A DNA stretch of 64,000 nt from an uncultured bacterium. Lineage in GTDB: Bacteria; Planctomycetota; UBA1135; GCA-002686595. The DNA is taken from assembly GCA_938075305.1 (NCBI GenBank), contig CALJGV010000017.1, forward strand, positions 1 through 64,000. The letters are read 5' to 3'. Positions within the stretch are counted from its first letter, which is position 1; the number at the start of each line of letters is the position of its first letter. Position numbers and translations under genes: made by a program. The notes beneath the pieces are model-generated. The model was not told the DNA's origin. It did no database searches and saw nothing but the letters and a program-made list of their open reading frames with translations. Below, piece by piece: positions 1 to 64,000 of the stretch.

Positions 1-540
1 CACTGGAAGCTCCGGGTCCAACTCGCGGCGGGAATGAAGGAGGGGCCGGGGGGCTACCGCTTCCTCTTCGTGTCCGACGAGCCGATGCCCGAGACCCCGA
101 CCCTGGCCAAGCGCCGGGCCGCGGCGAAGGCCCGGGGGCGGAGCTTCGGCCCCTCCTCCGCGAACTTCGCCGTCAACATCCTGACCAACTACCGCGTCCT
201 CGGTGACCTCGAGATCACCCCTGGCGTCGTCAGCTTCGGGCAGATGCGAGCGGGTCAGACGCTCCAACGGCGGGTCAAGTTGGTGGCGACCAAGCCCGGA
301 ATCGACCTCTCCAAGGCGCGGGCCTACATCCGCGGGACCCTGGGGCTCGAGGTCCCTCTCGCGGATTGCATGAGCGTGAAGACCCGCCCGATCGAGGGCG
401 AGGACGCGCTCGAGGTGACCGTGACCATCACCAGCGTCCCGGCTGGCTTCAAGGGCACGATCCGCTGCGAGCTGGCGTTCGACACCGGCTACGAGAAGAA
501 GCCGCTGGTGCGGGTTCCCATCACCGGCGTGGTGCTCTGA
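1..540 (+). CDS. C-terminal part of a DUF1573-like exported protein (5' truncated)
   Basis: The frame is open from base 1, so the ATG at 34 is probably internal and the gene starts before the window; 179 residues are visible. The last ~100 residues form a beta-rich stretch opening with 'GDLEITPGVVSFGQM' and ending 'VRVPITGVVL', the pattern of DUF1573-type Ig-like repeats (a 'pre-strand, FG.v..G' opening and a closing hydrophobic strand) that planctomycete envelope proteins often carry. A signal peptide would lie outside the window. The stop codon directly abuts the stop of the convergent aquaporin gene. No catalytic motif is visible. A structural or substrate-binding envelope role is inference. 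Confidence 0.6.
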   Translation, partial: HWKLRVQLAAGMKEGPGGYRFLFVSDEPMPETPTLAKRRAAAKARGRSFGPSSANFAVNILTNYRVLGDLEITPGVVSFGQMRAGQTLQRRVKLVATKPGIDLSKARAYIRGTLGLEVPLADCMSVKTRPIEGEDALEVTVTITSVPAGFKGTIRCELAFDTGYEKKPLVRVPITGVVL

Positions 541-1218
541 TCACCCTTCAGGCGTCTCGTCGGCCGGGTTCGGGTAGATCCGGCGCAGGAGCGGCACCGT
601 CGCGACGGCGCCGAGGAGCTGGACGACGATGAACGACGGGGCGCTGGCGGGGGCGATGCCGGCGAACGTGTCGGAGAGCGTGCGCGCGATCGTGACCGCG
701 GGGTTGGCGAAGCTGGTGGACGAGGTGAAGTAGTACGCCCCGGCGATGTACGCGCCCACGGCGTAGGCGGCGAGGTGGGCGCGGCCGGAGCGGACGACGC
801 CGTGGATCACCCCCACGAGGCCCAGCGTGGCCAGGAACTCCGCGAGGAGCAGGTGAGGTCCCGTGCGAGCCTTGGTCGAGATCTCGATGGCGGGGAGCTC
901 GAACATCAGGTTGGCGAGGCAGACACCGACGACCGCGCCAGCGATCTGGGCCGCAGTGTACTCCAGGGCATCCCCCGTGGAGATCTCACCCGAGAGCCGC
1001 GCCGACAGGGTGACCGCCGGATTGAAGTGGGCGCCGGAGGCCTCCTGGAGCGCCAGGATCAGCGCAACGAGCGCGGCCGCCGTCGCGATGGCGTTCTGGA
1101 GGAGCTGGAGGCCGACGTCGCCGGGCGAGAGGCGCTCGGCCATGATGCCCGAGCCCACGACGGCAGTGAGGAGCGCGGCGGTGCCCACGAACTCCGCGAG
1201 AAGTGCGCGCTGGTTCAT
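541..1218 (-). CDS. aqpS: Aquaporin / aquaglyceroporin (MIP family), arsenite-channel type
   Basis: A 225-residue MIP channel with six hydrophobic segments and both NPA half-helix motifs (HFNPAVTL and FANPAVTI). The start chosen is the ATG at 1218, in MNQRALLAEFVGT, because the reading frame further upstream is arginine/proline-rich shadow of arsC and this ATG overlaps the arsC stop as ATGA. MIP channels pass water, glycerol or uncharged As(OH)3. Directly downstream of an arsenate reductase, the likely role is to let arsenite leave the cell, as described for Sinorhizobium AqpS-ArsC. No arsR or arsB/acr3 gene is next to it. Substrate choice is inferred from context, the fold is certain. Confidence 0.88.
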   Translation of the reverse strand: MNQRALLAEFVGTAALLTAVVGSGIMAERLSPGDVGLQLLQNAIATAAALVALILALQEASGAHFNPAVTLSARLSGEISTGDALEYTAAQIAGAVVGVCLANLMFELPAIEISTKARTGPHLLLAEFLATLGLVGVIHGVVRSGRAHLAAYAVGAYIAGAYYFTSSTSFANPAVTIARTLSDTFAGIAPASAPSFIVVQLLGAVATVPLLRRIYPNPADETPEG

Positions 1219-1640
1219 GCGAGGGGAACTCCGAGCTCGCCGAGCAGCTGCTGGACATGGCCCTTGATCTCGTCGCGGACGGTGCGAACCAGCGAGATGC
1301 CCTGCCCGGCCGGGTCCGTGAGCGTCCAGTCCAGATAGCGCTGGCTCGGGAGGATGGGGCACTGGTCGCCGCAGCCCATGGAGACCACCACGTCCACCTT
1401 CGCGACGATTTCAGGGGTCCAGCGTTTGGGAGCAGCGCCAGAGATGTCCACGCCCACCTCGGCCATGGCCTCCACGGCCACCGGGTTCACCACCTCGGCG
1501 GGAGAGGAGCCGCCGGAGAAGATCTCGACGCCGTCGCCCCCCAGGGCCTGTGCCCAGCCGGCGGCCATCTGGGAGCGGCCAGCGTTGTGGCCGCAGAGGA
1601 AGAGAATGGAGGGCCTGGCCCCGTCATTGGAGTGCTGCAC
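1215..1640 (-). CDS. arsC: Arsenate reductase, low-molecular-weight phosphatase fold
   Basis: A 141-residue protein with the LMW-PTP P-loop CX5R at C16-R22 (CGHNAGRSQMA) close to the N-terminus. The resolving pair is in 'SMGCGDQCPILP', where two cysteines lie four residues apart, the spacing of the 'GCGDxCP' subgroup rather than the wider pair of S. aureus ArsC. The protein also has the family's DPAGQ motif and the 'RDEI' helix near the C-terminus. It reduces As(V) to As(III) in the cytoplasm using thiols. It is first gene of a two-gene unit, overlapping the aquaporin by four bases. Which thiol system recycles it cannot be read here. Confidence 0.93.
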   Translation of the reverse strand: MQHSNDGARPSILFLCGHNAGRSQMAAGWAQALGGDGVEIFSGGSSPAEVVNPVAVEAMAEVGVDISGAAPKRWTPEIVAKVDVVVSMGCGDQCPILPSQRYLDWTLTDPAGQGISLVRTVRDEIKGHVQQLLGELGVPLA

Positions 1641-1755
1641 GGCGCGAGTCTAGGGATGGGGACCGGATCGTGCCTCCATGGGGCCAGCCAGGTGGGATTA
1701 AGATCGTATGGGCCGGCTCGTCGGGTGTGCCGGGGCCGCCGCCGACTCCGATCCC

Positions 1756-2082
1756 ATGCTCTCTCTGAAGAAGACGCCGCTCGTCGGCCTGATCATGTTC
1801 GTGGCGCTGGGGTGTGGAGCCCCGGAAGGTGGGCTCGCCGGGGGTGCGGGCCCCGTGACCGGGCCCAGCGGGTCAGACGGACGCCACCCGGCCGCCCCGG
1901 GGCCGGGGCAGCAGCAGGCGGCGCGGGCCGCTGCGGTGGAACGGACCCGGGCGCAGTTCGAGGCGGCGCGCCACGGAGCGCGCGTTCACGCCTCGAGCGG
2001 GTGTCCTCTCTGCGCCGACCCGCTCGCCGGTCGCGTGCCGCCGGAGGCGCTCCTCAACGGGCCCGCCGAGGTCTGGAACTGA
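1756..2082 (+). CDS. Small predicted lipoprotein, unknown function
   Basis: The ATG at 1756 gives 108 residues starting MLSLKKTPLVGLIMFVALGC, a short basic n-region, a hydrophobic core and a lipobox (VALGC). Behind it comes a Gly/Pro/Ala-rich linker, a short helical stretch rich in A, R and E, and a CPLC motif near the C-terminus that could bind metal or form a disulfide. A longer start at 1708 would add an unlikely leader before the signal sequence. It is transcribed divergently from arsC across 115 bases. I recognise no family. Confidence 0.6.
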   Translation: MLSLKKTPLVGLIMFVALGCGAPEGGLAGGAGPVTGPSGSDGRHPAAPGPGQQQAARAAAVERTRAQFEAARHGARVHASSGCPLCADPLAGRVPPEALLNGPAEVWN

Positions 2083-2090
2083 GGGTGGAG

Positions 2091-2264
2091 TCAGATGTCC
2101 GAGGCGACCAGCGGGTCCGCCTCGAGTACCGGACCGCCCGCCGGGACCTCGACCGCCGCCGGGCGGACGGCCGAGCCCCCGCCCTCGTCCCGAACGGGCC
2201 CGGTCAGGGCGAGCCACAGGACGAAGCAGGCGGCGGCGAGGGCGGAGCGGCGAGAGGGGGTCAT
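2091..2264 (-). CDS. Small exported or membrane-anchored hypothetical protein
   Basis: A 57-residue frame on the minus strand with an N-terminal Arg-rich stretch and one hydrophobic helix (SALAAACFVLWLALTG), followed by a polar tail rich in Gly, Pro, Val and acidic residues. Almost every codon ends in G or C, as in the neighbouring real genes, which supports coding. No ribosome binding site stands out and an opposite-strand frame covers the same bases, so certainty is moderate. The start at 2264 is preferred over 2318 because it puts the hydrophobic core at a normal signal-peptide distance. Function unknown. Confidence 0.45.
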   Translation of the reverse strand: MTPSRRSALAAACFVLWLALTGPVRDEGGGSAVRPAAVEVPAGGPVLEADPLVASDI

Positions 2265-2422
2265 GGTCAGGAGGGCGGCGACCCTCGGCGCCGGCAGCGC
2301 TCGGCGACCGCGGGTCACCGCCGCGTTCGAGCGTCCCGACGAGGTGTACGGGGCGCGCGCCCGAGGTCATGGCCGAATCCCGAGAGAACCTGCTGGGCCC
2401 CGGTGAGCGGCTGCGGGCGCGC

Positions 2423-5400
2423 TCACATGTTCCTGCGGTACTGCCCGCCCACCTCGTAGAGGGCGGCGGACATCTCGCCGAGGGAGGCGACCTTGGCCAC
2501 CTCGAGCAGGGCGTCGAAGGTGTTCCCGCCCTCGAGCGCGGCCCGCTGCAGGCCCTCGAGGGCCGGGCCGGAGGCCTCGCCGTTGCGGGCCTGGAAGGCC
2601 TCGCGGCTGGAGATGGCGTACTGCTTCTCGTCCTCCGTGGAGCGGATGACCTCCCCGGGCACGATGGTGGGGGAGCCCTTGGAGTCCAGGAAGGTGTTCA
2701 CCCCGACGATGGGGAGCGCGCCCGAGTGCTTGAGCGCCTCGTAGTGCAGGGACTCCTCCTGGATCTTCGAGCGCTGGTACATGCGCTCCATGGCGCCCAG
2801 CACGCCGCCGCGCTCCGAGATGGAGTGGAACTCCTGCATCACCGCCTCCTCCACGAGGTCGGTGAGCTCCTCGATGATGAAGGAGCCCTGGAGGGGGTTC
2901 TCGTTCTTCGCGAGGCCCAGCTCCTTGTTGATGATGAGCTGGATCGCCAGCGCCCGGCGCACGGACTCCTCGGTGGGGGTCGTGATCGCCTCGTCGTAGG
3001 CGTTGGTGTGCAGGCTGTTGCAGTTGTCGAACAGCGCGTAGAGGGCCTGCAGGGTCGTGCGGATGTCGTTGAACGCGATCTCCTGCGCGTGCAGGGAGCG
3101 GCCGCTGGTCTGGATGTGGTACTTGAGCTTCTGGCTGCGCTCCGAGCCGCCGTAGAGCTCCCGGACGGCCTTGGCCCAGATGCGGCGGGCGACGCGGCCG
3201 ATGACCGAGTACTCGGGGTCCGTGCCGTTCGAGAAGAAGAAGCTGAGGTTGGGGGCGAAGTCGTCGATCGACATGCCCCGGCTCAGGTAGTACTCGACGT
3301 AGGTGAAGCCGTTCGCGAGGGTGAAGGCCAGCTGGGTGATGGGGTTCGCCCCGGCCTCGGCGATGTGGTAGCCGCTGATGGAGACGGAGTAGAAGTTCCC
3401 CACGTCGCGCCGGACGAAGGACTCCTGGATGTCGCCCATCATCCGCAGGGCGAACTCGGTGGAGAAGATGCAGGTGTTCTGGGCCTGGTCCTCCTTGAGG
3501 ATGTCGGCCTGGACCGTGCCGCGCACCGCGCTCATGGCCTCCGCCTTCAGGGCCTCGTAGACGTCGGCGGGCAGGACCTCGTCGCCGGAGAGGCCGAGCA
3601 GCATCAGGCCCAGCCCGTCGTTGCCCTCGGGGAGCTCGCCCTGGTAGCTCGGCCGCGCGAGCCCGCGGTCGTCGTACTTGGCCTTGAAGGCCGCCTCGAC
3701 GTCGGCCTGGAGGCCGTGTTCGAGGATGTGCTTCTCGCAGCGCTGGTCGATGGCGGCGTTCATGAAGAACGCGAGGACCATGGGCGCGGGCCCGTTGATG
3801 GTCATGGACACCGAGGTCGTCGGCGCGCACAGGTCGAAGCCGCTGTAGAGCTTCTTGGCGTCGTCCACCGTCGCGATGGAGACCCCCGAGTTGCCGACCT
3901 TGCCGTAGATGTCCGGACGCGTCGCGGGGTCCTCGCCGTAGAGGGTCACCGAGTCGAAGGCGGTGGAGAGGCGCGCCGCGGGGAGGCCGCGGGAGACGTA
4001 GTGGAAGCGGCGGTTGGTGCGCTCGGGGCCGCCCTCGCCGGCGAACATGCGCGCGGGGTCCTCGCCCTGGCGCTTGAGGGGGAAGACGCCGGCGGTGAAG
4101 GGGTACTCGCCCGCGACGTTCTCCTGGAAGCGCCAGCGCAGCACGTCGCCCCAGTCGCGGAAGCGGGGCAGGGCCACGCGCTTGACCTTGGTGCCGGAGA
4201 GGCTCTCGACCGTGAGCGGCTGGCGCAGGGTCTTGCCGCGGACCTGGAACTCGAAGTGGTCCTTGCCGAAGCGCTCCAGGATGGCCGGCCAGGCCTCCAG
4301 GGACTTGCGGGCGCGCCCGTCGAGCTCCTTGGCGAGCTCGTCGTAGCGTTCGAGCAAGGCTGCGACGCCCGGGCCGTCCCCCTCGCGCGCTTCGAGGGCC
4401 GGGAGCACGTCGGTGTTCGGAGCATCGCCGCGCAGGGCGAGGACGGAGCCGTGGAGCTGATAGAGGGTCCGGGCCAGGGCGGCCTGGCGTTCCACCCAGG
4501 CGTCGAAGCGCGCGGCGCTCTCCTTGATCTCGTCCAGGTAGCGCACGCGGTCGGGGGGGATCACCGAGCGCTTCTCGCCGTCCGCCGTGGCGAGGTCCCC
4601 GCCGGGGCCGAGGGGCGCGCCGGTTCGCTCCACGATCTTGGCCATGAGCGCCAGGTAGAGGCGGTTGGTGCCCGCGTCGTTGAACTGGCTGGCGATGGTG
4701 CCGTGCACCGGCATGTCGTCGGGGCTCGCCTCCCACAGCTCGCGGGCGCGCTGGACCTGCTTCTTGACGTCGCGCATGGCGTCGAGGCTGCCGCGCTTGT
4801 CGAACTTGTTGATAGCGACCAGGTCGGCGTAGTCGAGCATGTCGATCTTCTCGAGCTGGGTCGCCGCGCCGTACTCCGCCGTCATCACGTACAGGGACGC
4901 GTCGCTGTGGTCGGTGATCTCGGTGTCGGACTGCCCGATGCCGCTCGTCTCGACGACGATGAGGTCGAACTGCGCGGCCTTGCACAGGTCGATGGCGGAC
5001 TGCACGTGCTTGGAGAGGGCGAGGTTCGCCTGGCGCGTCGCGAGCGAGCGCATGAAGACCCGCTCGTCGTGGATCGAGTTCATGCGGATCCGGTCGCCCA
5101 GGAGCGCGCCGCCGGTCTTCCGCTTGCTCGGGTCCACGGAGAGGATCGCGATCGTCTTCCCCGGCTGGTCCCGCAGGTACCGGCGCACCAGCTCATCCAC
5201 GAGGCTCGACTTGCCGGACCCGCCGGTACCGGTGATGCCGAGCACGGGAGCGTTCTTGCCCACGCCGGCACCGTGCAGCCGATCGAGCTCGCGCGCGATC
5301 ATCTCTGCGCCGTCCTCGAGGTTCTCGGCGAGGGTGATCAGGCGCGCGAGCCCGTCGTGGGCGCAGGCGGGGAGGCCGTCGATGAGGTCCTCGATGGGGC

Positions 5401-5878
5401 CGCTGGCCGCGGCGGACTTGTCGACCTCGGCGCACCGCTCGAGCAGGTCGTTGATCATCCCCTGCAGGCCCATGGCCCGACCGTCGTCCGGTGAGTAGAT
5501 GCGCGCCACGCCCGCGGCGTGCAGCTCCTCGATCTCCTCGGGCAGGATCGTGCCGCCGCCGCCCCCGAAGACCTTGATGTCGGCGCCGCGCTCGGCGAGC
5601 AGCTCGACCATGTACTTGAAGTACTCCACGTGGCCCCCCTGGTAGGAGGTCAGGGCAATGCCGTGGGCGTCCTCCTGGATGGCGCAGTCGACGATCTCAG
5701 CCACCGAGCGGTTGTGTCCCAGGTGGATCACCTCGGCCCCAGAGGACTGGAGGATCCGGCGCATCACGTTGATGGCCGCGTCGTGCCCGTCGAACAGGGA
5801 CGCGGCCGTCACGATGCGGACGGGGTGCTGGGGGCGGAAGGGCGCGGTGGGCTCGCTTGCGGTCGAGTGGAGGGCCAT
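2423..5878 (-). CDS. icmF: Fused B12-dependent isobutyryl-CoA mutase (IcmF)
   Basis: The 1151 residues hold three parts in IcmF order. First comes a B12-binding Rossmann domain (residues ~18-145) with D-x-H at D30/H32, the SYQGGH turn and a GGGGGTI loop. Next is a MeaI-type G3E GTPase chaperone (~200-430) with Walker [10 protein letters not shown], '[17 protein letters not shown]' and 'ETSGIGQSD'. Last is the mutase barrel (~570-1130) with '[14 protein letters not shown]', 'ERTNRR' and 'QTSGRSL'. Plain methylmalonyl-CoA mutase lacks the built-in GTPase and has 'YPWT...' in place of the VFPL segment. The enzyme interconverts isobutyryl- and n-butyryl-CoA with adenosylcobalamin; some members also act on other branched acyl-CoAs. 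It follows the exported hydrolase gene on the same strand after 128 bases holding a hairpin. I saw no cobalamin riboswitch upstream. Confidence 0.92.
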
Positions 5879-5952
5879 GCTGATGGGGGACGGCGCCCCG
5901 AACCGGGTGTTCGGAGGCGGGCCGTCGACCCCTCAAGTTAGGCGGCGGGCGA

Positions 5953-5974
5953 GGGGGCGGCAATCGGCGCCCCC
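5953..5974 (-). terminator. Hairpin between the EEP hydrolase gene and icmF
   Basis: GGGGGCG (5953-5959) and CGCCCCC (5968-5974) pair perfectly around an 8-base loop. It lies just downstream of the minus-strand hydrolase stop and ahead of icmF. There is no T-tract, so it could be an attenuator, an RNA-stabilising hairpin or chance in GC-rich DNA. Confidence 0.35.
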
Positions 5975-6006
5975 GCTTCCGTTCATCCCGGGGCCCGGAG
6001 GGCAGC

Positions 6007-7044
6007 TCAGCGGCCAGTCGCGCGCCACTCGAGGTCGATCACCACGGCCCCGTGGTCGCTGGGGAAGGCGCGCTCGGTGCGGGGGAGCTCGGCAAGCTCA
6101 TGGCGGTCGGGGAGGACCCTGGCGGCCACGGGCACCAGCCTCAGGTCGCCCTCGGTGGCCGGGCGGCGGTAGAGTCGGTCGATCCTGTCCAGGGGCATCG
6201 GGGCCTCCACGGTTCCGCGAGCCATCGGCGTCCAGGTGAAGCCCGGCCGGCGCAGGGGGTCGGGGTGGACCTCCCGGAAGGTGTCGAGGAACCCCTCTGC
6301 GGCCATGCGGCGGCTGACGGGGAGGTCCAGGGGACGCTTGAAGCGGAAGACCCGCGCCGTGTCCTCGGTCCAGTCCAGGTGGGACGGGCAGTTCCAGTCG
6401 CCGCCCACCAGAAGGGGCACCGAGCCGTCGAAGCGGCCGGTCTCCTCGAGATGGTCGAGGAGCGCGTTGGCCTGCGAAAGGCGGTTGGAGCCCTCGGACT
6501 CGCAGCGGAGCAGCTCGGCGTCCGTGATGTCGGGGTCGTCCCGCAGGGCGTAGGCGACGTAGGCGCGGTAGTCGATCCACGTGCTGTAGACGTCGAATGC
6601 CCGGCCCGCCCGGTCCTCGAGTCGCGCGCCGACTCCGTGCCAGGTCGCGTGGAAGTAGCGGTCACGGATCTCGAGCGGGGTCAGTACGCACAGGTGGGTG
6701 CTCTCGCCCTGCCAGCTGTTCCAGCCGAGCTCCTTGGCCATCCAGGCGCCGAGCTTGGGGCGCTCCCCGTCGATGTCGTAGCTCTCCTGGAGGAGGCACA
6801 CGTCCGGAGAGAGGGCGCGGATCTGGGCCAGCGCCTTCTCGGCCCCTTTGGTGTAGGGGTTCGCGCCGCGCTCGATGTTCCACACGAGGACCCTCAGCCC
6901 GCTCGCCTCCCCTGCGGAGGCCTCCTGCGGGGCGGGCTCCTGTGCGCCTGCGACGAGGGCGAGCGCGGACGCCGCGGCGAGCACGACCAAGGCAGCGCCA
7001 CCTCGGGCGTGGGTGGGGCGGGCCGCGGAGGTCGTTGTGATCAC
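6007..7044 (-). CDS. Exported endonuclease/exonuclease/phosphatase (EEP) family protein
   Basis: The GTG at 7044 overlaps the upstream stop as GTGA and yields 345 residues beginning with a signal peptide (hydrophobic core ALVVLAAASALALVAGA, likely cut before QE). The EEP fold follows with its motifs in order: 'LRVLVWNIERG', 'VCLLQE' carrying the metal Glu, 'GGDWNCP' in place of GDFN, 'DRIDRL', and the terminal 'SDHGAVV' with catalytic His. Members cleave phosphodiester or phosphoester bonds in DNA, inositol phosphates or sphingomyelin; the substrate here is open, but the signal peptide puts it outside the cytoplasm. The longer open frame upstream is arginine-rich shadow and was rejected. It forms an operon with the DUF2846 lipoprotein. 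Confidence 0.85.
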   Translation of the reverse strand: MITTTSAARPTHARGGAALVVLAAASALALVAGAQEPAPQEASAGEASGLRVLVWNIERGANPYTKGAEKALAQIRALSPDVCLLQESYDIDGERPKLGAWMAKELGWNSWQGESTHLCVLTPLEIRDRYFHATWHGVGARLEDRAGRAFDVYSTWIDYRAYVAYALRDDPDITDAELLRCESEGSNRLSQANALLDHLEETGRFDGSVPLLVGGDWNCPSHLDWTEDTARVFRFKRPLDLPVSRRMAAEGFLDTFREVHPDPLRRPGFTWTPMARGTVEAPMPLDRIDRLYRRPATEGDLRLVPVAARVLPDRHELAELPRTERAFPSDHGAVVIDLEWRATGR

Positions 7045-7508
7045 GGCGTCTCGCGCACCTCGGGGGCCTTGCGGCTCTCGATGAGGGCCTTGCCGTCCTC
7101 CTCTCCGAGCGGTTGGACCGTGGCCTTCTTGCTGCCGGAGTCCACGCGCATCTCGTAGTAGTACGTCCTTCCACCCTCGCCGTCGAAGCCGAACACCGCC
7201 TCCACGGGCTTGCCGTCGATGGCCGACCCGTGGAAGAGAGCCTGGACCACCGTGCGCCCCGCCGGGAGGTCCCAGCACAGGTAGCCCGCCTCCCCGAGAC
7301 GCCCGACCGTCTGGTCGTTGACGACGATCTCCACCGATCGTGCCCTGCCCATCATCTGGGTGGAGCGTGCCGCGTAGATCCGGCACATGTCCCCCGCGGG
7401 GCCCGCGGCGGGGTCCGGCGTGGGGAAGGTCTGGTACGTCGTGGCGGCGCAGGAGAGCGCGACCCCGGCGACGAGGGCGGCGAAGGCGAGGCTGAGGCGT
7501 GAGATCAT
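7041..7508 (-). CDS. DUF2846-like lipoprotein
   Basis: 155 residues with an N-terminal signal sequence ending in a lipobox-like VALSC at residues ~16-20. The mature part has 'CRIYAARSTQMMG', 'EIVVNDQTVGRL', 'GYLCWDLPAGRTVV' and 'YYYEMRV', the beta pattern of DUF2846 (small ligand- or peptidoglycan-facing beta sandwich proteins; role not established). The lipobox is imperfect (Ala at -3), so secretion without lipidation is possible. Its stop codon overlaps the start of the EEP hydrolase, suggesting the two exported proteins are made together. Confidence 0.7.
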   Translation of the reverse strand: MISRLSLAFAALVAGVALSCAATTYQTFPTPDPAAGPAGDMCRIYAARSTQMMGRARSVEIVVNDQTVGRLGEAGYLCWDLPAGRTVVQALFHGSAIDGKPVEAVFGFDGEGGRTYYYEMRVDSGSKKATVQPLGEEDGKALIESRKAPEVRETP

Positions 7509-7726
7509 GGGGCGGTCGTTTCGGGACAGCGGAGCCGTGAGGCTAACCCATCCTGTCCCCCGGTAGGGGATGGCTGGCCTCCGACGGGCGGGGGGCGTGC
7601 GGCCCCTGGCGGGCTCGATTGGGTCAGCCCCGAGGAAGAACAGGACTTTACTCTTCGTTCCACGGGTGCCTGGCCGATCTTTCTCGGCACGGGCCGAGGC
7701 ACGCTCCTCGGCTGGCCCCGCATCCG

Positions 7727-7993
7727 ATGGAACCTCCCACCCACGAAGCCTGCTCCCCCGGTCCCGGCAAGGGGCAGCTCCCCGCGAGCCTGGCGGATCC
7801 CCACCCCAGCCGGCTCGGGGCGAAGCACCCCTACAGGGACGCCATCGTCGACGCCCACCGGGCGGCGCTCGCGAGCGGGGAGCCCTTCTACCTGGATCCC
7901 GAGTCAGGGCTGTGGGTCATGACCGCGGCCACCCTCTGGGAGCGGGCCTGCTGCAACAACGGGTGCCGCCACTGCCCTCACCTGGAGCGCTGA
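7727..7993 (+). CDS. DUF5522 family protein with Cys-rich C-terminus
   Basis: 88 residues from the ATG at 7727. The family signature is complete: 'HRAALASGEPFYLDPESGLWV', then a helix, then CCNNGCRHCP at the very end. The CCxxGCRHC cluster is a likely metal or Fe-S site. The N-terminal 35 residues are low complexity and variable. The function of DUF5522 is not known. Longer upstream starts at 7619 and 7570 were rejected because they add arginine-rich, non-conserved sequence. The gene is divergent from the DUF2846 lipoprotein across 218 bases in which I see no clear promoter. Confidence 0.85.
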   Translation: MEPPTHEACSPGPGKGQLPASLADPHPSRLGAKHPYRDAIVDAHRAALASGEPFYLDPESGLWVMTAATLWERACCNNGCRHCPHLER

Positions 7994-7999
7994 GGGCGA

Positions 8000-8020
8000 A
8001 TGTGCCGTATTGAGGCACAT
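8000..8020. promoter_or_regulatory. Perfect 7-bp inverted repeat after the DUF5522 gene
   Basis: ATGTGCC (8000-8006) and GGCACAT (8014-8020) pair perfectly around the loop GTATTGA, seven bases after the DUF5522 stop. No T-run follows. It may be a terminator stem or a protein-binding palindrome. A second palindrome, TCGGGA-AG-TCCCGA, lies at 8084-8097. Confidence 0.4.
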
Positions 8021-8180
8021 GCTGTCGTGGGCCTGGCGCCTCCCACCCCAGGAGCCCGAAGTCGCGGTCCTGCGGCCCCAACCTCGGGAAGTCCCGAATA
8101 GCGTCTCGCTTTTTGAGAGGCACACTGTGTTGCGGAGTCCTACCGGCGCTCCTCTCTTTCCTTATTAGCTCTCCTTTCAT

Positions 8181-8300
8181 ATGGCACACCGCACCCTCGA
8201 CTTCGGGTCGGAGAGGCCCCGCACGTCAAGGCACTGGCTCCCCGAGTTCGTGCTCTTCTCCGTCTGCCTCCTCACTCTCCTGATCGGCTTCAGCGGCTGA
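8181..8300 (+). CDS. Possible 39-residue single-span membrane protein
   Basis: ATG at 8181 to TGA at 8300. The product has a polar, Arg-containing N-terminus of about 20 residues and then one hydrophobic helix (PEFVLFSVCLLTLLIGF) ending two residues before the stop, a plausible tail-anchored miniprotein. It was not expected from length alone, and codon bias is only mildly G/C-ending. A hairpin begins 12 bases after its stop. No family is recognisable, and translation is unproven. Confidence 0.35.
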   Translation: MAHRTLDFGSERPRTSRHWLPEFVLFSVCLLTLLIGFSG

Positions 8301-8311
8301 TCCTTGTCTCT

Positions 8312-8408
8312 CCAGGGAGCCCAAACGGATCGGCTCCCCTGGCAGACCCCGGACCCCCGCCGGCCCGGAACCGCCCTTCGACAGGCTCCTTGGTCCCCAG
8401 GGAGCCTG
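8312..8408. terminator. Two consecutive hairpins built on the CCAGGGAGCC repeat
   Basis: Hairpin 1 pairs CCAGGGAGCC (8312-8321) with GGCTCCCCTGG (8332-8342), one bulged base. Hairpin 2 pairs CAGGCTCCTTGG (8382-8393) with CCAGGGAGCCTG (8397-8408), 12 pairs with one G-T, loop TCC. They sit between a plus-strand reading frame and the 3' end of a minus-strand gene, where a bidirectional terminator would be expected, though T-tracts are absent. Confidence 0.5.
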
Positions 8409-8450
8409 GCGTCATTTCAGGAGGGCCCGTCAGCGTCCCCCAGGGAGCCC

Positions 8451-8894
8451 TCAGACGAGGTCGAGCAGGGCCCGTGCCGCCTCGTCCTGGGCGACGCTGA
8501 CCTGCGCGTTGATGGCATCGAGGCCCTCCTCGAAGGCCCGCCGTACGCCCTCGGAGTAGCCGCGCCTGTCGGCGCCGTGCTCGCCCCTGAAGGCCTTGAG
8601 GAAGTGGTTGCGCTTGCGATCCAGGGCATCCTGGCGGCGCACCCACGCGCCCATGGCCTCGCGCACGGGCTCCAGGGATGTCCCCTCGGAGCCCCCCAGG
8701 TCGCGGAAGAGTGCCTCGGCCCGAGGTGTGAGATCCAGCACTACGCTGGGCCCCTTGCCCAGCCCGCAGCCGTCCCCGTCGCTCGCGAACAGGGCCGCCC
8801 CTGCCTGGTCACCGCGGGACCGGTAGACCGCCTCTTGAAGAAAGGACCGGGCGAGGGCGAGGCGCTCTCCGCCCGGTCCTGCCTCCCCGCTCAT
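8451..8894 (-). CDS. Hypothetical protein, mostly helical
   Basis: 147 residues with no signal peptide or membrane segment. Secondary-structure-like patterns suggest an all-helical protein; notable stretches are 'LARSFLQEAVYRSRGDQ' near the N-terminus and a charged C-terminal half rich in R, E and A. The start codon overlaps the bacilliredoxin stop as ATGA, so the two are almost certainly cotranscribed and translationally coupled. That context hints at a redox or stress role, but no motif supports it directly. I do not recognise the family. Confidence 0.65.
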   Translation of the reverse strand: MSGEAGPGGERLALARSFLQEAVYRSRGDQAGAALFASDGDGCGLGKGPSVVLDLTPRAEALFRDLGGSEGTSLEPVREAMGAWVRRQDALDRKRNHFLKAFRGEHGADRRGYSEGVRRAFEEGLDAINAQVSVAQDEAARALLDLV

Positions 8895-9304
8895 CCGCAG
8901 TGCTTGGCGTACGCCTCGGAGAGGTTCTTGGCGACGGCGTCGGCCTGCTGTCCTTCGATGTCATGGCGCTGGATCATGTGAACGAGCTGGCCGTCCTTCA
9001 TGAGCGCGATCTGCGGGGAGCTGGGCTGGTACGGCTTGAAGTACTCGCGCGCGCGCTCCGTGGCCTCGCGCTCCATGCCGGCGAAGACGGTGACGACGTT
9101 GTCGGGCTTGACCTCGCTCATCATGGAGAGGCGCAGGCCGGGACGCGCCGAGCCGGCCGCGCAGCCGCACACGGAGTTGACGAAGACGAGCGTCGTTCCG
9201 GGGGCCTTGACCGCGGTGTCAACGTCCTCGGAGGTCAGGAGCTCCTTGACTCCGATCGAGGTGAGTTCGTCGCGGAAAGGCTGGACCATCTGCGGGTCGT
9301 ACAT
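8891..9304 (-). CDS. BrxA/BrxB-family bacilliredoxin
   Basis: 137 residues matching the YphP/YqiW (DUF1094) thioredoxin-like family: 'VNSVCGCAAGSARPG' with the CGC redox motif at C46-C48, 'VTVFAGMEREATERAREYF', 'SSPQIALMKDGQLVHMIQRHDIEG' segments, and a terminal 'HCG'. In Firmicutes these proteins remove bacillithiol from S-bacillithiolated proteins; related proteins occur in many other phyla, where the thiol partner may differ. It is cytoplasmic and has no signal peptide. It is the first gene of a two-gene unit with the helical hypothetical protein. Confidence 0.9.
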   Translation of the reverse strand: MYDPQMVQPFRDELTSIGVKELLTSEDVDTAVKAPGTTLVFVNSVCGCAAGSARPGLRLSMMSEVKPDNVVTVFAGMEREATERAREYFKPYQPSSPQIALMKDGQLVHMIQRHDIEGQQADAVAKNLSEAYAKHCG

Positions 9305-9386
9305 GGGGCTTCTGGGGGTAGCTGGGTTCGGGCGGGTGGAGAGGGCTCGGCGAGGGGGCAGGAAGCCGCCCGCGGGGCCGGGAATC

Positions 9387-11264
9387 TTAGGCCCCCGGGC
9401 GCGGACCTGATACCGCGTTCGAGGCGCCTTTCAGCTCCTTGAGACGCTCGGCGTAGGCCTTTCCCACGTCGTTGCGCTTCAGGAAGGCCACCACGCGCCT
9501 CGTATCGGTGCCGTCCACCACCGGGAGGGCGCTCACGCCACGGCGCGTGAAGAGCTTCTGGACGTCGTGGAGGGAGTCCTCGGCGGTCACGGTCGCGACC
9601 TGCTCGCGCATGAAGTCCCGGGCCACGATGATGTCCTGGACCTCGTGCTCGAGGAAGATCCTCCGCAGGTCGCTCAGGGAGAAGATCCCCACGAGGTTGC
9701 CGTCATTGTCCACCACCGGGAAGTGGGTCTCCCGGGAGTCGCTCACGATCCGCATGGCCCGGCGCAGGGTCGTCGTCTCGTGGATCAGGGTGGGTTCCAT
9801 GGAGGGGTCCAGCACGTCTGACACCTTCAGGCTCTGAAGGACGTCCACGATGTACTCCCCCACGTGCGCCGGAGAATCCACGGGCCCGCCCACCTGGGAG
9901 GGATACAGGGACCATCTGGTGGAGAGCGTCATGTGTACGACCGCCACGATCATCAGCGGCGCCAGCAGGTCGTAGTTCCCCGTCATCTCGCTGACCATGA
10001 CCACCGCGGCGATCGGCACCTTTGCGACGCCCGCGAAGAAGCCTCCCATCCCGACGAGGGCGAACTCGGAGGGGTCGAGATCGAGACCTGGGAAGATCGT
10101 GTCCGCGCCGACTCCAACGGCGGCGCCGAGCACGGCGCCGAGGCTCAGGGCCGGGGCGAAGAGACCGCCCGCTCCGCCTGAACCGGCGGTGACGGCGGTC
10201 GCGAGGACCTTGGCCACGATCAGGAGCGTGAGCACCTTGAGCTCCAGCGCCCCGGAGAGGGCGGACTCCACGAGCGAGTACCCGCTGAAGGCCACCCCTG
10301 GCCCCTCGACGATCGGCCGCAGGGCGAGGGCGATGGCGCCCACCAGCAGCCCGCCGAGGGCGGGCCGCACGGCGCCGGGCACCAGCGGCAGGCTCCGGAA
10401 GAGGCGCTCCACGGCGCGGATCCCGTGGACGAAGAGCCAGCCCACGGCGGCGGCGAGGATGCCGAGGACGATGTAGCCGCCGATCTGCTTGAGCCCCCCG
10501 AAGGAGAGGTGCTCGGCGACCTCCCGGGGGATCATCACGGCGCGCTCCTCCCCGAGGATCGCCTCGAAGGTGGCGTAGGCCACCGAGGAGGAGACGACGC
10601 AGGGGATGATCGCGTCCCCCTCGAACTCCCCGCGCCGGTACATGACCTCCGGCAGGAACAGCGCCCCGCCCAGGGGTGAGGCGAACATCGCCCCGACCCC
10701 GGCGCTGCCTCCGGCCATCAGCATCAGGCGGCGGTCGCGGTCGGAGAAGCCGAGCCGGTCCGCGATGGAGCTCCCGATGGCGGCGCCGATCTGGGAGATG
10801 GGACCCTCCCGTCCGCCCGACCCTCCGGATCCGATGGTGAGGGTCGACGCCACGGCCGTCACGGCCGCAACCCGGCCGCGGACCCGCCCCTTCATCCGGT
10901 GGAAGGCCCGGATGACCGCGTCGGTGCCCGCGCCGTCCCGCTCGGTGCCCGCGAGGTGGATCGTCAGCCCCACCAGCAGCCCGCCGAGGGTGGGGAGCGC
11001 GAGGACCAGCAGGGGGTTGGCGGTCCGGAGGACACCGCCCTCCGTGGTCCCCGCGACCCGGCCGAAGCCGTACTCGGTCGCGGCGTCCACGAGCTCGGTG
11101 AACGCCGAGGCAGCGATCCCGCCCAGGACCCCGATGACCGCGGCCAGGGCGATCCACTTCGTGAACCCCCGGAGCTGGAGCCAGTCGCCCGCCCCAGAGC
11201 GGCCACCCGTCGGGTGCTCGCCGCCGGTGGGGTCCGCAGACCCGTCGGTTCCGTGCTCGCTCAT
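9387..11264 (-). CDS. ClC-family chloride channel/transporter with C-terminal CBS pair
   Basis: 625 residues: a polar N-terminal tail (~30), a ClC membrane domain (~35-450) and two CBS domains (~475-605). Selectivity motifs are GAGTDAVI (in place of GSGIP), GSGGSGGREGP with the external gating Glu, and GSGGAGGLFAPAL. At the position of the internal proton Glu (E203 of E. coli ClC-ec1) the sequence reads LFLPEVM, so the second acidic residue is Val; this is common in CBS-bearing bacterial ClCs and argues against the classical exchanger proton path. The CBS pair usually senses nucleotides or ionic state. Its start overlaps the upstream zinc-ribbon-like gene by four bases. Confidence 0.92.
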   Translation of the reverse strand: MSEHGTDGSADPTGGEHPTGGRSGAGDWLQLRGFTKWIALAAVIGVLGGIAASAFTELVDAATEYGFGRVAGTTEGGVLRTANPLLVLALPTLGGLLVGLTIHLAGTERDGAGTDAVIRAFHRMKGRVRGRVAAVTAVASTLTIGSGGSGGREGPISQIGAAIGSSIADRLGFSDRDRRLMLMAGGSAGVGAMFASPLGGALFLPEVMYRRGEFEGDAIIPCVVSSSVAYATFEAILGEERAVMIPREVAEHLSFGGLKQIGGYIVLGILAAAVGWLFVHGIRAVERLFRSLPLVPGAVRPALGGLLVGAIALALRPIVEGPGVAFSGYSLVESALSGALELKVLTLLIVAKVLATAVTAGSGGAGGLFAPALSLGAVLGAAVGVGADTIFPGLDLDPSEFALVGMGGFFAGVAKVPIAAVVMVSEMTGNYDLLAPLMIVAVVHMTLSTRWSLYPSQVGGPVDSPAHVGEYIVDVLQSLKVSDVLDPSMEPTLIHETTTLRRAMRIVSDSRETHFPVVDNDGNLVGIFSLSDLRRIFLEHEVQDIIVARDFMREQVATVTAEDSLHDVQKLFTRRGVSALPVVDGTDTRRVVAFLKRNDVGKAYAERLKELKGASNAVSGPRPGA

Positions 11265-11596
11265 GATCCGGGCGCCCCGGGCCAGAGGTCATCGCGGCGC
11301 TCCCGCATCCGCTGGATGACCTCGCTGTGGACCTCGTTCTCGCCGAGGGCGCTGATCGCGTCGATGTTGAGCTGGCACACCGCGCACACCGGCCGCGCGC
11401 CGCGGTAGCTCATGATGTCCATCTCCTCGAGAACGACGTCCTCGAGGCCATGGGCGGCCGCCTTGAGGGGGACGCCGTCCTCGTCGAAGCCGAAGAAGGA
11501 CTTCACGTCCTTCGGCGACCGGCGGCAGAGGTAGCAGCGATCCTGGCCGTCGCCGACGACGTGGAAGTAGCGCTGGAACTCATCCTCGAGTGACAC
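11261..11596 (-). CDS. Small protein with two CxxC pairs (zinc-ribbon-like)
   Basis: 111 residues. CYLCRRSP at ~21-28 and PVCAVCQLN at ~69-77 give two CxxC knuckles spaced as in zinc ribbons, separated by an acidic region. The C-terminus is charged and helical. No catalytic motif or membrane segment is present. It is translationally coupled to the ClC gene (ATGA overlap), so an accessory or regulatory role for the channel is possible but unsupported by any known family. Not recognised beyond the metal-binding pattern. Confidence 0.65.
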   Translation of the reverse strand: MSLEDEFQRYFHVVGDGQDRCYLCRRSPKDVKSFFGFDEDGVPLKAAAHGLEDVVLEEMDIMSYRGARPVCAVCQLNIDAISALGENEVHSEVIQRMRERRDDLWPGAPGS

Positions 11597-11639
11597 GGCG
11601 GGAGTCTACCCCCGCGGAGGCCCTCAGCGGGACCCGTCC

Positions 11640-13016
11640 TCAGAGGAGCTCCCCCTCGGGGACACGCTCCACCTCCAGGGGCCGATCCGCCCGCGAGGTG
11701 ATGCCGTACACCAGCTTGATCGGGTCATCCCCGAAGACGGCCTTCAGGCCGCCCAGCTCGTTCTCGAGGGTCGCGGTGGAGCGGGTTCCGCTGGGGACGA
11801 CGACGGCCGCGACCGTGCGCTCGTCCGCGGTCCTGCCCACGGCGCGCACGTACTTGCCCTCGAAGCGGCCCACCTCGACCAGCTCGGAGCCGACGATCTC
11901 GGCCGCCTCCCGGCGCAGGTGATCCATGACGAAGTCCACCCGGGCGTCGTCGAAGAGCGCGTCCATCTGGGGCCGGACGAACTCGGAGAGGACGCGCTCG
12001 CCGCGGCCGGCGTGGACGAGGGAGAGGTGGGGCTGGAGGAAGCGGAAGTGGAACGCGAGGAATCGATCCGAGATGCGGTAGCGACCCTTCCGCGAGCGCA
12101 GGGGGTCCGGGTCGGTGATCGGGACCTCGCGGTCCACGAGCCGTAGCTCGCGCAGCACGTGCAGGTACTTGCTCGCGGTGGGGGAGTCGACGCCCACGTT
12201 GACGGCGATGTCGCCGATGCGGCTCGCTCCCTTGGCCACGGCGGCGAGGATCGAGTTGTAGGTGTGCGGGGTGGTGAGCTCCGAGCGGAGCAGGAACTGG
12301 ACCTCGTCGAAGAGGTACCCCTCGGGCCTCAGGATCTCCGTGACGATGTTCTCCTCGACGCTCTTGCTGTCGTCGAAGCGCCGCAGGTAGGCGGGCATGC
12401 CGCCGAGGATGGAGAACGCCTCGATGCGCTGGCGGACCGACCACCCGGGGAAGAAGTTGAGCGCCTCGTTGGGGCGCAGGGGCTCGAGCCGGCGCTGGCC
12501 CGTCCGCCGCCCGAACAGCGGCGAGCGCTCGGCGAGGACCTCCTTCTCCATGAACGAGACCTGGCTCCCGCAGAGCACGAGCATCAGCGACGACCGCTTG
12601 CCGCGGGTGTCCCAGAACTGCTGGAGCTGGCTGGGCAGGCCCTTGGTGGAGTCGCACAGATAGGGAAATTCGTCGAGCACCAGGATCAGACGCTCGTCCC
12701 CGGCTCGCTCGGCGGCGAAGCCCAGGGCTGCGCTCCAGTCAGGGAGCTCGATCCCGTCCAGCAGGGAGTCCCCTCCGAGCCCTTCCTTCAGGGCCTCCTT
12801 GAAGGACCGCAGGTTGTCCTTCTCGCGGACCTGGGCGGCAAGGAAGTAGACGGCGCGGTGCTCGCCGGAGCAAAGGCGCTGCAGGAGCTCAGTCTTGCCG
12901 ACCCGGCGCCTGCCGTAGAGCACGAAGAACTCCGGCCGGCCGGAGCCTGCGAGCTCCTCCAGGACCTTGAGCTCGTCCTCTCGTCCGATGAACTGGGGCT
13001 CCCCTCCGACGGTCAT
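11640..13016 (-). CDS. AAA-type ATP-binding protein of the DUF234 / archaeal-ATPase group
   Basis: 458 residues. The N-terminal ATPase has 'FIGREDELKVLEEL', Walker A GRRRVGKTELL, Walker B 'LILVLDEFPYL', a sensor 'LVLCGSQVSFM', and the family motif 'LFGRRTGQRRLEPL'. A winged-helix part (~265-325) carries 'IGDIAVNVGVDSPTASKYLHVL'. The C-terminal DUF234-type domain, which in relatives is a PD-(D/E)XK-like fold, lacks the usual E-x-D and E-x-K pattern: where relatives have 'ExDxVA' this protein reads 'GKYVRAVGR'. The biological role of the family is unclear (DNA-associated ATPase, sometimes in mobile or defence contexts). The gene follows a hydrolase-like gene after 23 bases. Confidence 0.82.
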   Translation of the reverse strand: MTVGGEPQFIGREDELKVLEELAGSGRPEFFVLYGRRRVGKTELLQRLCSGEHRAVYFLAAQVREKDNLRSFKEALKEGLGGDSLLDGIELPDWSAALGFAAERAGDERLILVLDEFPYLCDSTKGLPSQLQQFWDTRGKRSSLMLVLCGSQVSFMEKEVLAERSPLFGRRTGQRRLEPLRPNEALNFFPGWSVRQRIEAFSILGGMPAYLRRFDDSKSVEENIVTEILRPEGYLFDEVQFLLRSELTTPHTYNSILAAVAKGASRIGDIAVNVGVDSPTASKYLHVLRELRLVDREVPITDPDPLRSRKGRYRISDRFLAFHFRFLQPHLSLVHAGRGERVLSEFVRPQMDALFDDARVDFVMDHLRREAAEIVGSELVEVGRFEGKYVRAVGRTADERTVAAVVVPSGTRSTATLENELGGLKAVFGDDPIKLVYGITSRADRPLEVERVPEGELL

Positions 13017-13039
13017 GGGGAGAGGATACGCCCCCGACC

Positions 13040-13780
13040 TCAGACTCCAGCGGCCTGAATCGCGCCGATCCAGGGACCGGGGTCATCGATGTAGGGGAAG
13101 TGCCCCCAGTGCTCCGCGCGCTCGGTGGGCCACTCGGCCCCCAGGGCGCGCAGGGCGGCGTCGTGCTCCTCCTCGTCGGTGAGCTCGTCCTGCCCACAGA
13201 GCCAGACGCGGATGTCATCGATGGCCGGGGGCCGGCCGGCGAGGGTGCCCTCCAGGGACGCGAGCCAGCCCGCGTCCACCCACTCGTACAGGTGGGGGTA
13301 AGCGGAGCAGGTGGCGATGCCGGAGAAGAACGCCCGGCGCTCGTCGGCGTCGAGGGGTGAGAAGAAGTGCTCCTGCATGAAGCGCTCCTGCTCCTCGGGG
13401 TCCGCCAGGCGGCTCTGGTCCTGGACACCGCTGCTGGCGTCGCCGGACCCGCGGGCCCGAACGGTCTCCCAGGGGACGGCCCCCTGGATGATGGATGGGA
13501 GGTCCGGGACCTTGGCCCTCGCCCGCAGGGCGAGGAGCACGAGACTGCCGAACCCGGTGGCGTAGAGCAGTGGCTTCGAGTGGGACAGACGATAGACGTC
13601 GACCTGCAGCTCGACCTGTTCCATGAACGCGTCGAAGCTGGGCGCCAGCGGGCGCCCTTCGAAGCCGGGATACAGGACCTCCTTCAGGTCGAACCCCAGG
13701 CCGCGGCAGGTGGCGCGGGCCCGGTTCAGCCGGCAGAGCGAGTGGCCCATGTCGCCGAGGACGAGGGGGCCGCGGCTCAT
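13040..13780 (-). CDS. Alpha/beta-hydrolase-like protein without a canonical nucleophile elbow
   Basis: 246 residues, no signal peptide. The N-terminal half has the strand-helix layout of an alpha/beta hydrolase: 'GFDLKEVLYPGFEG', then 'KPLLYATGFGSLVLLALRA' at the position of the nucleophile elbow, where G-x-S-x-G is replaced by ATGFGSL. Near the end 'VWLCGQDELTDEEEHD' and 'WGHFPYIDDPG' resemble the acid and His strands. It may be a divergent active enzyme or a binding protein. It is 23 bases upstream of the DUF234 ATPase on the same strand and divergent from the photolyase operon. Confidence 0.55.
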   Translation of the reverse strand: MSRGPLVLGDMGHSLCRLNRARATCRGLGFDLKEVLYPGFEGRPLAPSFDAFMEQVELQVDVYRLSHSKPLLYATGFGSLVLLALRARAKVPDLPSIIQGAVPWETVRARGSGDASSGVQDQSRLADPEEQERFMQEHFFSPLDADERRAFFSGIATCSAYPHLYEWVDAGWLASLEGTLAGRPPAIDDIRVWLCGQDELTDEEEHDAALRALGAEWPTERAEHWGHFPYIDDPGPWIGAIQAAGV

Positions 13781-13919
13781 CGACGCGCCTCCACCTGGGG
13801 TCGCCCCTCGAACAGGGCGCCGTGGGGTATCTCAATCGATTCACGCATCGTGCTCTCATTCGATGCGGCCAGCGGGGTGGAGGCGTCGGGCGCGCTTCCG
13901 TCGCGATGGAGGGGAGATC

Positions 13920-15551
13920 TTGAGAGCCTTCCGTGAGCAGCTCTCCGAGGCGACCTTGGCGAGCCCGGGGTCCCGGCGGACGTGGGTCTTCGTGCCCTAC
14001 GACCAGCTGACCCACCGGGTCGGGCCGCTCGCGAAGCTCAGGCCCTCGGAGGCTGGGATTGTGATGGTGGAGTGCCCCGCCAAGGCCAGCCGTCGCCCCT
14101 ACCACAAGCAGAAGCTCTTCCTCGTGCTCGCCAACCAGCGCCGCTTCGCTCTCGAGCAGGCGGCGCGGGGGGTCGAGGTGCGCTATCTGGTCGCGGGGGA
14201 GGGCGAGGGCTACGGGGAGCCCCTGCGCGCCGCCGCCGCCGAGTTCGGCCCCCTCGTACACATGGAGCCCGCCGAGCGTGAGCTCCGCGCGGAGCTCACG
14301 CCGCTCGTGGTCGAGGGCCTCCTCGAGGTGGTTCCCCATGAGGGGTGGCTGACCACCGCGGACGACTTCGTGCAGGGCACCGGCGCCGAGGCCCCCTGGC
14401 GCATGGACCGCTTCTACCGCCATGTCCGCAAGCGCACCGGGATCCTCATGGACAGCGCCGGCAAGTACGAGGGCGGCAAGGCCAGCTTCGACGGGGAGAA
14501 CCGCCTCCCGTGGCCGGGGGATCCGCCGGCCCCGAAGGTGCCCCGGTTCCGCCACGGGGACATCGAGCGCGAAGTCGCTGAGCTGATCGAGGAGCGGTAT
14601 TCCGACCACCCCGGGGAGCTGGACCCCGGCGCGATCCCGACCCGCGCGACCCACGCGAGGAAGGTGTGGGCATGGGCCCAGGAGGAGTGCATGGCCTCCT
14701 TCGGCCCCTACGAGGACGCCATGAGCCGGGAGGAGGACAACCTCTTTCACACCCGCATCTCGCCGCTGCTCCACCTGCACCGGCTCCTTCCCCGCGAGGT
14801 CGTCGACGACGTCGCGTCCATGGCGGCGCCGATCGCGTCCCGGGAGGGGTTCATCCGACAGATCCTCGGGTGGCGAGAGTTCGTGCGGCACGTGCACCGC
14901 GCCACGGACGGCTTCCGCGACCTGCCGGAGAGCGTTCGGTTGGAGCGACCGCCGGCCGAGCTGCGCGGGGCAGCCCCCAGCGCGCTGGGGGCCTCCAGCT
15001 CTCTGCCGGACGCGTACTGGGGCCAGGCCTCGGGCCTGGACTGCCTCGACGTCTCGGCGGGCCGCGTCCTTCGGGACGGCTACGGGCACCACATCGAGCG
15101 GCTGATGGTCCTCGCCAACCTGGGGACGCTCCTCGACGTGTCGCCCCGCGAGCTGACGGACTGGTTCTGGGCCTGCTACGTGGATGCCTACGACTGGGTG
15201 GTCGAGCCGAACGTCCTCGGCATGGGCACCTTCGGGGTGGGGGAGGCCATGACCACCAAGCCCTACATCTCCGGCGCGGCGTACATCGACCGCATGAGTG
15301 ACTTCTGCGGCGGCTGCGCGTTCCACCCGAAGAAGACCTGTCCGATCACCCGGCTGTACTGGGCTTACTTCCAGCGGCACGCGGGCTCGCTGCAGGGGAA
15401 CCAGCGGGTCTCCATGCCTCTGCGATCCCTCGCCAAGCGGGCTCCAGAGAAGCGAGCGGCCGACGAGCGCATCTTCGAGCACGTCCGGGAGGTCCTCGAG
15501 GCGGGCGAGCGGCTGACGCCCGAAGGCGTCGCCGCCGCGGCCGAGGAATGA
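13920..15551 (+). CDS. phrB: Fe-S bacterial cryptochrome/photolyase (DPRP family, PhrB-like)
   Basis: The TTG at 13920 has a good Shine-Dalgarno (GGAGG at 13908-13912, 7-base spacer) and gives 543 residues; the ATG at 13863 would add an arginine-rich leader. The N-terminal Rossmann part has 'TWVFVPYDQL', 'RPYHKQKLFLVLANQRRFA' and 'WRMDRFYRHVRK'. The helical FAD part has 'LGWREFVRHV', 'DGYGHHIERLMV', 'WFWACYVDAYDWVVEPNVLGM' and 'MTTKPYISGAAYI'. Four cysteines, C375, C463, C466 and C474, match the [4Fe-4S] ligands of Agrobacterium PhrB (first spacing 88 and CxxC identical), but the last loop is about five residues shorter. Such enzymes repair (6-4) photoproducts or sense light. It heads a four-gene operon. 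Confidence 0.9.
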   Translation: MRAFREQLSEATLASPGSRRTWVFVPYDQLTHRVGPLAKLRPSEAGIVMVECPAKASRRPYHKQKLFLVLANQRRFALEQAARGVEVRYLVAGEGEGYGEPLRAAAAEFGPLVHMEPAERELRAELTPLVVEGLLEVVPHEGWLTTADDFVQGTGAEAPWRMDRFYRHVRKRTGILMDSAGKYEGGKASFDGENRLPWPGDPPAPKVPRFRHGDIEREVAELIEERYSDHPGELDPGAIPTRATHARKVWAWAQEECMASFGPYEDAMSREEDNLFHTRISPLLHLHRLLPREVVDDVASMAAPIASREGFIRQILGWREFVRHVHRATDGFRDLPESVRLERPPAELRGAAPSALGASSSLPDAYWGQASGLDCLDVSAGRVLRDGYGHHIERLMVLANLGTLLDVSPRELTDWFWACYVDAYDWVVEPNVLGMGTFGVGEAMTTKPYISGAAYIDRMSDFCGGCAFHPKKTCPITRLYWAYFQRHAGSLQGNQRVSMPLRSLAKRAPEKRAADERIFEHVREVLEAGERLTPEGVAAAAEE

Positions 15552-15558
15552 CCGGAGC

Positions 15559-15610
15559 GGGAAGGGAAACGCCAGCGCCTTCCCCTTTCAGGCCCCTTGA
15601 GAGTGGGGCC
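15559..15610 (+). promoter_or_regulatory. Tandem hairpins between the photolyase and SDR genes
   Basis: GGGAAGG (15559-15565) pairs with CCTTCCC (15578-15584), followed by CTTTC. GGCCCC (15591-15596) pairs with GGGGCC (15605-15610). They start eight bases after the photolyase stop. Partial termination or RNA processing that sets photolyase above the rest of the operon is possible; the stems are short for a firm terminator call. Confidence 0.35.
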
Positions 15611-15693
15611 GTGGGGCGGCGGATGTCCCCACGTACGGCTGAGAGAGCCCGTTGCCCCGCATCCCGGGGGTCTGGCGGCGCGAAAACGTCCCC

Positions 15694-16428
15694 GTGAACG
15701 ATCATGCCTACGTCATCCTCGGCGCGACCGGGGGCATCGGCAGCGCGCTCTGCCGTCGCATTTCCGGACGCGGCGGTCGTCTGTTGCTGGCTGCGCGAGA
15801 CGAGGCGAGACTCGCCGCCCTCGGCCAAGAGCTCGACGCGCCTCACATGGCCCTCGACGCCGCCGAGCCCGCCGACGTGAAGGCGGCCATCGAGCGCTGC
15901 AAGGAGGCGCACGGCCGCTTCGACGGCATCGTCAACTGCGTGGGTTCGATCCTCCTCCGTCCCGCGCACATGACCAAGGTCGAGGACTTCGACGCGACGG
16001 TCCGGACCAACCTCCGCTCGGCCTTTGCCACGGTCCACGCGGGCGCCGCTGCCCTGCGACGCGGTGGGGGCTCAATCGTCCTGGTCAGCACAGCGGCCGC
16101 TCGGACGGGCCTCCCCAACCACGAGGCGATCGCCGCTGCGAAGGCTGGCGTCCAGGGTCTCGCCCTCTCGGCCGCGGCCACCTATGCACCACAGGGCATC
16201 CGCGTCAACGTGGTCGCGCCCGGCCTGGTCGACACGCCGCTCGCCGCGCCGATCACCAGCTCGGAGAAGGCGCTGGAGACCTCCCGCGCCATGCACGCTC
16301 TCGGGCGCATCGGCGAGCCGGACGAGGTGGCCAGCGCCATCGAGTGGATGCTCGATCCGGGACAGGGCTGGGTGACCGGTCAGGTGCTCGGCGTCGACGG
16401 AGGCCTCTCGTCCGCGCGGACGCGCTGA
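15694..16428 (+). CDS. Short-chain dehydrogenase/reductase fold lacking the catalytic Tyr
   Basis: The GTG at 15694 places the cofactor motif GATGGIG at residues 10-16, as normal for SDRs; a TTG at 15652 would add 14 residues. The product has 244 residues. NCVGS stands for NNAG, S132 is in 'VLVSTAAARTG', and K150 is in 'HEAIAAAKAG', but the YxxxK tyrosine is I146. 'RVNVVAPGLVDTPL' and 'GQVLGVDGGLSS' complete the fold. NAD(P) binding is likely, while classical SDR catalysis is doubtful unless another residue substitutes. It lies 142 bases downstream of the photolyase and just ahead of the membrane protein, in the same direction. Confidence 0.82.
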   Translation: MNDHAYVILGATGGIGSALCRRISGRGGRLLLAARDEARLAALGQELDAPHMALDAAEPADVKAAIERCKEAHGRFDGIVNCVGSILLRPAHMTKVEDFDATVRTNLRSAFATVHAGAAALRRGGGSIVLVSTAAARTGLPNHEAIAAAKAGVQGLALSAAATYAPQGIRVNVVAPGLVDTPLAAPITSSEKALETSRAMHALGRIGEPDEVASAIEWMLDPGQGWVTGQVLGVDGGLSSARTR

Positions 16429-16438
16429 GGTTCCAGCC

Positions 16439-16891
16439 TTGTCCGGTGGACTGCTCCTCGCCGCGCACGCCGCGTCCACCTGGGCGCTGGTGGGGCTGAT
16501 CTGGACGATCCACGCGGTCCACTACCCGCTCTTCGCCTCGGTGGGTTCAGGCTTCCGTTCCTACCACGAGTCGCACATGCAGCGGATCTCGCTGGTGGTC
16601 GGGCCGTTGATGCTCGTGGAGCTGCTGACTGCGATCGCCCTCTGGCTCTCGCCGCCCGCGGGGACCGAGGGTCGCGTGTGGCTCGTCGGGCTGGCGCTCC
16701 TGGGCGTGGTGTGGCTGGAGACCGCCCTCTTCGCGGTTCCCCAGCACGGCCGGCTCGAGCAGGGCTTCGACGAGTCGACCCACCGTGCGCTCATGGCCGG
16801 CAACCTCGCGCGCACCCTCGCGTGGACCGCGCGGGGCGTGCTGGTGGGGTGGGTCATGGTGCGGCTGCTGGACGGCGAGGTGACCCAGTGA
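16439..16891 (+). CDS. Four-helix integral membrane protein, unknown function
   Basis: 150 residues from a TTG ten bases after the SDR stop. Four hydrophobic segments are at ~5-30, ~52-72, ~80-98 and ~125-145. The conserved-looking polar motif is 'IHAVHYPLFASVG' followed by 'YHESHMQRIS' and 'GPLMLVELLTAI', with several His residues near the membrane face that could bind a metal or haem. I do not know a named family; similar proteins near photolyase genes are my recollection, not a checked fact. Its stop overlaps the GTG of the FAD enzyme gene (GTGA), which ties it to that gene's translation. Confidence 0.7.
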   Translation: MSGGLLLAAHAASTWALVGLIWTIHAVHYPLFASVGSGFRSYHESHMQRISLVVGPLMLVELLTAIALWLSPPAGTEGRVWLVGLALLGVVWLETALFAVPQHGRLEQGFDESTHRALMAGNLARTLAWTARGVLVGWVMVRLLDGEVTQ

Positions 16892-18417
16892 GCCGCCCGG
16901 ACGCGATCGTGATTGGCGCCGGGTTCGGCGGGCTTGGCGCGGCCCTGTCGCTCGCGGAGCGCGGCGCGAGGGTGCACGTCTTCGAGCGGCTGACCTACCC
17001 GGGGGGCTGCGCGTGCACTTTCGACCACGACGGGGACCGCTTCGAGGGCGGCGCGACGCTCTTCTCGGGCTTCGATGAGGAGCAGCTCTTCGGCCAGTGG
17101 ATCGAGCGCCACGGCATGGCCGTGGAGTTCGAGCGGCTGAGCCCGGCGCTGGAGCTCCGCACCCCGCGGCACTCGGTGCTGGCCCACCGGGACCGGGACG
17201 CGCTGCGTGAGCAGTTCGAGCGCATGGAGGGCGCACCGGTCGCCGGGCTGCGCCGCTTCTTCCGCCTGCAGGAGCGGGTGGCCGCGGCCCTCTGGCCGCT
17301 CCTGGATGACGCGGAGCTGCTGCCCCCGTTCGGGCCGCGCGCGCTGGCTCGCCACGCAGTGCGGCTGGGCTCCTACCTCCCCCTGGCCGGGCTGGTGGGG
17401 CGGCCCCTGTGGCGTGTCCTCGAGCGCTACGGCCTCACGAACTTCGACCCCCTGGTCCACTGGCTCGACTCCCAGTGCCAGATCACCGTCCAGTGCGGTG
17501 TTCGGGAGGCGGAGGCCCCCTTCGCCCTCGCGGCCCTCGACTACCACCACCGCGGCGCGGTCCACGTCAAGGGCGGCATCGGCGAGCTCGCCTGGGGGAT
17601 GGTCCATGCCATCGAGGCCCTCGGCGGCCGGGTCCACTTCAGCGCACCCGTGCGCGGCGTGGACCGGGACCCCCGAGGGCTCTGGAGCGTGCGGGGTGGC
17701 GGTGAGGAGCTCAGCGCGCCCCATGTGATCTTCAACACCCTGCCCCAGGACGCGGCCCGGATCACTGGCATGGAGGACCCCGCCCTCACGAGGCTTGGGC
17801 GCCGGGTCTCCGGCGGGTGGAGCGCGGGGATGATCTTCCGCACGGTGCGGCCTCCCGAGGGCTCCGGTCCGGGCGCCCATCACCTCGAGATGGTCGCGGA
17901 CCCAGGGGCGCCCTTCCTCGAGGGGAACCACGTGTTCATGTCCATCGGCGCGGAGCGAGAGGGCGTCAGCAACCCCAGCCTGCGGCGGATGACGCTCTCC
18001 ACCCACATCTCCGTGGACCGGATCCGAGGGGACCAGGACGGGGGCAGGGCATACGTCCAGCAGGTCCAGGACCGGATGCGCCGCACGGTCGCGGAGCTCG
18101 CGCCGGAGTGGTGCGGGGTCGTGCGGGAGTTCACCGGCTCCGCGCGCACCTTCAAGCGCTGGACCGGCAGGTCGGAAGGACTGGTCGGCGGCATCCCGAG
18201 GCGGGCGGGCCTCGGCGCCTACGCGGGGGTTCTCGGCCAGCGCCTTCCGCAGGGGTTCCACCTCGTGGGGGACAGCGTCTTCCCTGGACAGAGCACGCTC
18301 GCGGTGGCGGCGGGTGGCCGGAGGGTCGCGGTGGAGATCCTCCGCGACTTGGGTGCGGGCGACCGGCCGCTGGAGCGGGCGGCAGCGCCGGTGGTCCGGC
18401 GGTCGGGCGTCGCCTGA
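16888..18417 (+). CDS. CrtI/phytoene-desaturase-like FAD-dependent oxidoreductase
   Basis: 509 residues from the overlapping GTG at 16888; the open frame further upstream is shadow. The N-terminal dinucleotide site is 'VIGAGFGGLGAALSLAERG' with 'FERLTYPGGCACTF', and the C-terminal FAD motif is 'GFHLVGDSVFPGQSTLAVAAGG', typical of carotenoid desaturases, carotenoid isomerases and retinol saturase relatives. 'VKGGIGELAWGM' also fits. It may act on a carotenoid or another polyene lipid. No crtB or crtE gene is in the window, so the substrate is unknown. As last gene of the photolyase operon, it suggests a light- or photo-oxidation-related pathway; that is inference. Confidence 0.82.
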   Translation: MSRPDAIVIGAGFGGLGAALSLAERGARVHVFERLTYPGGCACTFDHDGDRFEGGATLFSGFDEEQLFGQWIERHGMAVEFERLSPALELRTPRHSVLAHRDRDALREQFERMEGAPVAGLRRFFRLQERVAAALWPLLDDAELLPPFGPRALARHAVRLGSYLPLAGLVGRPLWRVLERYGLTNFDPLVHWLDSQCQITVQCGVREAEAPFALAALDYHHRGAVHVKGGIGELAWGMVHAIEALGGRVHFSAPVRGVDRDPRGLWSVRGGGEELSAPHVIFNTLPQDAARITGMEDPALTRLGRRVSGGWSAGMIFRTVRPPEGSGPGAHHLEMVADPGAPFLEGNHVFMSIGAEREGVSNPSLRRMTLSTHISVDRIRGDQDGGRAYVQQVQDRMRRTVAELAPEWCGVVREFTGSARTFKRWTGRSEGLVGGIPRRAGLGAYAGVLGQRLPQGFHLVGDSVFPGQSTLAVAAGGRRVAVEILRDLGAGDRPLERAAAPVVRRSGVA

Positions 18418-18470
18418 GGGGCGACCGCGGCCGGTGGCGCAGGCCGGGGCGGGTGCGGGGGCGGACTGTT

Positions 18471-18491
18471 AAGGACTCTGAAGGAGTCCTT
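18471..18491 (+). promoter_or_regulatory. Perfect 8-bp hairpin ahead of the TonB receptor gene
   Basis: AAGGACTC (18471-18478) pairs with GAGTCCTT (18484-18491) around TGAAG. GTTAAGG occurs as a direct repeat on either side (18468-18474 and 18495-18501). It is 54 bases after the FAD enzyme stop and about 120 before the receptor start, so it could terminate the former or control the latter. Confidence 0.4.
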
Positions 18492-18612
18492 CACGTTAAG
18501 GCGGGCGTCCTTTTGCGCGGCCTTGAGGTGGCGTCCATAGCGTCCCCCCTGGCCAACCGCAGCCGCATCACTCCTCACCCGCACCGGGTCCAGGAGCGCC
18601 CCATCCCTTGAT

Positions 18613-21600
18613 GTGGCGTTCACAGATCTCCGCCGGGACACCGCGACCCATCCAGGGTTCGACGCCTCCTCCCCCACCCCTCCCGTGCTCCACCGCACCG
18701 TCCTCCGCTGGATGGTGGCCGTCGTACTGCTGCACCTCACCGCAGCCTTCACGTACGGTCAGCAGTCGGCCTCGATCCAGGGCACGATCCGCGACGTCGA
18801 TTTCGACGAGCCCGCGGCCGGCGCCCGGGCGGAAATCGTCGAGCTCGGGAAGTCCGCCGAGGCGGATGCCCGTGGGGCATACAGGTTCTCTGGCCTCCCG
18901 GCGGGTAGCTACACGGTGGTCTTCTCTGGACCCGGCTTCAGCAGCGAGGTCGTGGAGGTGGTGCTTGAGGAGGGCGCCCTGGAGATCGTCGATGCGGAGC
19001 TCACCAACAACTTCACCGAGCTCGACAAGTTCGTCTTCGAGCCCCCCATGAGCTTCGGGGGAGCGGGGGAGATCGGGCTGCTCAACCTGCGCTTCGAAGC
19101 CCCCTCACTCATCGACTCCGTGGGCCGAGAGCTCCTCTCCCAGGCCTCGGTGGGCAGCGCGGACGAGGCCCTCGGGCTGGTCTCGGGGGCCACCGTGTCC
19201 GCGGACTCGACCCCGGTCATCCGTGGCCTCCCCGATCGCTATGTCAGCTCCCAGGTGAACGGGGTGCGGCTGCCCTCCGCCAACGAGGACAAGCGCGCGG
19301 TCGAGCTCGACCAGTTCCCCCGGGCCGTGATCGAGAGCATCCAGGTCTCGAAGACCTTCACCCCGGACCAGCAAGGGGACGCCTCCGGGGGCGCGGTGAA
19401 CCTCGTGCTCAACCGCATCCCCGACAAGCCGATCTTCAATTTCTTGGCCCAGACCAGCTACAACACCCAGGTCACCAACGAGCAGGGCTTCCTCTCTTAT
19501 CGCGGGGGCGGCGTCGGCGCGCTGGGCCTGGAGGCTGACGATCGGCCGATCCAGGCGCTGGGGGAGAACTGGTCGGGTGCCGTGGGGGTCTCGCCGTCCA
19601 GCGCTCCCACGGACTACAAGTTCAGCACCGCCCTCGGCGGCGGCCGGGAGCTGGACAGCGGCGTGGAGATTGGGGGCTTCCTCAGCCTCTTCTACGAGAA
19701 GGACAGCTCCTTCTTCGACAATGGGGTCGACGACAGCTGGTGGGTCAACAACGTGGTCGGGCCTGGGCTGACCCCCCAGACCGGACAGGGGGGCGTCAAC
19801 GAGGGCGAGTTCGTGACGTCGCTCTTTGACGTGACCCAGGCCTCCCAGCTCGTGCAGTGGGGCGGGCTCGCCTCCCTCGGAGCGGAGTGGGACGGGCACA
19901 GCGTCGGGCTCGACTACCTGTACTCGCACACCGCCGAGGACCGCGCCACCCTGGCCGAAGACACCCGGGGCAAGGAGTACTTCTTCCCCGGCTACAACCC
20001 CAACGACCCCGCGGGGCCCGGGAACTACGGCAGCGAGTCGGACGCGGCGCCGTACCTTCGGACGGAGTCCCTCGAGTACACGGAGCGCACCACCGGGACG
20101 CTCCAGTTGAGCGGACGCCACGAGATCGAAATGGACTCGGTCCCGCTGGGCGACTCCATCAAGCTCCTGCCGCCCATCCTCGACTGGAAGCTCGCGTCGA
20201 GCTTCGCCGACCTCGACCAGCCCGACAAGCGGCTGTTCGGGTCCCTCTGGAGGCCGCCCAGCTACGACCCCGGTAACCCGACCTTCGGGATCCCGCCGGG
20301 CATCAACGACCCCTTCTTCGAGGCCTTCAAGCCGGCGGCCAACTTCACGCTCGGGAACCTCCAGCGGATCTTCAAGACCATCGAGGAAGACAGCAACCAG
20401 ATCCAGCTCAACGCGGAGCTCCCCTTCGAGCAGTGGTCGGGCGACAGGGGCTACCTGAAGGTCGGCTACTTCGACGACCAGGTCGACCGGACCTTTGACC
20501 AGGAGAGCTTCAGCAACTTCGGCGAGCCCTTCATCACGTACTCAGGCGGTTTCAATGAGTTCTGGAGCTCCAACTGGGGGAACGAGAACCACCCCATCAG
20601 CCAGGAGTTCGACCTGGACGTCGACTACGACGGCCAGTTCGACATCGGCGCCTGGTACGGGATGCTCGACGTGCCCATCAACGCCTCCCTCTCGCTGATC
20701 GGCGGCGTCCGGCTCGAGGGGACCGAGATCGTCACGCGGCTCGATCCGGGAGCCGACGCCCAGTACTTCGATCCCGACGGGACGGCCGTCTCGGAGTTCA
20801 CCCCGGAGATCCTGGCCGAGATCGCCGAGCCCTACACCGAGGACGACGTCCTGCCCTCCATCGCGATGGTCTACGACGTGGACGAGGCCTGGTCCGTGCG
20901 CGCGGCCTACAGCCAGACCGTGGCTCGCCCGACGTTCAAGGAGCTCGTCCCGATCCTCCAACAGGAGTTCCTCGGGGGTCCCGTCTTCATCGGTAACCCC
21001 AACCTCGAACTCGCGGGGCTCGCGAACTACGACCTGCGGGTGGACTACCGGCCCACCGCGGAGTCGCTGGTCTCCATGTCCGCCTTCCACAAGGACATCG
21101 ACCGGCCCATCGAGTACATCCAGCGCGTCTTCGACTTCGGCTTCACCACGCCGGTCAACTACCCCAAGGGGCGCCTGAGCGGGGTGGAGTTTGAGGTGCG
21201 CCAGCAACTCGAGCCCCTCTGGGATCGCCTCGAGGGGCTGTCCTTCGGCGCCAACGCGACGCTCATCGACTCCTCGGTGCGGCTCCCGCAGGACCAGGTC
21301 GACGTGTTCAGCGGGCTCGGCGTCGACCTCACCTCGAGGGACGCGACGAACGCTCCGGACTACCTCTACAACCTCTACTTCACCTACCAGGTCCCCGACA
21401 CGGGGACCCAGCTGGGGCTGTTCTACACCGTGCGAGGGGACACGCTCGTCACGGGCGACAGCGTGGGGCAGATCAGCAACTACATCCCGGCCATCTACCA
21501 GAAGGCGTTCGGGACCCTCAACTTCAGCCTCTCCCAGCGGCTCTCGCAGCACCTCTCGCTGCGGCTCCAGGCGAAGAACCTGACCAACCCGACGATCGAG

Positions 21601-21702
21601 GAGGTCTACCGGTCCGACTTCACCGGACCGGACGTGACCAACACCTCCTACACGCGCGGGATCGAGTACGCCCTCAGCCTCAGCGCGAACTTCAGCTTCT
21701 GA
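18613..21702 (+). CDS. TonB-dependent outer-membrane receptor with N-terminal carboxypeptidase-regulatory domain
   Basis: The open frame starts with GTG 18613 (1029 residues). A GTG at 18685 gives a more normal signal peptide (core MVAVVLLHLTAAFTYG), so the true start may be there. Order after that: a beta-sandwich domain (~52-105, 'GTIRDVDFDEPAAGA', 'GAYRFSGLPAGSYTVVF'), a TonB-box-like 'LDKFVFEPP' (~138), a plug (~165-270 with 'VIRGLPDRYVSSQVNGVRLP' and 'GDASGGAVNLVL'), and a 22-strand-type barrel to the end, closed by Phe (SANFSF) as for BAM substrates. It takes up a large or scarce ligand across the outer membrane. It heads a seven-gene unit encoding its own energiser. The ligand is unknown. 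Confidence 0.92.
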   Translation: MAFTDLRRDTATHPGFDASSPTPPVLHRTVLRWMVAVVLLHLTAAFTYGQQSASIQGTIRDVDFDEPAAGARAEIVELGKSAEADARGAYRFSGLPAGSYTVVFSGPGFSSEVVEVVLEEGALEIVDAELTNNFTELDKFVFEPPMSFGGAGEIGLLNLRFEAPSLIDSVGRELLSQASVGSADEALGLVSGATVSADSTPVIRGLPDRYVSSQVNGVRLPSANEDKRAVELDQFPRAVIESIQVSKTFTPDQQGDASGGAVNLVLNRIPDKPIFNFLAQTSYNTQVTNEQGFLSYRGGGVGALGLEADDRPIQALGENWSGAVGVSPSSAPTDYKFSTALGGGRELDSGVEIGGFLSLFYEKDSSFFDNGVDDSWWVNNVVGPGLTPQTGQGGVNEGEFVTSLFDVTQASQLVQWGGLASLGAEWDGHSVGLDYLYSHTAEDRATLAEDTRGKEYFFPGYNPNDPAGPGNYGSESDAAPYLRTESLEYTERTTGTLQLSGRHEIEMDSVPLGDSIKLLPPILDWKLASSFADLDQPDKRLFGSLWRPPSYDPGNPTFGIPPGINDPFFEAFKPAANFTLGNLQRIFKTIEEDSNQIQLNAELPFEQWSGDRGYLKVGYFDDQVDRTFDQESFSNFGEPFITYSGGFNEFWSSNWGNENHPISQEFDLDVDYDGQFDIGAWYGMLDVPINASLSLIGGVRLEGTEIVTRLDPGADAQYFDPDGTAVSEFTPEILAEIAEPYTEDDVLPSIAMVYDVDEAWSVRAAYSQTVARPTFKELVPILQQEFLGGPVFIGNPNLELAGLANYDLRVDYRPTAESLVSMSAFHKDIDRPIEYIQRVFDFGFTTPVNYPKGRLSGVEFEVRQQLEPLWDRLEGLSFGANATLIDSSVRLPQDQVDVFSGLGVDLTSRDATNAPDYLYNLYFTYQVPDTGTQLGLFYTVRGDTLVTGDSVGQISNYIPAIYQKAFGTLNFSLSQRLSQHLSLRLQAKNLTNPTIEEVYRSDFTGPDVTNTSYTRGIEYALSLSANFSF

Positions 21703-21738
21703 ACGAGTGCGAACCCGTCCCAGCGACGGAGAACAGCC

Positions 21739-22572
21739 ATGAACCGAACCAGCCAAGTCCGATCCTTCCGAACGCAGGCGCGCTGCGCCCTCCTCGCCGT
21801 GACCGGCGCGGGGGTCGTGACCCTGCTCGCCGGCTCGCTCACCGCGGGCCCGACCACCCAGGACGATCAGGAGTCGAAGATCCTGCTCACCCGTGCGGCG
21901 ATGGAGGAGTACGTCGACCTGAGGGGCGTCATTGGCCGGGAGAAGGCCAAGCTGGTCGAGGACAAGGAGTTCCTCGCGGACCAGATCGCGATCCTCACCG
22001 AGCAGGTCGAGATGGAGCGAGCCGCCGTCGCGGCCCTGAAGGGCGAGATCGACGACACGTCCGCGCGGACGGCCGAGCTCGAGGAGGAGGAGGCCGCGCT
22101 CAAGGCGGCCACCGAGTCGCTCGAGGCGCTCGTCGCCGATCACGAGGCGCGGGCGCGCGCCCTCGCGAAGGTCATGCCTGCGCCGCTCCAGGAGAACGAG
22201 GTCTTCTCCGCGCTGGTCGCCGGCCTCCCAGCCGACCCCGCGGACACCAAGCTCAGCCTCTCCAGCCGGTACGTGAACGTCACCGGGATCCTCGACGCCG
22301 CGGACAAGTTCAACGCGGACGTCCACGTGAGCAACGAGAACCGCGAGCTCGGCAACGGCGAGTCGGTCAACGTCGACGTGCTCTACCTCGGCGTCTCGAC
22401 CGCCTTCTTCGTCAACCAGGACGGCACCATCGGCGGGACGGGCCGGCCGGGCGAGGACGGCTACGTCTGGCGACAGGACGACGCGGCGGCACCCGCCATC
22501 AAGGCCGCCATCGCCATGAAGGAGGGCGACACCGCCGCCGCCTTCGTCCAGCTCCCCGTGAAGGTCGACTGA
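21739..22572 (+). CDS. DUF3450 family periplasmic coiled-coil protein
   Basis: 277 residues with a signal peptide (hydrophobic core to ~35), then a coiled coil at ~50-130 rich in E, A, L and R, and a compact C-terminal part with 'YVNVTGILDAADKFNADVHV' and 'VNVDVLYLGVSTAFFV'. This is the DUF3450 pattern; in Vibrio-type TonB3 clusters this family sits directly before TtpC. A Shine-Dalgarno GGAG is seven bases before the ATG. It follows the receptor by 36 bases. A scaffold or linker role between inner-membrane motor and envelope is inferred from context, as no biochemical function is settled. Confidence 0.88.
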   Translation: MNRTSQVRSFRTQARCALLAVTGAGVVTLLAGSLTAGPTTQDDQESKILLTRAAMEEYVDLRGVIGREKAKLVEDKEFLADQIAILTEQVEMERAAVAALKGEIDDTSARTAELEEEEAALKAATESLEALVADHEARARALAKVMPAPLQENEVFSALVAGLPADPADTKLSLSSRYVNVTGILDAADKFNADVHVSNENRELGNGESVNVDVLYLGVSTAFFVNQDGTIGGTGRPGEDGYVWRQDDAAAPAIKAAIAMKEGDTAAAFVQLPVKVD

Positions 22573-22586
22573 GGGAGGACCCAGCC

Positions 22587-24203
22587 ATGCACCAGCAATT
22601 CAGCAAGTCAATCGCCCTCGTCTCCGTGGCCGCCGTGGCGCTCCTCGCGCCCCCGGCCATCGGGCAGGAAGGGCAGTCCAGCCAGTCGCGCTTCGACGAG
22701 GCCGCCGCCGGGATCCTGAAGGACCTCGACGCGGCTCGCGCGGAGCTCGGGGCCCTTCGCCAGCGGGCCCTGGAAGAGAAGCTCCCCCTGAGCCGCCAAG
22801 TCTCCGACCTTCAGCAGCAGCTGCTGGCGGTGGAGGCCGAGCGCCGTGGGCTGCGCACGGATAAGAACGCGGGCGCCAAGGCGCTCGGCCGCCTCGGGAA
22901 CTCGATCGCCGCCCGGAAGCAGGCGGTGGCGTTCCTCGGGGCCCAGTTCTCCGAGTACCGCAGGAACTTCGAGTCGCGGCTCCACATCGCCGAGCTCGCT
23001 GGCTACGAGGGCCTGCTCGGTGAGATCATGGCCGCAGAGGACTCGTCGGACCTCAGCCAGTCCGAGGTGTTCCAGCAGCAGGTCCGGGTGCTGGAGGCCT
23101 CCTTCGACCGCCTCGACGCCCTCACCGGCGGGCGCACCCTCAGGGGCCAGGCTCTCGACAGCGCGGGGTTCGTGAAGGACGGGACGTTCGTCGTCCTCGG
23201 CCCCATGGCCTACTTCGCGTCGGAGGACGGTCTCGCCGTTGGCACCGTGAGCGCGCCCCCGGGCAAGCTCGAGCCGACCGTTCGCACCTTCGCGGACCTC
23301 GTGAACACCGAGGCCGCCGCCGAGGTCGTGGCCACTGGGGCCGGGATGATCCCCTTCGACGCCACGTTGGGCAACGCTCACAAGATGGAGGCGACGCGGG
23401 AGACGCTGATCGAGCACGTCCAGAAGGGCGGGGTGATCATCTACCCGATTCTGGGCATGGCCGCGCTCGCGGCCCTGGTCGCAGCCGTGAAGTGGCTGAT
23501 GCTCCTCTTCGTGAGGACCCCGAGCCGCAAGGCCATGAACGCGCTCATGGCCGCCGTTGCAGACGGCGACGCCGAGAGCGCCCAGCGACGGGTGAAGGAG
23601 CTCCGAGGTCCGGCGGGCAAGATGCTCGCGGCGGGCGTCGCCAGCCTCGGCCGATCCCGAGACCTCATCGAAGAGGTGATGTACGAGCGTCTCCTGGTCA
23701 CTAAGTCGAAGCTCCAGGCGGCGCTGCCGTTCATCGCGATCTGCGCAGCCTCGGCGCCGCTCCTCGGGCTGCTCGGCACGGTCACGGGCATCATCAACAC
23801 CTTCAAGCAGATCACGCTCTTCGGGTCCGGCGACGTGAAGCAGCTCTCGGGCGGCATCTCCGAGGCGCTGATCACGACGAAGTTCGGCCTGGTCGTCGCG
23901 ATCCCCTCGTTGCTGCTGCACGCCTACCTCTCCCGCAAGGCGCGTTCGATCACCACGAAGATGGAGTCGGCGGCGGTGCGCTTCGCCAACGAGGTCGCCA
24001 TGTCCGATGAGTTCGGGCCTGCCGCGGCCGCCACGGGCGACCGTGGTGGGCCGGCGACGCCGGACGCGATCCGTGGTGAGGTGGCCCGTGTCCTCAGCGA
24101 CATGCTCGGCCCCGTACAGGAGCCCGCGACCAGCGCGGCTGCCGAACCCGAGGATGACGCGGCCCCGTCGGCAGACACCGCCGCGCCCGAGCTCGCTTCC
24201 TGA
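22587..24203 (+). CDS. ttpC: TtpC-like MotA/TolQ/ExbB proton-channel protein with long periplasmic domain
   Basis: 538 residues; GGAGG is eight bases before the ATG. A signal-like first helix (to ~26) leads into a ~250-residue extracytoplasmic region with a coiled coil, then the TolQ/ExbB domain (~285-460) with three membrane helices. Its hallmark 'PFIAICAASAPLLGLLGTVTGIINTFKQI' segment is followed by 'GGISEALITTKFGLVVAIPSLLLHAYLSRK'. The cytoplasmic tail is acidic, Ala- and Pro-rich. TtpC is required with a TonB/ExbB/ExbD set for uptake in Vibrio TonB3-like systems. Here it lies between DUF3450 and a second, ordinary ExbB, the same order as those clusters. Confidence 0.9.
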   Translation: MHQQFSKSIALVSVAAVALLAPPAIGQEGQSSQSRFDEAAAGILKDLDAARAELGALRQRALEEKLPLSRQVSDLQQQLLAVEAERRGLRTDKNAGAKALGRLGNSIAARKQAVAFLGAQFSEYRRNFESRLHIAELAGYEGLLGEIMAAEDSSDLSQSEVFQQQVRVLEASFDRLDALTGGRTLRGQALDSAGFVKDGTFVVLGPMAYFASEDGLAVGTVSAPPGKLEPTVRTFADLVNTEAAAEVVATGAGMIPFDATLGNAHKMEATRETLIEHVQKGGVIIYPILGMAALAALVAAVKWLMLLFVRTPSRKAMNALMAAVADGDAESAQRRVKELRGPAGKMLAAGVASLGRSRDLIEEVMYERLLVTKSKLQAALPFIAICAASAPLLGLLGTVTGIINTFKQITLFGSGDVKQLSGGISEALITTKFGLVVAIPSLLLHAYLSRKARSITTKMESAAVRFANEVAMSDEFGPAAAATGDRGGPATPDAIRGEVARVLSDMLGPVQEPATSAAAEPEDDAAPSADTAAPELAS

Positions 24204-24217
24204 GGAGTACAGCCGAG

Positions 24218-24985
24218 GTGGTCCAGCACATCCAGAATCTCCTCCTGCGGCTGCAGGAGGCCGCCCGCGCCGCCAGGATCGACTCCGAGTCGACCCTGGA
24301 GTCGAGCCTGTACATCTGGCTCTCGGGGGGCTGGGCCATGATCGTCCTCGCCGCGATCGCCCTGTTCATCTTCGCCCTGGGCTTCGGCGTCCTGATCCGA
24401 CTCCGCTCCAAGGGCTTCCGCGGGATCAGCGAGGCGACCTGGCGGCGCTGGATCCACGAGCCGGAGGACCGCCGGGGGGCGGTCGGGGAGCTCTTCGACG
24501 AGGTCGCGAGGCTGACCGGGGCCGACAAGGTCGACGCCAGCGCGGCCTTCGACGAGCTCCGGACCCATGAGGTCGAGCCCTTCATCCGCGACCTCCGGCT
24601 CATGAACATCGCCGTGGGGGCGGCGCCCCTGGTCGGTCTGCTCGGCACCGTCACCGGCATGCTCTCCACGTTCAAGGCCCTGGCGGCGGGGAGCGGCGGG
24701 GACAAGACCATGGCCATGATCGCCGAGGGGATCTCCGAGGCGCTCTACACGACAGAGACGGGGCTCGTGGTCGCACTGCCCGGCCTCTTCTTCCACTACT
24801 ACCTCTCCAGGAAGTTCAGCCGCTACAAGGACTTCCTCACCCACGCGGAGACCGTCTGGCACCAGAAGTCGCTCAAGGATCACGAGCGCGTGGTCCGCGA
24901 GATCGTGCGTGCCTCCGCCCGCGGCGAGGTCGCCGGACGGCTCCGCGAGCGCCTGGCCGCCGCGGCCGCATCGACCACGCCCTGA
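24218..24985 (+). CDS. exbB: ExbB proton-channel subunit
   Basis: 255 residues from a GTG with GAGGAG upstream. Helix 1 is 'WAMIVLAAIALFIFALGFGVLI'. Helices 2 and 3 carry the family core 'VGAAPLVGLLGTVTGMLSTFKALA', 'MIAEGISEALYTTETGLVVALPGLFFHYYLSRKFS'. ExbB forms the proton-conducting ring around ExbD and drives TonB in the inner membrane. Compared with the gene before it, this one lacks the periplasmic domain, so the operon encodes two distinct channel-type subunits. Spacing is 14 bases behind ttpC. Confidence 0.93.
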   Translation: MVQHIQNLLLRLQEAARAARIDSESTLESSLYIWLSGGWAMIVLAAIALFIFALGFGVLIRLRSKGFRGISEATWRRWIHEPEDRRGAVGELFDEVARLTGADKVDASAAFDELRTHEVEPFIRDLRLMNIAVGAAPLVGLLGTVTGMLSTFKALAAGSGGDKTMAMIAEGISEALYTTETGLVVALPGLFFHYYLSRKFSRYKDFLTHAETVWHQKSLKDHERVVREIVRASARGEVAGRLRERLAAAAASTTP

Positions 24986-25036
24986 ACCACCGGCGGGCTG
25001 CAAGGAGCACCCCGCCGAGCTACCACCAACATCACC

Positions 25037-25456
25037 ATGGGACGATTCAAGGACGCCGGAAGCGACGACGAGGCAGAGACGACGATCGACATGTCGCCGC
25101 TGATCGACTGTGTCTTCATCCTCCTCATCTTCTTCATCGTCACAACCGTCTTCGTGGAGGAGACCGGCGTGGAGGTGGACAAGCCGCAGGCCGCCTCGTC
25201 GAAGGACCTCCCGAGCAACAGCATCCTGATCGCGGTGACGGAGGGCGGTGAGGTGGTCTTCGACAAGGAGAACATCGGGATCAACCGCGTCCAGGCCACC
25301 GTGAAGCGGAAGCTGAAGGAGGACAGCACCATGCCCGTCATCATCCAGGCGGACCGCAAGGCGAGCGCCGGGCTCATGGTGCGGGTCATCGACGAGGCCA
25401 AGCGGGCCGGGGACGACGTCACCGTCAACATCGCGACCCTCAACGGAGGGTCCTGA
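25037..25456 (+). CDS. exbD: ExbD subunit
   Basis: 139 residues with one membrane helix near the N-terminus containing the essential protonatable Asp: '[19 protein letters not shown]' (D24, equal to D25 of E. coli ExbD). The periplasmic domain has '[17 protein letters not shown]' and '[19 protein letters not shown]' as in TolR/ExbD folds. It sits in the ExbB ring and couples proton flow to TonB. ExbB stop to ExbD start is 51 bases and TonB follows nine bases later. Confidence 0.95.
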
Positions 25457-25464
25457 GGACAGCG

Positions 25465-26151
25465 ATGGCGAAGCGCAAGGCCTCTGCTGCGGCGAAGACC
25501 GCCCTTGGACGCCTCTTCGTGGCTGTCGGCGCGACCGCGTCGACGGTCCTCCTGTTCTTCGCCCTCTCGGTCATCAACGAGATCGCCGGAGGGGAGCGCC
25601 CTGACACGACGATTCGCTCGGCGGACTCCGTCGTCGAGAAGCCGCCGCAGGACGTGCTGGACGAGCCCGATCCCGAGCCGGAGGAGCCTGAGGAGCCGGA
25701 AGAGCCGCCTCCTGAGCTGGAGCAGGACGCGGTCGAGGACCTCACGCTCTCCCAGCTCGAGGCTGCGGCCAACGCCGCGACCGGCTTCGGCGCGGTAGCC
25801 GGTGACTTCTCCATCGACCTCTCCAAGGTCGTCGGCGGGGCCGGGGGCCTGCAGCAGCTCTTTGACGCGAGCGAGCTCGACAACGCGCCGAAGCGCAAGC
25901 CCTCGTCCTCGCCGCCCCTGTCCTCGTCGGAGAAGAAGCTCACCCCCGCGCTCGCGGTGGTGGTCTTCAAGGTGGACAAGAAGGGTCGGGTGGTGAACCC
26001 GATCGTCAAGAAGATCAACAGCCCCGGCCTGAAGAACGCGGTGCTTCGCACCGTGAAGGGCTGGCGGTTCTTCCCCGGCACGGTCAAGGGCGTGCCCGTC
26101 GAATACAAGGTCAGCTGTCCGTTCGAATTCCCGGACATGAGAAACTCATGA
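25465..26151 (+). CDS. tonB: TonB energy-transducing protein
   Basis: 228 residues. A single helix near the N-terminus (~17-40) is followed by an acidic Pro/Glu repeat (EPEEPEEPEEPP) in place of the E. coli Pro-Lys spacer, a linker, and a C-terminal TonB domain of ~80 residues ('LAVVVFKVDKKGRVVNPIVKKI', 'AVLRTVKGWRFFPGTVKGVPVEYKVSCPFEF' in segments). This domain binds the TonB box of the receptor. A Shine-Dalgarno GAGGA lies five bases before the ATG. Its stop overlaps the start of the TPR gene by four bases. Confidence 0.93.
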   Translation: MAKRKASAAAKTALGRLFVAVGATASTVLLFFALSVINEIAGGERPDTTIRSADSVVEKPPQDVLDEPDPEPEEPEEPEEPPPELEQDAVEDLTLSQLEAAANAATGFGAVAGDFSIDLSKVVGGAGGLQQLFDASELDNAPKRKPSSSPPLSSSEKKLTPALAVVVFKVDKKGRVVNPIVKKINSPGLKNAVLRTVKGWRFFPGTVKGVPVEYKVSCPFEFPDMRNS

Positions 26152-27746
26152 CGACTCCCAACCACACCCGCGTTTCCCTCGTGGCTCCGGCCGCGCTCCT
26201 TGTTCTCGGATGTGCCAGCAAGGGTGGCCCTCAACCCGAGCCGGTGGCTTCGGTAGAGGTGTCGCCGTTCGACGTCGCGGCGGCGGTGACCGCCTCCACG
26301 GCGCCGACGAGCCCCAGCGGAGACGAGACGGCACCCGAGGCCGACGAGCCGACCGCTACGGTGCAGGAGACCGGGGAGGAGATGGATGCGCCCTCCTCCG
26401 AGGTCAAGGCGCCAGCCGGCGCTGACAGGTACCGCCCCATCGCGGAGGGTTACATCACCTCGGCGGCCTTTCAGCGCCGGTTCACGGACGGGCTTCTCGC
26501 CGTGACCGACATCGAGCCGTCGGTCGATCCTGAGGACGTCAAGGACCTGCAGAAGGTGATCGAGCTGATCGGCGCGGGGGACGAGGAGAAGGCCCTGCAG
26601 CTGATCGCGCGCAAGACCTCGAAGGTCTCGTCGGCCCTGCTGCCCTTCCTCGAGGGGCAGATCCACTACCAGGCGGACCCGGTGCGCTACGAGCAGGCCA
26701 TCGCCGCCTTCGAGCGTGCCCTCGACGAGTTCGAGGGGTTCCCGCGCTTCCAGCGAGCGTGGTTCAACCTCGCGCTCTGCCACTACGACCAGGAGAACTG
26801 GGAGGAGGCGGCGGCGGCCCTCAAGCAGTCCATCATGCTCGGCCGGGTCGACAGCCTCACCTACGGCCTGCTCGGCGGCTGCCTGCTGCGCGGAGGGGAC
26901 TACGAGGGCGCGGAGACCGCCTTCCGCTCGGCCATGATGCTGGCGGAAGAGGGGCTCCAGTGGCGCCTCGCGCTCGGTGACTCCCTGATGGGGCAGGAGC
27001 GCTGGATGGAGGCCTACAGGATCTTCGCGTCCGCCGTCGAGAACGACCCCGGCAACGCCATGCACTGGCGAAAGATGGGGCGCTGCCAGTCGGGCCTCAA
27101 GGACTTCGAGAAGGCGGCGGAGTGCTTCGCGATCATGACGAGGCTCGGCGCCGCGGACGAAGGTGTCCTGAACCTGCTCGCGGACATCTACAGCAACCAG
27201 GGCAAGGTGGACCTCGCGGTGGAACACTACCTGCTGGCGCTCGAGCAGTCCGGGTCGGTGAACCCGAGCCGGGCGCTCACCTCCCTCGACCGGATGGTCC
27301 GCCGGGGCGAGCTGGAGCCCGCCAAGACCCTCATCTCCGGGATCGAGCGAGTGCGCGCCGAGGGACTCTCCGAGGAGGAGCGCTATCGGCTGCGGATGGC
27401 GAAGATCAAGGTCGCTGCGAGCGAGGGTGACGTCGCGACCAACATCTCGACCCTGGAACAGTTGGTGGCGGAGAACCCCATGGATGGGGAGGCGCTGATC
27501 CTCTTGGCTCAGGCGCTTGCCACGTCGAAGCGGCTGGAGGAGGCGTTCCTCCGCTACGAGACCGCCGCGGACCTGACCGGCTTCGAGGCGAGGGCGACCA
27601 AGCTGCACGGCGAGCTGCTGACCAAGGAGAAGCGATACGAGGAGGCCATCCCTCTCCTCAAGGTCTCTCTAGAGTACGAGGAGAACGACAAGGTGGATCG
27701 ATTCCTGGAGCTCGTTGAGAAGGCGGCGCGCCAGAGCGCGCGCTGA
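26148..27746 (+). CDS. TPR-repeat lipoprotein of the TonB operon
   Basis: 532 residues. The signal peptide ends in a lipobox (LLVLGC, then ASKGG), followed by a Thr/Ala/Glu-rich linker to ~85 and then at least ten tetratricopeptide-like helical pairs, for example 'AWFNLALCHYDQENWEEAAAALKQ', 'LLGGCLLRGGDYEGAETAF' and 'GKVDLAVEHYLLAL' read in short pieces. Lipidation places it at a membrane facing the periplasm. In TonB3/TtpC clusters a TPR protein typically follows TonB, so it is probably part of the same complex. The gene ends 22 bases before a strong terminator. Confidence 0.88.
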   Translation: MTTPNHTRVSLVAPAALLVLGCASKGGPQPEPVASVEVSPFDVAAAVTASTAPTSPSGDETAPEADEPTATVQETGEEMDAPSSEVKAPAGADRYRPIAEGYITSAAFQRRFTDGLLAVTDIEPSVDPEDVKDLQKVIELIGAGDEEKALQLIARKTSKVSSALLPFLEGQIHYQADPVRYEQAIAAFERALDEFEGFPRFQRAWFNLALCHYDQENWEEAAAALKQSIMLGRVDSLTYGLLGGCLLRGGDYEGAETAFRSAMMLAEEGLQWRLALGDSLMGQERWMEAYRIFASAVENDPGNAMHWRKMGRCQSGLKDFEKAAECFAIMTRLGAADEGVLNLLADIYSNQGKVDLAVEHYLLALEQSGSVNPSRALTSLDRMVRRGELEPAKTLISGIERVRAEGLSEEERYRLRMAKIKVAASEGDVATNISTLEQLVAENPMDGEALILLAQALATSKRLEEAFLRYETAADLTGFEARATKLHGELLTKEKRYEEAIPLLKVSLEYEENDKVDRFLELVEKAARQSAR

Positions 27747-27768
27747 TCGCCAAGGGGCGGGAAAGACG

Positions 27769-27813
27769 CCGCGCGCCGCGCCCGTTCTGGGCCAGGCGCG
27801 CGGCTTTTTTTTT
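27769..27813 (+). terminator. Strong intrinsic terminator of the TonB operon
   Basis: GCCGCGCGCC (27769-27778) pairs perfectly with GGCGCGCGGC (27795-27804), 16-base loop, directly followed by nine T (27805-27813). It is the only textbook rho-independent terminator I found in the window and marks the 3' end of the seven-gene unit. Confidence 0.93.
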
Positions 27814-28017
27814 GACGGTCAGCGACGTCCAAGAGGGGAAGAAGCAGCCCTTAGAGCCACAGGAGGGCCGATGGCGATGGGCCAACAAGCGCTTCTAGGA
27901 CGCTTCACACCGGCTTGAGGCTTGCCGCCAGGGTCCGCCCTAGATTCCCGACGTCAACCGACATCCCCCCTGGCCGAACGCTTCCGATCGGCCGAGAAAC
28001 CCAACCCAACATTCGCT

Positions 28018-29958
28018 GTGAAGAAAGCTCTTTCGACCCTGGCTCTTGGCGCGCTTGCGGCCTCCTCGTCGAGCGCTGCGGAAATCATCGTCGCGTCCAA
28101 CATCACGACCTCGACGACCTGGACCGCGAACAACACCTACAACATCCAGACCCAGATCTACGTGGAGCCCGGCGCCACGCTGACCATCCAGGCGGGCACG
28201 GTCATCGCCAGCGACACCGGCGTCGGCGGATCGCTCGCGGTGGCGAAGGGCGCGCAGCTCTTCGTCCTCGGCGAGGCGGGCAACCCGGTCATCTTCACCT
28301 CCAAGGCCGACGTGGCCACGTGGGTGAACGGTGACCCCAAGACCGGCACCTGGCGAGAGTCCGCCAACGAGTGGGGGAACATCACCATCATGGGGGACGC
28401 GTACATCTCCGAGAACGCGATCCCGTCCAACTCGCCCGAGCCGAAGGGCTCCAACTACGGGAACATGGAGGGCCTCCAGCCCCCGGCCGGCAGCACGATC
28501 GCCCAGTACGGCGGCGGCAACGACGACGACGACTCGGGCACGCTGAACTACGTCTCCCTGCGCTACGGCGGCAGGGTGATCGGCCTCAACAACGAGCTCA
28601 ACGGCCTCTCCCTCGGCGGAATCGGGCGCGGCACCGACATCGACTTCGTCGAGATCATGAACAACGTCGATGACGGCATCGAGATCTGGGGCGGCACCGT
28701 CAACCTGAAGCACTTCAGCATCTGGAACATCGGCGATGACAGCCTCGACATCGACCAGGGTTGGCGCGGCAAGGCCCAGTTCGGACTCATCGTCCAGGGC
28801 CACAGCCTCAACGCCAACCAGGGCTCCGGTGTCGGCGACAACTGCATCGAGATGGACGGCGCCGAGGACTCGTTCTATCAGCCCGTCACCACCGCCTCGC
28901 TCTACAACATGACCGTCATCGGTCAGCCGGTGGACGGCGACGGCGCCACGGCCTGGCGGGACAACGCCAACGTGCAGATCCGAAACTCCATCATCATGGA
29001 CTGCGGCGAGAAGGTCGTCCGGGCGGATGGCGACGACGGTGACGGCGCGTCGGGTTATGGCGCTGGCGGGACCCTCTCCTTCGAGGACCGCTGGAACACT
29101 CCCGCGAGCGCGTTCTCGACCATCAACGCGCCCGTCGACCCGGTCGACTTCTATCGGTCGCAGGATCCCAGCGGCAAGCTGATCGAGATCACGGACACGG
29201 TCTTCTTCCGTAACCTCGCGGGGAACGCCTACGACGAGGCCATCGCCCGCGGCGTCTTCGCTGGGTCGAACAACAACGTCCTCGCGAGCAACTCGCCCAT
29301 CGCCAGCATCACCCGCTCCACGCCGGTGGTCCGGGGCGGAAAGGTCATGATCCCTGTGGTGAGCCTCGACCCGACGCCCATCAACGACGCGGCGAGCACC
29401 ACCGCCTCCGCGCCCGCGGACGGCTTCTACGAGTTCGCGCCTTACCGTGGCGCGTTCTCCCCCGACTCCGCCAACAACTGGCTGTGCGGGTGGTCGGCGG
29501 CCAACGCCTTCGGCTTCACCGGCGGCGACTGCATCGGCGAGGGCTTCGGTGAGGCCAACGCGAACTCCACCGGGTCGGTGGCGCGCATGTCGGCCTCCGG
29601 GTCCCTGACCGCCTCGGACAACGACGTGACGATCCACGCCGAGAGCCTCCCGCAGAACTCGGCGGCGTTCTTCCTCACCAGCCAGACGCAGAGCTTCGTC
29701 CCGAACCCCGGCGGCTCCGAGGGCAACCTCCTGCTGCTCGGCAGCATCGGCCGCTACGTGGGCCCGGGGCAGATCCAGAACGCCGGCGCCAACGGGATCA
29801 TCTCCCTGGCCCTGGACCTGAACCAGATCCCCCAGCCCACGGGCTTCGTCTCCGCGGTGGCCGGCGAGAGCTGGAACTTCCAGGCCTGGTACCGGGACGT
29901 TGGCCCCGCAGGGGCGGTGTCCAACTTCACCAACGGCCTCTCGCTCACCTTCGACTGA
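28018..29958 (+). CDS. Secreted parallel-beta-repeat protein with planctomycete-type C-terminal domain
   Basis: The GTG at 28018 gives 646 residues with a clean signal peptide (MKKALSTLALGALAASSSSA, cut near AE); the frame upstream is shadow. The N-terminal region has 'TTWTANNTYNIQTQIYVEPGATLTIQAGTVI', read in parts, then repeated Gly/Asp/Asn-rich turns ('GGGNDDDDSGTLNYVSLRYGG', 'GIEIWGGTVNLKHF', 'DGDDGDGASGYGAGG') consistent with a right-handed beta-helix that may bind calcium. The last ~143 residues (from 29530) form a beta-rich domain with 'LGSIGRYVGPGQI' and 'WNFQAWYRD' shared with the protein at 38872-39951. It follows the TonB operon after a terminator and may be the receptor's surface partner; that is inference. 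Confidence 0.85.
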   Translation: MKKALSTLALGALAASSSSAAEIIVASNITTSTTWTANNTYNIQTQIYVEPGATLTIQAGTVIASDTGVGGSLAVAKGAQLFVLGEAGNPVIFTSKADVATWVNGDPKTGTWRESANEWGNITIMGDAYISENAIPSNSPEPKGSNYGNMEGLQPPAGSTIAQYGGGNDDDDSGTLNYVSLRYGGRVIGLNNELNGLSLGGIGRGTDIDFVEIMNNVDDGIEIWGGTVNLKHFSIWNIGDDSLDIDQGWRGKAQFGLIVQGHSLNANQGSGVGDNCIEMDGAEDSFYQPVTTASLYNMTVIGQPVDGDGATAWRDNANVQIRNSIIMDCGEKVVRADGDDGDGASGYGAGGTLSFEDRWNTPASAFSTINAPVDPVDFYRSQDPSGKLIEITDTVFFRNLAGNAYDEAIARGVFAGSNNNVLASNSPIASITRSTPVVRGGKVMIPVVSLDPTPINDAASTTASAPADGFYEFAPYRGAFSPDSANNWLCGWSAANAFGFTGGDCIGEGFGEANANSTGSVARMSASGSLTASDNDVTIHAESLPQNSAAFFLTSQTQSFVPNPGGSEGNLLLLGSIGRYVGPGQIQNAGANGIISLALDLNQIPQPTGFVSAVAGESWNFQAWYRDVGPAGAVSNFTNGLSLTFD

Positions 29959-29970
29959 TTGAGCGTAAGC

Positions 29971-30033
29971 GCCGCGCCGCCTCGGCGGCGCGGCCTCCGA
30001 TGGGCCCCCTCGCCGCGATCCGGTGAGGGGGCC
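29971..30033 (+). terminator. Two perfect hairpins after the beta-repeat protein gene
   Basis: GCCGCGCCGCC (29971-29981) pairs with GGCGGCGCGGC (29984-29994), and GGCCCCCTC (30003-30011) pairs with GAGGGGGCC (30025-30033). They begin 12 bases past the stop. No T-tract follows either, so termination may need Rho or rest on RNA structure alone. Confidence 0.6.
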
Positions 30034-30089
30034 ACAGCCCATCCTCCGGCGCGCCCGCGCGGCGCCACCCCATCGCCCCCCCCCGACCC

Positions 30090-31346
30090 ATGCCGCCGAT
30101 CCTCGCGACCCTCCTGGTTGGAGCTCTCACCTCGTCCATGACTGGATCTGTGCCGCTCGGCCAGGGTCCCGCTCTTTCCGGTGGGGATGAGGTCTCCGGC
30201 GGTGCCGCCGCGCTCGCGGCTCCCGAACGGCCTGTGGCCGAGGTGCTCCTCGAGCGCGCCTTCGCGGCGGCCTCGCGGATGCCTGAGGTACCGCACCTGA
30301 AGACCCGCGCCCGTCTCCAGGAGGACCTGGTGGAGGCGTGGCTCGAGGCGGGGGGGCCGGTGGAAGTGGCCTGGGCGTGGGTGGAGCAGATCTCCAACTG
30401 GCGTCGGGCGCTCGGCGCGGCTGCGATCGCGGTGCACCACGCCGAAGCCGGCGAGGAGGAGGCGGCCAGGGACGCGCTCGCCCGCGCGGAGCGCCTCGAG
30501 GAGGGGCTGACGCAATCGACTGAGCAAGGCTGGCGGCGGGACCGGGTGCGGACACGGATCGCGCTGGCGTACGCGAGGCTGGGCGACAGGGCCACGGCGG
30601 CGGGGATCCAGGCGGGGGTCGATCCGGCCGAAGGGGGCGCGCTCACCGTCCACGCGGCGGGCATGCTGGAGGTGGAGATGATCGAGTCCCAGGCAACCCT
30701 GCTCCTCAGGATCGCCAGCGAGGGGACCTCCGAGGAGGCGGGCTATGCCCTGGAGGGTGTCGCGTGCTTCTACGGCCGGGTCCACGGGGACGAGGAGCTT
30801 CGGGACGGGCTCTACGGGCGCGCGATCGCGAGCTGGGGGCAGGTCCCCCTCGTCCCGCGGATCGAGATCCTGGAGCGCTTCATCCAGGGGGATCTGGAGC
30901 ACGGGGCGTTCCCCCTGGCGAGTGAGAAGATCGATCGCATGGAGAGGTTGGTCCTGGGCAACAAGGTTCTGCTGGAGGACCAGGTGGCGCTGCGCGCGCG
31001 GGTCGCCCGCCTGCGGGGCCTCGCGGGGGAGGCCGAGGCGGGGCGCGCCATGGCGGACCAGGGCCTGGCGAAGTACGACGAGCTGCGTGACTCCATCAAC
31101 AGCATCTGGCGGGGTCGCGCGTTGCGGCCCCTGGCCGTGGCCTATCAGACCCTGGGGGAGGAGCTGCTCGCGGGAGATCTGTTCGAGCGAGCCCTCGTGG
31201 AGGCCCAGGTGAACCCGAACTCAAGGCCGCGGGTGGAGGACCTCGTCAAGACGAGTATCGCCGTGGCGGCCGCGGGCGTGGTGCCGAGCAGCTCCCTGTT
31301 GCAGGCGCTGGAGCGGTGCGCTCGATCCCTGGGCGAACCCTGGTGA
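30090..31346 (+). CDS. Exported helical-repeat (TPR-like) protein, unknown function
   Basis: 418 residues with a short N-terminal hydrophobic stretch (PPILATLLVGALTSS) that may be a signal peptide. The rest is regular amphipathic helices of 30-40 residue period, for example 'RVRTRIALAYARLGDRATAAGI' and 'ALRPLAVAYQTLGEELLAGDLFERAL', resembling degenerate tetratricopeptide repeats. No enzymatic motif is visible. It is monocistronic between hairpin terminators and the convergent Sel1 gene, whose stop lies 26 bases away. A protein-protein contact role is the most that can be said. Confidence 0.65.
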   Translation: MPPILATLLVGALTSSMTGSVPLGQGPALSGGDEVSGGAAALAAPERPVAEVLLERAFAAASRMPEVPHLKTRARLQEDLVEAWLEAGGPVEVAWAWVEQISNWRRALGAAAIAVHHAEAGEEEAARDALARAERLEEGLTQSTEQGWRRDRVRTRIALAYARLGDRATAAGIQAGVDPAEGGALTVHAAGMLEVEMIESQATLLLRIASEGTSEEAGYALEGVACFYGRVHGDEELRDGLYGRAIASWGQVPLVPRIEILERFIQGDLEHGAFPLASEKIDRMERLVLGNKVLLEDQVALRARVARLRGLAGEAEAGRAMADQGLAKYDELRDSINSIWRGRALRPLAVAYQTLGEELLAGDLFERALVEAQVNPNSRPRVEDLVKTSIAVAAAGVVPSSSLLQALERCARSLGEPW

Positions 31347-31372
31347 CCTCAGCGGCGCGCCTGGACCTCGGC

Positions 31373-32548
31373 TCAGGGCGTCCGCTGGGTCCGCGCTTCC
31401 TCCCAGGCAAGGGCGCGCTCCTGGGCGGCCTTGCGTTGGGCGGGTGAGAGTCGTGGGTCAAGGGCTTCGAGCCGGCGGAGGGCGCCGAGGTTCCCCTCCC
31501 GTCCGGCGATCATGTACCAGGTCGCCGCGGTGGCGAGGTCCTCGCGGGTGCCGCGGCCCGCCTCGCACATGGTGCCCACACGGGTCTGGGCCTCGCTCAG
31601 ACCCTGCTCCGCCGCGGCCGAGAACCAGCGGAACGCCTCGCCATCATCGGCCGGGACCCCGTCGCCCCGGATGTACAGCAGGCCGAGGTTGAACTGGCTC
31701 GTGGGGGTGCCGCCCTCGGCGGCCTTCAGCAGCCAGGAGGCTCCCGCCGGGGCGTCCTTGGGGATCCCGTCCGCCCCCGCGACGAGGAGCAACCCGAGCC
31801 GCTCCTGCGCCCTGCCCGACCCCTGGTCCGCGGCCAGCTCCAGCCAGCGTGCGGCGAGGCCCGGATCCCGCTGGACCCCTTCACCAGCCAAGAGCGCGGC
31901 GGCCAGCAGCTCCTGCGCGGGGCCGAGCCCCTGCCTCGCGGCGCGCTCGTACCACTCCACCGCGGCAGCGGCGTCGGGGCTCGTCCCGCGCCCGTTGGCG
32001 ATCATCGACCCGAGCATGAATTGGGCCCTGGCGGCGCCTAGCTCGGCGGCGCTGGAGAGCCAGCGGTACGCCTCGTCCATGTCGGCCTCCATGCCGGCCC
32101 CCCGGAGTGCCATGAGGCCCAGGTTCGTCTGCGCCTCGGCGACTCCAGCCTCCGCGGCGACCCGATACGCGGCTGCGGCGGCGGCCAGGTCCTGGGGGAG
32201 GCCATCGCCGTCCTCGAACATGATCCCGAGGGAGTAGTAGGCCTCCGCGAGACCCTGATCCGCGGCGGCTCGGTACCACACGGCTGCCTTCCCGCGGTCC
32301 CTGGGGACGGTCCTGCCGTCGTAGTACAGGGAGGCCAGCCGCATCTGGGAGGCCAGGTCGCCATCTGCGGCCGCCGCCTCAAGCGCGTCGAGCCCGGCCT
32401 GCCGGATCTCTGCTTGTTCGGCGGCCTGCTCCGCCTGGACGAGGTCGGCGCCGGTGCTACAGGCGCCCACCACCAGCGGAATCCAGAGCAGCGAGGTGCG
32501 TAGGGGGAGGGTCGCGCCGGCGGCGCGGCGGGGATTGGGTCGGGGCAT
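31373..32548 (-). CDS. Sel1-repeat lipoprotein
   Basis: 391 residues from the ATG at 32548. The N-terminus has two Arg clusters, a hydrophobic core (LLWIPLVVGAC) and a lipobox VVGAC. From ~60 on there are about eight 36-residue Sel1 (SLR) repeats with the consensus 'A...LG.m...G.g...d...A..Wy..AAeqG.a.Aq', for example 'DKGKAAVWYRAAADQGLAEAYYSLG' in variant form. SLR solenoids mediate protein contacts, often in envelope signalling. The upstream open frame is arginine-rich shadow. The gene starts 14 bases after the DUF1501 stop, so it is probably the third gene of that operon. Confidence 0.9.
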   Translation of the reverse strand: MPRPNPRRAAGATLPLRTSLLWIPLVVGACSTGADLVQAEQAAEQAEIRQAGLDALEAAAADGDLASQMRLASLYYDGRTVPRDRGKAAVWYRAAADQGLAEAYYSLGIMFEDGDGLPQDLAAAAAAYRVAAEAGVAEAQTNLGLMALRGAGMEADMDEAYRWLSSAAELGAARAQFMLGSMIANGRGTSPDAAAAVEWYERAARQGLGPAQELLAAALLAGEGVQRDPGLAARWLELAADQGSGRAQERLGLLLVAGADGIPKDAPAGASWLLKAAEGGTPTSQFNLGLLYIRGDGVPADDGEAFRWFSAAAEQGLSEAQTRVGTMCEAGRGTREDLATAATWYMIAGREGNLGALRRLEALDPRLSPAQRKAAQERALAWEEARTQRTP

Positions 32549-32562
32549 CTTCGAGACTGGGG

Positions 32563-34041
32563 TCAGGCCAGCAGGGCCTGGACGACCTCGCCGTGCACGT
32601 CGGTCAGCCGGTGGTCCCGGCCAGCGTGGCGGAAGGTGAGGCGGTCGTGCTGGATGCCCAGCAGCTGGAGGATCGTCGCGTTCAGGTCGTACACGCTCAG
32701 GGGATCCTCGACGATGTTGTACGAGAAGTCGTCCGTGGTGCCGTAGGTCTGTCCGGTCTTCACGCCGGCGCCCGCCATCCACATGGAGAAGCAGCGCGGG
32801 TGATGGTCCCGCCCGTAGTTCTCCTTGGAGAGGGCCCCCTGGCAGTAGGTGGTCCGGCCGAACTCGCCGCCCCAGATGACCAGGGTGTCCTCGAGGAGCC
32901 CCCGGTTCTTGAGGTCCTGGATCAGCCCGTAGGCGGGCTGGTCGATGTCCCGGCAGTTGTTGCCCAGGTCATTGGGCAGGTTGCCGTGCTGGTCCCAGCC
33001 CCGGTGGTAGATCTGGACGAAGCGCACGTCGCGCTCCACCAGGCGGCGCGCCAGGAGGCACGATGCGCCGAAGGTGCCCGGGACGTTGGCGTCCGGGCCA
33101 TAGAGGTCGAGGACGGACTGGGGCTCGCCGGAGAGGTCGGTGAGCTCCGGCACCGCGGACTGCATGCGGAAGGCCATCTCGTACTGCTCGATGCGCGCAC
33201 GGATCTCGGGGTCGCCGACCTCGTCGGCGCGCTTCGAGTTCAGCTCGGAGACGAGGTCGAGCATCTCCCGGCGCTTCTTGCGGTCCACCCCATCGGGGTC
33301 GTTCAGGTACAGCACCGGGTCGCCGCCCGCGCGCAGGGCGACGCCCTGGTGTTCGGAGGGGAGGAAGCCAGAGCCCCACAGGCGCTGGTACAGCGCCTGG
33401 GCCTCCCTGCGCCCCTTCCAGCGCGGCGTCATGACCACGAAGCTCGGCAGGTCGCGGTTCATGGACCCCAGCCCGTAGGAGAGCCAGGCGCCGAAGCTAG
33501 GCCGGCCGGGCTGCTCGGACCCCGTCTGCATGAACGTGATGGCGGGGTCGTGGTTGATGGCGTCGGTGTGGACGCTGCGCATCACGCACAGGTCGTCCAC
33601 CATCTTGGCCGTCCACGGGAGCGTCTCGCAGACCTCGGTCCCCGCCTCGCCGTGGCGCGCGAAGTCGAACTTCGAGGGAGCGATGGGGAAGCGCGTCTGG
33701 CCCGAGGTCATCGTGGTGATGCGCTGGCCGTTACGGATGGAGTCGGGGAGCTCCTGGTCGAACATGTCCCGCAGGCGCGGCTTCCAGTCGAAGGTCTCGA
33801 ACTGGCTGGGCGCGCCGGACATGCACAGGTAGATGACCCGCTTGGCCTTGGGGGCGAAGTGGGGGACACCCGGGAGGCCGCCGATTCGGTCGCCGATGGC
33901 CGGCGCCGCGAGAGCGCGCGGGCCGAGCACGGAGGCGAGGGCGGCCGTGCCGATCCCGGTGGCGGTCCTGCCGAAGAACTGGCGGCGGGTGAGGTGCGCG
34001 GCGCGCTCGGCGATGGGGGAGTCGTGGAGGGGGTCTTGCAT
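32563..34041 (-). CDS. DUF1501 protein with Tat signal
   Basis: 492 residues from the ATG at 34041, which shares one base with the upstream stop (TGATG). The twin-arginine signal '[21 protein letters not shown]' is followed by the DUF1501 core: '[21 protein letters not shown]', '[14 protein letters not shown]', '[13 protein letters not shown]', '[10 protein letters not shown]', '[10 protein letters not shown]' and '[19 protein letters not shown]'. The fold is related to alkaline-phosphatase/sulfatase-like hydrolases; activity is not established. In planctomycetes DUF1501 genes almost always pair with a DUF1549/DUF1553 gene, as here. Export folded through Tat suggests a bound metal. Confidence 0.95.
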
Positions 34042-37000
34042 CAGTTCCTCGTCAGGACCTCGTCCAGGTTCAGGATGGCGCTGGCGGTCAGGGTCCAGGC
34101 CGCGAGCTCGATGGTGTCTGCGTCCACCGGGACCTGGAGGTCTCCGATGGCCACCAGCTCCACGGCGTCGGAGGGGGTCGCCTCGAAGTCCGCGGTGAGG
34201 GAGCGGACCAGCGCTGTGATGCGGTCCGCCTCTCCGCCGGACGGCGCTCGGCTCACGACGAGCTGGAAGAGGTGGTCCGCGCGCTCGCGGTCGGAGGGGC
34301 CGGCCTCGCGCAGGACCCGGGCGGCGATGAAGCGAGCGGCCTCCACGTAGGTGGGGTCGTTCAGCATGACCAGCGCCTGGAGCGGCGTGTTCGTACGCTC
34401 CCGGCGGACGGTGCAGGCGTCGCGCATGGGCGCGTCGAAGGTGGTCAGGTTGGGGGGCGGCGCGGTGCGCTTCCAGAAGGTGTAGAGCGACCGGCGGTGC
34501 AGGTCCCCCACCGGACCCTGGGCGTAGCGCACCGTGTTGCTGCCGCTGTAGCCCACGGCGAACCAGATCCCCTCGGGCTGGTAGGGACGGACGCCCGGGC
34601 CGCCCATGGTCTCGTCGAGGAGTCCGGCCACGTGCAGGGCCTGGTCCCGGAGGACCTCCGCGTCGAGGCGGAAGCGCGAGCTCCGGGCCAGCAGGCGGTT
34701 GTCGGGGTCGACCTCGAGCTCGTTGGGCCGGACGTTGGAGTCCTGGCGGTAGGCGCGGCTGAGCACCAACCGCTCGTGCATGGCCTTCATGTCCCAGCCG
34801 CTCTCCACGAAGGTCACGGCGAGCCAGTCCAGCAGCTCCGGGTGACTCGGCCACTTGCCCTGGTTCCCGAAGTCGTCCGGGGTGGCGACGATGCCGGTCC
34901 CGAAGAAGTGCTGCCAGGCGCGGTTGACCCAGACCCGCGCGGTGAGCGGGTTGTCGCCCGAGACGATCCAGCGCGCGAGGCCCAGGCGGTTGCGTGGTGC
35001 GTCCGCGGGGAGGGGCGGGAGCGCCGAGGGGGTCGCAGGCTCAACCACCTCCCCGAGCTTGTCATAGGCTCCGCGCATCAGGACATGGGCGGGTCGGGGC
35101 TCGGAGCGCTCCTCGGAGACCATGGTGCTGGGCAGCGCCGCCTCGATGGTCGCTCGTTCGGCGGCCAGGGCCGCTCGCTCGTCGAAGGCCGCGGCCCATG
35201 CCCCGGCGTGGCGGCGGCGCCAGAAGACGCGCGTCAGGTCACGGGTCGCCTGGGTGTGGTCGGCAAGCGGCGTCTGCATCGCGAGCTCGATCGCCGCGGG
35301 GAGACCGTCCTCGCTCCCGCCGTCCACGAGGCGCCAGGCGAAGCCGCCCGCGCCGCCGGTGTTGACCACCTTCAGGACGAGCTCGTTGTCGCCGGCCTCG
35401 AGGGAGAGCTCGACCCGGTCCTGGTCGATCTTGACCCCGCGAGGCACGCGGTTGGAGTGCACGAGCTCGCCGTTGAGCCAGGCCTCGACGCCGTCGTCGC
35501 TGCCCAGGAGCAGCTCGATCCTGCGGGCCTCACGGGCCTCGATGTGCTGCACCAGGAAGTGCACGCCGAGCCCGCTCTCGAACAGGTGGCGGCGACCCTC
35601 GGAGTACTCGGGGTGGGCCGTCCACGGGACGCCGGGCGCTGCCTCGCGGGAGAGGTCCACGCCGCCCGCGATCTGCTCCTGGGGCGGGTGCGGCTTGTCG
35701 TAGAGGCCCGCGGCGGCGGAGGCGGGGAAGTGGGCGCGGCGCCAGGTGCCCGTGCGCAGGGCCGGCTCGAGGTCGCCGGAGCGGCGGACCGCGAGGCGAA
35801 AGCGGGCCAGGCCGTGCTCGGAGTGGACGGAGCCGAAGACCAGCTTGACCCGCAGCTCGGTGCCCTCGGCCCAGCCGAAGCCGCGGGTGGGAATGAGTAG
35901 CGCCGACCGGTCGCCGGTCTTGCCGAGGCCGGCCCAGCCGCTCGCGGAGGAGGGGTCGAGGACACCGGTGATCGGGAACCGGTCCTGGCTGTGGGTGGCG
36001 ACGGCGGCGCCGAGGTCCACGGGCTCAAGCTCCTCGGGTCGGTCCGCCGGGGCGGCGAGGACCTCCACGGAGGTGAGCACGAAGTTCTCGTTGCTCGCGC
36101 GGCCGGGCAGGTTCTGTCCCTCGGGGACGAGCGCGTCGAGCCGCAGCCCCTCGATCTGCCCCGGCGGCACCCAGGCGTCGATGGTGTAGGTGGTGTTGTG
36201 GGGGTTCGCTCCGCCCGCGGTCACCACGCCGCTCCCTGGCTCGACGGTGAGCTCGACGCCTTCGGTCGCGGCGACCTCTTCGGGGATGACGGTCTTCCAG
36301 CGGCCCAAGACCTGGCGGGAGGTGGCCTCGATCCAGCGACGCTCACGCTCGTCGAGCTCGGGGTTGGGTCGATCCAGCTCCGCGGTCAGCGCGGCGGTCG
36401 CGACGGAGATCTCCTCGAGCCGCCCCGCCTGTTCGGGGAGCGGGACGCGCAGGAAGGGCACCGGGTTCTCGATGTTCCGGTCGGTCGCCTCCTCGGTCAT
36501 GGAGTTGAAGAACCCGTACATCGCGTAGTAGTCGCGCTGGCTGATCGGGTCGAACTTGTGGTCGTGGCACTGGGCGCACTCGAGCGTGAGGCCGAGGAAG
36601 ACCTTGGCCGTGGTGTCGGCGCGGTCCTTGGCGTAGATCGACAGGTACTCCTGCGCGATCATGCCGCCCTCGGCGCTGGTGGGGTTGCAGCGGTTGAAGC
36701 CTGACGCGACCTTCTGATCCAGGGTCGCGTTCGGCAGCAGGTCGCCGGCGAGCTGCTCGATGACGAACTCGTCGAAGGGCTTGTTGTCGTTCAGCGCCCG
36801 CACGACCCAGTCCCGGTACGGCCACATGGACCGCCGGTTGTCCAGGTGGAGGCCGTGGGTGTCGGCGTAGCGCGCCGCGTCCAGCCAGGTCCGCGCCATG
36901 TGCACCCCGTAGCGCTCGGAGGCCATCAGCCGCTTCACCTCGGCGCGGTAGGCGGCGTCGAGCCCGCGGAGCGCCGAGTCAGCGTGGAACGCGGCCGACT

Positions 37001-37583
37001 CCTCCGGGGTCGGGGGGAGGCCGGTGAGGTCCAGGCTGACCCGACGCTGGAGCGTCGCGGCGTCGGCCTCGGGCTGGAACGCGAGCCCGGCGGCGGCCAT
37101 GGGCCCGTCGAGGAGCGCGTCGATGGCGTCGCCGTCCTCTCCACCCTGCGCGACCGTCGGCTTCACCGGGCGTTGGAAGGACCAGTGCTCGTCCCAGGGC
37201 GCGCCCTCCTCGATCCAGCGCCGGAGCACCGCGCGCTCCGACTCGGAGAGCGACTTGCCGGACCGCTCGGGCGGCATGAGGTCGTCCTCGAATTCGGGGG
37301 CGATCCGGTACAGCAGCTCGCTGTCCTCCACGTTCCCTGCGACGACGGCGTGGCCGCCCGTGGAGAGCGCCGCGGTGATCCCTTCGAGGGAGTCCACGCG
37401 CAGGCCCGCCTCGCGTGTCTCGGGGTCGGGGCCGTGGCACTGGAAGCACTTGTCCGAGAGGATCGGGCGGACGTCCCGCGCGAAGTCCACGGGCGCCTTG
37501 TCCTCGACTCGGTCTTCAGGTCCGGCGGAGCCAGCGGGCCATGCGGTGAGGGCGAGGACCGTGAAGGCGAGGGTGGCGCTCAT
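34041..37583 (-). CDS. Planctomycete cytochrome c-like PSCyt1/DUF1549/DUF1553 protein
   Basis: 1180 residues from the ATG at 37583 with an N-terminal signal peptide. Order: PSCyt1 domain (~30-125) with haem motif CFQCH and the '[23 protein letters not shown]' region; DUF1549 (~145-385) with '[14 protein letters not shown]' and a second CxxCH in '[12 protein letters not shown]'; a central beta region (~440-830) including a PA14-like '[16 protein letters not shown]'; and DUF1553 (~880-1130) with '[20 protein letters not shown]', '[30 protein letters not shown]'. The family is restricted mainly to Planctomycetes and Verrucomicrobia and is linked to polysaccharide degradation in genomes; its chemistry is unproven. 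It is transcribed ahead of the DUF1501 and Sel1 genes. Confidence 0.95.
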
Positions 37584-37798
37584 GACCCCTAGTCTATGTC
37601 CGGAATGAGGACCCGCAGGGGATTCCACCGAGCCCCGTGGGGGAGAGCCTCGCCCTGAGTCCTCCCGGCGGAGGGGCTTGAGACAACGGGCCTCGGTTGG
37701 ACCCCATCGAGCCGCGGGTGGGCGTCAAGGAACGGGAGGACCCGACCGATGTTCGAGGCACCCCCGGCAACGCCGCCCGCCCCAGCCAGGAACTCCCC

Positions 37799-38875
37799 AT
37801 GCTCCAGTACACCTCTGCCATCGTCGCCGTTCTCCTGCTGGCCTCCTGCCAGGGGACATCCAGCAGCCCCTCGACCACCGCGCACCCGGTGGAGACAGGC
37901 GAACCCTCGAGGATCGAGCTGGAGCAGCAGATCCAGGAGCTCGAGATGCGACTGGCGGAGGCAGAGGCCAGGGCGGCGCTCCTTGAGCGGTCGAGCCTGG
38001 CGTCGCAGGTCGACTCGGCCTCGGGCATCCAGCTCGCCGCTCGAATCGAGGGGCTGAGCCGAACGGTGGAGCAGCTGCGGTTGGCCACGCTGGCGGGGGC
38101 CACCGCACAGCCGGTGGAGGCCAGCCATGGGATCGAGGTGGGCGCTGGCGTCGACTCACTCAAGGGAGCGCTGGCGGCTCTCGATGAGCAGTGCGCTCTG
38201 CACTGCGAGAACATCGCGAATCTCGGGGTCCCCGGCTACAAGCGGCGCAGGCCGCTGCCGGTCTCCAGCGCGGGAGCCCTGAACGACGTCCGTCACCCGC
38301 GGTCCGCTGGCGTGCAGCTGGACATGACCCAGGGCGCCCTCAAGCGCACGGGGAACTCCCTCGACCTCGGCGTTGAGGGAGCTGGCTTCTTCGAGATCGA
38401 GCTCCCCAACGGCGAGCAGCGCTACACCCGGAACGGCGCGCTCCGGATGGACGTGAACGGCCGCCTCGTGACCGCCGAGGGCTACCTGCTCAGCGACCAG
38501 GTTCTGATCCCCCCGGACAGCCAGGGCATCTCGATCTCCGCCGACGGCGAGGTGTACTCCCTCGGTGAGGGCAACATCCAGAACCAGATCGGCGTGATCC
38601 GCCTGTACGTCTTCCGCAACCCCTCGGACCTGAAGGGCGAGAGCAACGGCTACGCCGCCACGACCCTGTCGGGGGATCCCGTCGCGGTCCAGCCCACCAC
38701 CGCGGGGGCGGGCTGCCTCTTGCAGGGGTACATCGAGCTCGCCAACGTGGGCCTGCAGACCGAGCTGATCGATCTACAGCAGGCGGAGAACGACGCGGTC
38801 GTGATCCGCTGCGCCCTGGCGACCCAGGGGATCCTCACGGTCCCCAGGGCACCGGTCCAGCCGCCGGCCCGCTAG
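37799..38875 (+). CDS. FlgG-like flagellar-rod-fold lipoprotein
   Basis: The ATG at 37799 has AGGA seven bases upstream and starts a lipoprotein signal ending LLLASC. Of 358 residues, ~40-100 form a coiled coil (IELEQQIQELEMRLAEAEARAALL region). From ~125 the sequence is a flagellar rod/hook protein: 'HCENIANLGVPGYKRR' (the NxANxxTxGYKR motif), 'LDLGVEGAGFFEIELPNGEQRYTRNG', 'VNGRLVTAEGYLL', 'ISISADGEVYSL', 'IGVIRLYVFRNPSDL', 'GCLLQGYIELANVGLQTELIDL'. FlgG builds the distal rod and normally has no lipid anchor or coiled coil. No other flagellar gene is in the window. A repurposed periplasmic tube or envelope spacer is a possibility. Confidence 0.85.
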   Translation: MLQYTSAIVAVLLLASCQGTSSSPSTTAHPVETGEPSRIELEQQIQELEMRLAEAEARAALLERSSLASQVDSASGIQLAARIEGLSRTVEQLRLATLAGATAQPVEASHGIEVGAGVDSLKGALAALDEQCALHCENIANLGVPGYKRRRPLPVSSAGALNDVRHPRSAGVQLDMTQGALKRTGNSLDLGVEGAGFFEIELPNGEQRYTRNGALRMDVNGRLVTAEGYLLSDQVLIPPDSQGISISADGEVYSLGEGNIQNQIGVIRLYVFRNPSDLKGESNGYAATTLSGDPVAVQPTTAGAGCLLQGYIELANVGLQTELIDLQQAENDAVVIRCALATQGILTVPRAPVQPPAR

Positions 38876-39951
38876 AGGAACGTGAGGGCGAGGCCGTCCG
38901 TCAGGTTCGAGATCGGGATGCCGATGAACGCGTCCCGGTACCAGGCCTGGAAGTGCCACGTCTCGCCGGTGGCGACGGAGACGAGCCCCGTGGGGGTCGG
39001 GGTGGCGGCGAGGTCGAGGAAGAGGGTGAACGCCCCGATGCTCCCCGAGTTCAGGATCTGGCCCGCCCCCACGTAGCGGCCGATGGCGCCGCCGAGGCAG
39101 AGGTTCCCGACGCTGCCTCCCGGCGTTGCGGTGAAGCCCTGGGTACGGCTGGTCAGGAAGAAGCCGAAGGTGTTGGAGGGGAGGGAGCTCGCGGTGAGCG
39201 CGACGTCGTTGTCCACGCGCCGGGGGCTGCCGAAGGCCGAGACCTCACCGGGGACGCCCGTGGAGTTCGCGGCACCGGGTGAGCAGTAGCGGGAGCCCAG
39301 GTCTCCGGTGGCGCCGAAGGGGACGATCTGGATGCCGTTGAGGGACATGAACTCGGCCGCCACGTTGAGCTGCAGCGTGACGGCGCTGCCGGGTGCGACG
39401 TCGACCGCGTGCCGGGCGTGGGTGACGCCGAGCTGGTAGCCACCGGAGAAGTCGCCGCCCACGTCCTGCAGCGGGTCGGGTGAGCTGGGGACTCGGACGC
39501 GTGTCCTGTAGCTCGCCCCGCTGGGGACGGCGGCGTAGGTGAGGACGTCGTACTGGCCGGCCGCGAGGCCTCGGATCTCGATGGTCGCGGCCCCGCCGAA
39601 GAAGGCGAGGTCGTCGAGGAGCGCGTCGTCGCCGCCCGAGGTGGAGGGGTCGTCGAACAGGAAGCTCTGGACCCCTGTCCCGAGGTCGTTGACCACGAGG
39701 GTGACCGGCGTCGGGGCTCCGCTCGCGTCGAGGAGCCCGGAGATGGTGAGGGGGAACGCGGCGGAGGCGAGCGCGTCGGTGTCCACGCCGTTCCAGTGCC
39801 CGCCGACCTGCGCGGCGGCTCCCGTGTCCGACCCGGGCACGCCGTGAATCGCAGCCGGGCCGAAGTCGAAGTTGACGCCGACCTGAGCCGGGGCGGGGAC
39901 CGCGGCGAAGAGGCCACAGGTCACGCTGATGGAGGGGATGAGCGAGCGCAT
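38872..39951 (-). CDS. Secreted beta-rich protein with planctomycete-type C-terminal domain
   Basis: 359 residues with a signal peptide (MRSLIPSISVTCGLFAAVPAPA, cut before QV). The first ~200 residues open with 'GVNFDFGPAAIHGVPG' and have jelly-roll-like strands ('ATIEIRGLAAGQYDVLTYA', 'VTLQLNVAAEFMSLNGIQIV'). From C at 39286 to the end the sequence is the domain shared with the protein at 28018-29958: 'YCSPGAANSTG', 'LTASSLPSNTFGFFLTSRTQGF', 'GNLCLGGAIGRYVGAGQI', 'WHFQAWYRD', 'LTDGLALTF'. The stop codon is the complement of the opposing gene's stop (CTAG). A perfect hairpin lies ten bases ahead of the start. Function unknown. Confidence 0.82.
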   Translation of the reverse strand: MRSLIPSISVTCGLFAAVPAPAQVGVNFDFGPAAIHGVPGSDTGAAAQVGGHWNGVDTDALASAAFPLTISGLLDASGAPTPVTLVVNDLGTGVQSFLFDDPSTSGGDDALLDDLAFFGGAATIEIRGLAAGQYDVLTYAAVPSGASYRTRVRVPSSPDPLQDVGGDFSGGYQLGVTHARHAVDVAPGSAVTLQLNVAAEFMSLNGIQIVPFGATGDLGSRYCSPGAANSTGVPGEVSAFGSPRRVDNDVALTASSLPSNTFGFFLTSRTQGFTATPGGSVGNLCLGGAIGRYVGAGQILNSGSIGAFTLFLDLAATPTPTGLVSVATGETWHFQAWYRDAFIGIPISNLTDGLALTFL

Positions 39952-39960
39952 GGGTTCGAG

Positions 39961-39985
39961 GGCGGCGCCGCACTCCGGCGCCGCC
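39961..39985 (-). promoter_or_regulatory. Perfect 10-bp hairpin in the leader of the secreted-protein gene
   Basis: GGCGGCGCCG (39961-39970) pairs with CGGCGCCGCC (39976-39985) around five bases. It ends nine bases before the ATG at 39951 on the minus strand, where a ribosome binding site should be, and no Shine-Dalgarno is seen there. It may limit translation or protect the mRNA 5' end. Confidence 0.5.
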
Positions 39986-40098
39986 GTATCTAGTGAATCA
40001 CCGTAGCACGGCGGGTCTCATTCCTGTTCGGAAGTGCCCTTCGACGCGGCGCTCTGGGTCGAGCCGTGCCATGATCGAGACTCACCCTGATTCAGCAC

Positions 40099-42531
40099 AT
40101 GCGCTTCTCCACCACACCCCTCCTGCTCGCCGCGCTCGGTGCCGGGTCGTTTCCCGGTACGTCGTATGCCCTCAGCCAGTCGTCCGGGTCCGCGCTCGGA
40201 TCGGGCCCGGCCCTGACCGAGTTCCTCTCCCGGAACGACGACGGGATCGAGGACGAGGATGGCGACCGCGAGGATTGGATTGAGGTCCACAACGTCCCCG
40301 GGGCCGGCGCGGTGGACCTGGGTGGCTGGGCCCTGACCGACGACGCGGGGGAGCTCTCCAAGTGGGTCTTCGAGCCGGGCACGGTGATCCCCGACGGGGG
40401 GTACCTGGTGGTCTTCGCCTCGGACAAGGACCGCAGGGTCCCCACGGGCACGCTGCACACGAACTTCAAGCTCTCGGGCGGCGGGGAGTACCTGGCGCTG
40501 GTCAACCCCGCGGGCACGGTGGTCACCGAATTCGACCCGGAGTACCCGCCCCAGCAGGAGGACGTCTCCTACGGGCTGTCCTTCATCCCCGCTCCGCTGA
40601 GCGTGGAGCGACTCTTCACGGCGCCCACCCCCGGCGGGCCCAACTCCATCGGCGCGCCGCCGCTCTGGGGCGTCACGCATACCCCTCAGCAGCCGACCGA
40701 CGTGGAGGACCTGGTGGTCACGGTGCAGGCGCCGACGACGACCGCGGCGGCGCCCACCGTGGACCTGGACTACCGCGTCATGTACGGGGCGATCCAGACG
40801 GTGCCCATGACCGACGACGGCGTGGCGCCGGACCTGGTGGCGGGCGATGGGGTGTACACCGGGGTGATCCCCGCCGGCGCCAGCGGGGCGGGGGACATGG
40901 TCCGCTACAGGGTCACCGTGGCGGACGGGATCAGCTCGACGGCGCTGCCGTTCTTCCTGGAGCCCCTCGGTTCGCCCGAGTGGTTCGGGACGGTCGTGTC
41001 GGACCCGAGCCACGCAGGGAGCCCCCTGGACGTGTGGGAGTGGTTCGTCCAGAACCCGGGCGCCGCGAACACCGGCACCGGGACGCGCTGCTCCCTCTGG
41101 ATCGAGGGGCGCTTCTACGACAACGTCAAGGTCAACCGACGCGGGCAGAGCTCGGCGGGGTACCCGCGCAAGAGCTACAAGTTCGACTTCAACCCGGACG
41201 ACCGACCGGAGCTGGCGATCTTCGGATCGCCGATCGACGAGGCGAACCTCAATACCCACTGGGCCGACAAGGCCCACCTGCGCCAGTACCTGGGCTACGG
41301 GATGTACCAGGCGGCGGGGGCGCGGGTCTCCGAGTCGTTCCCCGTGCGCCTCCAGCAGAACGGCGAGTTCTACTCGGTCCAGACCTTCGTCGAGGAGCCG
41401 GACCGGTTCTTCCTCGAGCGCGTCGGGCTCGACCCCGACGGCGCCTTCTACAAGATGTACAACCCGTTCACGAGCGGGACCTCCAGCGTCGAGAAGGTGA
41501 CCCGCACCAACGAGAACAACGCGGACCTCATCGCGTTCGTCTCCACCGTGGGGCAGGGCGGCGCGGGGGTGGAGGACTACCTCTTCGACGTGCTCGACGT
41601 GCCGCAGGTGATCAGCTACCTGGTCGGCTGCTGGCTGATCCACGAGAACGACCACCTCCACAAGAACCACTTCCTCTACCGGGACTCGGACGGGGACGGC
41701 GAGTGGCAGTTCATCCCCTGGGACAAGGACCTGACCTGGGGCCGTAACTACAACCCCTCGGGCGGGGTGCTGAACGACCGGATCACCCACAGCCACCCCC
41801 AGTACAGCCACGTGCTGTTCGGGGACAGCCAGCACCGCACCTCGGACAACTTCTGGAACCGGCTCATCAACCGGATCTACCAGAGCCCGCGCTTGAGGGC
41901 GATGTATCTCCGCCGGCTGCGGACGGTGTGTGACGAGCTCCTGCAGGTGCCCGGGACCCCCGCGGCTGAGCTCTACATGGAGGAGCTCGTGAACGAGGCC
42001 TACGCGCTGATGGCGGCGGACGTCGCGCTGGACGAGGCCCGCTGGGGGGTGCCCACCTGGGGGACGCCGCGCAACTTCCAGCAGGCCAAGGATCGGCTGC
42101 TCACGGACTACGTGGCCAACCGGCGCATTCACCTCTACGGGTCGCAGCTGGAGGCCAACGGTGGGCTGGTCCCCGCGGGAGAGTCAGGCCGAAGCCGCCT
42201 GAGGATCACCGCGTTCGACGCCACCCCGGTCTCCGGGAACAACGACGAGGAGTTCCTGGAGATCACCAACGACGCCCCCTGGTCCACCGACCTCTCGGGC
42301 TACCGACTGGAGGGCGGCGTCGAGATGACCCTGCCGCCGGGGACGGTGGTCGAGGCGGGCGGCCGGGTCTTCCTCGCCGCGAGTCCGCGTGACTTCCGCG
42401 CGCGCATCGTGTCCCCGATGGGCGGCGAGGGGCACTTCGTCGTCGGCCCCTTCGACGGCAACCTCGCCCCGGGGGAGACGATCCTGCTCCGGGACCGGGA
42501 GGGACGGGTCAGGGTGCGCGGTCAGCTGTGA
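40099..42531 (+). CDS. Secreted CotH-kinase family protein with lamin-tail-like domains
   Basis: 810 residues with a signal peptide (to ~25). Residues ~38-130 are a lamin-tail-like domain ('LTEFLSRNDDGIEDEDGDREDWIEVHN', in segments, then 'LGGWALTDDAGELSKWVFEPGT'). A linker beta domain precedes the CotH kinase core (~330-620): 'KVNRRGQSSAGYPRKSYKFDF', 'HWADKAHLRQYLGYGMYQAAG', 'WLIHENDHLHKNHFLY' and 'FIPWDKDLTWG' with the catalytic-type Asp. A second lamin-tail-like domain ends the protein (~700-805). CotH proteins are atypical protein kinases that act outside the cytoplasm. The gene is divergent from the secreted protein at 38872 and followed by a hairpin. Confidence 0.9.
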   Translation: MRFSTTPLLLAALGAGSFPGTSYALSQSSGSALGSGPALTEFLSRNDDGIEDEDGDREDWIEVHNVPGAGAVDLGGWALTDDAGELSKWVFEPGTVIPDGGYLVVFASDKDRRVPTGTLHTNFKLSGGGEYLALVNPAGTVVTEFDPEYPPQQEDVSYGLSFIPAPLSVERLFTAPTPGGPNSIGAPPLWGVTHTPQQPTDVEDLVVTVQAPTTTAAAPTVDLDYRVMYGAIQTVPMTDDGVAPDLVAGDGVYTGVIPAGASGAGDMVRYRVTVADGISSTALPFFLEPLGSPEWFGTVVSDPSHAGSPLDVWEWFVQNPGAANTGTGTRCSLWIEGRFYDNVKVNRRGQSSAGYPRKSYKFDFNPDDRPELAIFGSPIDEANLNTHWADKAHLRQYLGYGMYQAAGARVSESFPVRLQQNGEFYSVQTFVEEPDRFFLERVGLDPDGAFYKMYNPFTSGTSSVEKVTRTNENNADLIAFVSTVGQGGAGVEDYLFDVLDVPQVISYLVGCWLIHENDHLHKNHFLYRDSDGDGEWQFIPWDKDLTWGRNYNPSGGVLNDRITHSHPQYSHVLFGDSQHRTSDNFWNRLINRIYQSPRLRAMYLRRLRTVCDELLQVPGTPAAELYMEELVNEAYALMAADVALDEARWGVPTWGTPRNFQQAKDRLLTDYVANRRIHLYGSQLEANGGLVPAGESGRSRLRITAFDATPVSGNNDEEFLEITNDAPWSTDLSGYRLEGGVEMTLPPGTVVEAGGRVFLAASPRDFRARIVSPMGGEGHFVVGPFDGNLAPGETILLRDREGRVRVRGQL

Positions 42532-42556
42532 GCGGTGTTCGTGCGGAGCGAGGGCC

Positions 42557-42577
42557 CCGCGCGGAAGAGACGCGCGG
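42557..42577 (+). terminator. Hairpin downstream of the CotH gene
   Basis: CCGCGCG (42557-42563) pairs with CGCGCGG (42571-42577) around GAAGAGA, followed by the AT-richer stretch TACCTTAAGCTTTACACT. It lies 26 bases past the CotH stop. A terminator is likely, though no pure T-run is present. Confidence 0.5.
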
Positions 42578-42710
42578 TACCTTAAGCTTTACACTCAAGA
42601 GCTTGGGCGGAGCATGGTCAGGGAGCCAGCGCGGCCGCCCCAGATACGCCGCCTACCCTGCGTTCCCCGGCCGCGGGTGAGCGCCGCCGGCCTCCAACAC
42701 CCACCTTCGA

Positions 42711-43205
42711 ATGCACGAAGCGCCCCATCCCCCTTCAGAGTCCAAGCACTCGATTCTCGGTTGCTTCCTTCAGGCGCTCGGAGCGGCGGCCGTCGTCGTG
42801 GCGATCTGCGCGGGGGCGCTCTACCTCTACTTTGGGGTCGACGCCCACTACGACGAGCGGGGGGGCGTCGCGCCAGACCGAGGCCGGGCGCTGATCCCGC
42901 CGGCGGCGACGGACATCACGTTGGATCGGCACTTTCCGATCGACCATGAGGCCTGGTTCACGGTGGAGCAAGAGGACCTCCACGCGTTCTTTGCTCGGCA
43001 CTACAGCGATGATCGGGATCTCGACCTGAACTCGGAGAGGAGAGGGATGAGCCGCGAGGCCTTCGAGGAGCGCTACGGCTTCCTCCAATGGGAGTGGCAC
43101 GAGGGCATCAGGTCGTATGGATACTCGGCGAGAAACGGTGGGTCGCAGACGTACGTGCATGACCCGGCGACAGGGCGGACCTATCACTTCTCGAGGTACT
43201 GGTGA
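42711..43205 (+). CDS. Small membrane-anchored hypothetical protein
   Basis: 164 residues. One membrane helix at ~16-40 (LGCFLQALGAAAVVVAICAG, then LYLYFG) is followed by a polar domain rich in D, E, R and aromatic residues, with 'RHFPIDHEAWFTVEQEDL', 'EERYGFLQWEWHEGIRSYGY' and 'YVHDPATGRTYHFSRYW' at the end. The domain would face the periplasm if the N-terminus stays inside. Its codon use is less G/C-extreme than its neighbours, which may point to later acquisition. The stop is four bases from the convergent oxygenase stop. No family recognised. Confidence 0.6.
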   Translation: MHEAPHPPSESKHSILGCFLQALGAAAVVVAICAGALYLYFGVDAHYDERGGVAPDRGRALIPPAATDITLDRHFPIDHEAWFTVEQEDLHAFFARHYSDDRDLDLNSERRGMSREAFEERYGFLQWEWHEGIRSYGYSARNGGSQTYVHDPATGRTYHFSRYW

Positions 43206-43209
43206 CCCA

Positions 43210-43884
43210 TCATCGGCGCGCGGGGCGCTTCGCGGGCTCGGCCGTGTCTCTTGGGGCTGGCCCCGTCGGGGTCGGCATCTGGCTGTCGATGACCCTCTGG
43301 ATGGCGAACCGGTAGCGCTCGTCCTCGGTGGCGATGCTCCATGAGACGAGGACCCGGGCCGCGTCCTCGGGGGAGCCGGCCACCTGCGGGCGGTGCTCGA
43401 ACTTGCCGTCGAACAGGATCGCCTCGCCGATTCGGTAGCGGTACTCAAACTCGCGGCGGCCCTCCCGGCACTCCAGGTGGCCGAAGGGGGGCTCGAGTTC
43501 CATCAGCGGCGTCAGCATCGTGCCGGTCACCCCGGCGGGGATCTCTTGCTGCCCATAGTCCACGTGGAAGTCCTGGTCGGGCGTGTCCCCCTCGACAATG
43601 ACGAAGCAGGCGGCGAGGAGCTGAGAGTCGCCGTGGACGATGGTCAGGCTCTCCGCGAGGTTGCTCTCGGACAGGCAGCGCTGGAACTTGGCGAGGGCCG
43701 CGGGGCTCGTCGCGTAGTGCCAGGTCATGTTGGCGTGCAGCCCATCGGACGCCTCGAAGGTGAACCGCTCTCCGAGGCAGCCGGCCCTCATCTGGCGGTA
43801 CAGCCGCCTCAAGGGGCTGAGGTGGCGCGCCTTGAAGGAGAGCTCCGCATAGTGGTGCTCTTTGAAGTGCTGGGCGCGCGTCAT
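43210..43884 (-). CDS. Fe(II)/2-oxoglutarate-dependent-dioxygenase-like protein
   Basis: 224 residues. The cupin-like core holds the iron triad pattern: HxD in 'DFHVDYGQQEIP' and the distal His in 'DGKFEHRPQ', with a basic residue and 'RVLVSWSI' strand after it in the place where 2-oxoglutarate is normally bound. The N-terminal ~90 residues are helical with 'TRAQHFKEHHYAEL'. No signal peptide is present. The substrate is unknown. Divergent from yihY across 257 bases that show no clear regulatory element. Confidence 0.72.
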   Translation of the reverse strand: MTRAQHFKEHHYAELSFKARHLSPLRRLYRQMRAGCLGERFTFEASDGLHANMTWHYATSPAALAKFQRCLSESNLAESLTIVHGDSQLLAACFVIVEGDTPDQDFHVDYGQQEIPAGVTGTMLTPLMELEPPFGHLECREGRREFEYRYRIGEAILFDGKFEHRPQVAGSPEDAARVLVSWSIATEDERYRFAIQRVIDSQMPTPTGPAPRDTAEPAKRPARR

Positions 43885-44141
43885 GGTGCAGCGTGACGAT
43901 GACGCTGCTCCCGCGACGGAGGTGATGGGCTATCCCATCCGCCTGCAGTCTCGCTGGCGCTCCCGTAGCTTCGCGGGGAAATCGCCGAGATCGGGAGCCT
44001 GGGGCGCCTGGATCCAGGGAGGACTCCCCGGTTTATGCCCCAAACTCCGACCCGCTGCGGATTCCATGGGGGAGGCTCAGGCCGCCGCCGCGGGTAGCCG
44101 ACCCTTCACTGACGGCACCCACGCGCCTTCCCCCACGCACC

Positions 44142-45644
44142 TTGTCCGACCCCGAGAAACGTAACCCAGAGGACGCCCAGGCGGCGGAGCCCTCGGCGGC
44201 CGCCCCGGCGTTCGTGAAGCAGCGGGCCATGCGCCGGGCCGATCCCTCCCAGCGGTCCCGGGCGGCGGCCATGCGGCGCTTCTTCGCTCGGGACCTGTGG
44301 GCCATGGAGGTCACCACCCTCCCGACCATGCGGCGGACCCTGTACGCGGTCACACGGGTGCTCCAGCTCACCTGCGTGAACTTCGTCAAGGACCGCTGCA
44401 CCTGGCGGGCCTCGGCGCTGACCTACATCTCGGTCCTCTCCCTCGTGCCCCTGCTGGCCCTCGCGTTCTCGGTGGCCAAGGGGATGGGCGCGTACGAGAC
44501 GCTGCTGGAGCAGACGATCAAGCCGTTCCTCGACTCGACCTTCGGTGAGGCGGCGGCGGAGGACGGCGCCCCGGTCTCCCAGGTGCGGGAGGCCATCGAC
44601 ACGATGCTCGGCTTCGTCCAGAGCACCAACGTCTCCCGGCTCGGTCTCGTCGGCTTCCTCATCGTGTTCTGGACGGTGATCCGGCTCCTGAGCTCCATCG
44701 AGCACGCCTTCAACGACATCTGGGGGGTCCAGCGTTCCCGCTCCCTGCCGAGGAAGCTCGCGGACTACTTCTCCACGGTGGTGCTCGTCCCGCTGCTGCT
44801 CGTGGCGGGCACGGGCGCCCTCGGCGTCGTGCGCACCGAGATCATCGACGGGCCCTGGTCCGCTAGCCCGGGGCTGGCGCTCTTCGGGTCCCTCGCCATC
44901 GTGTGGGCCGCCTTCACGGTGGCCTACCTGTTCATGCCCAACACCCAGGTGCGATTCTCGTCTGCGCTCCTCGGGGGCGTCGTCGGCGGCACCATGTGGC
45001 AGATCTTCCAGGTGGTGCACCTCAAGCTCCAGGTGGGCGTCGCCAACTACAACGCCATCTACTCCACCTTCGCCGTGCTGCCGATCTTCCTGGTGTGGGT
45101 GCAGTCCTCATGGATGACGGTCCTCCTCGGGGCCGAGGCCGCCGCCGCGCACCAGAACGAGGAGCGCCACGGCCAGCTCGTGCAGAGCCGGGACTACGAC
45201 CTGGCGCTCAAGGAGGTCGTGGCCCTGCGCCTCGCCGTGCGCGTCACGCGGGCCTTCCTTGGCGCGCTGCCGCCCCGAACGGTTCAGGGGCTGGCGGAGG
45301 AGCTGGCGTGCCCCGAGCGCGTGGTGGGGGACGTCGCCCGCAGCCTCGAACACGCCCACGTCCTCGCCCAGCTGGACTCGGGCGAGGGTCAGCTCTGCTA
45401 CGTGCTGGCCGCCGATCCCTCGACCGTTCACATGCAGGACGTCCTCGACGCCCTCAAGGGGGACTCGATCCTCGACTCGACCCGCGCGGCGTTCCTCGCC
45501 GTGGACGAGGAGGACGCCGCCGTGGATGGCGCCTTCGAGCGGTTCCGGAAGACCCGGGACCGGAGCGCCTCCAACCTCTCCCTCGCCGAGCTCGCGCGGC
45601 CCGGCGGAGAGGCCGCGGGGGACGCTCCCCGCGCCGTCAGCTGA
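44142..45644 (+). CDS. yihY: YihY/BrkB-family inner-membrane protein
   Basis: 500 residues if started at TTG 44142; an ATG at 44229 would remove 29 residues of polar leader, and neither has a clear ribosome binding site. The family core covers ~65-340 with six membrane helices and the motifs 'RASALTYISVLSLVPLLALAFS', 'SSIEHAFNDIWGV', 'PNTQVRFSSALLGGVVGGTMWQI' and 'IYSTFAVLPIFLVWVQSSWMTVLLGAE' (read in parts). The C-terminal ~160 residues form a cytoplasmic domain resembling a winged helix ('VQGLAEELACPERVVGDVARSLEHA'), a common YihY extension. Despite old names (RNase BN) the family is a membrane protein of unclear transport role. Confidence 0.9.
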   Translation: MSDPEKRNPEDAQAAEPSAAAPAFVKQRAMRRADPSQRSRAAAMRRFFARDLWAMEVTTLPTMRRTLYAVTRVLQLTCVNFVKDRCTWRASALTYISVLSLVPLLALAFSVAKGMGAYETLLEQTIKPFLDSTFGEAAAEDGAPVSQVREAIDTMLGFVQSTNVSRLGLVGFLIVFWTVIRLLSSIEHAFNDIWGVQRSRSLPRKLADYFSTVVLVPLLLVAGTGALGVVRTEIIDGPWSASPGLALFGSLAIVWAAFTVAYLFMPNTQVRFSSALLGGVVGGTMWQIFQVVHLKLQVGVANYNAIYSTFAVLPIFLVWVQSSWMTVLLGAEAAAAHQNEERHGQLVQSRDYDLALKEVVALRLAVRVTRAFLGALPPRTVQGLAEELACPERVVGDVARSLEHAHVLAQLDSGEGQLCYVLAADPSTVHMQDVLDALKGDSILDSTRAAFLAVDEEDAAVDGAFERFRKTRDRSASNLSLAELARPGGEAAGDAPRAVS

Positions 45645-45680
45645 CCCTCGTCAGCTGGCCGTCGGAGGTCCTGATCTGGC

Positions 45681-47126
45681 TCACTCCAGCCGCCGGATGA
45701 CGTGGTATCCGAAGGGCGACGTGGCCTCGTCGTAGGTCGCGATGCCGACCTCCCCGGGCTCGAGGCCGAAGCCGATGTTCCCGAAGGCGGGCACCATCTT
45801 CTCACGGGGGTTCGCGACCGCGTCCATCATCCGCATCTGCAGGCTCGCCTGCAGCGCACCCATGGCGGCGTTGAAGTCCTCCTGGGTCAGCGCCCCAGCC
45901 GTCATCTGAGCCCGGAACTCCGCGCTCTTCTCGGCGAACTCCTTCTGCAGCTGCTGCTGGAGCTTGAGGGCCGAGCGCTCGCCCGCGCGATCCCGGACGC
46001 CGCGGTTGAGGAGCGTGTAGCAGCCGGGAGTCGTGTCGGTCTCCGCGACCGGGTCGTCGGAGAACTGGCGGGCCAGCGCGCCCATGTCGGACCCCGCCTT
46101 GACCTGGGCGAGGATGTCATTGGCCAGGGCCTCGGCCTCCTCCTTGGTCCGGGTCACGCCGGGGATCTTGCAGCCGTCGAAGGAGATCAGCACGTGCTGC
46201 ACCTCGATCTTGCGGGCCTCGCCTCCGAGGTCGACCGCGTCTTCGGGCCGGGCGATGGTCTCTCCCGTGGGAGCGGTGCCCTCGACCACCTCGGCTTCCT
46301 CGATCCGGACGGTCTTGAGGGGAGACGACGCCTCGCGGGACCGGACGGCGCGGGTCGGCACGCTGGCGATCTTCTCCAGGGTCTCGACGCCGGAGGTGAG
46401 CCGGCCGAAGGACGCGTACTTGCCGTCGAGGCCCCAGACCGAGGGGGACTCATCACAGCAGAGGAAGAACTGGCAGGAGGCCGAATTCAGGTCGCTGCCC
46501 ATGCGAGCCATGGAGAGGACGCCGTAGCCGTGGGCTCGCTCCGGGTCGTCCGACATCTCCCCCTGGATGGTGCCGTAGGGCCCGTTGCCGCCGCCGGTGC
46601 CGGTGGGGTCGCCGCCCTGCACCATGAACTCGCGCAGGATCCGGTGGTAAGAGAGGCCGTCGTAGAAGCCCTCATCACAGAGCCGGAGGAAGTTCCGCGT
46701 GGTGATGGGCGCGAGGTCGGTCCACAGGTCGAAGGTCATGGTCCCCACGTCCTCGCCGTCGATGGAGCAGCGGAAGGTGACGTGGTACTTGCCCAGGTCC
46801 GCGTCGGGGACCTGATTCGGATCCGCGAAGCGGCTCAGCTCGGCGGGCGGAACGAACTTCTCCGGGGCGGGGGCCGCGGCGGCCGGCTTGGCCGGAGGGG
46901 TCGCGGCCGGCGCGGCAGCGGGGACCTTGGTCGCCGCCATGGCGGGGGTCTCACCCCGCCTGGGCATCTGGGGCTTGGGTGTCGCGCCCTCGAGGCCGGC
47001 CTCCTTGCCTGAGGCCGTCATGTCCTCCGCTGAAGAGGTGCCTTCGCCGGTGCGTTCGGCGCAGGCGGCGAGGAGCGGCAGGAGGGAGAGGGCGAGGGTG
47101 AGCGAGGTCCGGCGGAGGATGTCCAT
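45681..47126 (-). CDS. Dual peptidyl-prolyl isomerase lipoprotein: cyclophilin plus parvulin
   Basis: 481 residues from the ATG at 47126. The lipoprotein signal ends LLAAC. An Ala/Pro/Lys linker (~50-90) precedes a cyclophilin domain (~105-265): 'NFLRLCDEGFYDGLSYHRI', 'FMVQGGDPTGTGGGN' with the catalytic Arg in YHRI, 'FFLCCDESPSVWGLDGKYASFGRL'. A second domain from ~295 is parvulin-like: 'IEVQHVLISFDG', 'RTKEEAEALANDILAQVKAGSDMGALARQFSDDP' in parts, then a ~75-residue helical insert, and the closing 'GIATYDEATSPFGYHVIRRLE'. Both domains isomerise X-Pro bonds. Lipidation puts this foldase outside the inner membrane. It converges on yihY with 36 bases between stops. Confidence 0.9.
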   Translation of the reverse strand: MDILRRTSLTLALSLLPLLAACAERTGEGTSSAEDMTASGKEAGLEGATPKPQMPRRGETPAMAATKVPAAAPAATPPAKPAAAAPAPEKFVPPAELSRFADPNQVPDADLGKYHVTFRCSIDGEDVGTMTFDLWTDLAPITTRNFLRLCDEGFYDGLSYHRILREFMVQGGDPTGTGGGNGPYGTIQGEMSDDPERAHGYGVLSMARMGSDLNSASCQFFLCCDESPSVWGLDGKYASFGRLTSGVETLEKIASVPTRAVRSREASSPLKTVRIEEAEVVEGTAPTGETIARPEDAVDLGGEARKIEVQHVLISFDGCKIPGVTRTKEEAEALANDILAQVKAGSDMGALARQFSDDPVAETDTTPGCYTLLNRGVRDRAGERSALKLQQQLQKEFAEKSAEFRAQMTAGALTQEDFNAAMGALQASLQMRMMDAVANPREKMVPAFGNIGFGLEPGEVGIATYDEATSPFGYHVIRRLE

Positions 47127-47226
47127 GGGCCAGAACTTAACGGGTCGCGGCCAGGGCTGCTGCCCGGAGGCCACCGCTTACAGGACCTGGACGGGCCCCA
47201 CTCGTGACGGACAGGGCGCCCGCCGG

Positions 47227-47697
47227 TCACACGCGGCGGCCTTCGACGCCGATGCACTCCACCCCGTGCCTGCGGAGGAGCGCCGCGGTGACCCCCGGGC
47301 CCTCGACGACCTCGCCGGCCACGTGGGTGGAGGCGCAGCCGCACGACGGGGAGCGCTCCTTGAGGTAGGCGCGCTTGAGCCCGAGGCGCTGGCAGACCTC
47401 GAGGGCTCCCGCTGCGCCACGGGCGAAGGCCAGGGTCACGTCCTCACCGCCGTGGGTCCGCACCTCGGCCTTGCCGTCCAGCACGTCCTCGGCGGCGGCG
47501 GTGAGGTCGGCGGGGGGGCGGGGGGTCCCGAGCCCGCCGTGCTCCTCCGGGCAGAAGGGCACGGCCTGGATCCCCTCGGCGGCGAGGTGCCGCTCCAGGG
47601 CGCCGTCCCCGTTGTGGGTCGCCTTGTAGGTGCACTCCTTCCCGAGCAGGCACGCGCTCACCAGCGCGGCGTCGGTCCGGGATCGGTCATCGCTCAT
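47227..47697 (-). CDS. DUF523 family protein
   Basis: 156 residues with the DUF523 signature: 'VSACLLGKECTYKATHN', 'VPFCPEEHGGLGTPRPPADL' and 'AYLKERSPSCG'. The conserved Cys residues (C in SACLLG, CPE and SPSCG) suggest a bound metal or Fe-S cluster; related 2-thiouracil desulfidase (TudS) proteins carry a [4Fe-4S] cluster on such cysteines. No signal peptide, so cytoplasmic. It follows yigZ by five bases and closes a tight run that also includes truA. Confidence 0.9.
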   Translation of the reverse strand: MSDDRSRTDAALVSACLLGKECTYKATHNGDGALERHLAAEGIQAVPFCPEEHGGLGTPRPPADLTAAAEDVLDGKAEVRTHGGEDVTLAFARGAAGALEVCQRLGLKRAYLKERSPSCGCASTHVAGEVVEGPGVTAALLRRHGVECIGVEGRRV

Positions 47698-47702
47698 GGT
47701 GG

Positions 47703-48329
47703 TCAGGCTCCCTTGATCCGCCGGGTCGTGGCGCGGGCCGCGGTCGCGTCTCGCAGCGCGGTCTCGAAGGCCTCAGCGACGCGTACTCCGACGTGCACCG
47801 TGAAGGATACCTGTTCGCCGTACTCCTCCTCGCGCGCCGTGAGCTCCCAGGCCGCCAGGACCCCCTGGACGGCGCCGGAGTCTCCGTAGGGGTGGACGCA
47901 ACGGATCCCCACCTGGACCTCGACCTCGAGCAACTCGGCCCGGTCGAGGGCCTGGCCCGCGGCGCCCCCGTAGGCGCGCATCAGCCCACCCACACCCAGC
48001 TTGACGCCGCCGAAGTAACGCACCACCGCGGCGACCGCGTTGGAGACCTCGTGGCCCTCGAGCTGCATGAGGATGGGCCGGCCAGCGGAGCCGCTGGGCT
48101 CCCCGTCGTCGTTCGAGCGCGTGACGTCGCCCGCCGCTCCCAGCCGCCACGCGTAGCAGACGTGGCGGGCGTCCGAGAAGTCCGCGCGCACCGAGTCCAA
48201 GAAGCGTGCGGCGTCCTCGGCCGTCTCGGCGGGCCCGATGCAGGCGATGAAGCGCGAGCCCTTGATCTTGTCCGGCTCGTAGGTGGAGGCGGCGGACAGG
48301 GTGGTGAAGCGGTCCGGCGCGGGGCTCAT
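47703..48329 (-). CDS. yigZ: IMPACT/YigZ family protein
   Basis: 208 residues with the UPF0029 N-terminal fold: 'KIKGSRFIACIGPAETAEDA', 'ARHVCYAWRLG', 'RSNDDGEPSGSAGRPIL', 'VVRYFGGVKLGVGGLMRAYG' (read in segments), and the smaller C-terminal domain. The DDGEPSGTAG and RYFGGxKLGxGGL blocks are diagnostic. Eukaryotic IMPACT regulates GCN2 translation control; the bacterial protein's role is not settled. Its start overlaps the truA stop by four bases. Confidence 0.95.
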   Translation of the reverse strand: MSPAPDRFTTLSAASTYEPDKIKGSRFIACIGPAETAEDAARFLDSVRADFSDARHVCYAWRLGAAGDVTRSNDDGEPSGSAGRPILMQLEGHEVSNAVAAVVRYFGGVKLGVGGLMRAYGGAAGQALDRAELLEVEVQVGIRCVHPYGDSGAVQGVLAAWELTAREEEYGEQVSFTVHVGVRVAEAFETALRDATAARATTRRIKGA

Positions 48330-49096
48330 CGCTCGAACAGGGGCTCCTGGTAGTGCACCTCGTCCAGGTAGAGCCCGGAGGCCGGCGCGGAGCCGGGCGC
48401 GGCCTTGCGGTCGCGCGCCGCGATCACGTCGGGCATGTCCTCGGCCCGACGCTTGCCCTCGCCCACGCGGACGACGGCGCGCACCATGTTTCGGACCATC
48501 TTGTAGAGGAAGCCGTCGGCCTCGAAGGACATCTCCACCAGGGGACCCTCGGCGCCGAGCGTACAGGCGCGCAGGTGGCGCACGCTGCTCTTGCGGTCGA
48601 AGCCACCGCTGGAGGCGAAGGACGAGAAGTCGTGCTCGCCCTCCAGCGCGCCCAGGGCGTAGGCCATGGCGTCCACGTCCAGCTTGCCGTGGACGTGCCA
48701 GACCCGCCGCTCCAGCTCCAGGGGGAGCTCCTCCTCGTTCCAGAGGGCGAAGCGGTAGATCTTGCCCACCGCGTCCTTGCGGGCGTGGAAGCCCGGCGGG
48801 ACGTGGCGGGCCGCCTCGACGATCACGTCGCCCTCCATGGCCTCGTTGAGGCGGGTGACGATCTCCTGCTCGCTGGCGACGCCAGGGAGTTCGACCGTGG
48901 CGACCTGGCCGAGCGCGTGGGCGCCTCGGTCGGTTCGTCCGGCGCCCTCGATGAGCGCCGGCGCTCCGAACGCGGCGGCGACGGCGTCCTCTACGGCGCC
49001 CTGGACCGTGCGCTTGCCCGGGTGGCGCTGCCAGCCCTGGAAGAAGCGCCCGTCGTAGGACAGGAGCAGGGCGGCGTGCACGGACTCGGCGCTCAT
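48326..49096 (-). CDS. truA: tRNA pseudouridine(38-40) synthase TruA
   Basis: 256 residues from the ATG at 49096, overlapping the upstream stop as ATGA. Family motifs: 'LLSYDGRFFQGWQRHPGKRTVQG', with catalytic Asp in 'GAGRTDRGAHALGQV', 'PPGFHARKDAVGKIYRF', 'HDFSSFASSG', and 'FLYKMVRNMVRAVV'. It converts uridines 38-40 of the anticodon arm to pseudouridine. The frame further upstream (to 49426) is arginine-rich shadow of the oxygenase gene and was excluded. The neighbours (oxygenase, YigZ, DUF523) give no known tRNA pathway, but tight coupling implies joint expression. Confidence 0.96.
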   Translation of the reverse strand: MSAESVHAALLLSYDGRFFQGWQRHPGKRTVQGAVEDAVAAAFGAPALIEGAGRTDRGAHALGQVATVELPGVASEQEIVTRLNEAMEGDVIVEAARHVPPGFHARKDAVGKIYRFALWNEEELPLELERRVWHVHGKLDVDAMAYALGALEGEHDFSSFASSGGFDRKSSVRHLRACTLGAEGPLVEMSFEADGFLYKMVRNMVRAVVRVGEGKRRAEDMPDVIAARDRKAAPGSAPASGLYLDEVHYQEPLFER

Positions 49097-49782
49097 CGGT
49101 CCCCGGTGAGCGGTTCCCGCAGGAAGAAGCCGCTGACCGACGCGCGGACGTTGGACCCGGCGGCTGGCAGGACCGGGGTCACCATGTGCGGCGCGCCGCC
49201 GAGGACCACCAGGCGGTTGGGCCGCGGCAGGATGAACCGGCCCTCGCCCCGCTCCATGAGCGCGGCCGAGTAGCCCTCGTCGTCGAAGCGGTGCCCCATG
49301 ATCGGCAGCTCGCCGCCGGGGTCCGTCTCCGCCACCAGCAGCTCGCCGCCCCAGTGGGCGTTCCAGTGGGGGTGGGCGTAGTAGATGTAAGCGCCCGAGT
49401 AGGCGGCGCTGTCGTCGCCGTGCCACGAGAGGCCGGCGCCGGTCGGGTAGACGTAGGGCCGGGCGGTGACGTGGGCCCAGTCGTCGCCCACCACGTCGGC
49501 GAGGTTCGCCGCCTCACCCAGAAGCGCCTCCACGACCCGATCCAAGGCGGTGCCGCTCGGGTAGACGCCCTCCTCCGTCGAGCTCCCGTCGATCTCGGCG
49601 TCACGCGCCGGGGTGACGATCTCGTCGCCGCCGAGGGGGACGCCGTCCCCGAGCTTCCACGCGCCCGCTGTGCGGGAGACGGGGGACAGCTCGGTGAACT
49701 GGAAGTGCGACCAGACCTCGGTCCAGGCCTCCTCGTCGAGGAAGTCGTCGAAGATCCGCACGCCGAGAGACGGGTCAGCCAT
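49093..49782 (-). CDS. 2OG-Fe(II) oxygenase (prolyl-4-hydroxylase-like)
   Basis: 229 residues. 'FDDFLDEEAWTEVWSHF' opens the fold, HxD is 'LSWHGDDSAAYSGAYIYY', then 'HWGGELLVAE', and the distal site 'RLVVLGGAPHMVTPV' with His, followed by 'NVRASVSGFF' whose Arg fits the 2-oxoglutarate anchor. This is the prolyl-4-hydroxylase/Tpa1-like arrangement. It would hydroxylate a protein or other substrate in the cytoplasm; the exact target is unknown. Translationally coupled to truA and seven bases behind the ABC permease stop. Confidence 0.88.
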   Translation of the reverse strand: MADPSLGVRIFDDFLDEEAWTEVWSHFQFTELSPVSRTAGAWKLGDGVPLGGDEIVTPARDAEIDGSSTEEGVYPSGTALDRVVEALLGEAANLADVVGDDWAHVTARPYVYPTGAGLSWHGDDSAAYSGAYIYYAHPHWNAHWGGELLVAETDPGGELPIMGHRFDDEGYSAALMERGEGRFILPRPNRLVVLGGAPHMVTPVLPAAGSNVRASVSGFFLREPLTGDR

Positions 49783-49789
49783 CAGGCCC

Positions 49790-51031
49790 TCAGAGGAGGT
49801 CGGGGAAGCGGTCCTGGTGGCGCTTGAAGAGGCCCAGGCCCAGGAACATGACCACCCCGGTGGCCACCGTGAACTTCAAGAGGTCCCCGGTGGCTGGCCA
49901 CTCCCCGTAGAGGGCGACCTGCCGGAACATGGCGATGTACCAGTGCATCGGGTTGATGTCGAGCAGCCACCAGAAGGGGGTCTTCGCCACCAGCGGGCCG
50001 GGGTAGAAGATCGGCGTGGCGAACATCCAGACCGTGGTCCCCACGCCGACGAGGTGGAAGGTGTCCCGCCAGTAGAGGTTGAGCGTGGCCAGGCCCGCCC
50101 CGAGGCCGGTGGTGAAGCCGATCAGGAGCAGGAGCAGGCCAGGGAGCGCGAGGAGGGAGACGCCCAGGGACAGGGCGCGGCTCCGCCCGAGGGACTCGCT
50201 GGTGTAGGGCTCCGTGGAGAGGCCCAGGTCCCGCACCTCGGCGGGCGGGAGCGCGTTGTCCTTCAGGGTGATGACCACCTCGCGCTGCCAGAGCTCGACG
50301 GTGGACTCGGCGATGAGCCGGACCTGGATGGTCTCGTCCCCCTCGGTCTCCGCGTCGCGGAGGGGGATGATCGGGACGTAGATCCTCGAGCGGTCCGCGG
50401 GGAGCTCGACGACATCGGTGGGCGCGGCGTAGTCGACGCCCCGCGTGGCCGTGCCGGTGTACTCGAGGCGATAGCGGGTCGAGCTGTGCCACGAACGCTC
50501 GGTGGAGACGAACACCCGCGGGGGTGGGGTCGCTCCCTCCGCGCCGGGGTCGTAGGCCTCCCACACCTCAGTGAAGGCGTGCTCGCGCTCGATGGCCGCC
50601 TCGGGCGGGGAGAGGAAGCCGAACCAGACCACCGCGCCGAGCACGATGGGGAGCCCGATGCACATGTTGATCACCGCGGAGGTGGTGATGTAGGCGGGCA
50701 GGATCTGAGACGGGAAGACGACCTTCTGGATAAGGGTGGAGTTGTCCACCAAGCAGTTGGTGATCCGGCTCAACGACTCCGCGAAGGCAGTCCAGACGAT
50801 GATCCCGGCAAGCATCACCAGGGACACCTCCAGCGCCCCCTGCTCGTCGCCCCAGCGCGTGTTCAGGATCACGCGGAAGACGAACGTGAAGACCAGGAGG
50901 TTGATCACCGGGAACAGGATCGACCAGAAGAACCCCATGCTCGACCCCACGTAGCGCGCCTTCAGATCCCGGGCGATGAGATCCTTCAGCAGCGCGCGGT
51001 GCTGCGCGATGGACTTGAGCAGGTAGAGCAT
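49790..51031 (-). CDS. ABC-2 polysaccharide-export-type permease carrying an inserted Calx-beta domain
   Basis: 413 residues. The frame is a Wzm/TagG/KpsM-type permease: 'LLKDLIARDLKARYVGSSMGFFW' amphipathic entry, helices at ~35-56, ~70-88, ~113-140, then after an insert ~287-318, ~326-345 and ~383-402, with 'NLYWRDTFHLVGVG' and 'INPMHWYIAMFRQVAL' as in the family. Residues ~141-285 are extra. Within them ~172-262 read as a Calx-beta domain: 'GTATRGVDYAAPTDVVELP', 'IYVPIIPLRDAETEGDETIQV', 'VVITLKDN'. Helix order places the insert outside the membrane. No ATPase partner gene is in the window. The gene runs into the oxygenase-truA unit. Confidence 0.88.
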   Translation of the reverse strand: MLYLLKSIAQHRALLKDLIARDLKARYVGSSMGFFWSILFPVINLLVFTFVFRVILNTRWGDEQGALEVSLVMLAGIIVWTAFAESLSRITNCLVDNSTLIQKVVFPSQILPAYITTSAVINMCIGLPIVLGAVVWFGFLSPPEAAIEREHAFTEVWEAYDPGAEGATPPPRVFVSTERSWHSSTRYRLEYTGTATRGVDYAAPTDVVELPADRSRIYVPIIPLRDAETEGDETIQVRLIAESTVELWQREVVITLKDNALPPAEVRDLGLSTEPYTSESLGRSRALSLGVSLLALPGLLLLLIGFTTGLGAGLATLNLYWRDTFHLVGVGTTVWMFATPIFYPGPLVAKTPFWWLLDINPMHWYIAMFRQVALYGEWPATGDLLKFTVATGVVMFLGLGLFKRHQDRFPDLL

Positions 51032-51153
51032 GTGGGACGCCCGGGAAGGTTACCCGGCGGCGGGGCGCCAGGGGCCGCCAGGGCACCGAGACCTGGCCTC
51101 ACGCTGGGGCAGCTCCGATCAAGAGCGATGCTGAGGCCGCGGAGCGGGCCTGC

Positions 51154-51543
51154 TCAACGCGTGGGGAAGTAGTCGAAGACCTCGACCGCCTTGAAGTTCC
51201 CCTTGTGAGCCTCGACCAGGGCCTGGTGAACCGGGTGCGGCCCGTAGGCCGCGTACGCCTCCGGACTGTCGAACTCCACGTGGAGCCCGACGTGGAAGTC
51301 CTGGCGGTTGACGTTCCGCTGCTGGCTCTGGTCGCGGACGCCTGCGGTCACGTGAAGCACCCCCGGGATGTCACTGAGCGTCGAGCAGGCTTGGGCGAGG
51401 GCTTCGCACGCCTCGGGGGAGCTGTCCTCCAGAACGAAGAACACGTCGTGGAGGACCTGGGTCTGCTGGAGGTCGGGGCTCGCCTGTCGAGAGGGGCCGG
51501 CGCAGGCGACGAGGAGGAGGGCAGCGGGGAGGAGTCGGAGCAT
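51154..51543 (-). CDS. Dabb-domain (stress-responsive alpha/beta barrel) lipoprotein
   Basis: 129 residues from the ATG at 51543. The lipoprotein signal 'MLRLLPAALLLVAC' is followed by a single Dabb domain: 'LHDVFFVLEDSSPEACEAL', 'LSDIPGVLHVTAGV', 'DFHVGLHVEFDSPEAYAAYGPHPVHQAL' in parts, and a closing 'FKAVEVFDYF'. Dabb domains are dimeric ferredoxin-like barrels found in small stress-related or cyclase-like proteins. A lipid-anchored form would face the periplasm. It is downstream of clpB on the same strand, separated by strong hairpins. Confidence 0.85.
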   Translation of the reverse strand: MLRLLPAALLLVACAGPSRQASPDLQQTQVLHDVFFVLEDSSPEACEALAQACSTLSDIPGVLHVTAGVRDQSQQRNVNRQDFHVGLHVEFDSPEAYAAYGPHPVHQALVEAHKGNFKAVEVFDYFPTR

Positions 51544-51613
51544 GGTCGGATGGGGGGAGGTGGAGGAGCAGAGTATGGGGCCCTGCCTCGCCCAGACCAA
51601 AGGGGCCATGAAC

Positions 51614-51676
51614 GCGGCGCACCGATCGCTCATCCGATCGGCGCGCCGCCACCACTCTCCCCCCCCGCAGGGGGGG
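51614..51676 (-). terminator. Two hairpins ending the clpB transcript
   Basis: C8 (51659-51666) faces G7 (51670-51676), 10 bases past the clpB stop. Further on, GCGGCGCACCGATCG (51614-51628) pairs with CGATCGGCGCGCCGC (51635-51649), 15 pairs with one mismatch and a 6-base loop. Together they probably insulate clpB from the Dabb gene. No T-tract is present. Confidence 0.6.
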
Positions 51677-51685
51677 CTCTCTGGG

Positions 51686-54238
51686 TCAGGACGCCAGCAG
51701 GGTCGGCGTCAGGGTCTCCCTGGCCGAGACGCCAAAGAGGCCCTCATGGACGTCCACGGTCGCCGTCTGGCCCGGCCGGAGGTCGTCCCGCAGGATCGCC
51801 TCGGCCAGCAGGTTCTGCACGTTGCGCTGGAGGGCGCGCTTCAGGGGCCGGGCGCCGAATTCGGGGTCGTAGCCCTCCTCGGCCAGGGCCTCGAGGGCGC
51901 CGTCGGTGAGGACCAGCTCGATGTCCCTGTCCGCGAGCTGGCGCGACAGACGCTCCACCTGCACGTCCACGATGCTGCGGATCTGGTCCCGCTCCAGGGC
52001 GTTGAAGGTCAGCACCTCATCCAGCCGGTTGATGAACTCGGGTCGGAAGTAGTCCTTCACCGCGTCCCCTCCCCGCAGGTTGCTGGTCATGAGGACCAGG
52101 GTCTGGGTGAAGTCCACGGTGCGCCCCTGGCCGTCCGTGAGGCGGCCGTCGTCGAGCACCTGCAGCAGCACGTTGAAGACGTCAGGGTGGGCCTTCTCCA
52201 CCTCGTCCAGCAGGATCACGCTGTGGGGCTTGCGCCGCACGGCCTCGGTGAGGACGCCGCCCTCGTCATGGCCGACGTAGCCGGGAGGCGCGCCGATCAT
52301 GCGGCTCACGGAGTGCTTCTCCATGAACTCGCTCATGTCCACGCGGATCATGTTTCGCTCGTCGTCGAAGAGGAACTCCGCCACGGCCTTGGCGGTCTCG
52401 GTCTTGCCGACACCGGTGGGGCCGAGCATCAGGAAGGCCCCAAGGGGGCGCGTCTCCTCCACCAGTCCGGCGCGGGCACGGCGGACCGCCTGGCTGATCG
52501 CCGCGAGGGCGTCGTCCTGGCCGACCACGCGGGCGCGCAGGCCGTCCTCCATCTGGAGCAGCTTCTGCCGCTCGGTCTCCAGGAGCTTGTCCGCAGGGAT
52601 GCCCGTCCAGCGGGCCACGACCCGTGCGATCATCTCGTCGTCCACCGCCTCGGGCAGCATGGCGCCCTCGGCCTGCACCCGGTCGAGCTCCACGGACGAG
52701 GCCTCGATGTTGGCCTCGGTCTCGGGGATCTCGCCGAAGCGCAGCTGACCGACGCGCTCGAAGTCGCCCGCGCGCTCCTCGCGCTCGGCCTCGGCCCGCA
52801 GCTCCTCCAGGAGGGCCTTGCCCGCGCGGATGGAGCGGATCAGGTCCTTCTCGGTGGTCCAGCGGGTCCGCAGGGCGCTGGCGCGCTCCTCCAGGTCGGC
52901 GAGCTCCTCGCCGATGGCGGCGACGCGAGCGGTGTTTCGCTCGGTGTCCTCGCCGGCGGCTGCCGTGCGCTCGATTTCGAGCTGCCGCTGGCGGCGCTCG
53001 ATCTCGTCGAGCTCCTGGGGCAGGGAGTCGATCGCGGTCCGCAGCTGCGCCGCGGCCTCATCGACGCAGTCGATGGCCTTGTCCGGCATGAAGCGGTCCG
53101 TGATGTGGCGGTCCGCGAGGCGCGACGCCGCGACGAGGGCGCTGTCGAGGATGCGCACGCCGTGGTGCACCTCGTAGCGCTCCTTGAGGCCGCGCAGGAT
53201 CGCGACGGTGTCGTCCACGGACGGCTCGTCGACCATGACCGGCATGAAGCGGCGCTCGAGGGCGGCGTCCTTCTCGATGTACTTGCGGTACTCGTCGAGG
53301 GTCGTGGCGCCGACGCACTTCAGCTCGCCGCGCGCGAGGGCGGGCTTGAGCATGTTGGCCGCGTCCACGGCGCCCTCGGAGCCGCCGGCACCGACCAGCG
53401 TGTGGAGCTCGTCGATGAAGAGGACGATCTCGCCCTCGGCCTCCTTGATCTCCTCGAGGACCGCCTTCAGGCGCTCCTCGAACTCGCCGCGGTACTTGGC
53501 GCCGGCGAGCAGGGCGCCGAGGTCCAGGGACATGACGCGCTTGTCCTTGAGTCCGTCCGGGACGTCACCGACCGCGATGCGGTTCGCGAGCCCCTCGGCG
53601 ATGGCGGTCTTGCCCACCCCGGGTTCGCCGATGAGCACGGGGTTGTTCTTGCGTCGGCGGGAGAGCACCTGGATCACGCGGCGGATCTCCCCGTCCCGGC
53701 CGATCACCGGGTCGAGCTTCTGGGCCTTGGCGTCGGCCGTCAGGTCGCGGGCGTACTTCTCCAGCGCGTCGAAGGTCAGCTCGGGGTCGGCCGAGGTGAC
53801 CTTGCGGTCACCGCGCACCTCCCCGAGGGCGGCCTCGATCCGCTCGGGCCCCGCGTCCCGCGCGGCGAACAGGGCGGCCACCTCGGGCGAGCCCTTCTCG
53901 GCGAGGGCGAGCAGGAGGTGCTCGGTCGACACGTACTCGTCGCCGCGCTTGCTCGCGGCGGCGTTGGCCTGGGTGAGCACCTCCGCGAGGGCGCGGGAGC
54001 CGGCGACCTGACCGCCGCTCGTCCTCGGAAGCCGCTGCAGCAGGCCATCCAGGTCGTGGCGGAGCGCGCGCGGGTCGACGCCGAGGCGGTCGAGGACCGC
54101 CGAGGTGACGCCCTCGGGTTCCTCGAGGAGCGCCGACGCCAGGTGGGCAGGAGTCAGCTCCGGGTGCCCCGCCTGGGCGGCGAGTTCCTGGGCGGCTGCC
54201 ATGGCAGCCTGGGAGCGGTGGGTGTATTGCGGTCGCAT
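51686..54238 (-). CDS. clpB: ATP-dependent disaggregase ClpB
   Basis: 850 residues from the ATG at 54238 (GAGG ten bases upstream on its strand), close to the usual ~860. N-domain ~1-145 with two ClpN repeats, NBD1 with Walker [10 protein letters not shown] and '[23 protein letters not shown]', the middle coiled-coil domain ~390-515 that distinguishes ClpB from ClpA and ClpC, then NBD2 with GPTGVGKTE, '[13 protein letters not shown]', '[14 protein letters not shown]' and '[10 protein letters not shown]'. With DnaK it dissolves aggregated proteins after heat stress. The 185 bases upstream contain hairpins, but no CIRCE element or sigma-32 promoter that I can defend. Confidence 0.97.
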
Positions 54239-54314
54239 GATTGGAGTACCTCTACTCGGCCCACGGAGCGCGGACCGGACGCTCCAAGGCGCAACGGTCA
54301 TGCCATCGACCCCC

Positions 54315-54331
54315 AGGCCCTGAAGGGGCCT
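54315..54331 (-). promoter_or_regulatory. Short inverted repeat in the clpB leader
   Basis: AGGCCC (54315-54320) pairs with GGGCCT (54326-54331) around TGAAG, 77 bases ahead of the clpB start. It may be an operator or mRNA hairpin, or chance in GC-rich DNA. Confidence 0.25.
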
Positions 54332-54377
54332 CCAGCGCCGGTCTCGGCGCCTCACAGCGCGCCGATGGCGCCATTGA

Positions 54378-54414
54378 GGCAGTGCTGGCCGCCATTTTGG
54401 CGCGCCAGACTGCC
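54378..54414 (-). terminator. Long hairpin after the DapA-like gene
   Basis: 54378-54393 pairs with 54399-54414 in 15 base pairs, one single-base bulge on each side, loop ATTTT. It begins nine bases past the DapA-like stop on the minus strand and separates that gene from clpB. Termination is the likely function, without a T-tract. Confidence 0.6.
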
Positions 54415-54423
54415 AGTCACGCC

Positions 54424-55338
54424 TCAGGAGGGGACCAGCAGCCTCGCCAGGGTCAGGGACCGCTCCAGGGCGGTGCGCTGGCGGGTGTCGAGGCGCAGGA
54501 GCGGCGCGCGCACGTCGTTCCGGGTGGCCTCGAGGGCTGCGAGGGCGCCCTTCACGGGCACCGGGTTGGTGGTGATGCGGAGGGCGTCCACGAGCGGGGC
54601 GAGCCTTCGCTCCAGGGCATCCGCCTCGGGGTCATCGGCCCGGGCCGCCTCGACGAACCGCGCCACCTCGCCGGGGACGAGGTTGCCGACCACGGTGATC
54701 GCCCCCTGGGCGCCGTTGCGCATCATGGGGCCGATCATCCGGTCGTCGCCGGCGAGCAGCGGGATGGGCAGCTCGCCCGCCAGGGTCCGGGCGCGGGTAG
54801 GCCGGCCGACGGCCTCGCAGTGGGCGACGACCTCAGGGACGCGGTCGACGATCTCCATGAGCGTCTCGGGCCCCAGGTCGGTTCCGGTCCGCTCCGGCTC
54901 GTTGACCGTGATGATCGGGAGCTCGCTGGGGAGGGCGTCGAGGATGTGGCGCAGGTGGGCGGTGACGCCCTTGACGTGCGGGAGGGCAAAAGGCGGCGCG
55001 CTCACGAGGAGCGCGTCGGCGCCCGCCAAGGCGGCGTTCCTGGCCACCTTCGCGGCGCGCTCGGAGCTCACCTCCGTGACGCCGAAGATCACCCGCAGCC
55101 GGTAGTCGGAGTTCTCCTCGGCGCCCGCGACCGCGCGGGCCACCAGCTGGCCGACCTCGTCCACCTCGAGGGACCAGCCCTCGCCGGTGGCGCCGCCCAC
55201 CACGATGGCGGTCGTTCGCTGGCGTGCCTGGTGCTGAACAAGCCGATCCAAGGCCGGCAGGTCGAGCACTCCGTCCCGGAAGGGCGTCGGGAGCGCCGTG
55301 ATTGCGCCGCTCAGGTAGGAGAGGTCGCCGTCGCTCAC
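54424..55338 (-). CDS. DapA-family TIM-barrel protein lacking the Schiff-base lysine
   Basis: 304 residues from a GTG overlapping the pdxJ stop (GTGA). Alignment by eye with E. coli DapA is clear through 'GATGEGWSL' (GTTGESATL), 'VNEPERTGTDL' (YNVPSRTGCDL), 'LLAGDDRMIGPMMRNGAQGAITVVGNL' in parts, and 'NPVPVKGAL'. Catalytic K161 of E. coli falls on C174 in 'VVAHCEAVG' (codon 54817-54819 reads TGC), and Y133 falls on V145. The first Thr of the GTTGE motif is Ala. A standard pyruvate aldolase mechanism is therefore not possible; a different reaction or a binding role is likely. It should not be annotated as dihydrodipicolinate synthase. Confidence 0.85.
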   Translation of the reverse strand: MSDGDLSYLSGAITALPTPFRDGVLDLPALDRLVQHQARQRTTAIVVGGATGEGWSLEVDEVGQLVARAVAGAEENSDYRLRVIFGVTEVSSERAAKVARNAALAGADALLVSAPPFALPHVKGVTAHLRHILDALPSELPIITVNEPERTGTDLGPETLMEIVDRVPEVVAHCEAVGRPTRARTLAGELPIPLLAGDDRMIGPMMRNGAQGAITVVGNLVPGEVARFVEAARADDPEADALERRLAPLVDALRITTNPVPVKGALAALEATRNDVRAPLLRLDTRQRTALERSLTLARLLVPS

Positions 55339-56081
55339 GGGCGTGCTCCCTCGATGAGGCGCAGCATGTCCGTGACGCAGCGGTCCACGCCGTCGAAGAG
55401 CGAGCGCGCGACCATGGCGAAGCCGATGTTGAGCTCCTCGATCCCCTCGATCGCCGCGATCGGGGCGGTGTTCTCGAAGTCCAGGCCGTGCCCCGCGTTG
55501 ACCCTCAGGCCGAGCGCGCGCGCGTGGCGCGAGGCCTCGGTGAGCCGCTCGAGCTCGGCAGCGCGGACGGCGCCGCGGGCGTTGGCGTAGGCGCCGGTGT
55601 GCAGCTCCACGAACGGCACGCCGAGGGCGGCGGCCGCGTCGAGCTGCAGGGGATCGGGATCGATGAAGATCGAGACCGCGCCGCCGGCCTCCGTGAGGCG
55701 CGGGATCGCGTCCCGGAGGCGGGGTGTCTCGCGGATCGCGTCGAGCCCGCCCTCGGTGGAGATCTCCAGGCGGTTCTCGGGCACGAGGCAGAAGGCCTCG
55801 GACCCGCTGCTCTCCGCGATGGTGAGCATGGAGTCATCGAGGCTGCACTCGAGGTTGAGCAGGGTCGTCACGGCCTCCCGAAGCCGGTGGATGTCGGCAT
55901 CCTGGATGTGCCGCCGGTCCTTGCGGAGGTGGCAGGTGATGCCATGGGCCCCGGCGGCCTCGCAGCGCAGGGCCCACTCCACCGGATCCGGGAAGGCCTC
56001 TCGGCGGGCCTGCCGGACGGTGGCCACGTGGTCGATGTTGACGTGGAGGCGGGGGATGGGGGCCGGCTCGTGGGTGCTCAC
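55335..56081 (-). CDS. pdxJ: Pyridoxine 5'-phosphate synthase PdxJ
   Basis: 248 residues from GTG 56081. Motifs: 'LHVNIDHVATVRQARREAFPDPVEWA' (segments), 'GAHGITCHLRKDRRHIQDADI', 'NLECSLDDSMLTIA', 'CLVPENRLEISTEGGLD', 'ELHTGAYANA', 'GLRVNAGHGLDFENT' and 'ELNIGFAMVARSLFDGVD'. PdxJ condenses 1-deoxyxylulose 5-phosphate with 3-amino-1-hydroxyacetone phosphate to pyridoxine 5'-phosphate in DXP-dependent vitamin B6 synthesis; all visible active-site His, Arg and Glu blocks are present. Divergent from rsmD over 60 bases and coupled to the DapA-like gene. Confidence 0.96.
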   Translation of the reverse strand: MSTHEPAPIPRLHVNIDHVATVRQARREAFPDPVEWALRCEAAGAHGITCHLRKDRRHIQDADIHRLREAVTTLLNLECSLDDSMLTIAESSGSEAFCLVPENRLEISTEGGLDAIRETPRLRDAIPRLTEAGGAVSIFIDPDPLQLDAAAALGVPFVELHTGAYANARGAVRAAELERLTEASRHARALGLRVNAGHGLDFENTAPIAAIEGIEELNIGFAMVARSLFDGVDRCVTDMLRLIEGARP

Positions 56082-56141
56082 CCACGAATCCTAGGGGCCG
56101 GGAGGGGCGGCTCCAACGGGGGGCCTGCTACTCTTCCGCCC

Positions 56142-56723
56142 GTGCGCATCATCACCGGACGATTCAGGGGGAGGCGCCTCGTCGCGCCCCCCGGAGAGGA
56201 CACCCGCCCCATGCTCGGGCGGGTGAAGGAGAACCTGTTCAACATCCTCGGGGACGAGGTCGTGGACGCGGAGGTCCTGGACCTGTTCAGCGGCTCCGGA
56301 GGGCTCGGGCTGGAGGCGCTCTCCCGCGGGGCCCGCCTCGTGCGCTTCGTGGAGCAGGAGAGCTCTGCGCGCAGGGTCCTGCGCAAGAACTGCGAGGCTT
56401 GTGGGGTCGCCGATGATGAGGTGGAGCACGCGCCCGGAGACGCCCTCATGGGGGACGCCTGGCGGCGCCCGGACGGCAGCCGCTGGGCCCACGTGGCCTT
56501 GCTGGACCCGCCCTACCCGATCTGGCGGACCCCCGGGGACCGGGCCACGATGCTGGCCGTGGTGCGGGCCGTGCTCTCCGAGGCGGTGGTGCCCGGCGGC
56601 GTGCTCATGCTGCACACCCACCCCAGTGACCTGCGCCCCGAGGACCTGGGGCTGTCGGACGACGAGAAGCCCCGGGTGTACGGGAACTCGGCGCTCTGGT
56701 TCCTCCGCGCTCCAGAAGCCTGA
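56142..56723 (+). CDS. rsmD: 16S rRNA (guanine-966-N2)-methyltransferase RsmD
   Basis: 193 residues from GTG 56142 ('MRIITGRFRGRRLVAPPG'); the long frame upstream is shadow of pdxJ. The SAM site is 'VLDLFSGSGGLGLEALSRGA' and the catalytic motif IV reads 'LLDPPYP'. 'TRPMLGRVKENLFNIL' is the family's RNA-contact block (RPTxDRVREAxFNIL elsewhere, here with LGRVKEN). It methylates G966 in the 30S head. Its stop is 21 bases from the convergent pilin-cluster stop. Confidence 0.93.
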   Translation: MRIITGRFRGRRLVAPPGEDTRPMLGRVKENLFNILGDEVVDAEVLDLFSGSGGLGLEALSRGARLVRFVEQESSARRVLRKNCEACGVADDEVEHAPGDALMGDAWRRPDGSRWAHVALLDPPYPIWRTPGDRATMLAVVRAVLSEAVVPGGVLMLHTHPSDLRPEDLGLSDDEKPRVYGNSALWFLRAPEA

Positions 56724-56744
56724 GGCCGCGGGGTCAGGGGGCGG

Positions 56745-58025
56745 TCAGGGACCGGGCGTGCCCGGCGTGGGGTCGAGGTCCGCGGAAATCGGACGCCAGA
56801 TGAGCGTCTCGAGGGCGAGGACCTCCTGTTCGGACTCGTACAGCAGGGACTCGTCGAAGTGCAGGCGAGAGCCCTCTCCGAAGTTCAGGCTGCGGGCGAT
56901 CAGGCTGCCGAACAGCTCGAAGCCGGCCGGGATGGTGATCGAAGCCTCGGGCGCGTAGATGGCGGCGTGGAGCACCGTGTTGGCGTTGAGGCTCACCGTC
57001 GCGGGGTCGGCGCCGCTGTCGGTGTCGCCGGCGATGAAGACCTGGAAGTCCCGCGCGGCCTCGCTGGTGGTGCGTACGGTCGAGTCACTGCTGATGTCCC
57101 AGTCCCCCGAACTGTAGACCTCCACGGGGCCGTTGGAGCTATCGATCACCAGGGAGCTCCCTCCGCCGAGGGCGAAGTTGGACATCACGATCTGGGCGGG
57201 GCCCTCGATGGTGAGGGTCGAGCCGGCGCTGGCCGAGACCCCATCGAAGCCCAGGAGGCCCGGGCCAAGGGTCGCGTCCCCGGTGACCTCGAGGGGGCCG
57301 CTCGAGGCGACGGCGGGGGGCTCGATGGGCGGGAAGGTGACGTTGTCCTCCAGTGACTCCCGGTCGCCGGTGATGACCACGTTGGAGCCGTTCTCGAGGA
57401 TCGAGCCGTTCTCGCCGGTGATCGCGTCCCCGTTGATGAACGTGTTCGCGCCGAGGATCACGTTGCCGTTGGACCCCACGCCCCCGTTGCCCCGCGACGC
57501 CTGGGATGCGAAGGCGCCCAGGGTGGGGTCGTAGCTGTTGGTGGTGGATCCCTCACCCACCAGGAGCCCGTCCTTGCCGAACGCGGCGTACTGGAAGAAG
57601 CCGACCGGCGCGGTCGAGAAGACGCACTCCTGTCGCTTCCGCTCCCCCTGGGAGGTGCCCGTCGCGATGACCTGGTAGCGCCAGGCGTCGAGGCGGGTCA
57701 CCTCGGCCCAGTACCGGGAGGTGGCGAGGATCCTGGGGGCCTCTTCGGCCCCGACGCTCACGGTCTCGCCTTCCTCCGGCTCGATGAGCCGGGAGCGCAG
57801 CAGGATGAAGGCCTCGTCGATGCCGGACTCGGCCGCGAAGTAGGCCAGCTGTGCGGCCCCCTCGGTGCGCCGGCTGTCCGAGATGGAGAGGTCCACGCGG
57901 AGCATCGAGCTGCCGAGCCCCGCGAGGACGAGGACGAAGATGATGACCGTCACCAGGACGGAGCCCGTGCGGTTGCTGCCTCCGGGGTTGGAGGGTCCGC
58001 CGACAAGTTGGGTGGAGAGCTTCAT
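56745..58025 (-). CDS. PilX-like prepilin-associated protein with large beta domain
   Basis: 426 residues. A helix at ~21-43 ('GSVLVTVIIFVLVLAGLGSSML') with short basic leader resembles PilX N-termini, and the next helix continues 'AQLAYFAAESGIDEAF'. From ~150 a long Gly/Asn/Ser-rich beta region follows ('GKDGLLVGEGSTTNSYDP', 'GSNGNVILGANTFINGDA', 'LHAAIYAPEASITIPAGFELFGSLIA' in parts), like DUF7305 surface domains. Likely a minor pilin or pseudopilin component exported by a type IV pilus/type II secretion machine. Last gene of a three-gene unit; the start shares a base with the upstream stop. Confidence 0.8.
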   Translation of the reverse strand: MKLSTQLVGGPSNPGGSNRTGSVLVTVIIFVLVLAGLGSSMLRVDLSISDSRRTEGAAQLAYFAAESGIDEAFILLRSRLIEPEEGETVSVGAEEAPRILATSRYWAEVTRLDAWRYQVIATGTSQGERKRQECVFSTAPVGFFQYAAFGKDGLLVGEGSTTNSYDPTLGAFASQASRGNGGVGSNGNVILGANTFINGDAITGENGSILENGSNVVITGDRESLEDNVTFPPIEPPAVASSGPLEVTGDATLGPGLLGFDGVSASAGSTLTIEGPAQIVMSNFALGGGSSLVIDSSNGPVEVYSSGDWDISSDSTVRTTSEAARDFQVFIAGDTDSGADPATVSLNANTVLHAAIYAPEASITIPAGFELFGSLIARSLNFGEGSRLHFDESLLYESEQEVLALETLIWRPISADLDPTPGTPGP

Positions 58026-58690
58026 CAGTTACGCAGGAGGATCGAACTCCGCAGGGTTCGTTGGATGGTCTCTTCGTGGCCGGGGGGGCGCTGCTCCAGG
58101 GTCACCGTGACCTCGAGGGCGGCGCCCATTCGCTCGATGGCGAAGCCGGACTCATCGATGAGGCCGTCGCCGTTGTCGTCCACGCCGTTGAAGGTCTCCC
58201 CCTCGGCGTACTCGGCGAGGCCCCGCGCGAGGACCCGGCGGTTCTCCGTGGGGAGCCCCACGTCCTCGATGAGGACCAAGATCCCCTCGTCCACGAGCCC
58301 GTCGCCGTCGTCGTCCGCTCCGTTGTTGGACTCCGCGGGGTCGAACTCGAAGCGCAGGGTCCTCGGCGCCGTCGTGACCGTCGTCTCGCCCTCCCAGCCC
58401 ACGGCGCGCACGTAGGTGAGCTCGGTGACGCGCTGGCCGGGCTCGATCGCCGGGGAGAGCGAACTCGCGATCGCGAGGGAGAGCTCCTTCTGGATCCCCC
58501 CGCTGGTGAGGCCCGTCCGCAGCTCCATGGCGCTCACGGTGGTGCCGCGGCTGAAGGCGTCCTTGCTCGCCGATGAGAGCGTCCCGACCGACGACAGCAG
58601 CAGGGCGAGGAGGGTCAGGGCGATCAGGATCTCGATGAGCGTGAAGCCCGCGCGGTCCCCCCCGGACGGTTGGCGGTGGGGGTCCTTCAT
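58025..58690 (-). CDS. Prepilin-like protein (PilW-type) with DxDxDG metal-binding loops
   Basis: 221 residues from the ATG at 58690. The type III signal 'AGFTLIEILIALTLLALLLS' has Gly at the cleavage site, Phe +1 and Glu +5. Two loops, 'GADDDGDGLVDEG' and 'NGVDDNGDGLIDES', are calcium- or metal-binding motifs of the MopE/thrombospondin-3-like kind. The remainder is beta-rich. This fits a minor pilin/pseudopilin, with metal loops possibly stabilising the tip. Coupled to both neighbours by overlapping start/stop codons. Confidence 0.85.
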   Translation of the reverse strand: MKDPHRQPSGGDRAGFTLIEILIALTLLALLLSSVGTLSSASKDAFSRGTTVSAMELRTGLTSGGIQKELSLAIASSLSPAIEPGQRVTELTYVRAVGWEGETTVTTAPRTLRFEFDPAESNNGADDDGDGLVDEGILVLIEDVGLPTENRRVLARGLAEYAEGETFNGVDDNGDGLIDESGFAIERMGAALEVTVTLEQRPPGHEETIQRTLRSSILLRN

Positions 58691-59289
58691 CGTGGTGAGA
58701 TCAGCGTGATGACCTGGTGCTGGATCGGGCGGCCCTTGTGCTGCCACTCGAGCCGGACGGCGACCGGGAGCAGCGTCCCGTAGGCCGTCGAGACCTCCTC
58801 GGAGACCCCGGCGCCGATGAGCGCGGGCGCGACGGAGAAGTCCGAGGACTGGAAGTCGGGGTGGATGGCGCCGGTGATCGGGTCGATCGGGAAGATGACG
58901 CGGCCCACGAGGCCGTCGGGGTCATCGGCCCTGGGCGAGAGCCCCTCGACCTCGAAGCCCGAGAGGGTGAACCCGTCCAGGGGCGAGCCCACCGGATCGT
59001 CGAGGGGGTCGTCGTTGTGGAAGGCGAACACGGCCTCGCGCGGTTCGAACGCCGAAAGCCGCGTGAGGGCGCGCCGCGCCTCCTCGCGCGCCAGGGCGCC
59101 CTCTCGGTTGGCGCCGTTGAGCTCGGTCGCGGCGGCGAACAGCTGGAGGAAGCCCAGGGCGCCGATCATCAGGATCGACGCGGCGATCACGAACTCGATG
59201 AGCGCGAAGCCGGCGGTGGAAGGGTGGCGACGCGGCGTGCATCCCCGGTGAAGGGGCATCACGACGTGGTGCTTGGACGAATGAGCCAT
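58687..59289 (-). CDS. Prepilin-like protein (PilV-type)
   Basis: 200 residues. The N-terminal leader is long (~27 residues) and ends in 'TAGFALIEFVIAASILMIGALGF', a prepilin peptidase site with Gly(-1), Phe(+1) and Glu(+5) but A in place of T. The rest has 'GANREGALAREEARRALTRL' helix and a beta-rich tail ending 'HQVITLISPR'. The leader length is unusual but within range for PilV-type minor pilins; the true start could be the ATG further in. First gene of the three-gene pilin unit; divergent from the methyltransferase gene across 174 bases. Confidence 0.82.
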   Translation of the reverse strand: MAHSSKHHVVMPLHRGCTPRRHPSTAGFALIEFVIAASILMIGALGFLQLFAAATELNGANREGALAREEARRALTRLSAFEPREAVFAFHNDDPLDDPVGSPLDGFTLSGFEVEGLSPRADDPDGLVGRVIFPIDPITGAIHPDFQSSDFSVAPALIGAGVSEEVSTAYGTLLPVAVRLEWQHKGRPIQHQVITLISPR

Positions 59290-59463
59290 GGTGCGGCGGA
59301 GACTTCTCCGAGCGGAGAGGGGAGGCCCCGCATGCCCGTCATCGACCGAATCGAGACACCGCTCCGATGGTCCGCCGTTGATTCCTTAGCGTGTCACATT
59401 CGTAGACCGCCCCATCTGCGCCCCGCTAGCGCGCCGCCTTGCTCCCCTCCGGAGCGTCCCGAC

Positions 59464-61296
59464 ATGATTCACCTGCTCTGCCTAGGCCTCCTCGCCCTCC
59501 CCCTCCAGGAAGGGGTGGACCCGGAGTCCTCCCCCGACGGCCGTGACGAGTACCTCGGCCGCCGGATCGCGCGGACCATGCACTGGGCGGGTGCGCCCTG
59601 GCTCCTCCGTGAGACCCGCGAGGACGAGGAGAACGGTGCGGCCCTGCGGGAGTGGCTGGCCGTGGCCCCGGGTGACGCGGTCTGCGACCTGGGCTGCGGG
59701 AACGGCTACCACACCCTGCCCCTGGCCCGGGCGGTCGGGGAAGAGGGTCGGGTCTTCGCCGTGGACCTGCAGCCGGAGATGCTGATGCTCCTCCGGGAGC
59801 GGGCCGAGGAGGAGGACCTGGGCAACCTCGAGTACGTGGAGGCGACGGTGGACGACCCGCGGCTGCCCGAGGCCTCCTGCGACCTCGTGCTCCTGGTCGA
59901 CGTCTACCACGAGCTCTCACACCCGGTGCGGGTACTCGATCACATCCGTCGAGCGCTGCGGCCCGGTGGAGAGGTCGTGCTGGTCGAGTTCAGGTCGGAG
60001 GACCGCGCGGTGCCGATCAAGGTGCGCCACAAGATGTCCAAGGCGCAGGTCCTGCGGGAGATGGCCGCTGGCGGCTTCGAGCTGTCCCGCGAGACGGACG
60101 ACCTCCCCTGGCAGCACGTGATGGCCTTCCGCGCCGTCGAGCCCGCCCCGCGGCATGAGCCCCGCGTGCTCGCGCGGGGGTTCGCCGCGGCCCTCGGTCG
60201 GCTCGACCCGCGCGTCGTGGAGCCCTTCCTCGCCGCCCGCGTCGAGGTCGACCCGTTCCCCAACAAGCGCCGGTCCGCCCGCGACGTCGCCGTCTCGCTC
60301 GCGAGCACCATGCGGGGCTCGGGCCCGCCCTTCCCCGAGGACGTCCGGTTGGAGCTCTCCAGCGGTCCGGACGGCGCGGTCCGCGCGCGCTTCCACCCCG
60401 CGCCGGGCTCCGGCGAGGCGGTGCTCCGGGACGAGTGCCTGCTCGAGCGCGACCGCAGGGGCGTCTGGTCCGTGAGCGCGTGGCGACCTCGATCGACCTT
60501 CGAGCGCGCCCACGGTTCGCGCCGGCCGTTCGTCGCCATGCACACCGGCACGGGACCGGGCGCCGCCGCCGAGCAGGCGCGGCTCACCGTGGAGCTCGGC
60601 TTCGACGGCATCGCGTGGGGCAGCGACCGGATCGGTGAGGTCCGAGGCGCCGCCGAGTCCGCGGGCGGCGACCTGTGGAGCGCGTACCACGTGCTCGACA
60701 TCGCGGACCCGGCCGGCTCCGGGCTGGAGCAGGTCCTCGAGGCCATGGCGGGGCTCTCCGGCGGCCCGGGGATGATCTGGCTTGGGCTCCGGTCGAGCTT
60801 CCCGCGGGACCTCGAGTGGCCGCTGCCCCGCGAGGAGCGGGGGCACGCGATGGCGCTGCTCGCCGAGCTCTCGGCCGCCGCCGACCGGACCGGCGTGGAG
60901 GTCGCGCTCTACCCCCACGCCGGCTTCTGGATGGAGACCGTGGAGGACGCGCTGTCGCTGGCGGAGGAGGCCGGGAGCGAGCGGGTCGGGGTCTGCTTCA
61001 ACCTCTGCCACTACCTCAAGAACCACGAGGGGTACGACCCGGCCCCGGTGCTGCGTGCGGCGGGGAGGAGGCTGCTCGCCGTCACGGTGAACGGCGCCGA
61101 CCTCGAGGGCGACGCCTGGCGGACGCTGATCCAGCCCCTCGGCGCCGGCGACCACGACCTCGCGGGGCTCCTCGAGCTCCTCGACGAGGTGGACTTCCAG
61201 GGCCCCGTGGGGCTCCAGGCCTACGGGATCGCGCTGCCGGCTCCGGTGCACCTGCGGGCCTCCATGGTGGCCTGGCGGGCGGCCCACGGCCGCTGA
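59464..61296 (+). CDS. Fusion of SAM-dependent methyltransferase and xylose-isomerase-like TIM barrel
   Basis: 610 residues from the ATG at 59464. The short hydrophobic N-terminus (MIHLLCLGLLALPLQ) resembles a weak signal peptide. Residues ~25-220 are a class I methyltransferase: 'GRRIARTMHWAGAPWL', SAM loop 'VCDLGCGNGYHTLPLA', 'VFAVDLQPEML', 'LVLLVDVYHELSHP', 'ALRPGGEVVLVEF'. A ~110-residue linker domain has Arg-rich strands. From ~360 a sugar-isomerase/AP-endonuclease-2-like barrel follows ('LGFDGIAWGSDRIGEV', 'GVEVALYPHAGFWMETVEDALSL', 'VGVCFNLCHYLKNHEG', 'FQGPVGLQAYG'). The two halves are normally separate proteins. The substrate is unknown. Confidence 0.88.
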   Translation: MIHLLCLGLLALPLQEGVDPESSPDGRDEYLGRRIARTMHWAGAPWLLRETREDEENGAALREWLAVAPGDAVCDLGCGNGYHTLPLARAVGEEGRVFAVDLQPEMLMLLRERAEEEDLGNLEYVEATVDDPRLPEASCDLVLLVDVYHELSHPVRVLDHIRRALRPGGEVVLVEFRSEDRAVPIKVRHKMSKAQVLREMAAGGFELSRETDDLPWQHVMAFRAVEPAPRHEPRVLARGFAAALGRLDPRVVEPFLAARVEVDPFPNKRRSARDVAVSLASTMRGSGPPFPEDVRLELSSGPDGAVRARFHPAPGSGEAVLRDECLLERDRRGVWSVSAWRPRSTFERAHGSRRPFVAMHTGTGPGAAAEQARLTVELGFDGIAWGSDRIGEVRGAAESAGGDLWSAYHVLDIADPAGSGLEQVLEAMAGLSGGPGMIWLGLRSSFPRDLEWPLPREERGHAMALLAELSAAADRTGVEVALYPHAGFWMETVEDALSLAEEAGSERVGVCFNLCHYLKNHEGYDPAPVLRAAGRRLLAVTVNGADLEGDAWRTLIQPLGAGDHDLAGLLELLDEVDFQGPVGLQAYGIALPAPVHLRASMVAWRAAHGR

Positions 61297-61378
61297 ACGG
61301 GGCACCTCAAGGAGCGGCTGGATCCTGTCGATGTCAGGCTCGCGGGGGCCGTCGAGGGCTCCCCGCCAGCCCGCTCCC

Positions 61379-62011
61379 ATGCTCGAACTCCTGACCGCCC
61401 CCCTGGCCGCCGCCATGCTGATGCAGGCGCCTACCCTGCCGGATGATGACCTCACCTCCTCCGAGGCGGTGCCGGCCACGCCGGTCGTCGACCTGTGGCG
61501 CCGCCCCGAGCTGCGCCTCGGCGAGAGTCAGCGGGTGATCGCCCAGGTGTGCCGTGAGGTGGAGGACTGGAGCGCGTTCCTGACCCGCTTCGACCCCGCC
61601 GCCTTCCAGGCCTTCGAGTTCTGGGCCGACGAGCAGTTCCTCTGGGTCAAGGAGGAGTTCGACGCCCCCCAGGCGCGGCTCTTCGCCCGGCGCGGCTCCG
61701 GGGCAGCCGCCGCCCTCTCGGCCGCGACCCCGAGCACCAGGCTCGAGCTCGAGGTCATCGTTCGGGAGATGCACGCGGGCCGCGCGTGGATCGAGGTGAC
61801 CGCGGCCAGGTGGTCCGAGCGTCAGACGCCCGAGGGGACGGTGCTGCACGCCATCCGAGCCCTCGACCTGATGGAGCGGGCCGGCTGGAGCCTGGCCTCG
61901 GACCAGCTGGACCGGGCCCTCGCGCCGAACCTCCCTGGGCACGTGCGCGCGGAGCTCCTGCGTCTGAAGGGCGAGTGCGCGGCGGAGATCGACGCGCAGG
62001 CGAGGGACTGA
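61379..62011 (+). CDS. Exported hypothetical protein
   Basis: 210 residues from the ATG at 61379, whose N-terminus (MLELLTAPLAAAMLMQA) looks like a signal peptide; an ATG at 61331 would add 16 residues, and AAGGAG at 61309 is too far from either for a firm choice. The mature part is mixed helix with acidic and basic patches ('VEDWSAFLTRFDPAAFQAFEFW', 'RLELEVIVREMHAGRAWIEVTAARW') and no family motif. It follows the methyltransferase/TIM-barrel fusion by 82 bases in the same direction and may be cotranscribed with it. Confidence 0.6.
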   Translation: MLELLTAPLAAAMLMQAPTLPDDDLTSSEAVPATPVVDLWRRPELRLGESQRVIAQVCREVEDWSAFLTRFDPAAFQAFEFWADEQFLWVKEEFDAPQARLFARRGSGAAAALSAATPSTRLELEVIVREMHAGRAWIEVTAARWSERQTPEGTVLHAIRALDLMERAGWSLASDQLDRALAPNLPGHVRAELLRLKGECAAEIDAQARD

Positions 62012-62021
62012 GCGGCGACCC

Positions 62022-62837
62022 TCAGTCGGTCGGCCAAAGCCGCGGGTTGGCCTCGCTGGCGGCGCGGTCCCCGGGGGCCAGGCCCGGGAGCCACTTGCGC
62101 AGGTCGTCTCGCTGGTGGTCGTTGGCGGGCTCCGACACGCGCATCTCGCCGTCCATGTAGATGACGGTCATCACCTTGCGCTCCGCGTCGCTGTGGTTGG
62201 GCGGCGCGCTGTGATAGGTCCACCCCAGGTGGAAGGAGACGTCCCCTAGCTCGAAGGGCTCCGAGGCGCGGGTGTAGCCCCCCTCGGCCAGGGCGCGGTC
62301 GCAGCGTGCCTCGCTCTCGTCCGAGATCTCGAGCTCCCGCCCCGCCTCGAGGCGGTGGCTCCCGCTCGCGAAGGTGAGGGGGCCCATGTCCTCCGGGACG
62401 TCGACCAGGGGGATCCAGGCGGTGATGCAGCGGTCGCTGGCCAGGGGCCAGTAGTACTGGTCCACGTGCCACGGGGTGTGACCCCCATCCCCCTTGGTGG
62501 GGAGCTTGAAGAGGGCCTGGTCGTGGTAGAGGCGGATGGTCGGCACCCGGAGCAGCGCGGCGGCGACGGAGGCGAGCCGCCGGGAGAAGACCAGCTGTCG
62601 GGCGTCGGGGGAGAACCGGTGCAGGTCGCCGACCTGGATGAAGGCGCGGTCGTAGGTGGACTTCTCGTCCCAGGGGATCTCGGCGTTCGGGTCGCTCCGG
62701 TGGACCGCCGCGGAGAGCCCCGGCTCGAGGATGTCGAGCTCCAGGGGATCGAGCAGCCGCCGCAGGGTGATGTGGCCGTCCCGCTCGAACTGCGCCACGA
62801 CCTCCTCGGTCGGCTCATGGGGGAAGTTCAGGTCCAT
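62022..62837 (-). CDS. Phytanoyl-CoA dioxygenase (PhyH) family protein
   Basis: 271 residues from the ATG at 62837 ('MDLNFPHEPTEEVVAQFERDGHITLRRLLDP'-like opening, read in parts). The iron site is 'TPWHVDQYYWPL' (HxD) and the distal His is in 'WTYHSAPPN'. 'VPEDMGPLTFASGSHRLEAG' is the PhyH hallmark, and a Lys/Arg after the distal His fits 2-oxoglutarate binding. Such enzymes hydroxylate acyl-CoA, ectoine, phosphonates or secondary metabolites. The open frame reaching 63149 is shadow of recN. Convergent with the preceding exported protein (10 bases between stops) and divergent from recN. Confidence 0.92.
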   Translation of the reverse strand: MDLNFPHEPTEEVVAQFERDGHITLRRLLDPLELDILEPGLSAAVHRSDPNAEIPWDEKSTYDRAFIQVGDLHRFSPDARQLVFSRRLASVAAALLRVPTIRLYHDQALFKLPTKGDGGHTPWHVDQYYWPLASDRCITAWIPLVDVPEDMGPLTFASGSHRLEAGRELEISDESEARCDRALAEGGYTRASEPFELGDVSFHLGWTYHSAPPNHSDAERKVMTVIYMDGEMRVSEPANDHQRDDLRKWLPGLAPGDRAASEANPRLWPTD

Positions 62838-62979
62838 GGCCACCCAGGCTAGCAGCCGCGGCCCGGGGTCGCTCGGGCGGCTCGGCCACCCCGCCACCGG
62901 TCGGCCCAGCCGGCCCGCGGCCTGGACCGGCGATGGTGGTTGCAACGGGCGGGGGGGCCGTGCGATCTTCGACCGGACG

Positions 62980-64000
62980 ATGCTGGTTGAACTCACGCTG
63001 CAGGACCTCGCGCTCTTCGAACGGGCGGCGCTGGAATTCGGGACGGGGCTGAACGCGGTGACGGGGGAGACCGGCGCGGGCAAGAGCCTGCTCGTCGACG
63101 CCCTCGAGCTGCTCCTCGGCCGCAGGGCCCGGGCCTCCATGGTGCGCAAGGGCGCCGACCGGGCGCGTGTGGAGGGTCGCTTCGTGCTCCCCCTCGATGA
63201 CTACGGTGAGCTGGTCGGGCGCTGGCTGGCTGAGCACCTGCCCGAGGCGCTCGAGGAGCGGGAGCAGGAGGACGAGCTGGAGCTCATCCTGACCCGGACC
63301 ATCGGTCGCGATGGGCGGACGCGGGCCCACGTCAACCACCGGCCGGTGACCCAGAAGCTCCTGCGCGGCCTCGCCGGGCAGCTCGTGGAGATCCACGGCC
63401 AGAACGAACACCAGCGGCTCTTCGAGCCGGCCGAGCAGTTGCGCCTCGTGGACGCCTTCGGCGGGCTGCAGGACACCCTCGAGGGCTACCGGGAGCGGCG
63501 CACGCGCTGGCTGGAGCTCGTGAACCGGCTCGAGGACCTCGAGGCGGGGGAGTCCGAGCGGCTTCAGCGCCTGGACCTGGTGCGCTTCCAGGTGGGGGAG
63601 CTCGAGGAGGCGAACCCCTCGGCCCTGGAGGCTGAGAACCTGCGCGCGGAGCGGAGCGTGCTGCGCCACGCCTCCGAGCTCGGCACCGAGCTCGGGTCGG
63701 CGCTCCATGATCTCTCGGAGGCCGAGGACAGCGCCCTGGACCTCCTGCGGCGGGCGGAGCGCACGGTGAGCGACTGGTCCTCGCGGGTGCCCGATCTCGA
63801 GGAGCCGGCGGCGGGCTTCCGGGAGGCCTCGCTGCAGCTGGAGGAGGCGTGCCGTTCCCTGGGCGGCTTCCTCGATGGAGTGGACGCGGACCCCGCGCGA
63901 CTCCAGCACGTGGAGGATCGACTCGGCCTCCTCGAGCGCCTCGAGCGCAAGTACGGCACGGACGTGGCGGGCCTCGAGGAGCGCCTCCATTCCCTACGCG
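62980..64000 (+). CDS. recN: DNA repair ATPase RecN (3' truncated by the window)
   Basis: The ATG at 62980 starts 340 visible residues with no stop before the window edge. Features: 'MLVELTLQDLALFERAALEFG', Walker A 'TGETGAGKSLLVDALELLLG', 'AHVNHRPVTQKLLRGLAGQLVEIHGQNEHQRLFEP' (segments) and a coiled coil starting near residue 150. The 'EIHGQNEHQ' block is the Q-loop of RecN, which uses an SMC-type fold to handle DNA double-strand breaks. The second coiled-coil half, signature motif and Walker B lie beyond the window. The 142 bases before it show no clear LexA box. Confidence 0.93.
   Translation, partial: MLVELTLQDLALFERAALEFGTGLNAVTGETGAGKSLLVDALELLLGRRARASMVRKGADRARVEGRFVLPLDDYGELVGRWLAEHLPEALEEREQEDELELILTRTIGRDGRTRAHVNHRPVTQKLLRGLAGQLVEIHGQNEHQRLFEPAEQLRLVDAFGGLQDTLEGYRERRTRWLELVNRLEDLEAGESERLQRLDLVRFQVGELEEANPSALEAENLRAERSVLRHASELGTELGSALHDLSEAEDSALDLLRRAERTVSDWSSRVPDLEEPAAGFREASLQLEEACRSLGGFLDGVDADPARLQHVEDRLGLLERLERKYGTDVAGLEERLHSLR

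Follow-up and report, generated by a model that had tools for sequence, protein, structure and literature searches.

Why would a planctomycete carry a protein with the body of the flagellar rod protein FlgG behind a lipoprotein signal, and what would such a protein do? The question is raised by a gene of 358 codons at 37799..38872 (stop codon 38873-38875, forward strand) of the window, the stretch of 64,000 nucleotides analysed here, the gene being identified as an open reading frame and by its NCBIfam matches, with a start common to the other eight genes of its genus. The initial annotation had described a FlgG-like rod protein converted into a lipoprotein, with an N-terminal coiled coil and no flagellar genes around it, and had considered a piece of a remnant or novel tube.

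Domain layout and genomic setting

The FlgG-like character of the C-terminal body was borne out. Both NIANLGVPGYKR and QGYIELANV are found in the protein, which scores 143.7 bits against the FlgE/F/G subfamily model TIGR03506 (cut-off 70.25) and 76.7 bits against the FlgE/F/G D1 domain PF22692 (cut-off 27), and at 143.2 bits falls below the cut-off of 252.75 for the FlgG equivalog TIGR02488. The best match in PDB is FlgG (5wrh_A), over residues 175-334 with an E value of 4.6e-28.

All the features described here lie on the forward strand. A signal peptide at residues 1-16 (37799..37846), assigned by eye, ends with LAS (LLAS) before Cys17 (37847..37849), which is predicted to be acylated, is invariant in 16/16 aligned proteins and is followed by Gln, not Asp, at position +2. 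Behind it lies a stalk of about 100 residues (37850..38149) that is rich in Glu, Ala and Leu and probably helical, then a D0N-like segment at residues 118-150 (38150..38248) ending in NIANLGVPGYKRR, both being delimited by alignment. A short D0-D1 spacer of 26 residues (38249..38326), from which the L-stretch of FlgG is missing by spacer count, leads into the D1 domain at residues 177-312 (38327..38734; Pfam D1 match at residues 192-253), which identity and trees show to be derived from the FlgG of the same clade. A D0C-like segment, diverged and shortened in the alignment, occupies residues 314-345 (38738..38833). The two D0 segments are both recognisable, with 0.24-0.25 identity to the FlgG of the same genome (own FlgG). 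The N-terminal coiled coil is unproven, as a crude test for 3.5-residue periodicity was negative in the two stretches of the stalk examined (p 0.62 and 0.54).

A wrongly called start hiding a normal FlgG N-terminus would have explained the unusual front end. No normal FlgG start was found, with Met1 and the lipobox Cys aligning across all nine same-genus genes, orthologues at 93, 90 and 80% identity using the same Met, and a search of the G073 frame finding no start codon further upstream. Cys17 and Gln18 are invariant in the nine genes of the genus. The lipoprotein signal that had been proposed likewise stands as a prediction. A lipobox LASC was read by eye, and in 21 of the 21 readable N-termini (by eye) a hydrophobic stretch ends with a Cys placed as in a lipobox, the 22nd being lost at a contig end; position -3 is occupied by L or V in 16 of the 21, the window gene included (by eye). 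The lipobox and the Gln at +2 suggest that the lipid anchor is probably in the outer membrane with the protein facing the periplasm, Gln at +2 being only suggestive as an outer-membrane sign.

The window genome (G000; 4.42 Mb in 55 contigs, about 90% complete) was found to encode a flagellum. Genes read as FlgD, FlgE, FlgF, FlgG, FlgA, FlgH, FlgI, FlgJ, FlgK and FlgL lie on contig C11 and genes read as FlgB, FlgC, FliE to FliJ and MotA/MotB on contig C32, with FlhA at an E value of 4.8e-248 and the flagellin family model matching three genes on C32 in addition to FlgL. Family models identified FlgA, FlgH, FlgI, FlgJ, FlhA and flagellin, the other names being read from the sequence. The own FlgG has the ordinary start MIRSLYTAASGMKAQQ and is 68% identical to the window lipoprotein over residues 170-334. 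The window gene does not stand in for a FlgG missing from an operon elsewhere. The lack of flagellar genes around the lipoprotein gene thus holds locally and not genome-wide: none was seen by eye on the neighbouring reading frames of the window or of the other loci examined, an observation that counts against a flagellar role. Of the earlier interpretation, a FlgG-derived predicted lipoprotein away from flagellar genes remains. A remnant flagellum is rejected given the rod, hook and ring genes, FlhA and the three flagellin genes, and a novel tube fares no better given the genes for a working flagellum, the absent L-stretch and D0 segments only 24-25% identical to the own FlgG. The window gene has a correctly called start and is not a solitary remnant.

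The neighbours of the gene in the window are a large protein (34041-37628, reverse strand) in which we read a CxxCH haem-type motif of a kind typical of planctomycetes, and a CotH kinase and lamin-tail-domain protein (40099-42531, forward strand). Searches near the lipoprotein gene found no sigma-70 promoter or terminator, and no upstream motif common to four orthologues stood out by eye. In G071 (L052:5707-9226) and G076 (L050:4426-7782) a gene that fuses an ECF-type sigma factor with carboxypeptidase-regulatory-like domains lies close to the lipoprotein gene, with a second carboxypeptidase-regulatory-like-domain gene between the two in G071; the gene order differs and the association may be due to chance. 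An apparent FlgI-like neighbour in G076 was rejected, since its likeness came down to a single weak pairwise alignment over the signal peptide and no family model matched. In G137, G145 and G146 (L116, L189 and L190) the lipoprotein gene seems to have common neighbours, beta-lactamase-family proteins (by Pfam in G137 and G145) and multihaem cytochrome-like proteins (by family match in G145), with the remainder assigned by eye, and this seems to be a conserved non-flagellar locus. In the own FlgI (L007:3234-4526) about 87 residues, signal peptide included, precede the part that aligns with solved FlgI.

Distribution and relation to the flagellum

A search across the planctomycetes, which the initial annotation had proposed, identified at least 22 lipoprotein-FlgG genes in 16 genomes from four families. 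Nine of these are in the window genus (seven genomes), eleven in seven f8 genomes and one each in f2 (G085) and f99 (G452). The f8 genes were matched by a D1-free profile built from the part in front of D1, stalk and D0N (A2; nine rows), in a search of 154 genomes of the order, the best four f8 matches having E values of 1.5e-20, 2.8e-15, 2.8e-12 and 3.2e-10. A full-length profile (A4; 16 rows) lengthened the list of relatives and was also applied to a sample of 392 genomes of the phylum, from which G452 came; here the best five candidates at most were taken per genome, so that the gene count is a lower bound. Of the 20 matches from the phylum sample, eight weak ones were left out; seven others, also weak, are by eye FlgB-like or unrelated, and that of G041 is FlgB-like. 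In the family (81 genomes), the full-length relatives among the matches listed all belonged to the window genus (nine genes in seven genomes, window included).

The gene tends to occur with the flagellum without being general to it. FlgI and FlgH are present in all 16 carrier genomes, FlgI having been tested in carriers only. Within the order the gene occurs in 15 of the 99 genomes with a FlgG-type match and in none of the 55 without (Fisher p 0.0012), a comparison in which related genomes are not independent and the profile detects the lipoproteins too, G076 being counted through them alone. Some of the 55 have FlgH (e.g. G021, G044 and G047), so not all are non-flagellated. With carriers making up 15 of the 154 genomes, most flagellated relatives manage without the gene, which counts against a role at the LP ring or as a plug, as does the finding that G072 and G074, of the same genus (90 and 82% complete), have ordinary rod genes only and no lipoprotein.

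FlgH was also compared (L007:2604-3224, the own gene on C11; L061-L090, L193, L196-L200, L202 and L203). Of the 29 FlgH of the family that could be read, one (L074) has a strict lipobox, and by eye none of the eight from carriers in other families has, suggesting that most of these planctomycetes seem to have an L ring without a lipid anchor; some Cys within 32 residues before the GSIY-type motif is present in 17 of the 29 family FlgH, so a few lipoboxes are possible. A link between lipoprotein-FlgG and the loss of the FlgH lipid anchor was considered and found no support, the strict lipobox being rare with or without the lipoprotein gene (1/29).

Private D0 helices and a D1 domain from FlgG

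The two parts of the FlgG-like body have different affinities. The D0N and D0C segments of the window protein have 0.24 identity to the own FlgG as against 0.44-0.59 to G071a and G076a, more distant lipoproteins of the genus, while the first part of D1 (D1a, residues 176-265) has 0.86 identity to the own FlgG as against 0.57 and 0.52 to the same two lipoproteins. In small trees of nine lipoproteins and 21 FlgG, the lipoproteins come together in D0 (100/100) behind a very long branch, whereas D1 nests the window clade inside the FlgG of its clade (99/96) and rejects a single lipoprotein clade (dlnL 52.5, p 4e-6). A large D1 tree of 22 lipoproteins and 37 FlgG requires eight label changes, at least six of them by starred branches, and again rejects a single lipoprotein clade (dlnL 348, AU p 1.2e-6). 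In this tree G085 (100/99), G452 (99/97) and G150a (100/86) each join the FlgG of their genome, and the window clade is nested in the FlgG of its clade (100/100). Against a one-to-one pairing, eight of the eleven f8 lipoproteins form a group of their own (93/96) among the f8 FlgG, and G153, G129, G071a and G071b have no settled placement. The D0 tree places all 22 lipoproteins together, weakly (86/40) and on long branches. The large D1 tree was built without 11 of the FlgG rows and without FlgF, and the D0 tree without 12 FlgG rows; of the 21 FlgG loci of the family (L021-L041), 17 were tried and 13 read, five of which were later dropped.

Ranking against 48 FlgG gave the same picture, with the own FlgG coming first in D1 likeness for 13 of the 20 lipoproteins whose genome yielded one, and within the nearest four for 19 of the 20. 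The two lipoproteins of G076, a fragmented genome in which no FlgG was found, were left out of this ranking, and the FlgG of G150 is partial, ending at a contig end. When genome labels were permuted, the true pairing in f8 gave the best mean D1 match of 5040 permutations (best of 720 without G150), and in the genus five of 720 permutations matched as well as the true pairing; the corresponding D0 control is uninformative because FlgG D0 is nearly identical between genomes. Taken together, the stalk and D0 helices belong to the lipoproteins alone, and D1, the outer face of the rod, groups with the FlgG of the same genome or clade.

In keeping with this, FlgG has overwritten D1 on more than one occasion, in recent times in the window clade and in G150. 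Identical tracts shared with the own FlgG gene, of 53 nt in the window gene (from codon 239, 38513..38565, +/-2 nt, forward strand; as long in 4/5000 shuffles), 80 nt in G073 (0/5000), 46 nt in G075 (13/5000) and 104 nt in G150a (2/5000), with p 0.003 or less each, indicate gene conversion in these four genes, and the nesting of the lipoproteins inside FlgG makes FlgG the donor. At the D1 border of G153, amino-acid identity to the own FlgG climbs abruptly from 0.07 to 0.80, dropping to 0.47 after it, with 67/78 fourfold sites of D1 identical as compared with 50/75 to 53/79 between the FlgGs of different genomes; for G150a the corresponding count, against a partial FlgG, is 42/48. The longest-run test for conversion, applied to 13 of the 22 genes, was not significant at p 0.01 in nine of the 13. 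The p value was about 0.02 for G078, G128a and G077 and at least 0.12 for G153, G128c, G146b, G145, G071a and G085, so that for these the likeness of D1 rests on protein identity, and in G153 on synonymous identity. Among the 19 genes compared, the longest identical stretch of DNA came from the own FlgG in only 10, two of these being ties. G085 and G452 could be separate births instead of conversions.

Selection on the lipoproteins was estimated from dN/dS, which between lipoproteins ranges from 0.17 to 0.72 by segment, indicating constraint on the protein. In D1 it is 0.36-0.46 for the lipoproteins (three pairs) as against 0.06 for FlgG (one pair); this weaker constraint counts against a role at the LP ring, and gene conversion can be neutral.

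A further common feature is the spacer between D0N and D1, which is shortened in all 22 lipoproteins to 9, 17 or 25-29 residues (26 in the window protein) as against 43-45 residues in 48/48 FlgG, and is 27-30 residues long in six FlgF. The missing piece matches the FlgG-specific L-stretch of about 18 residues. One study describes a FlgG-specific 18-residue insertion that in Salmonella ties axially neighbouring rod subunits and stiffens the rod (PMC5288503), and another implicates L-stretch residues of FlgG in P-ring formation (PMC8298488).

A proposed rod surface for the LP ring

D1 forms the outside of the rod, and in Salmonella the acidic surface of FlgG is turned towards the LP-ring bore, opposite Lys63 and Lys95 of FlgI (PMC8298488). 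Counting against the LP ring as partner, the equivalents of these rod-surface acids, by our own mapping, are acidic in 15/22 lipoproteins for D109, 17/22 for D154 and 1/22 for E203, an acid at E203 being rare also in the FlgGs of this set.

These features are best accommodated if the lipoprotein is a pseudo-rod, tethered to the outer membrane, that sits in or otherwise engages the LP-ring bore, a reading to which we give a probability of roughly 0.4. The protein would be exported by Sec and acyl-anchored in the outer membrane, with the stalk and then the FlgG-like body in the periplasm, hanging by anchor and stalk near the ring. Its private D0 helices would let it pack with itself and not with FlgG, and without the axial tie of the L-stretch it could form a short stub and no rod, while D1, re-copied from FlgG by gene conversion, would present the same outer surface as the rod. 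Since the inside is the lipoprotein's own and the outside comes from FlgG, the partner would be the LP-ring bore (FlgI/FlgH), which meets FlgG D1 from outside.

Many planctomycetes alternate between swimming and sessile cells. The likeliest use of such a pseudo-rod might be as a plug that closes off rings whose flagellum has been lost, for instance at the switch from swimmer to sessile cell, as filling a ring that has lost its rod would be the simplest job to fit all the features, and gene conversion would keep plug and rod alike in shape for the same ring; guiding ring assembly would be a less likely use. In relics of ejected flagella in gamma-proteobacteria, a density has been reported that plugs the P-ring aperture at the former place of the rod. 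Its authors could not identify it and took it not to be a T3SS substrate; they named rod proteins as candidates but favoured a yet undiscovered protein (PMC6424402). That the lipoprotein is the planctomycete counterpart of this plug, entering the LP-ring bore with the D1 surface of the rod when the flagellum is lost, is a more tentative proposal, and a doubtful one. A literature search for flagella ejection in planctomycetes found nothing.

The strongest competitor is an exapted envelope protein with no flagellar role, in which D1 is a handy beta-domain kept FlgG-like by neutral conversion. The lack of flagellar neighbours by eye, the patchy distribution and a D1 dN/dS above that of FlgG would all be expected of such a protein. 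We nonetheless consider it unlikely, given FlgI and FlgH in every carrier, the absence of carriers among the 55 genomes without a FlgG-type match and the replacement of the lipoprotein D1 by that of FlgG in distant lineages, where a neutral process would be expected to cease after divergence. Somewhat harder to sustain is a guide or decoy for ring assembly, whereby a rod-like surface on the outer membrane captures FlgI/FlgH and aligns or limits the LP ring. The same mosaic and co-occurrence that fit a plug fit this function, and where a strict FlgH lipobox is as rare as found here another anchor near the L ring could be useful; however, lipobox-free FlgH is common in relatives without the gene, and the L-stretch, whose residues PMC8298488 implicates in P-ring formation, is missing from all 22 lipoproteins.

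Improbable, in our judgement, are repeated independent births, in each of which a duplicate of FlgG would have acquired a lipoprotein signal and shed the L-stretch with no conversion taking place. The D1 tree has the form that this history predicts, and G085 and G452, on long and poorly placed D0 branches, may be separate births. Yet homology between the genus and f8 extends to the D1-free part (E 1.5e-20), all 22 D0 segments group together, if weakly, the identity of G153 to its FlgG rises abruptly at the D1 border with high synonymous identity, and in the window clade the identical tracts lie inside an already established gene. A non-lipidated, N-terminally extended FlgG isoform entering the rod through the flagellar exporter would account for the retention of FlgG-like D0N and D0C and for the five of 21 genes in which lipobox residue -3 is neither L nor V (by eye), and is very improbable with a Cys behind a hydrophobic stretch in 21/21 N-termini, the L-stretch missing and D0 diverged.

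The tethered pseudo-rod would be a rod component that has left the flagellar exporter for the lipoprotein pathway, and whose private inner domain and repeatedly copied outer domain would mark the surface that must match the ring. It makes testable which faces of FlgG the LP ring reads and what seals the outer membrane after a flagellum is shed, the plug having been left unidentified in PMC6424402. No paper on a lipidated FlgG was found in full-text literature judged from titles and the starts of abstracts, with subscription journals mostly outside its coverage, and as far as this search reached lipoprotein-FlgG is an undescribed class of flagellar paralogue.

Among known systems the closest is FlgG itself, the distal-rod protein (TIGR02488; Salmonella structures 5wrh and 7cgo), with which the window protein shares D1 and recognisable D0N and D0C; it differs in the lipoprotein signal and stalk in front, the absent L-stretch and the diverged D0, and its gene scores below the FlgG cut-off and lies outside the flagellar clusters of a genome that has a separate true FlgG. 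FlgF, the proximal-rod protein, has a spacer of similar length (27-30 residues in the six compared), but the own FlgF is only 29% identical to the window protein (residues 105-330) and D1 is far closer to FlgG; the D0 part of the lipoproteins may stem from either FlgF or FlgG. FlgH, the L-ring lipoprotein, which has an outer-membrane lipid anchor in Salmonella, is unrelated to the FlgG-type lipoprotein. It offers the likeness of a flagellar protein lipid-anchored in the outer membrane, whereas the planctomycete FlgH examined here are mostly without a lipobox. The relic plug is described only as a density in gamma-proteobacteria with no sequence for comparison, but its place in the P-ring aperture where the rod had been and its delivery by a route other than the T3SS would both fit a lipoprotein of this kind (PMC6424402).
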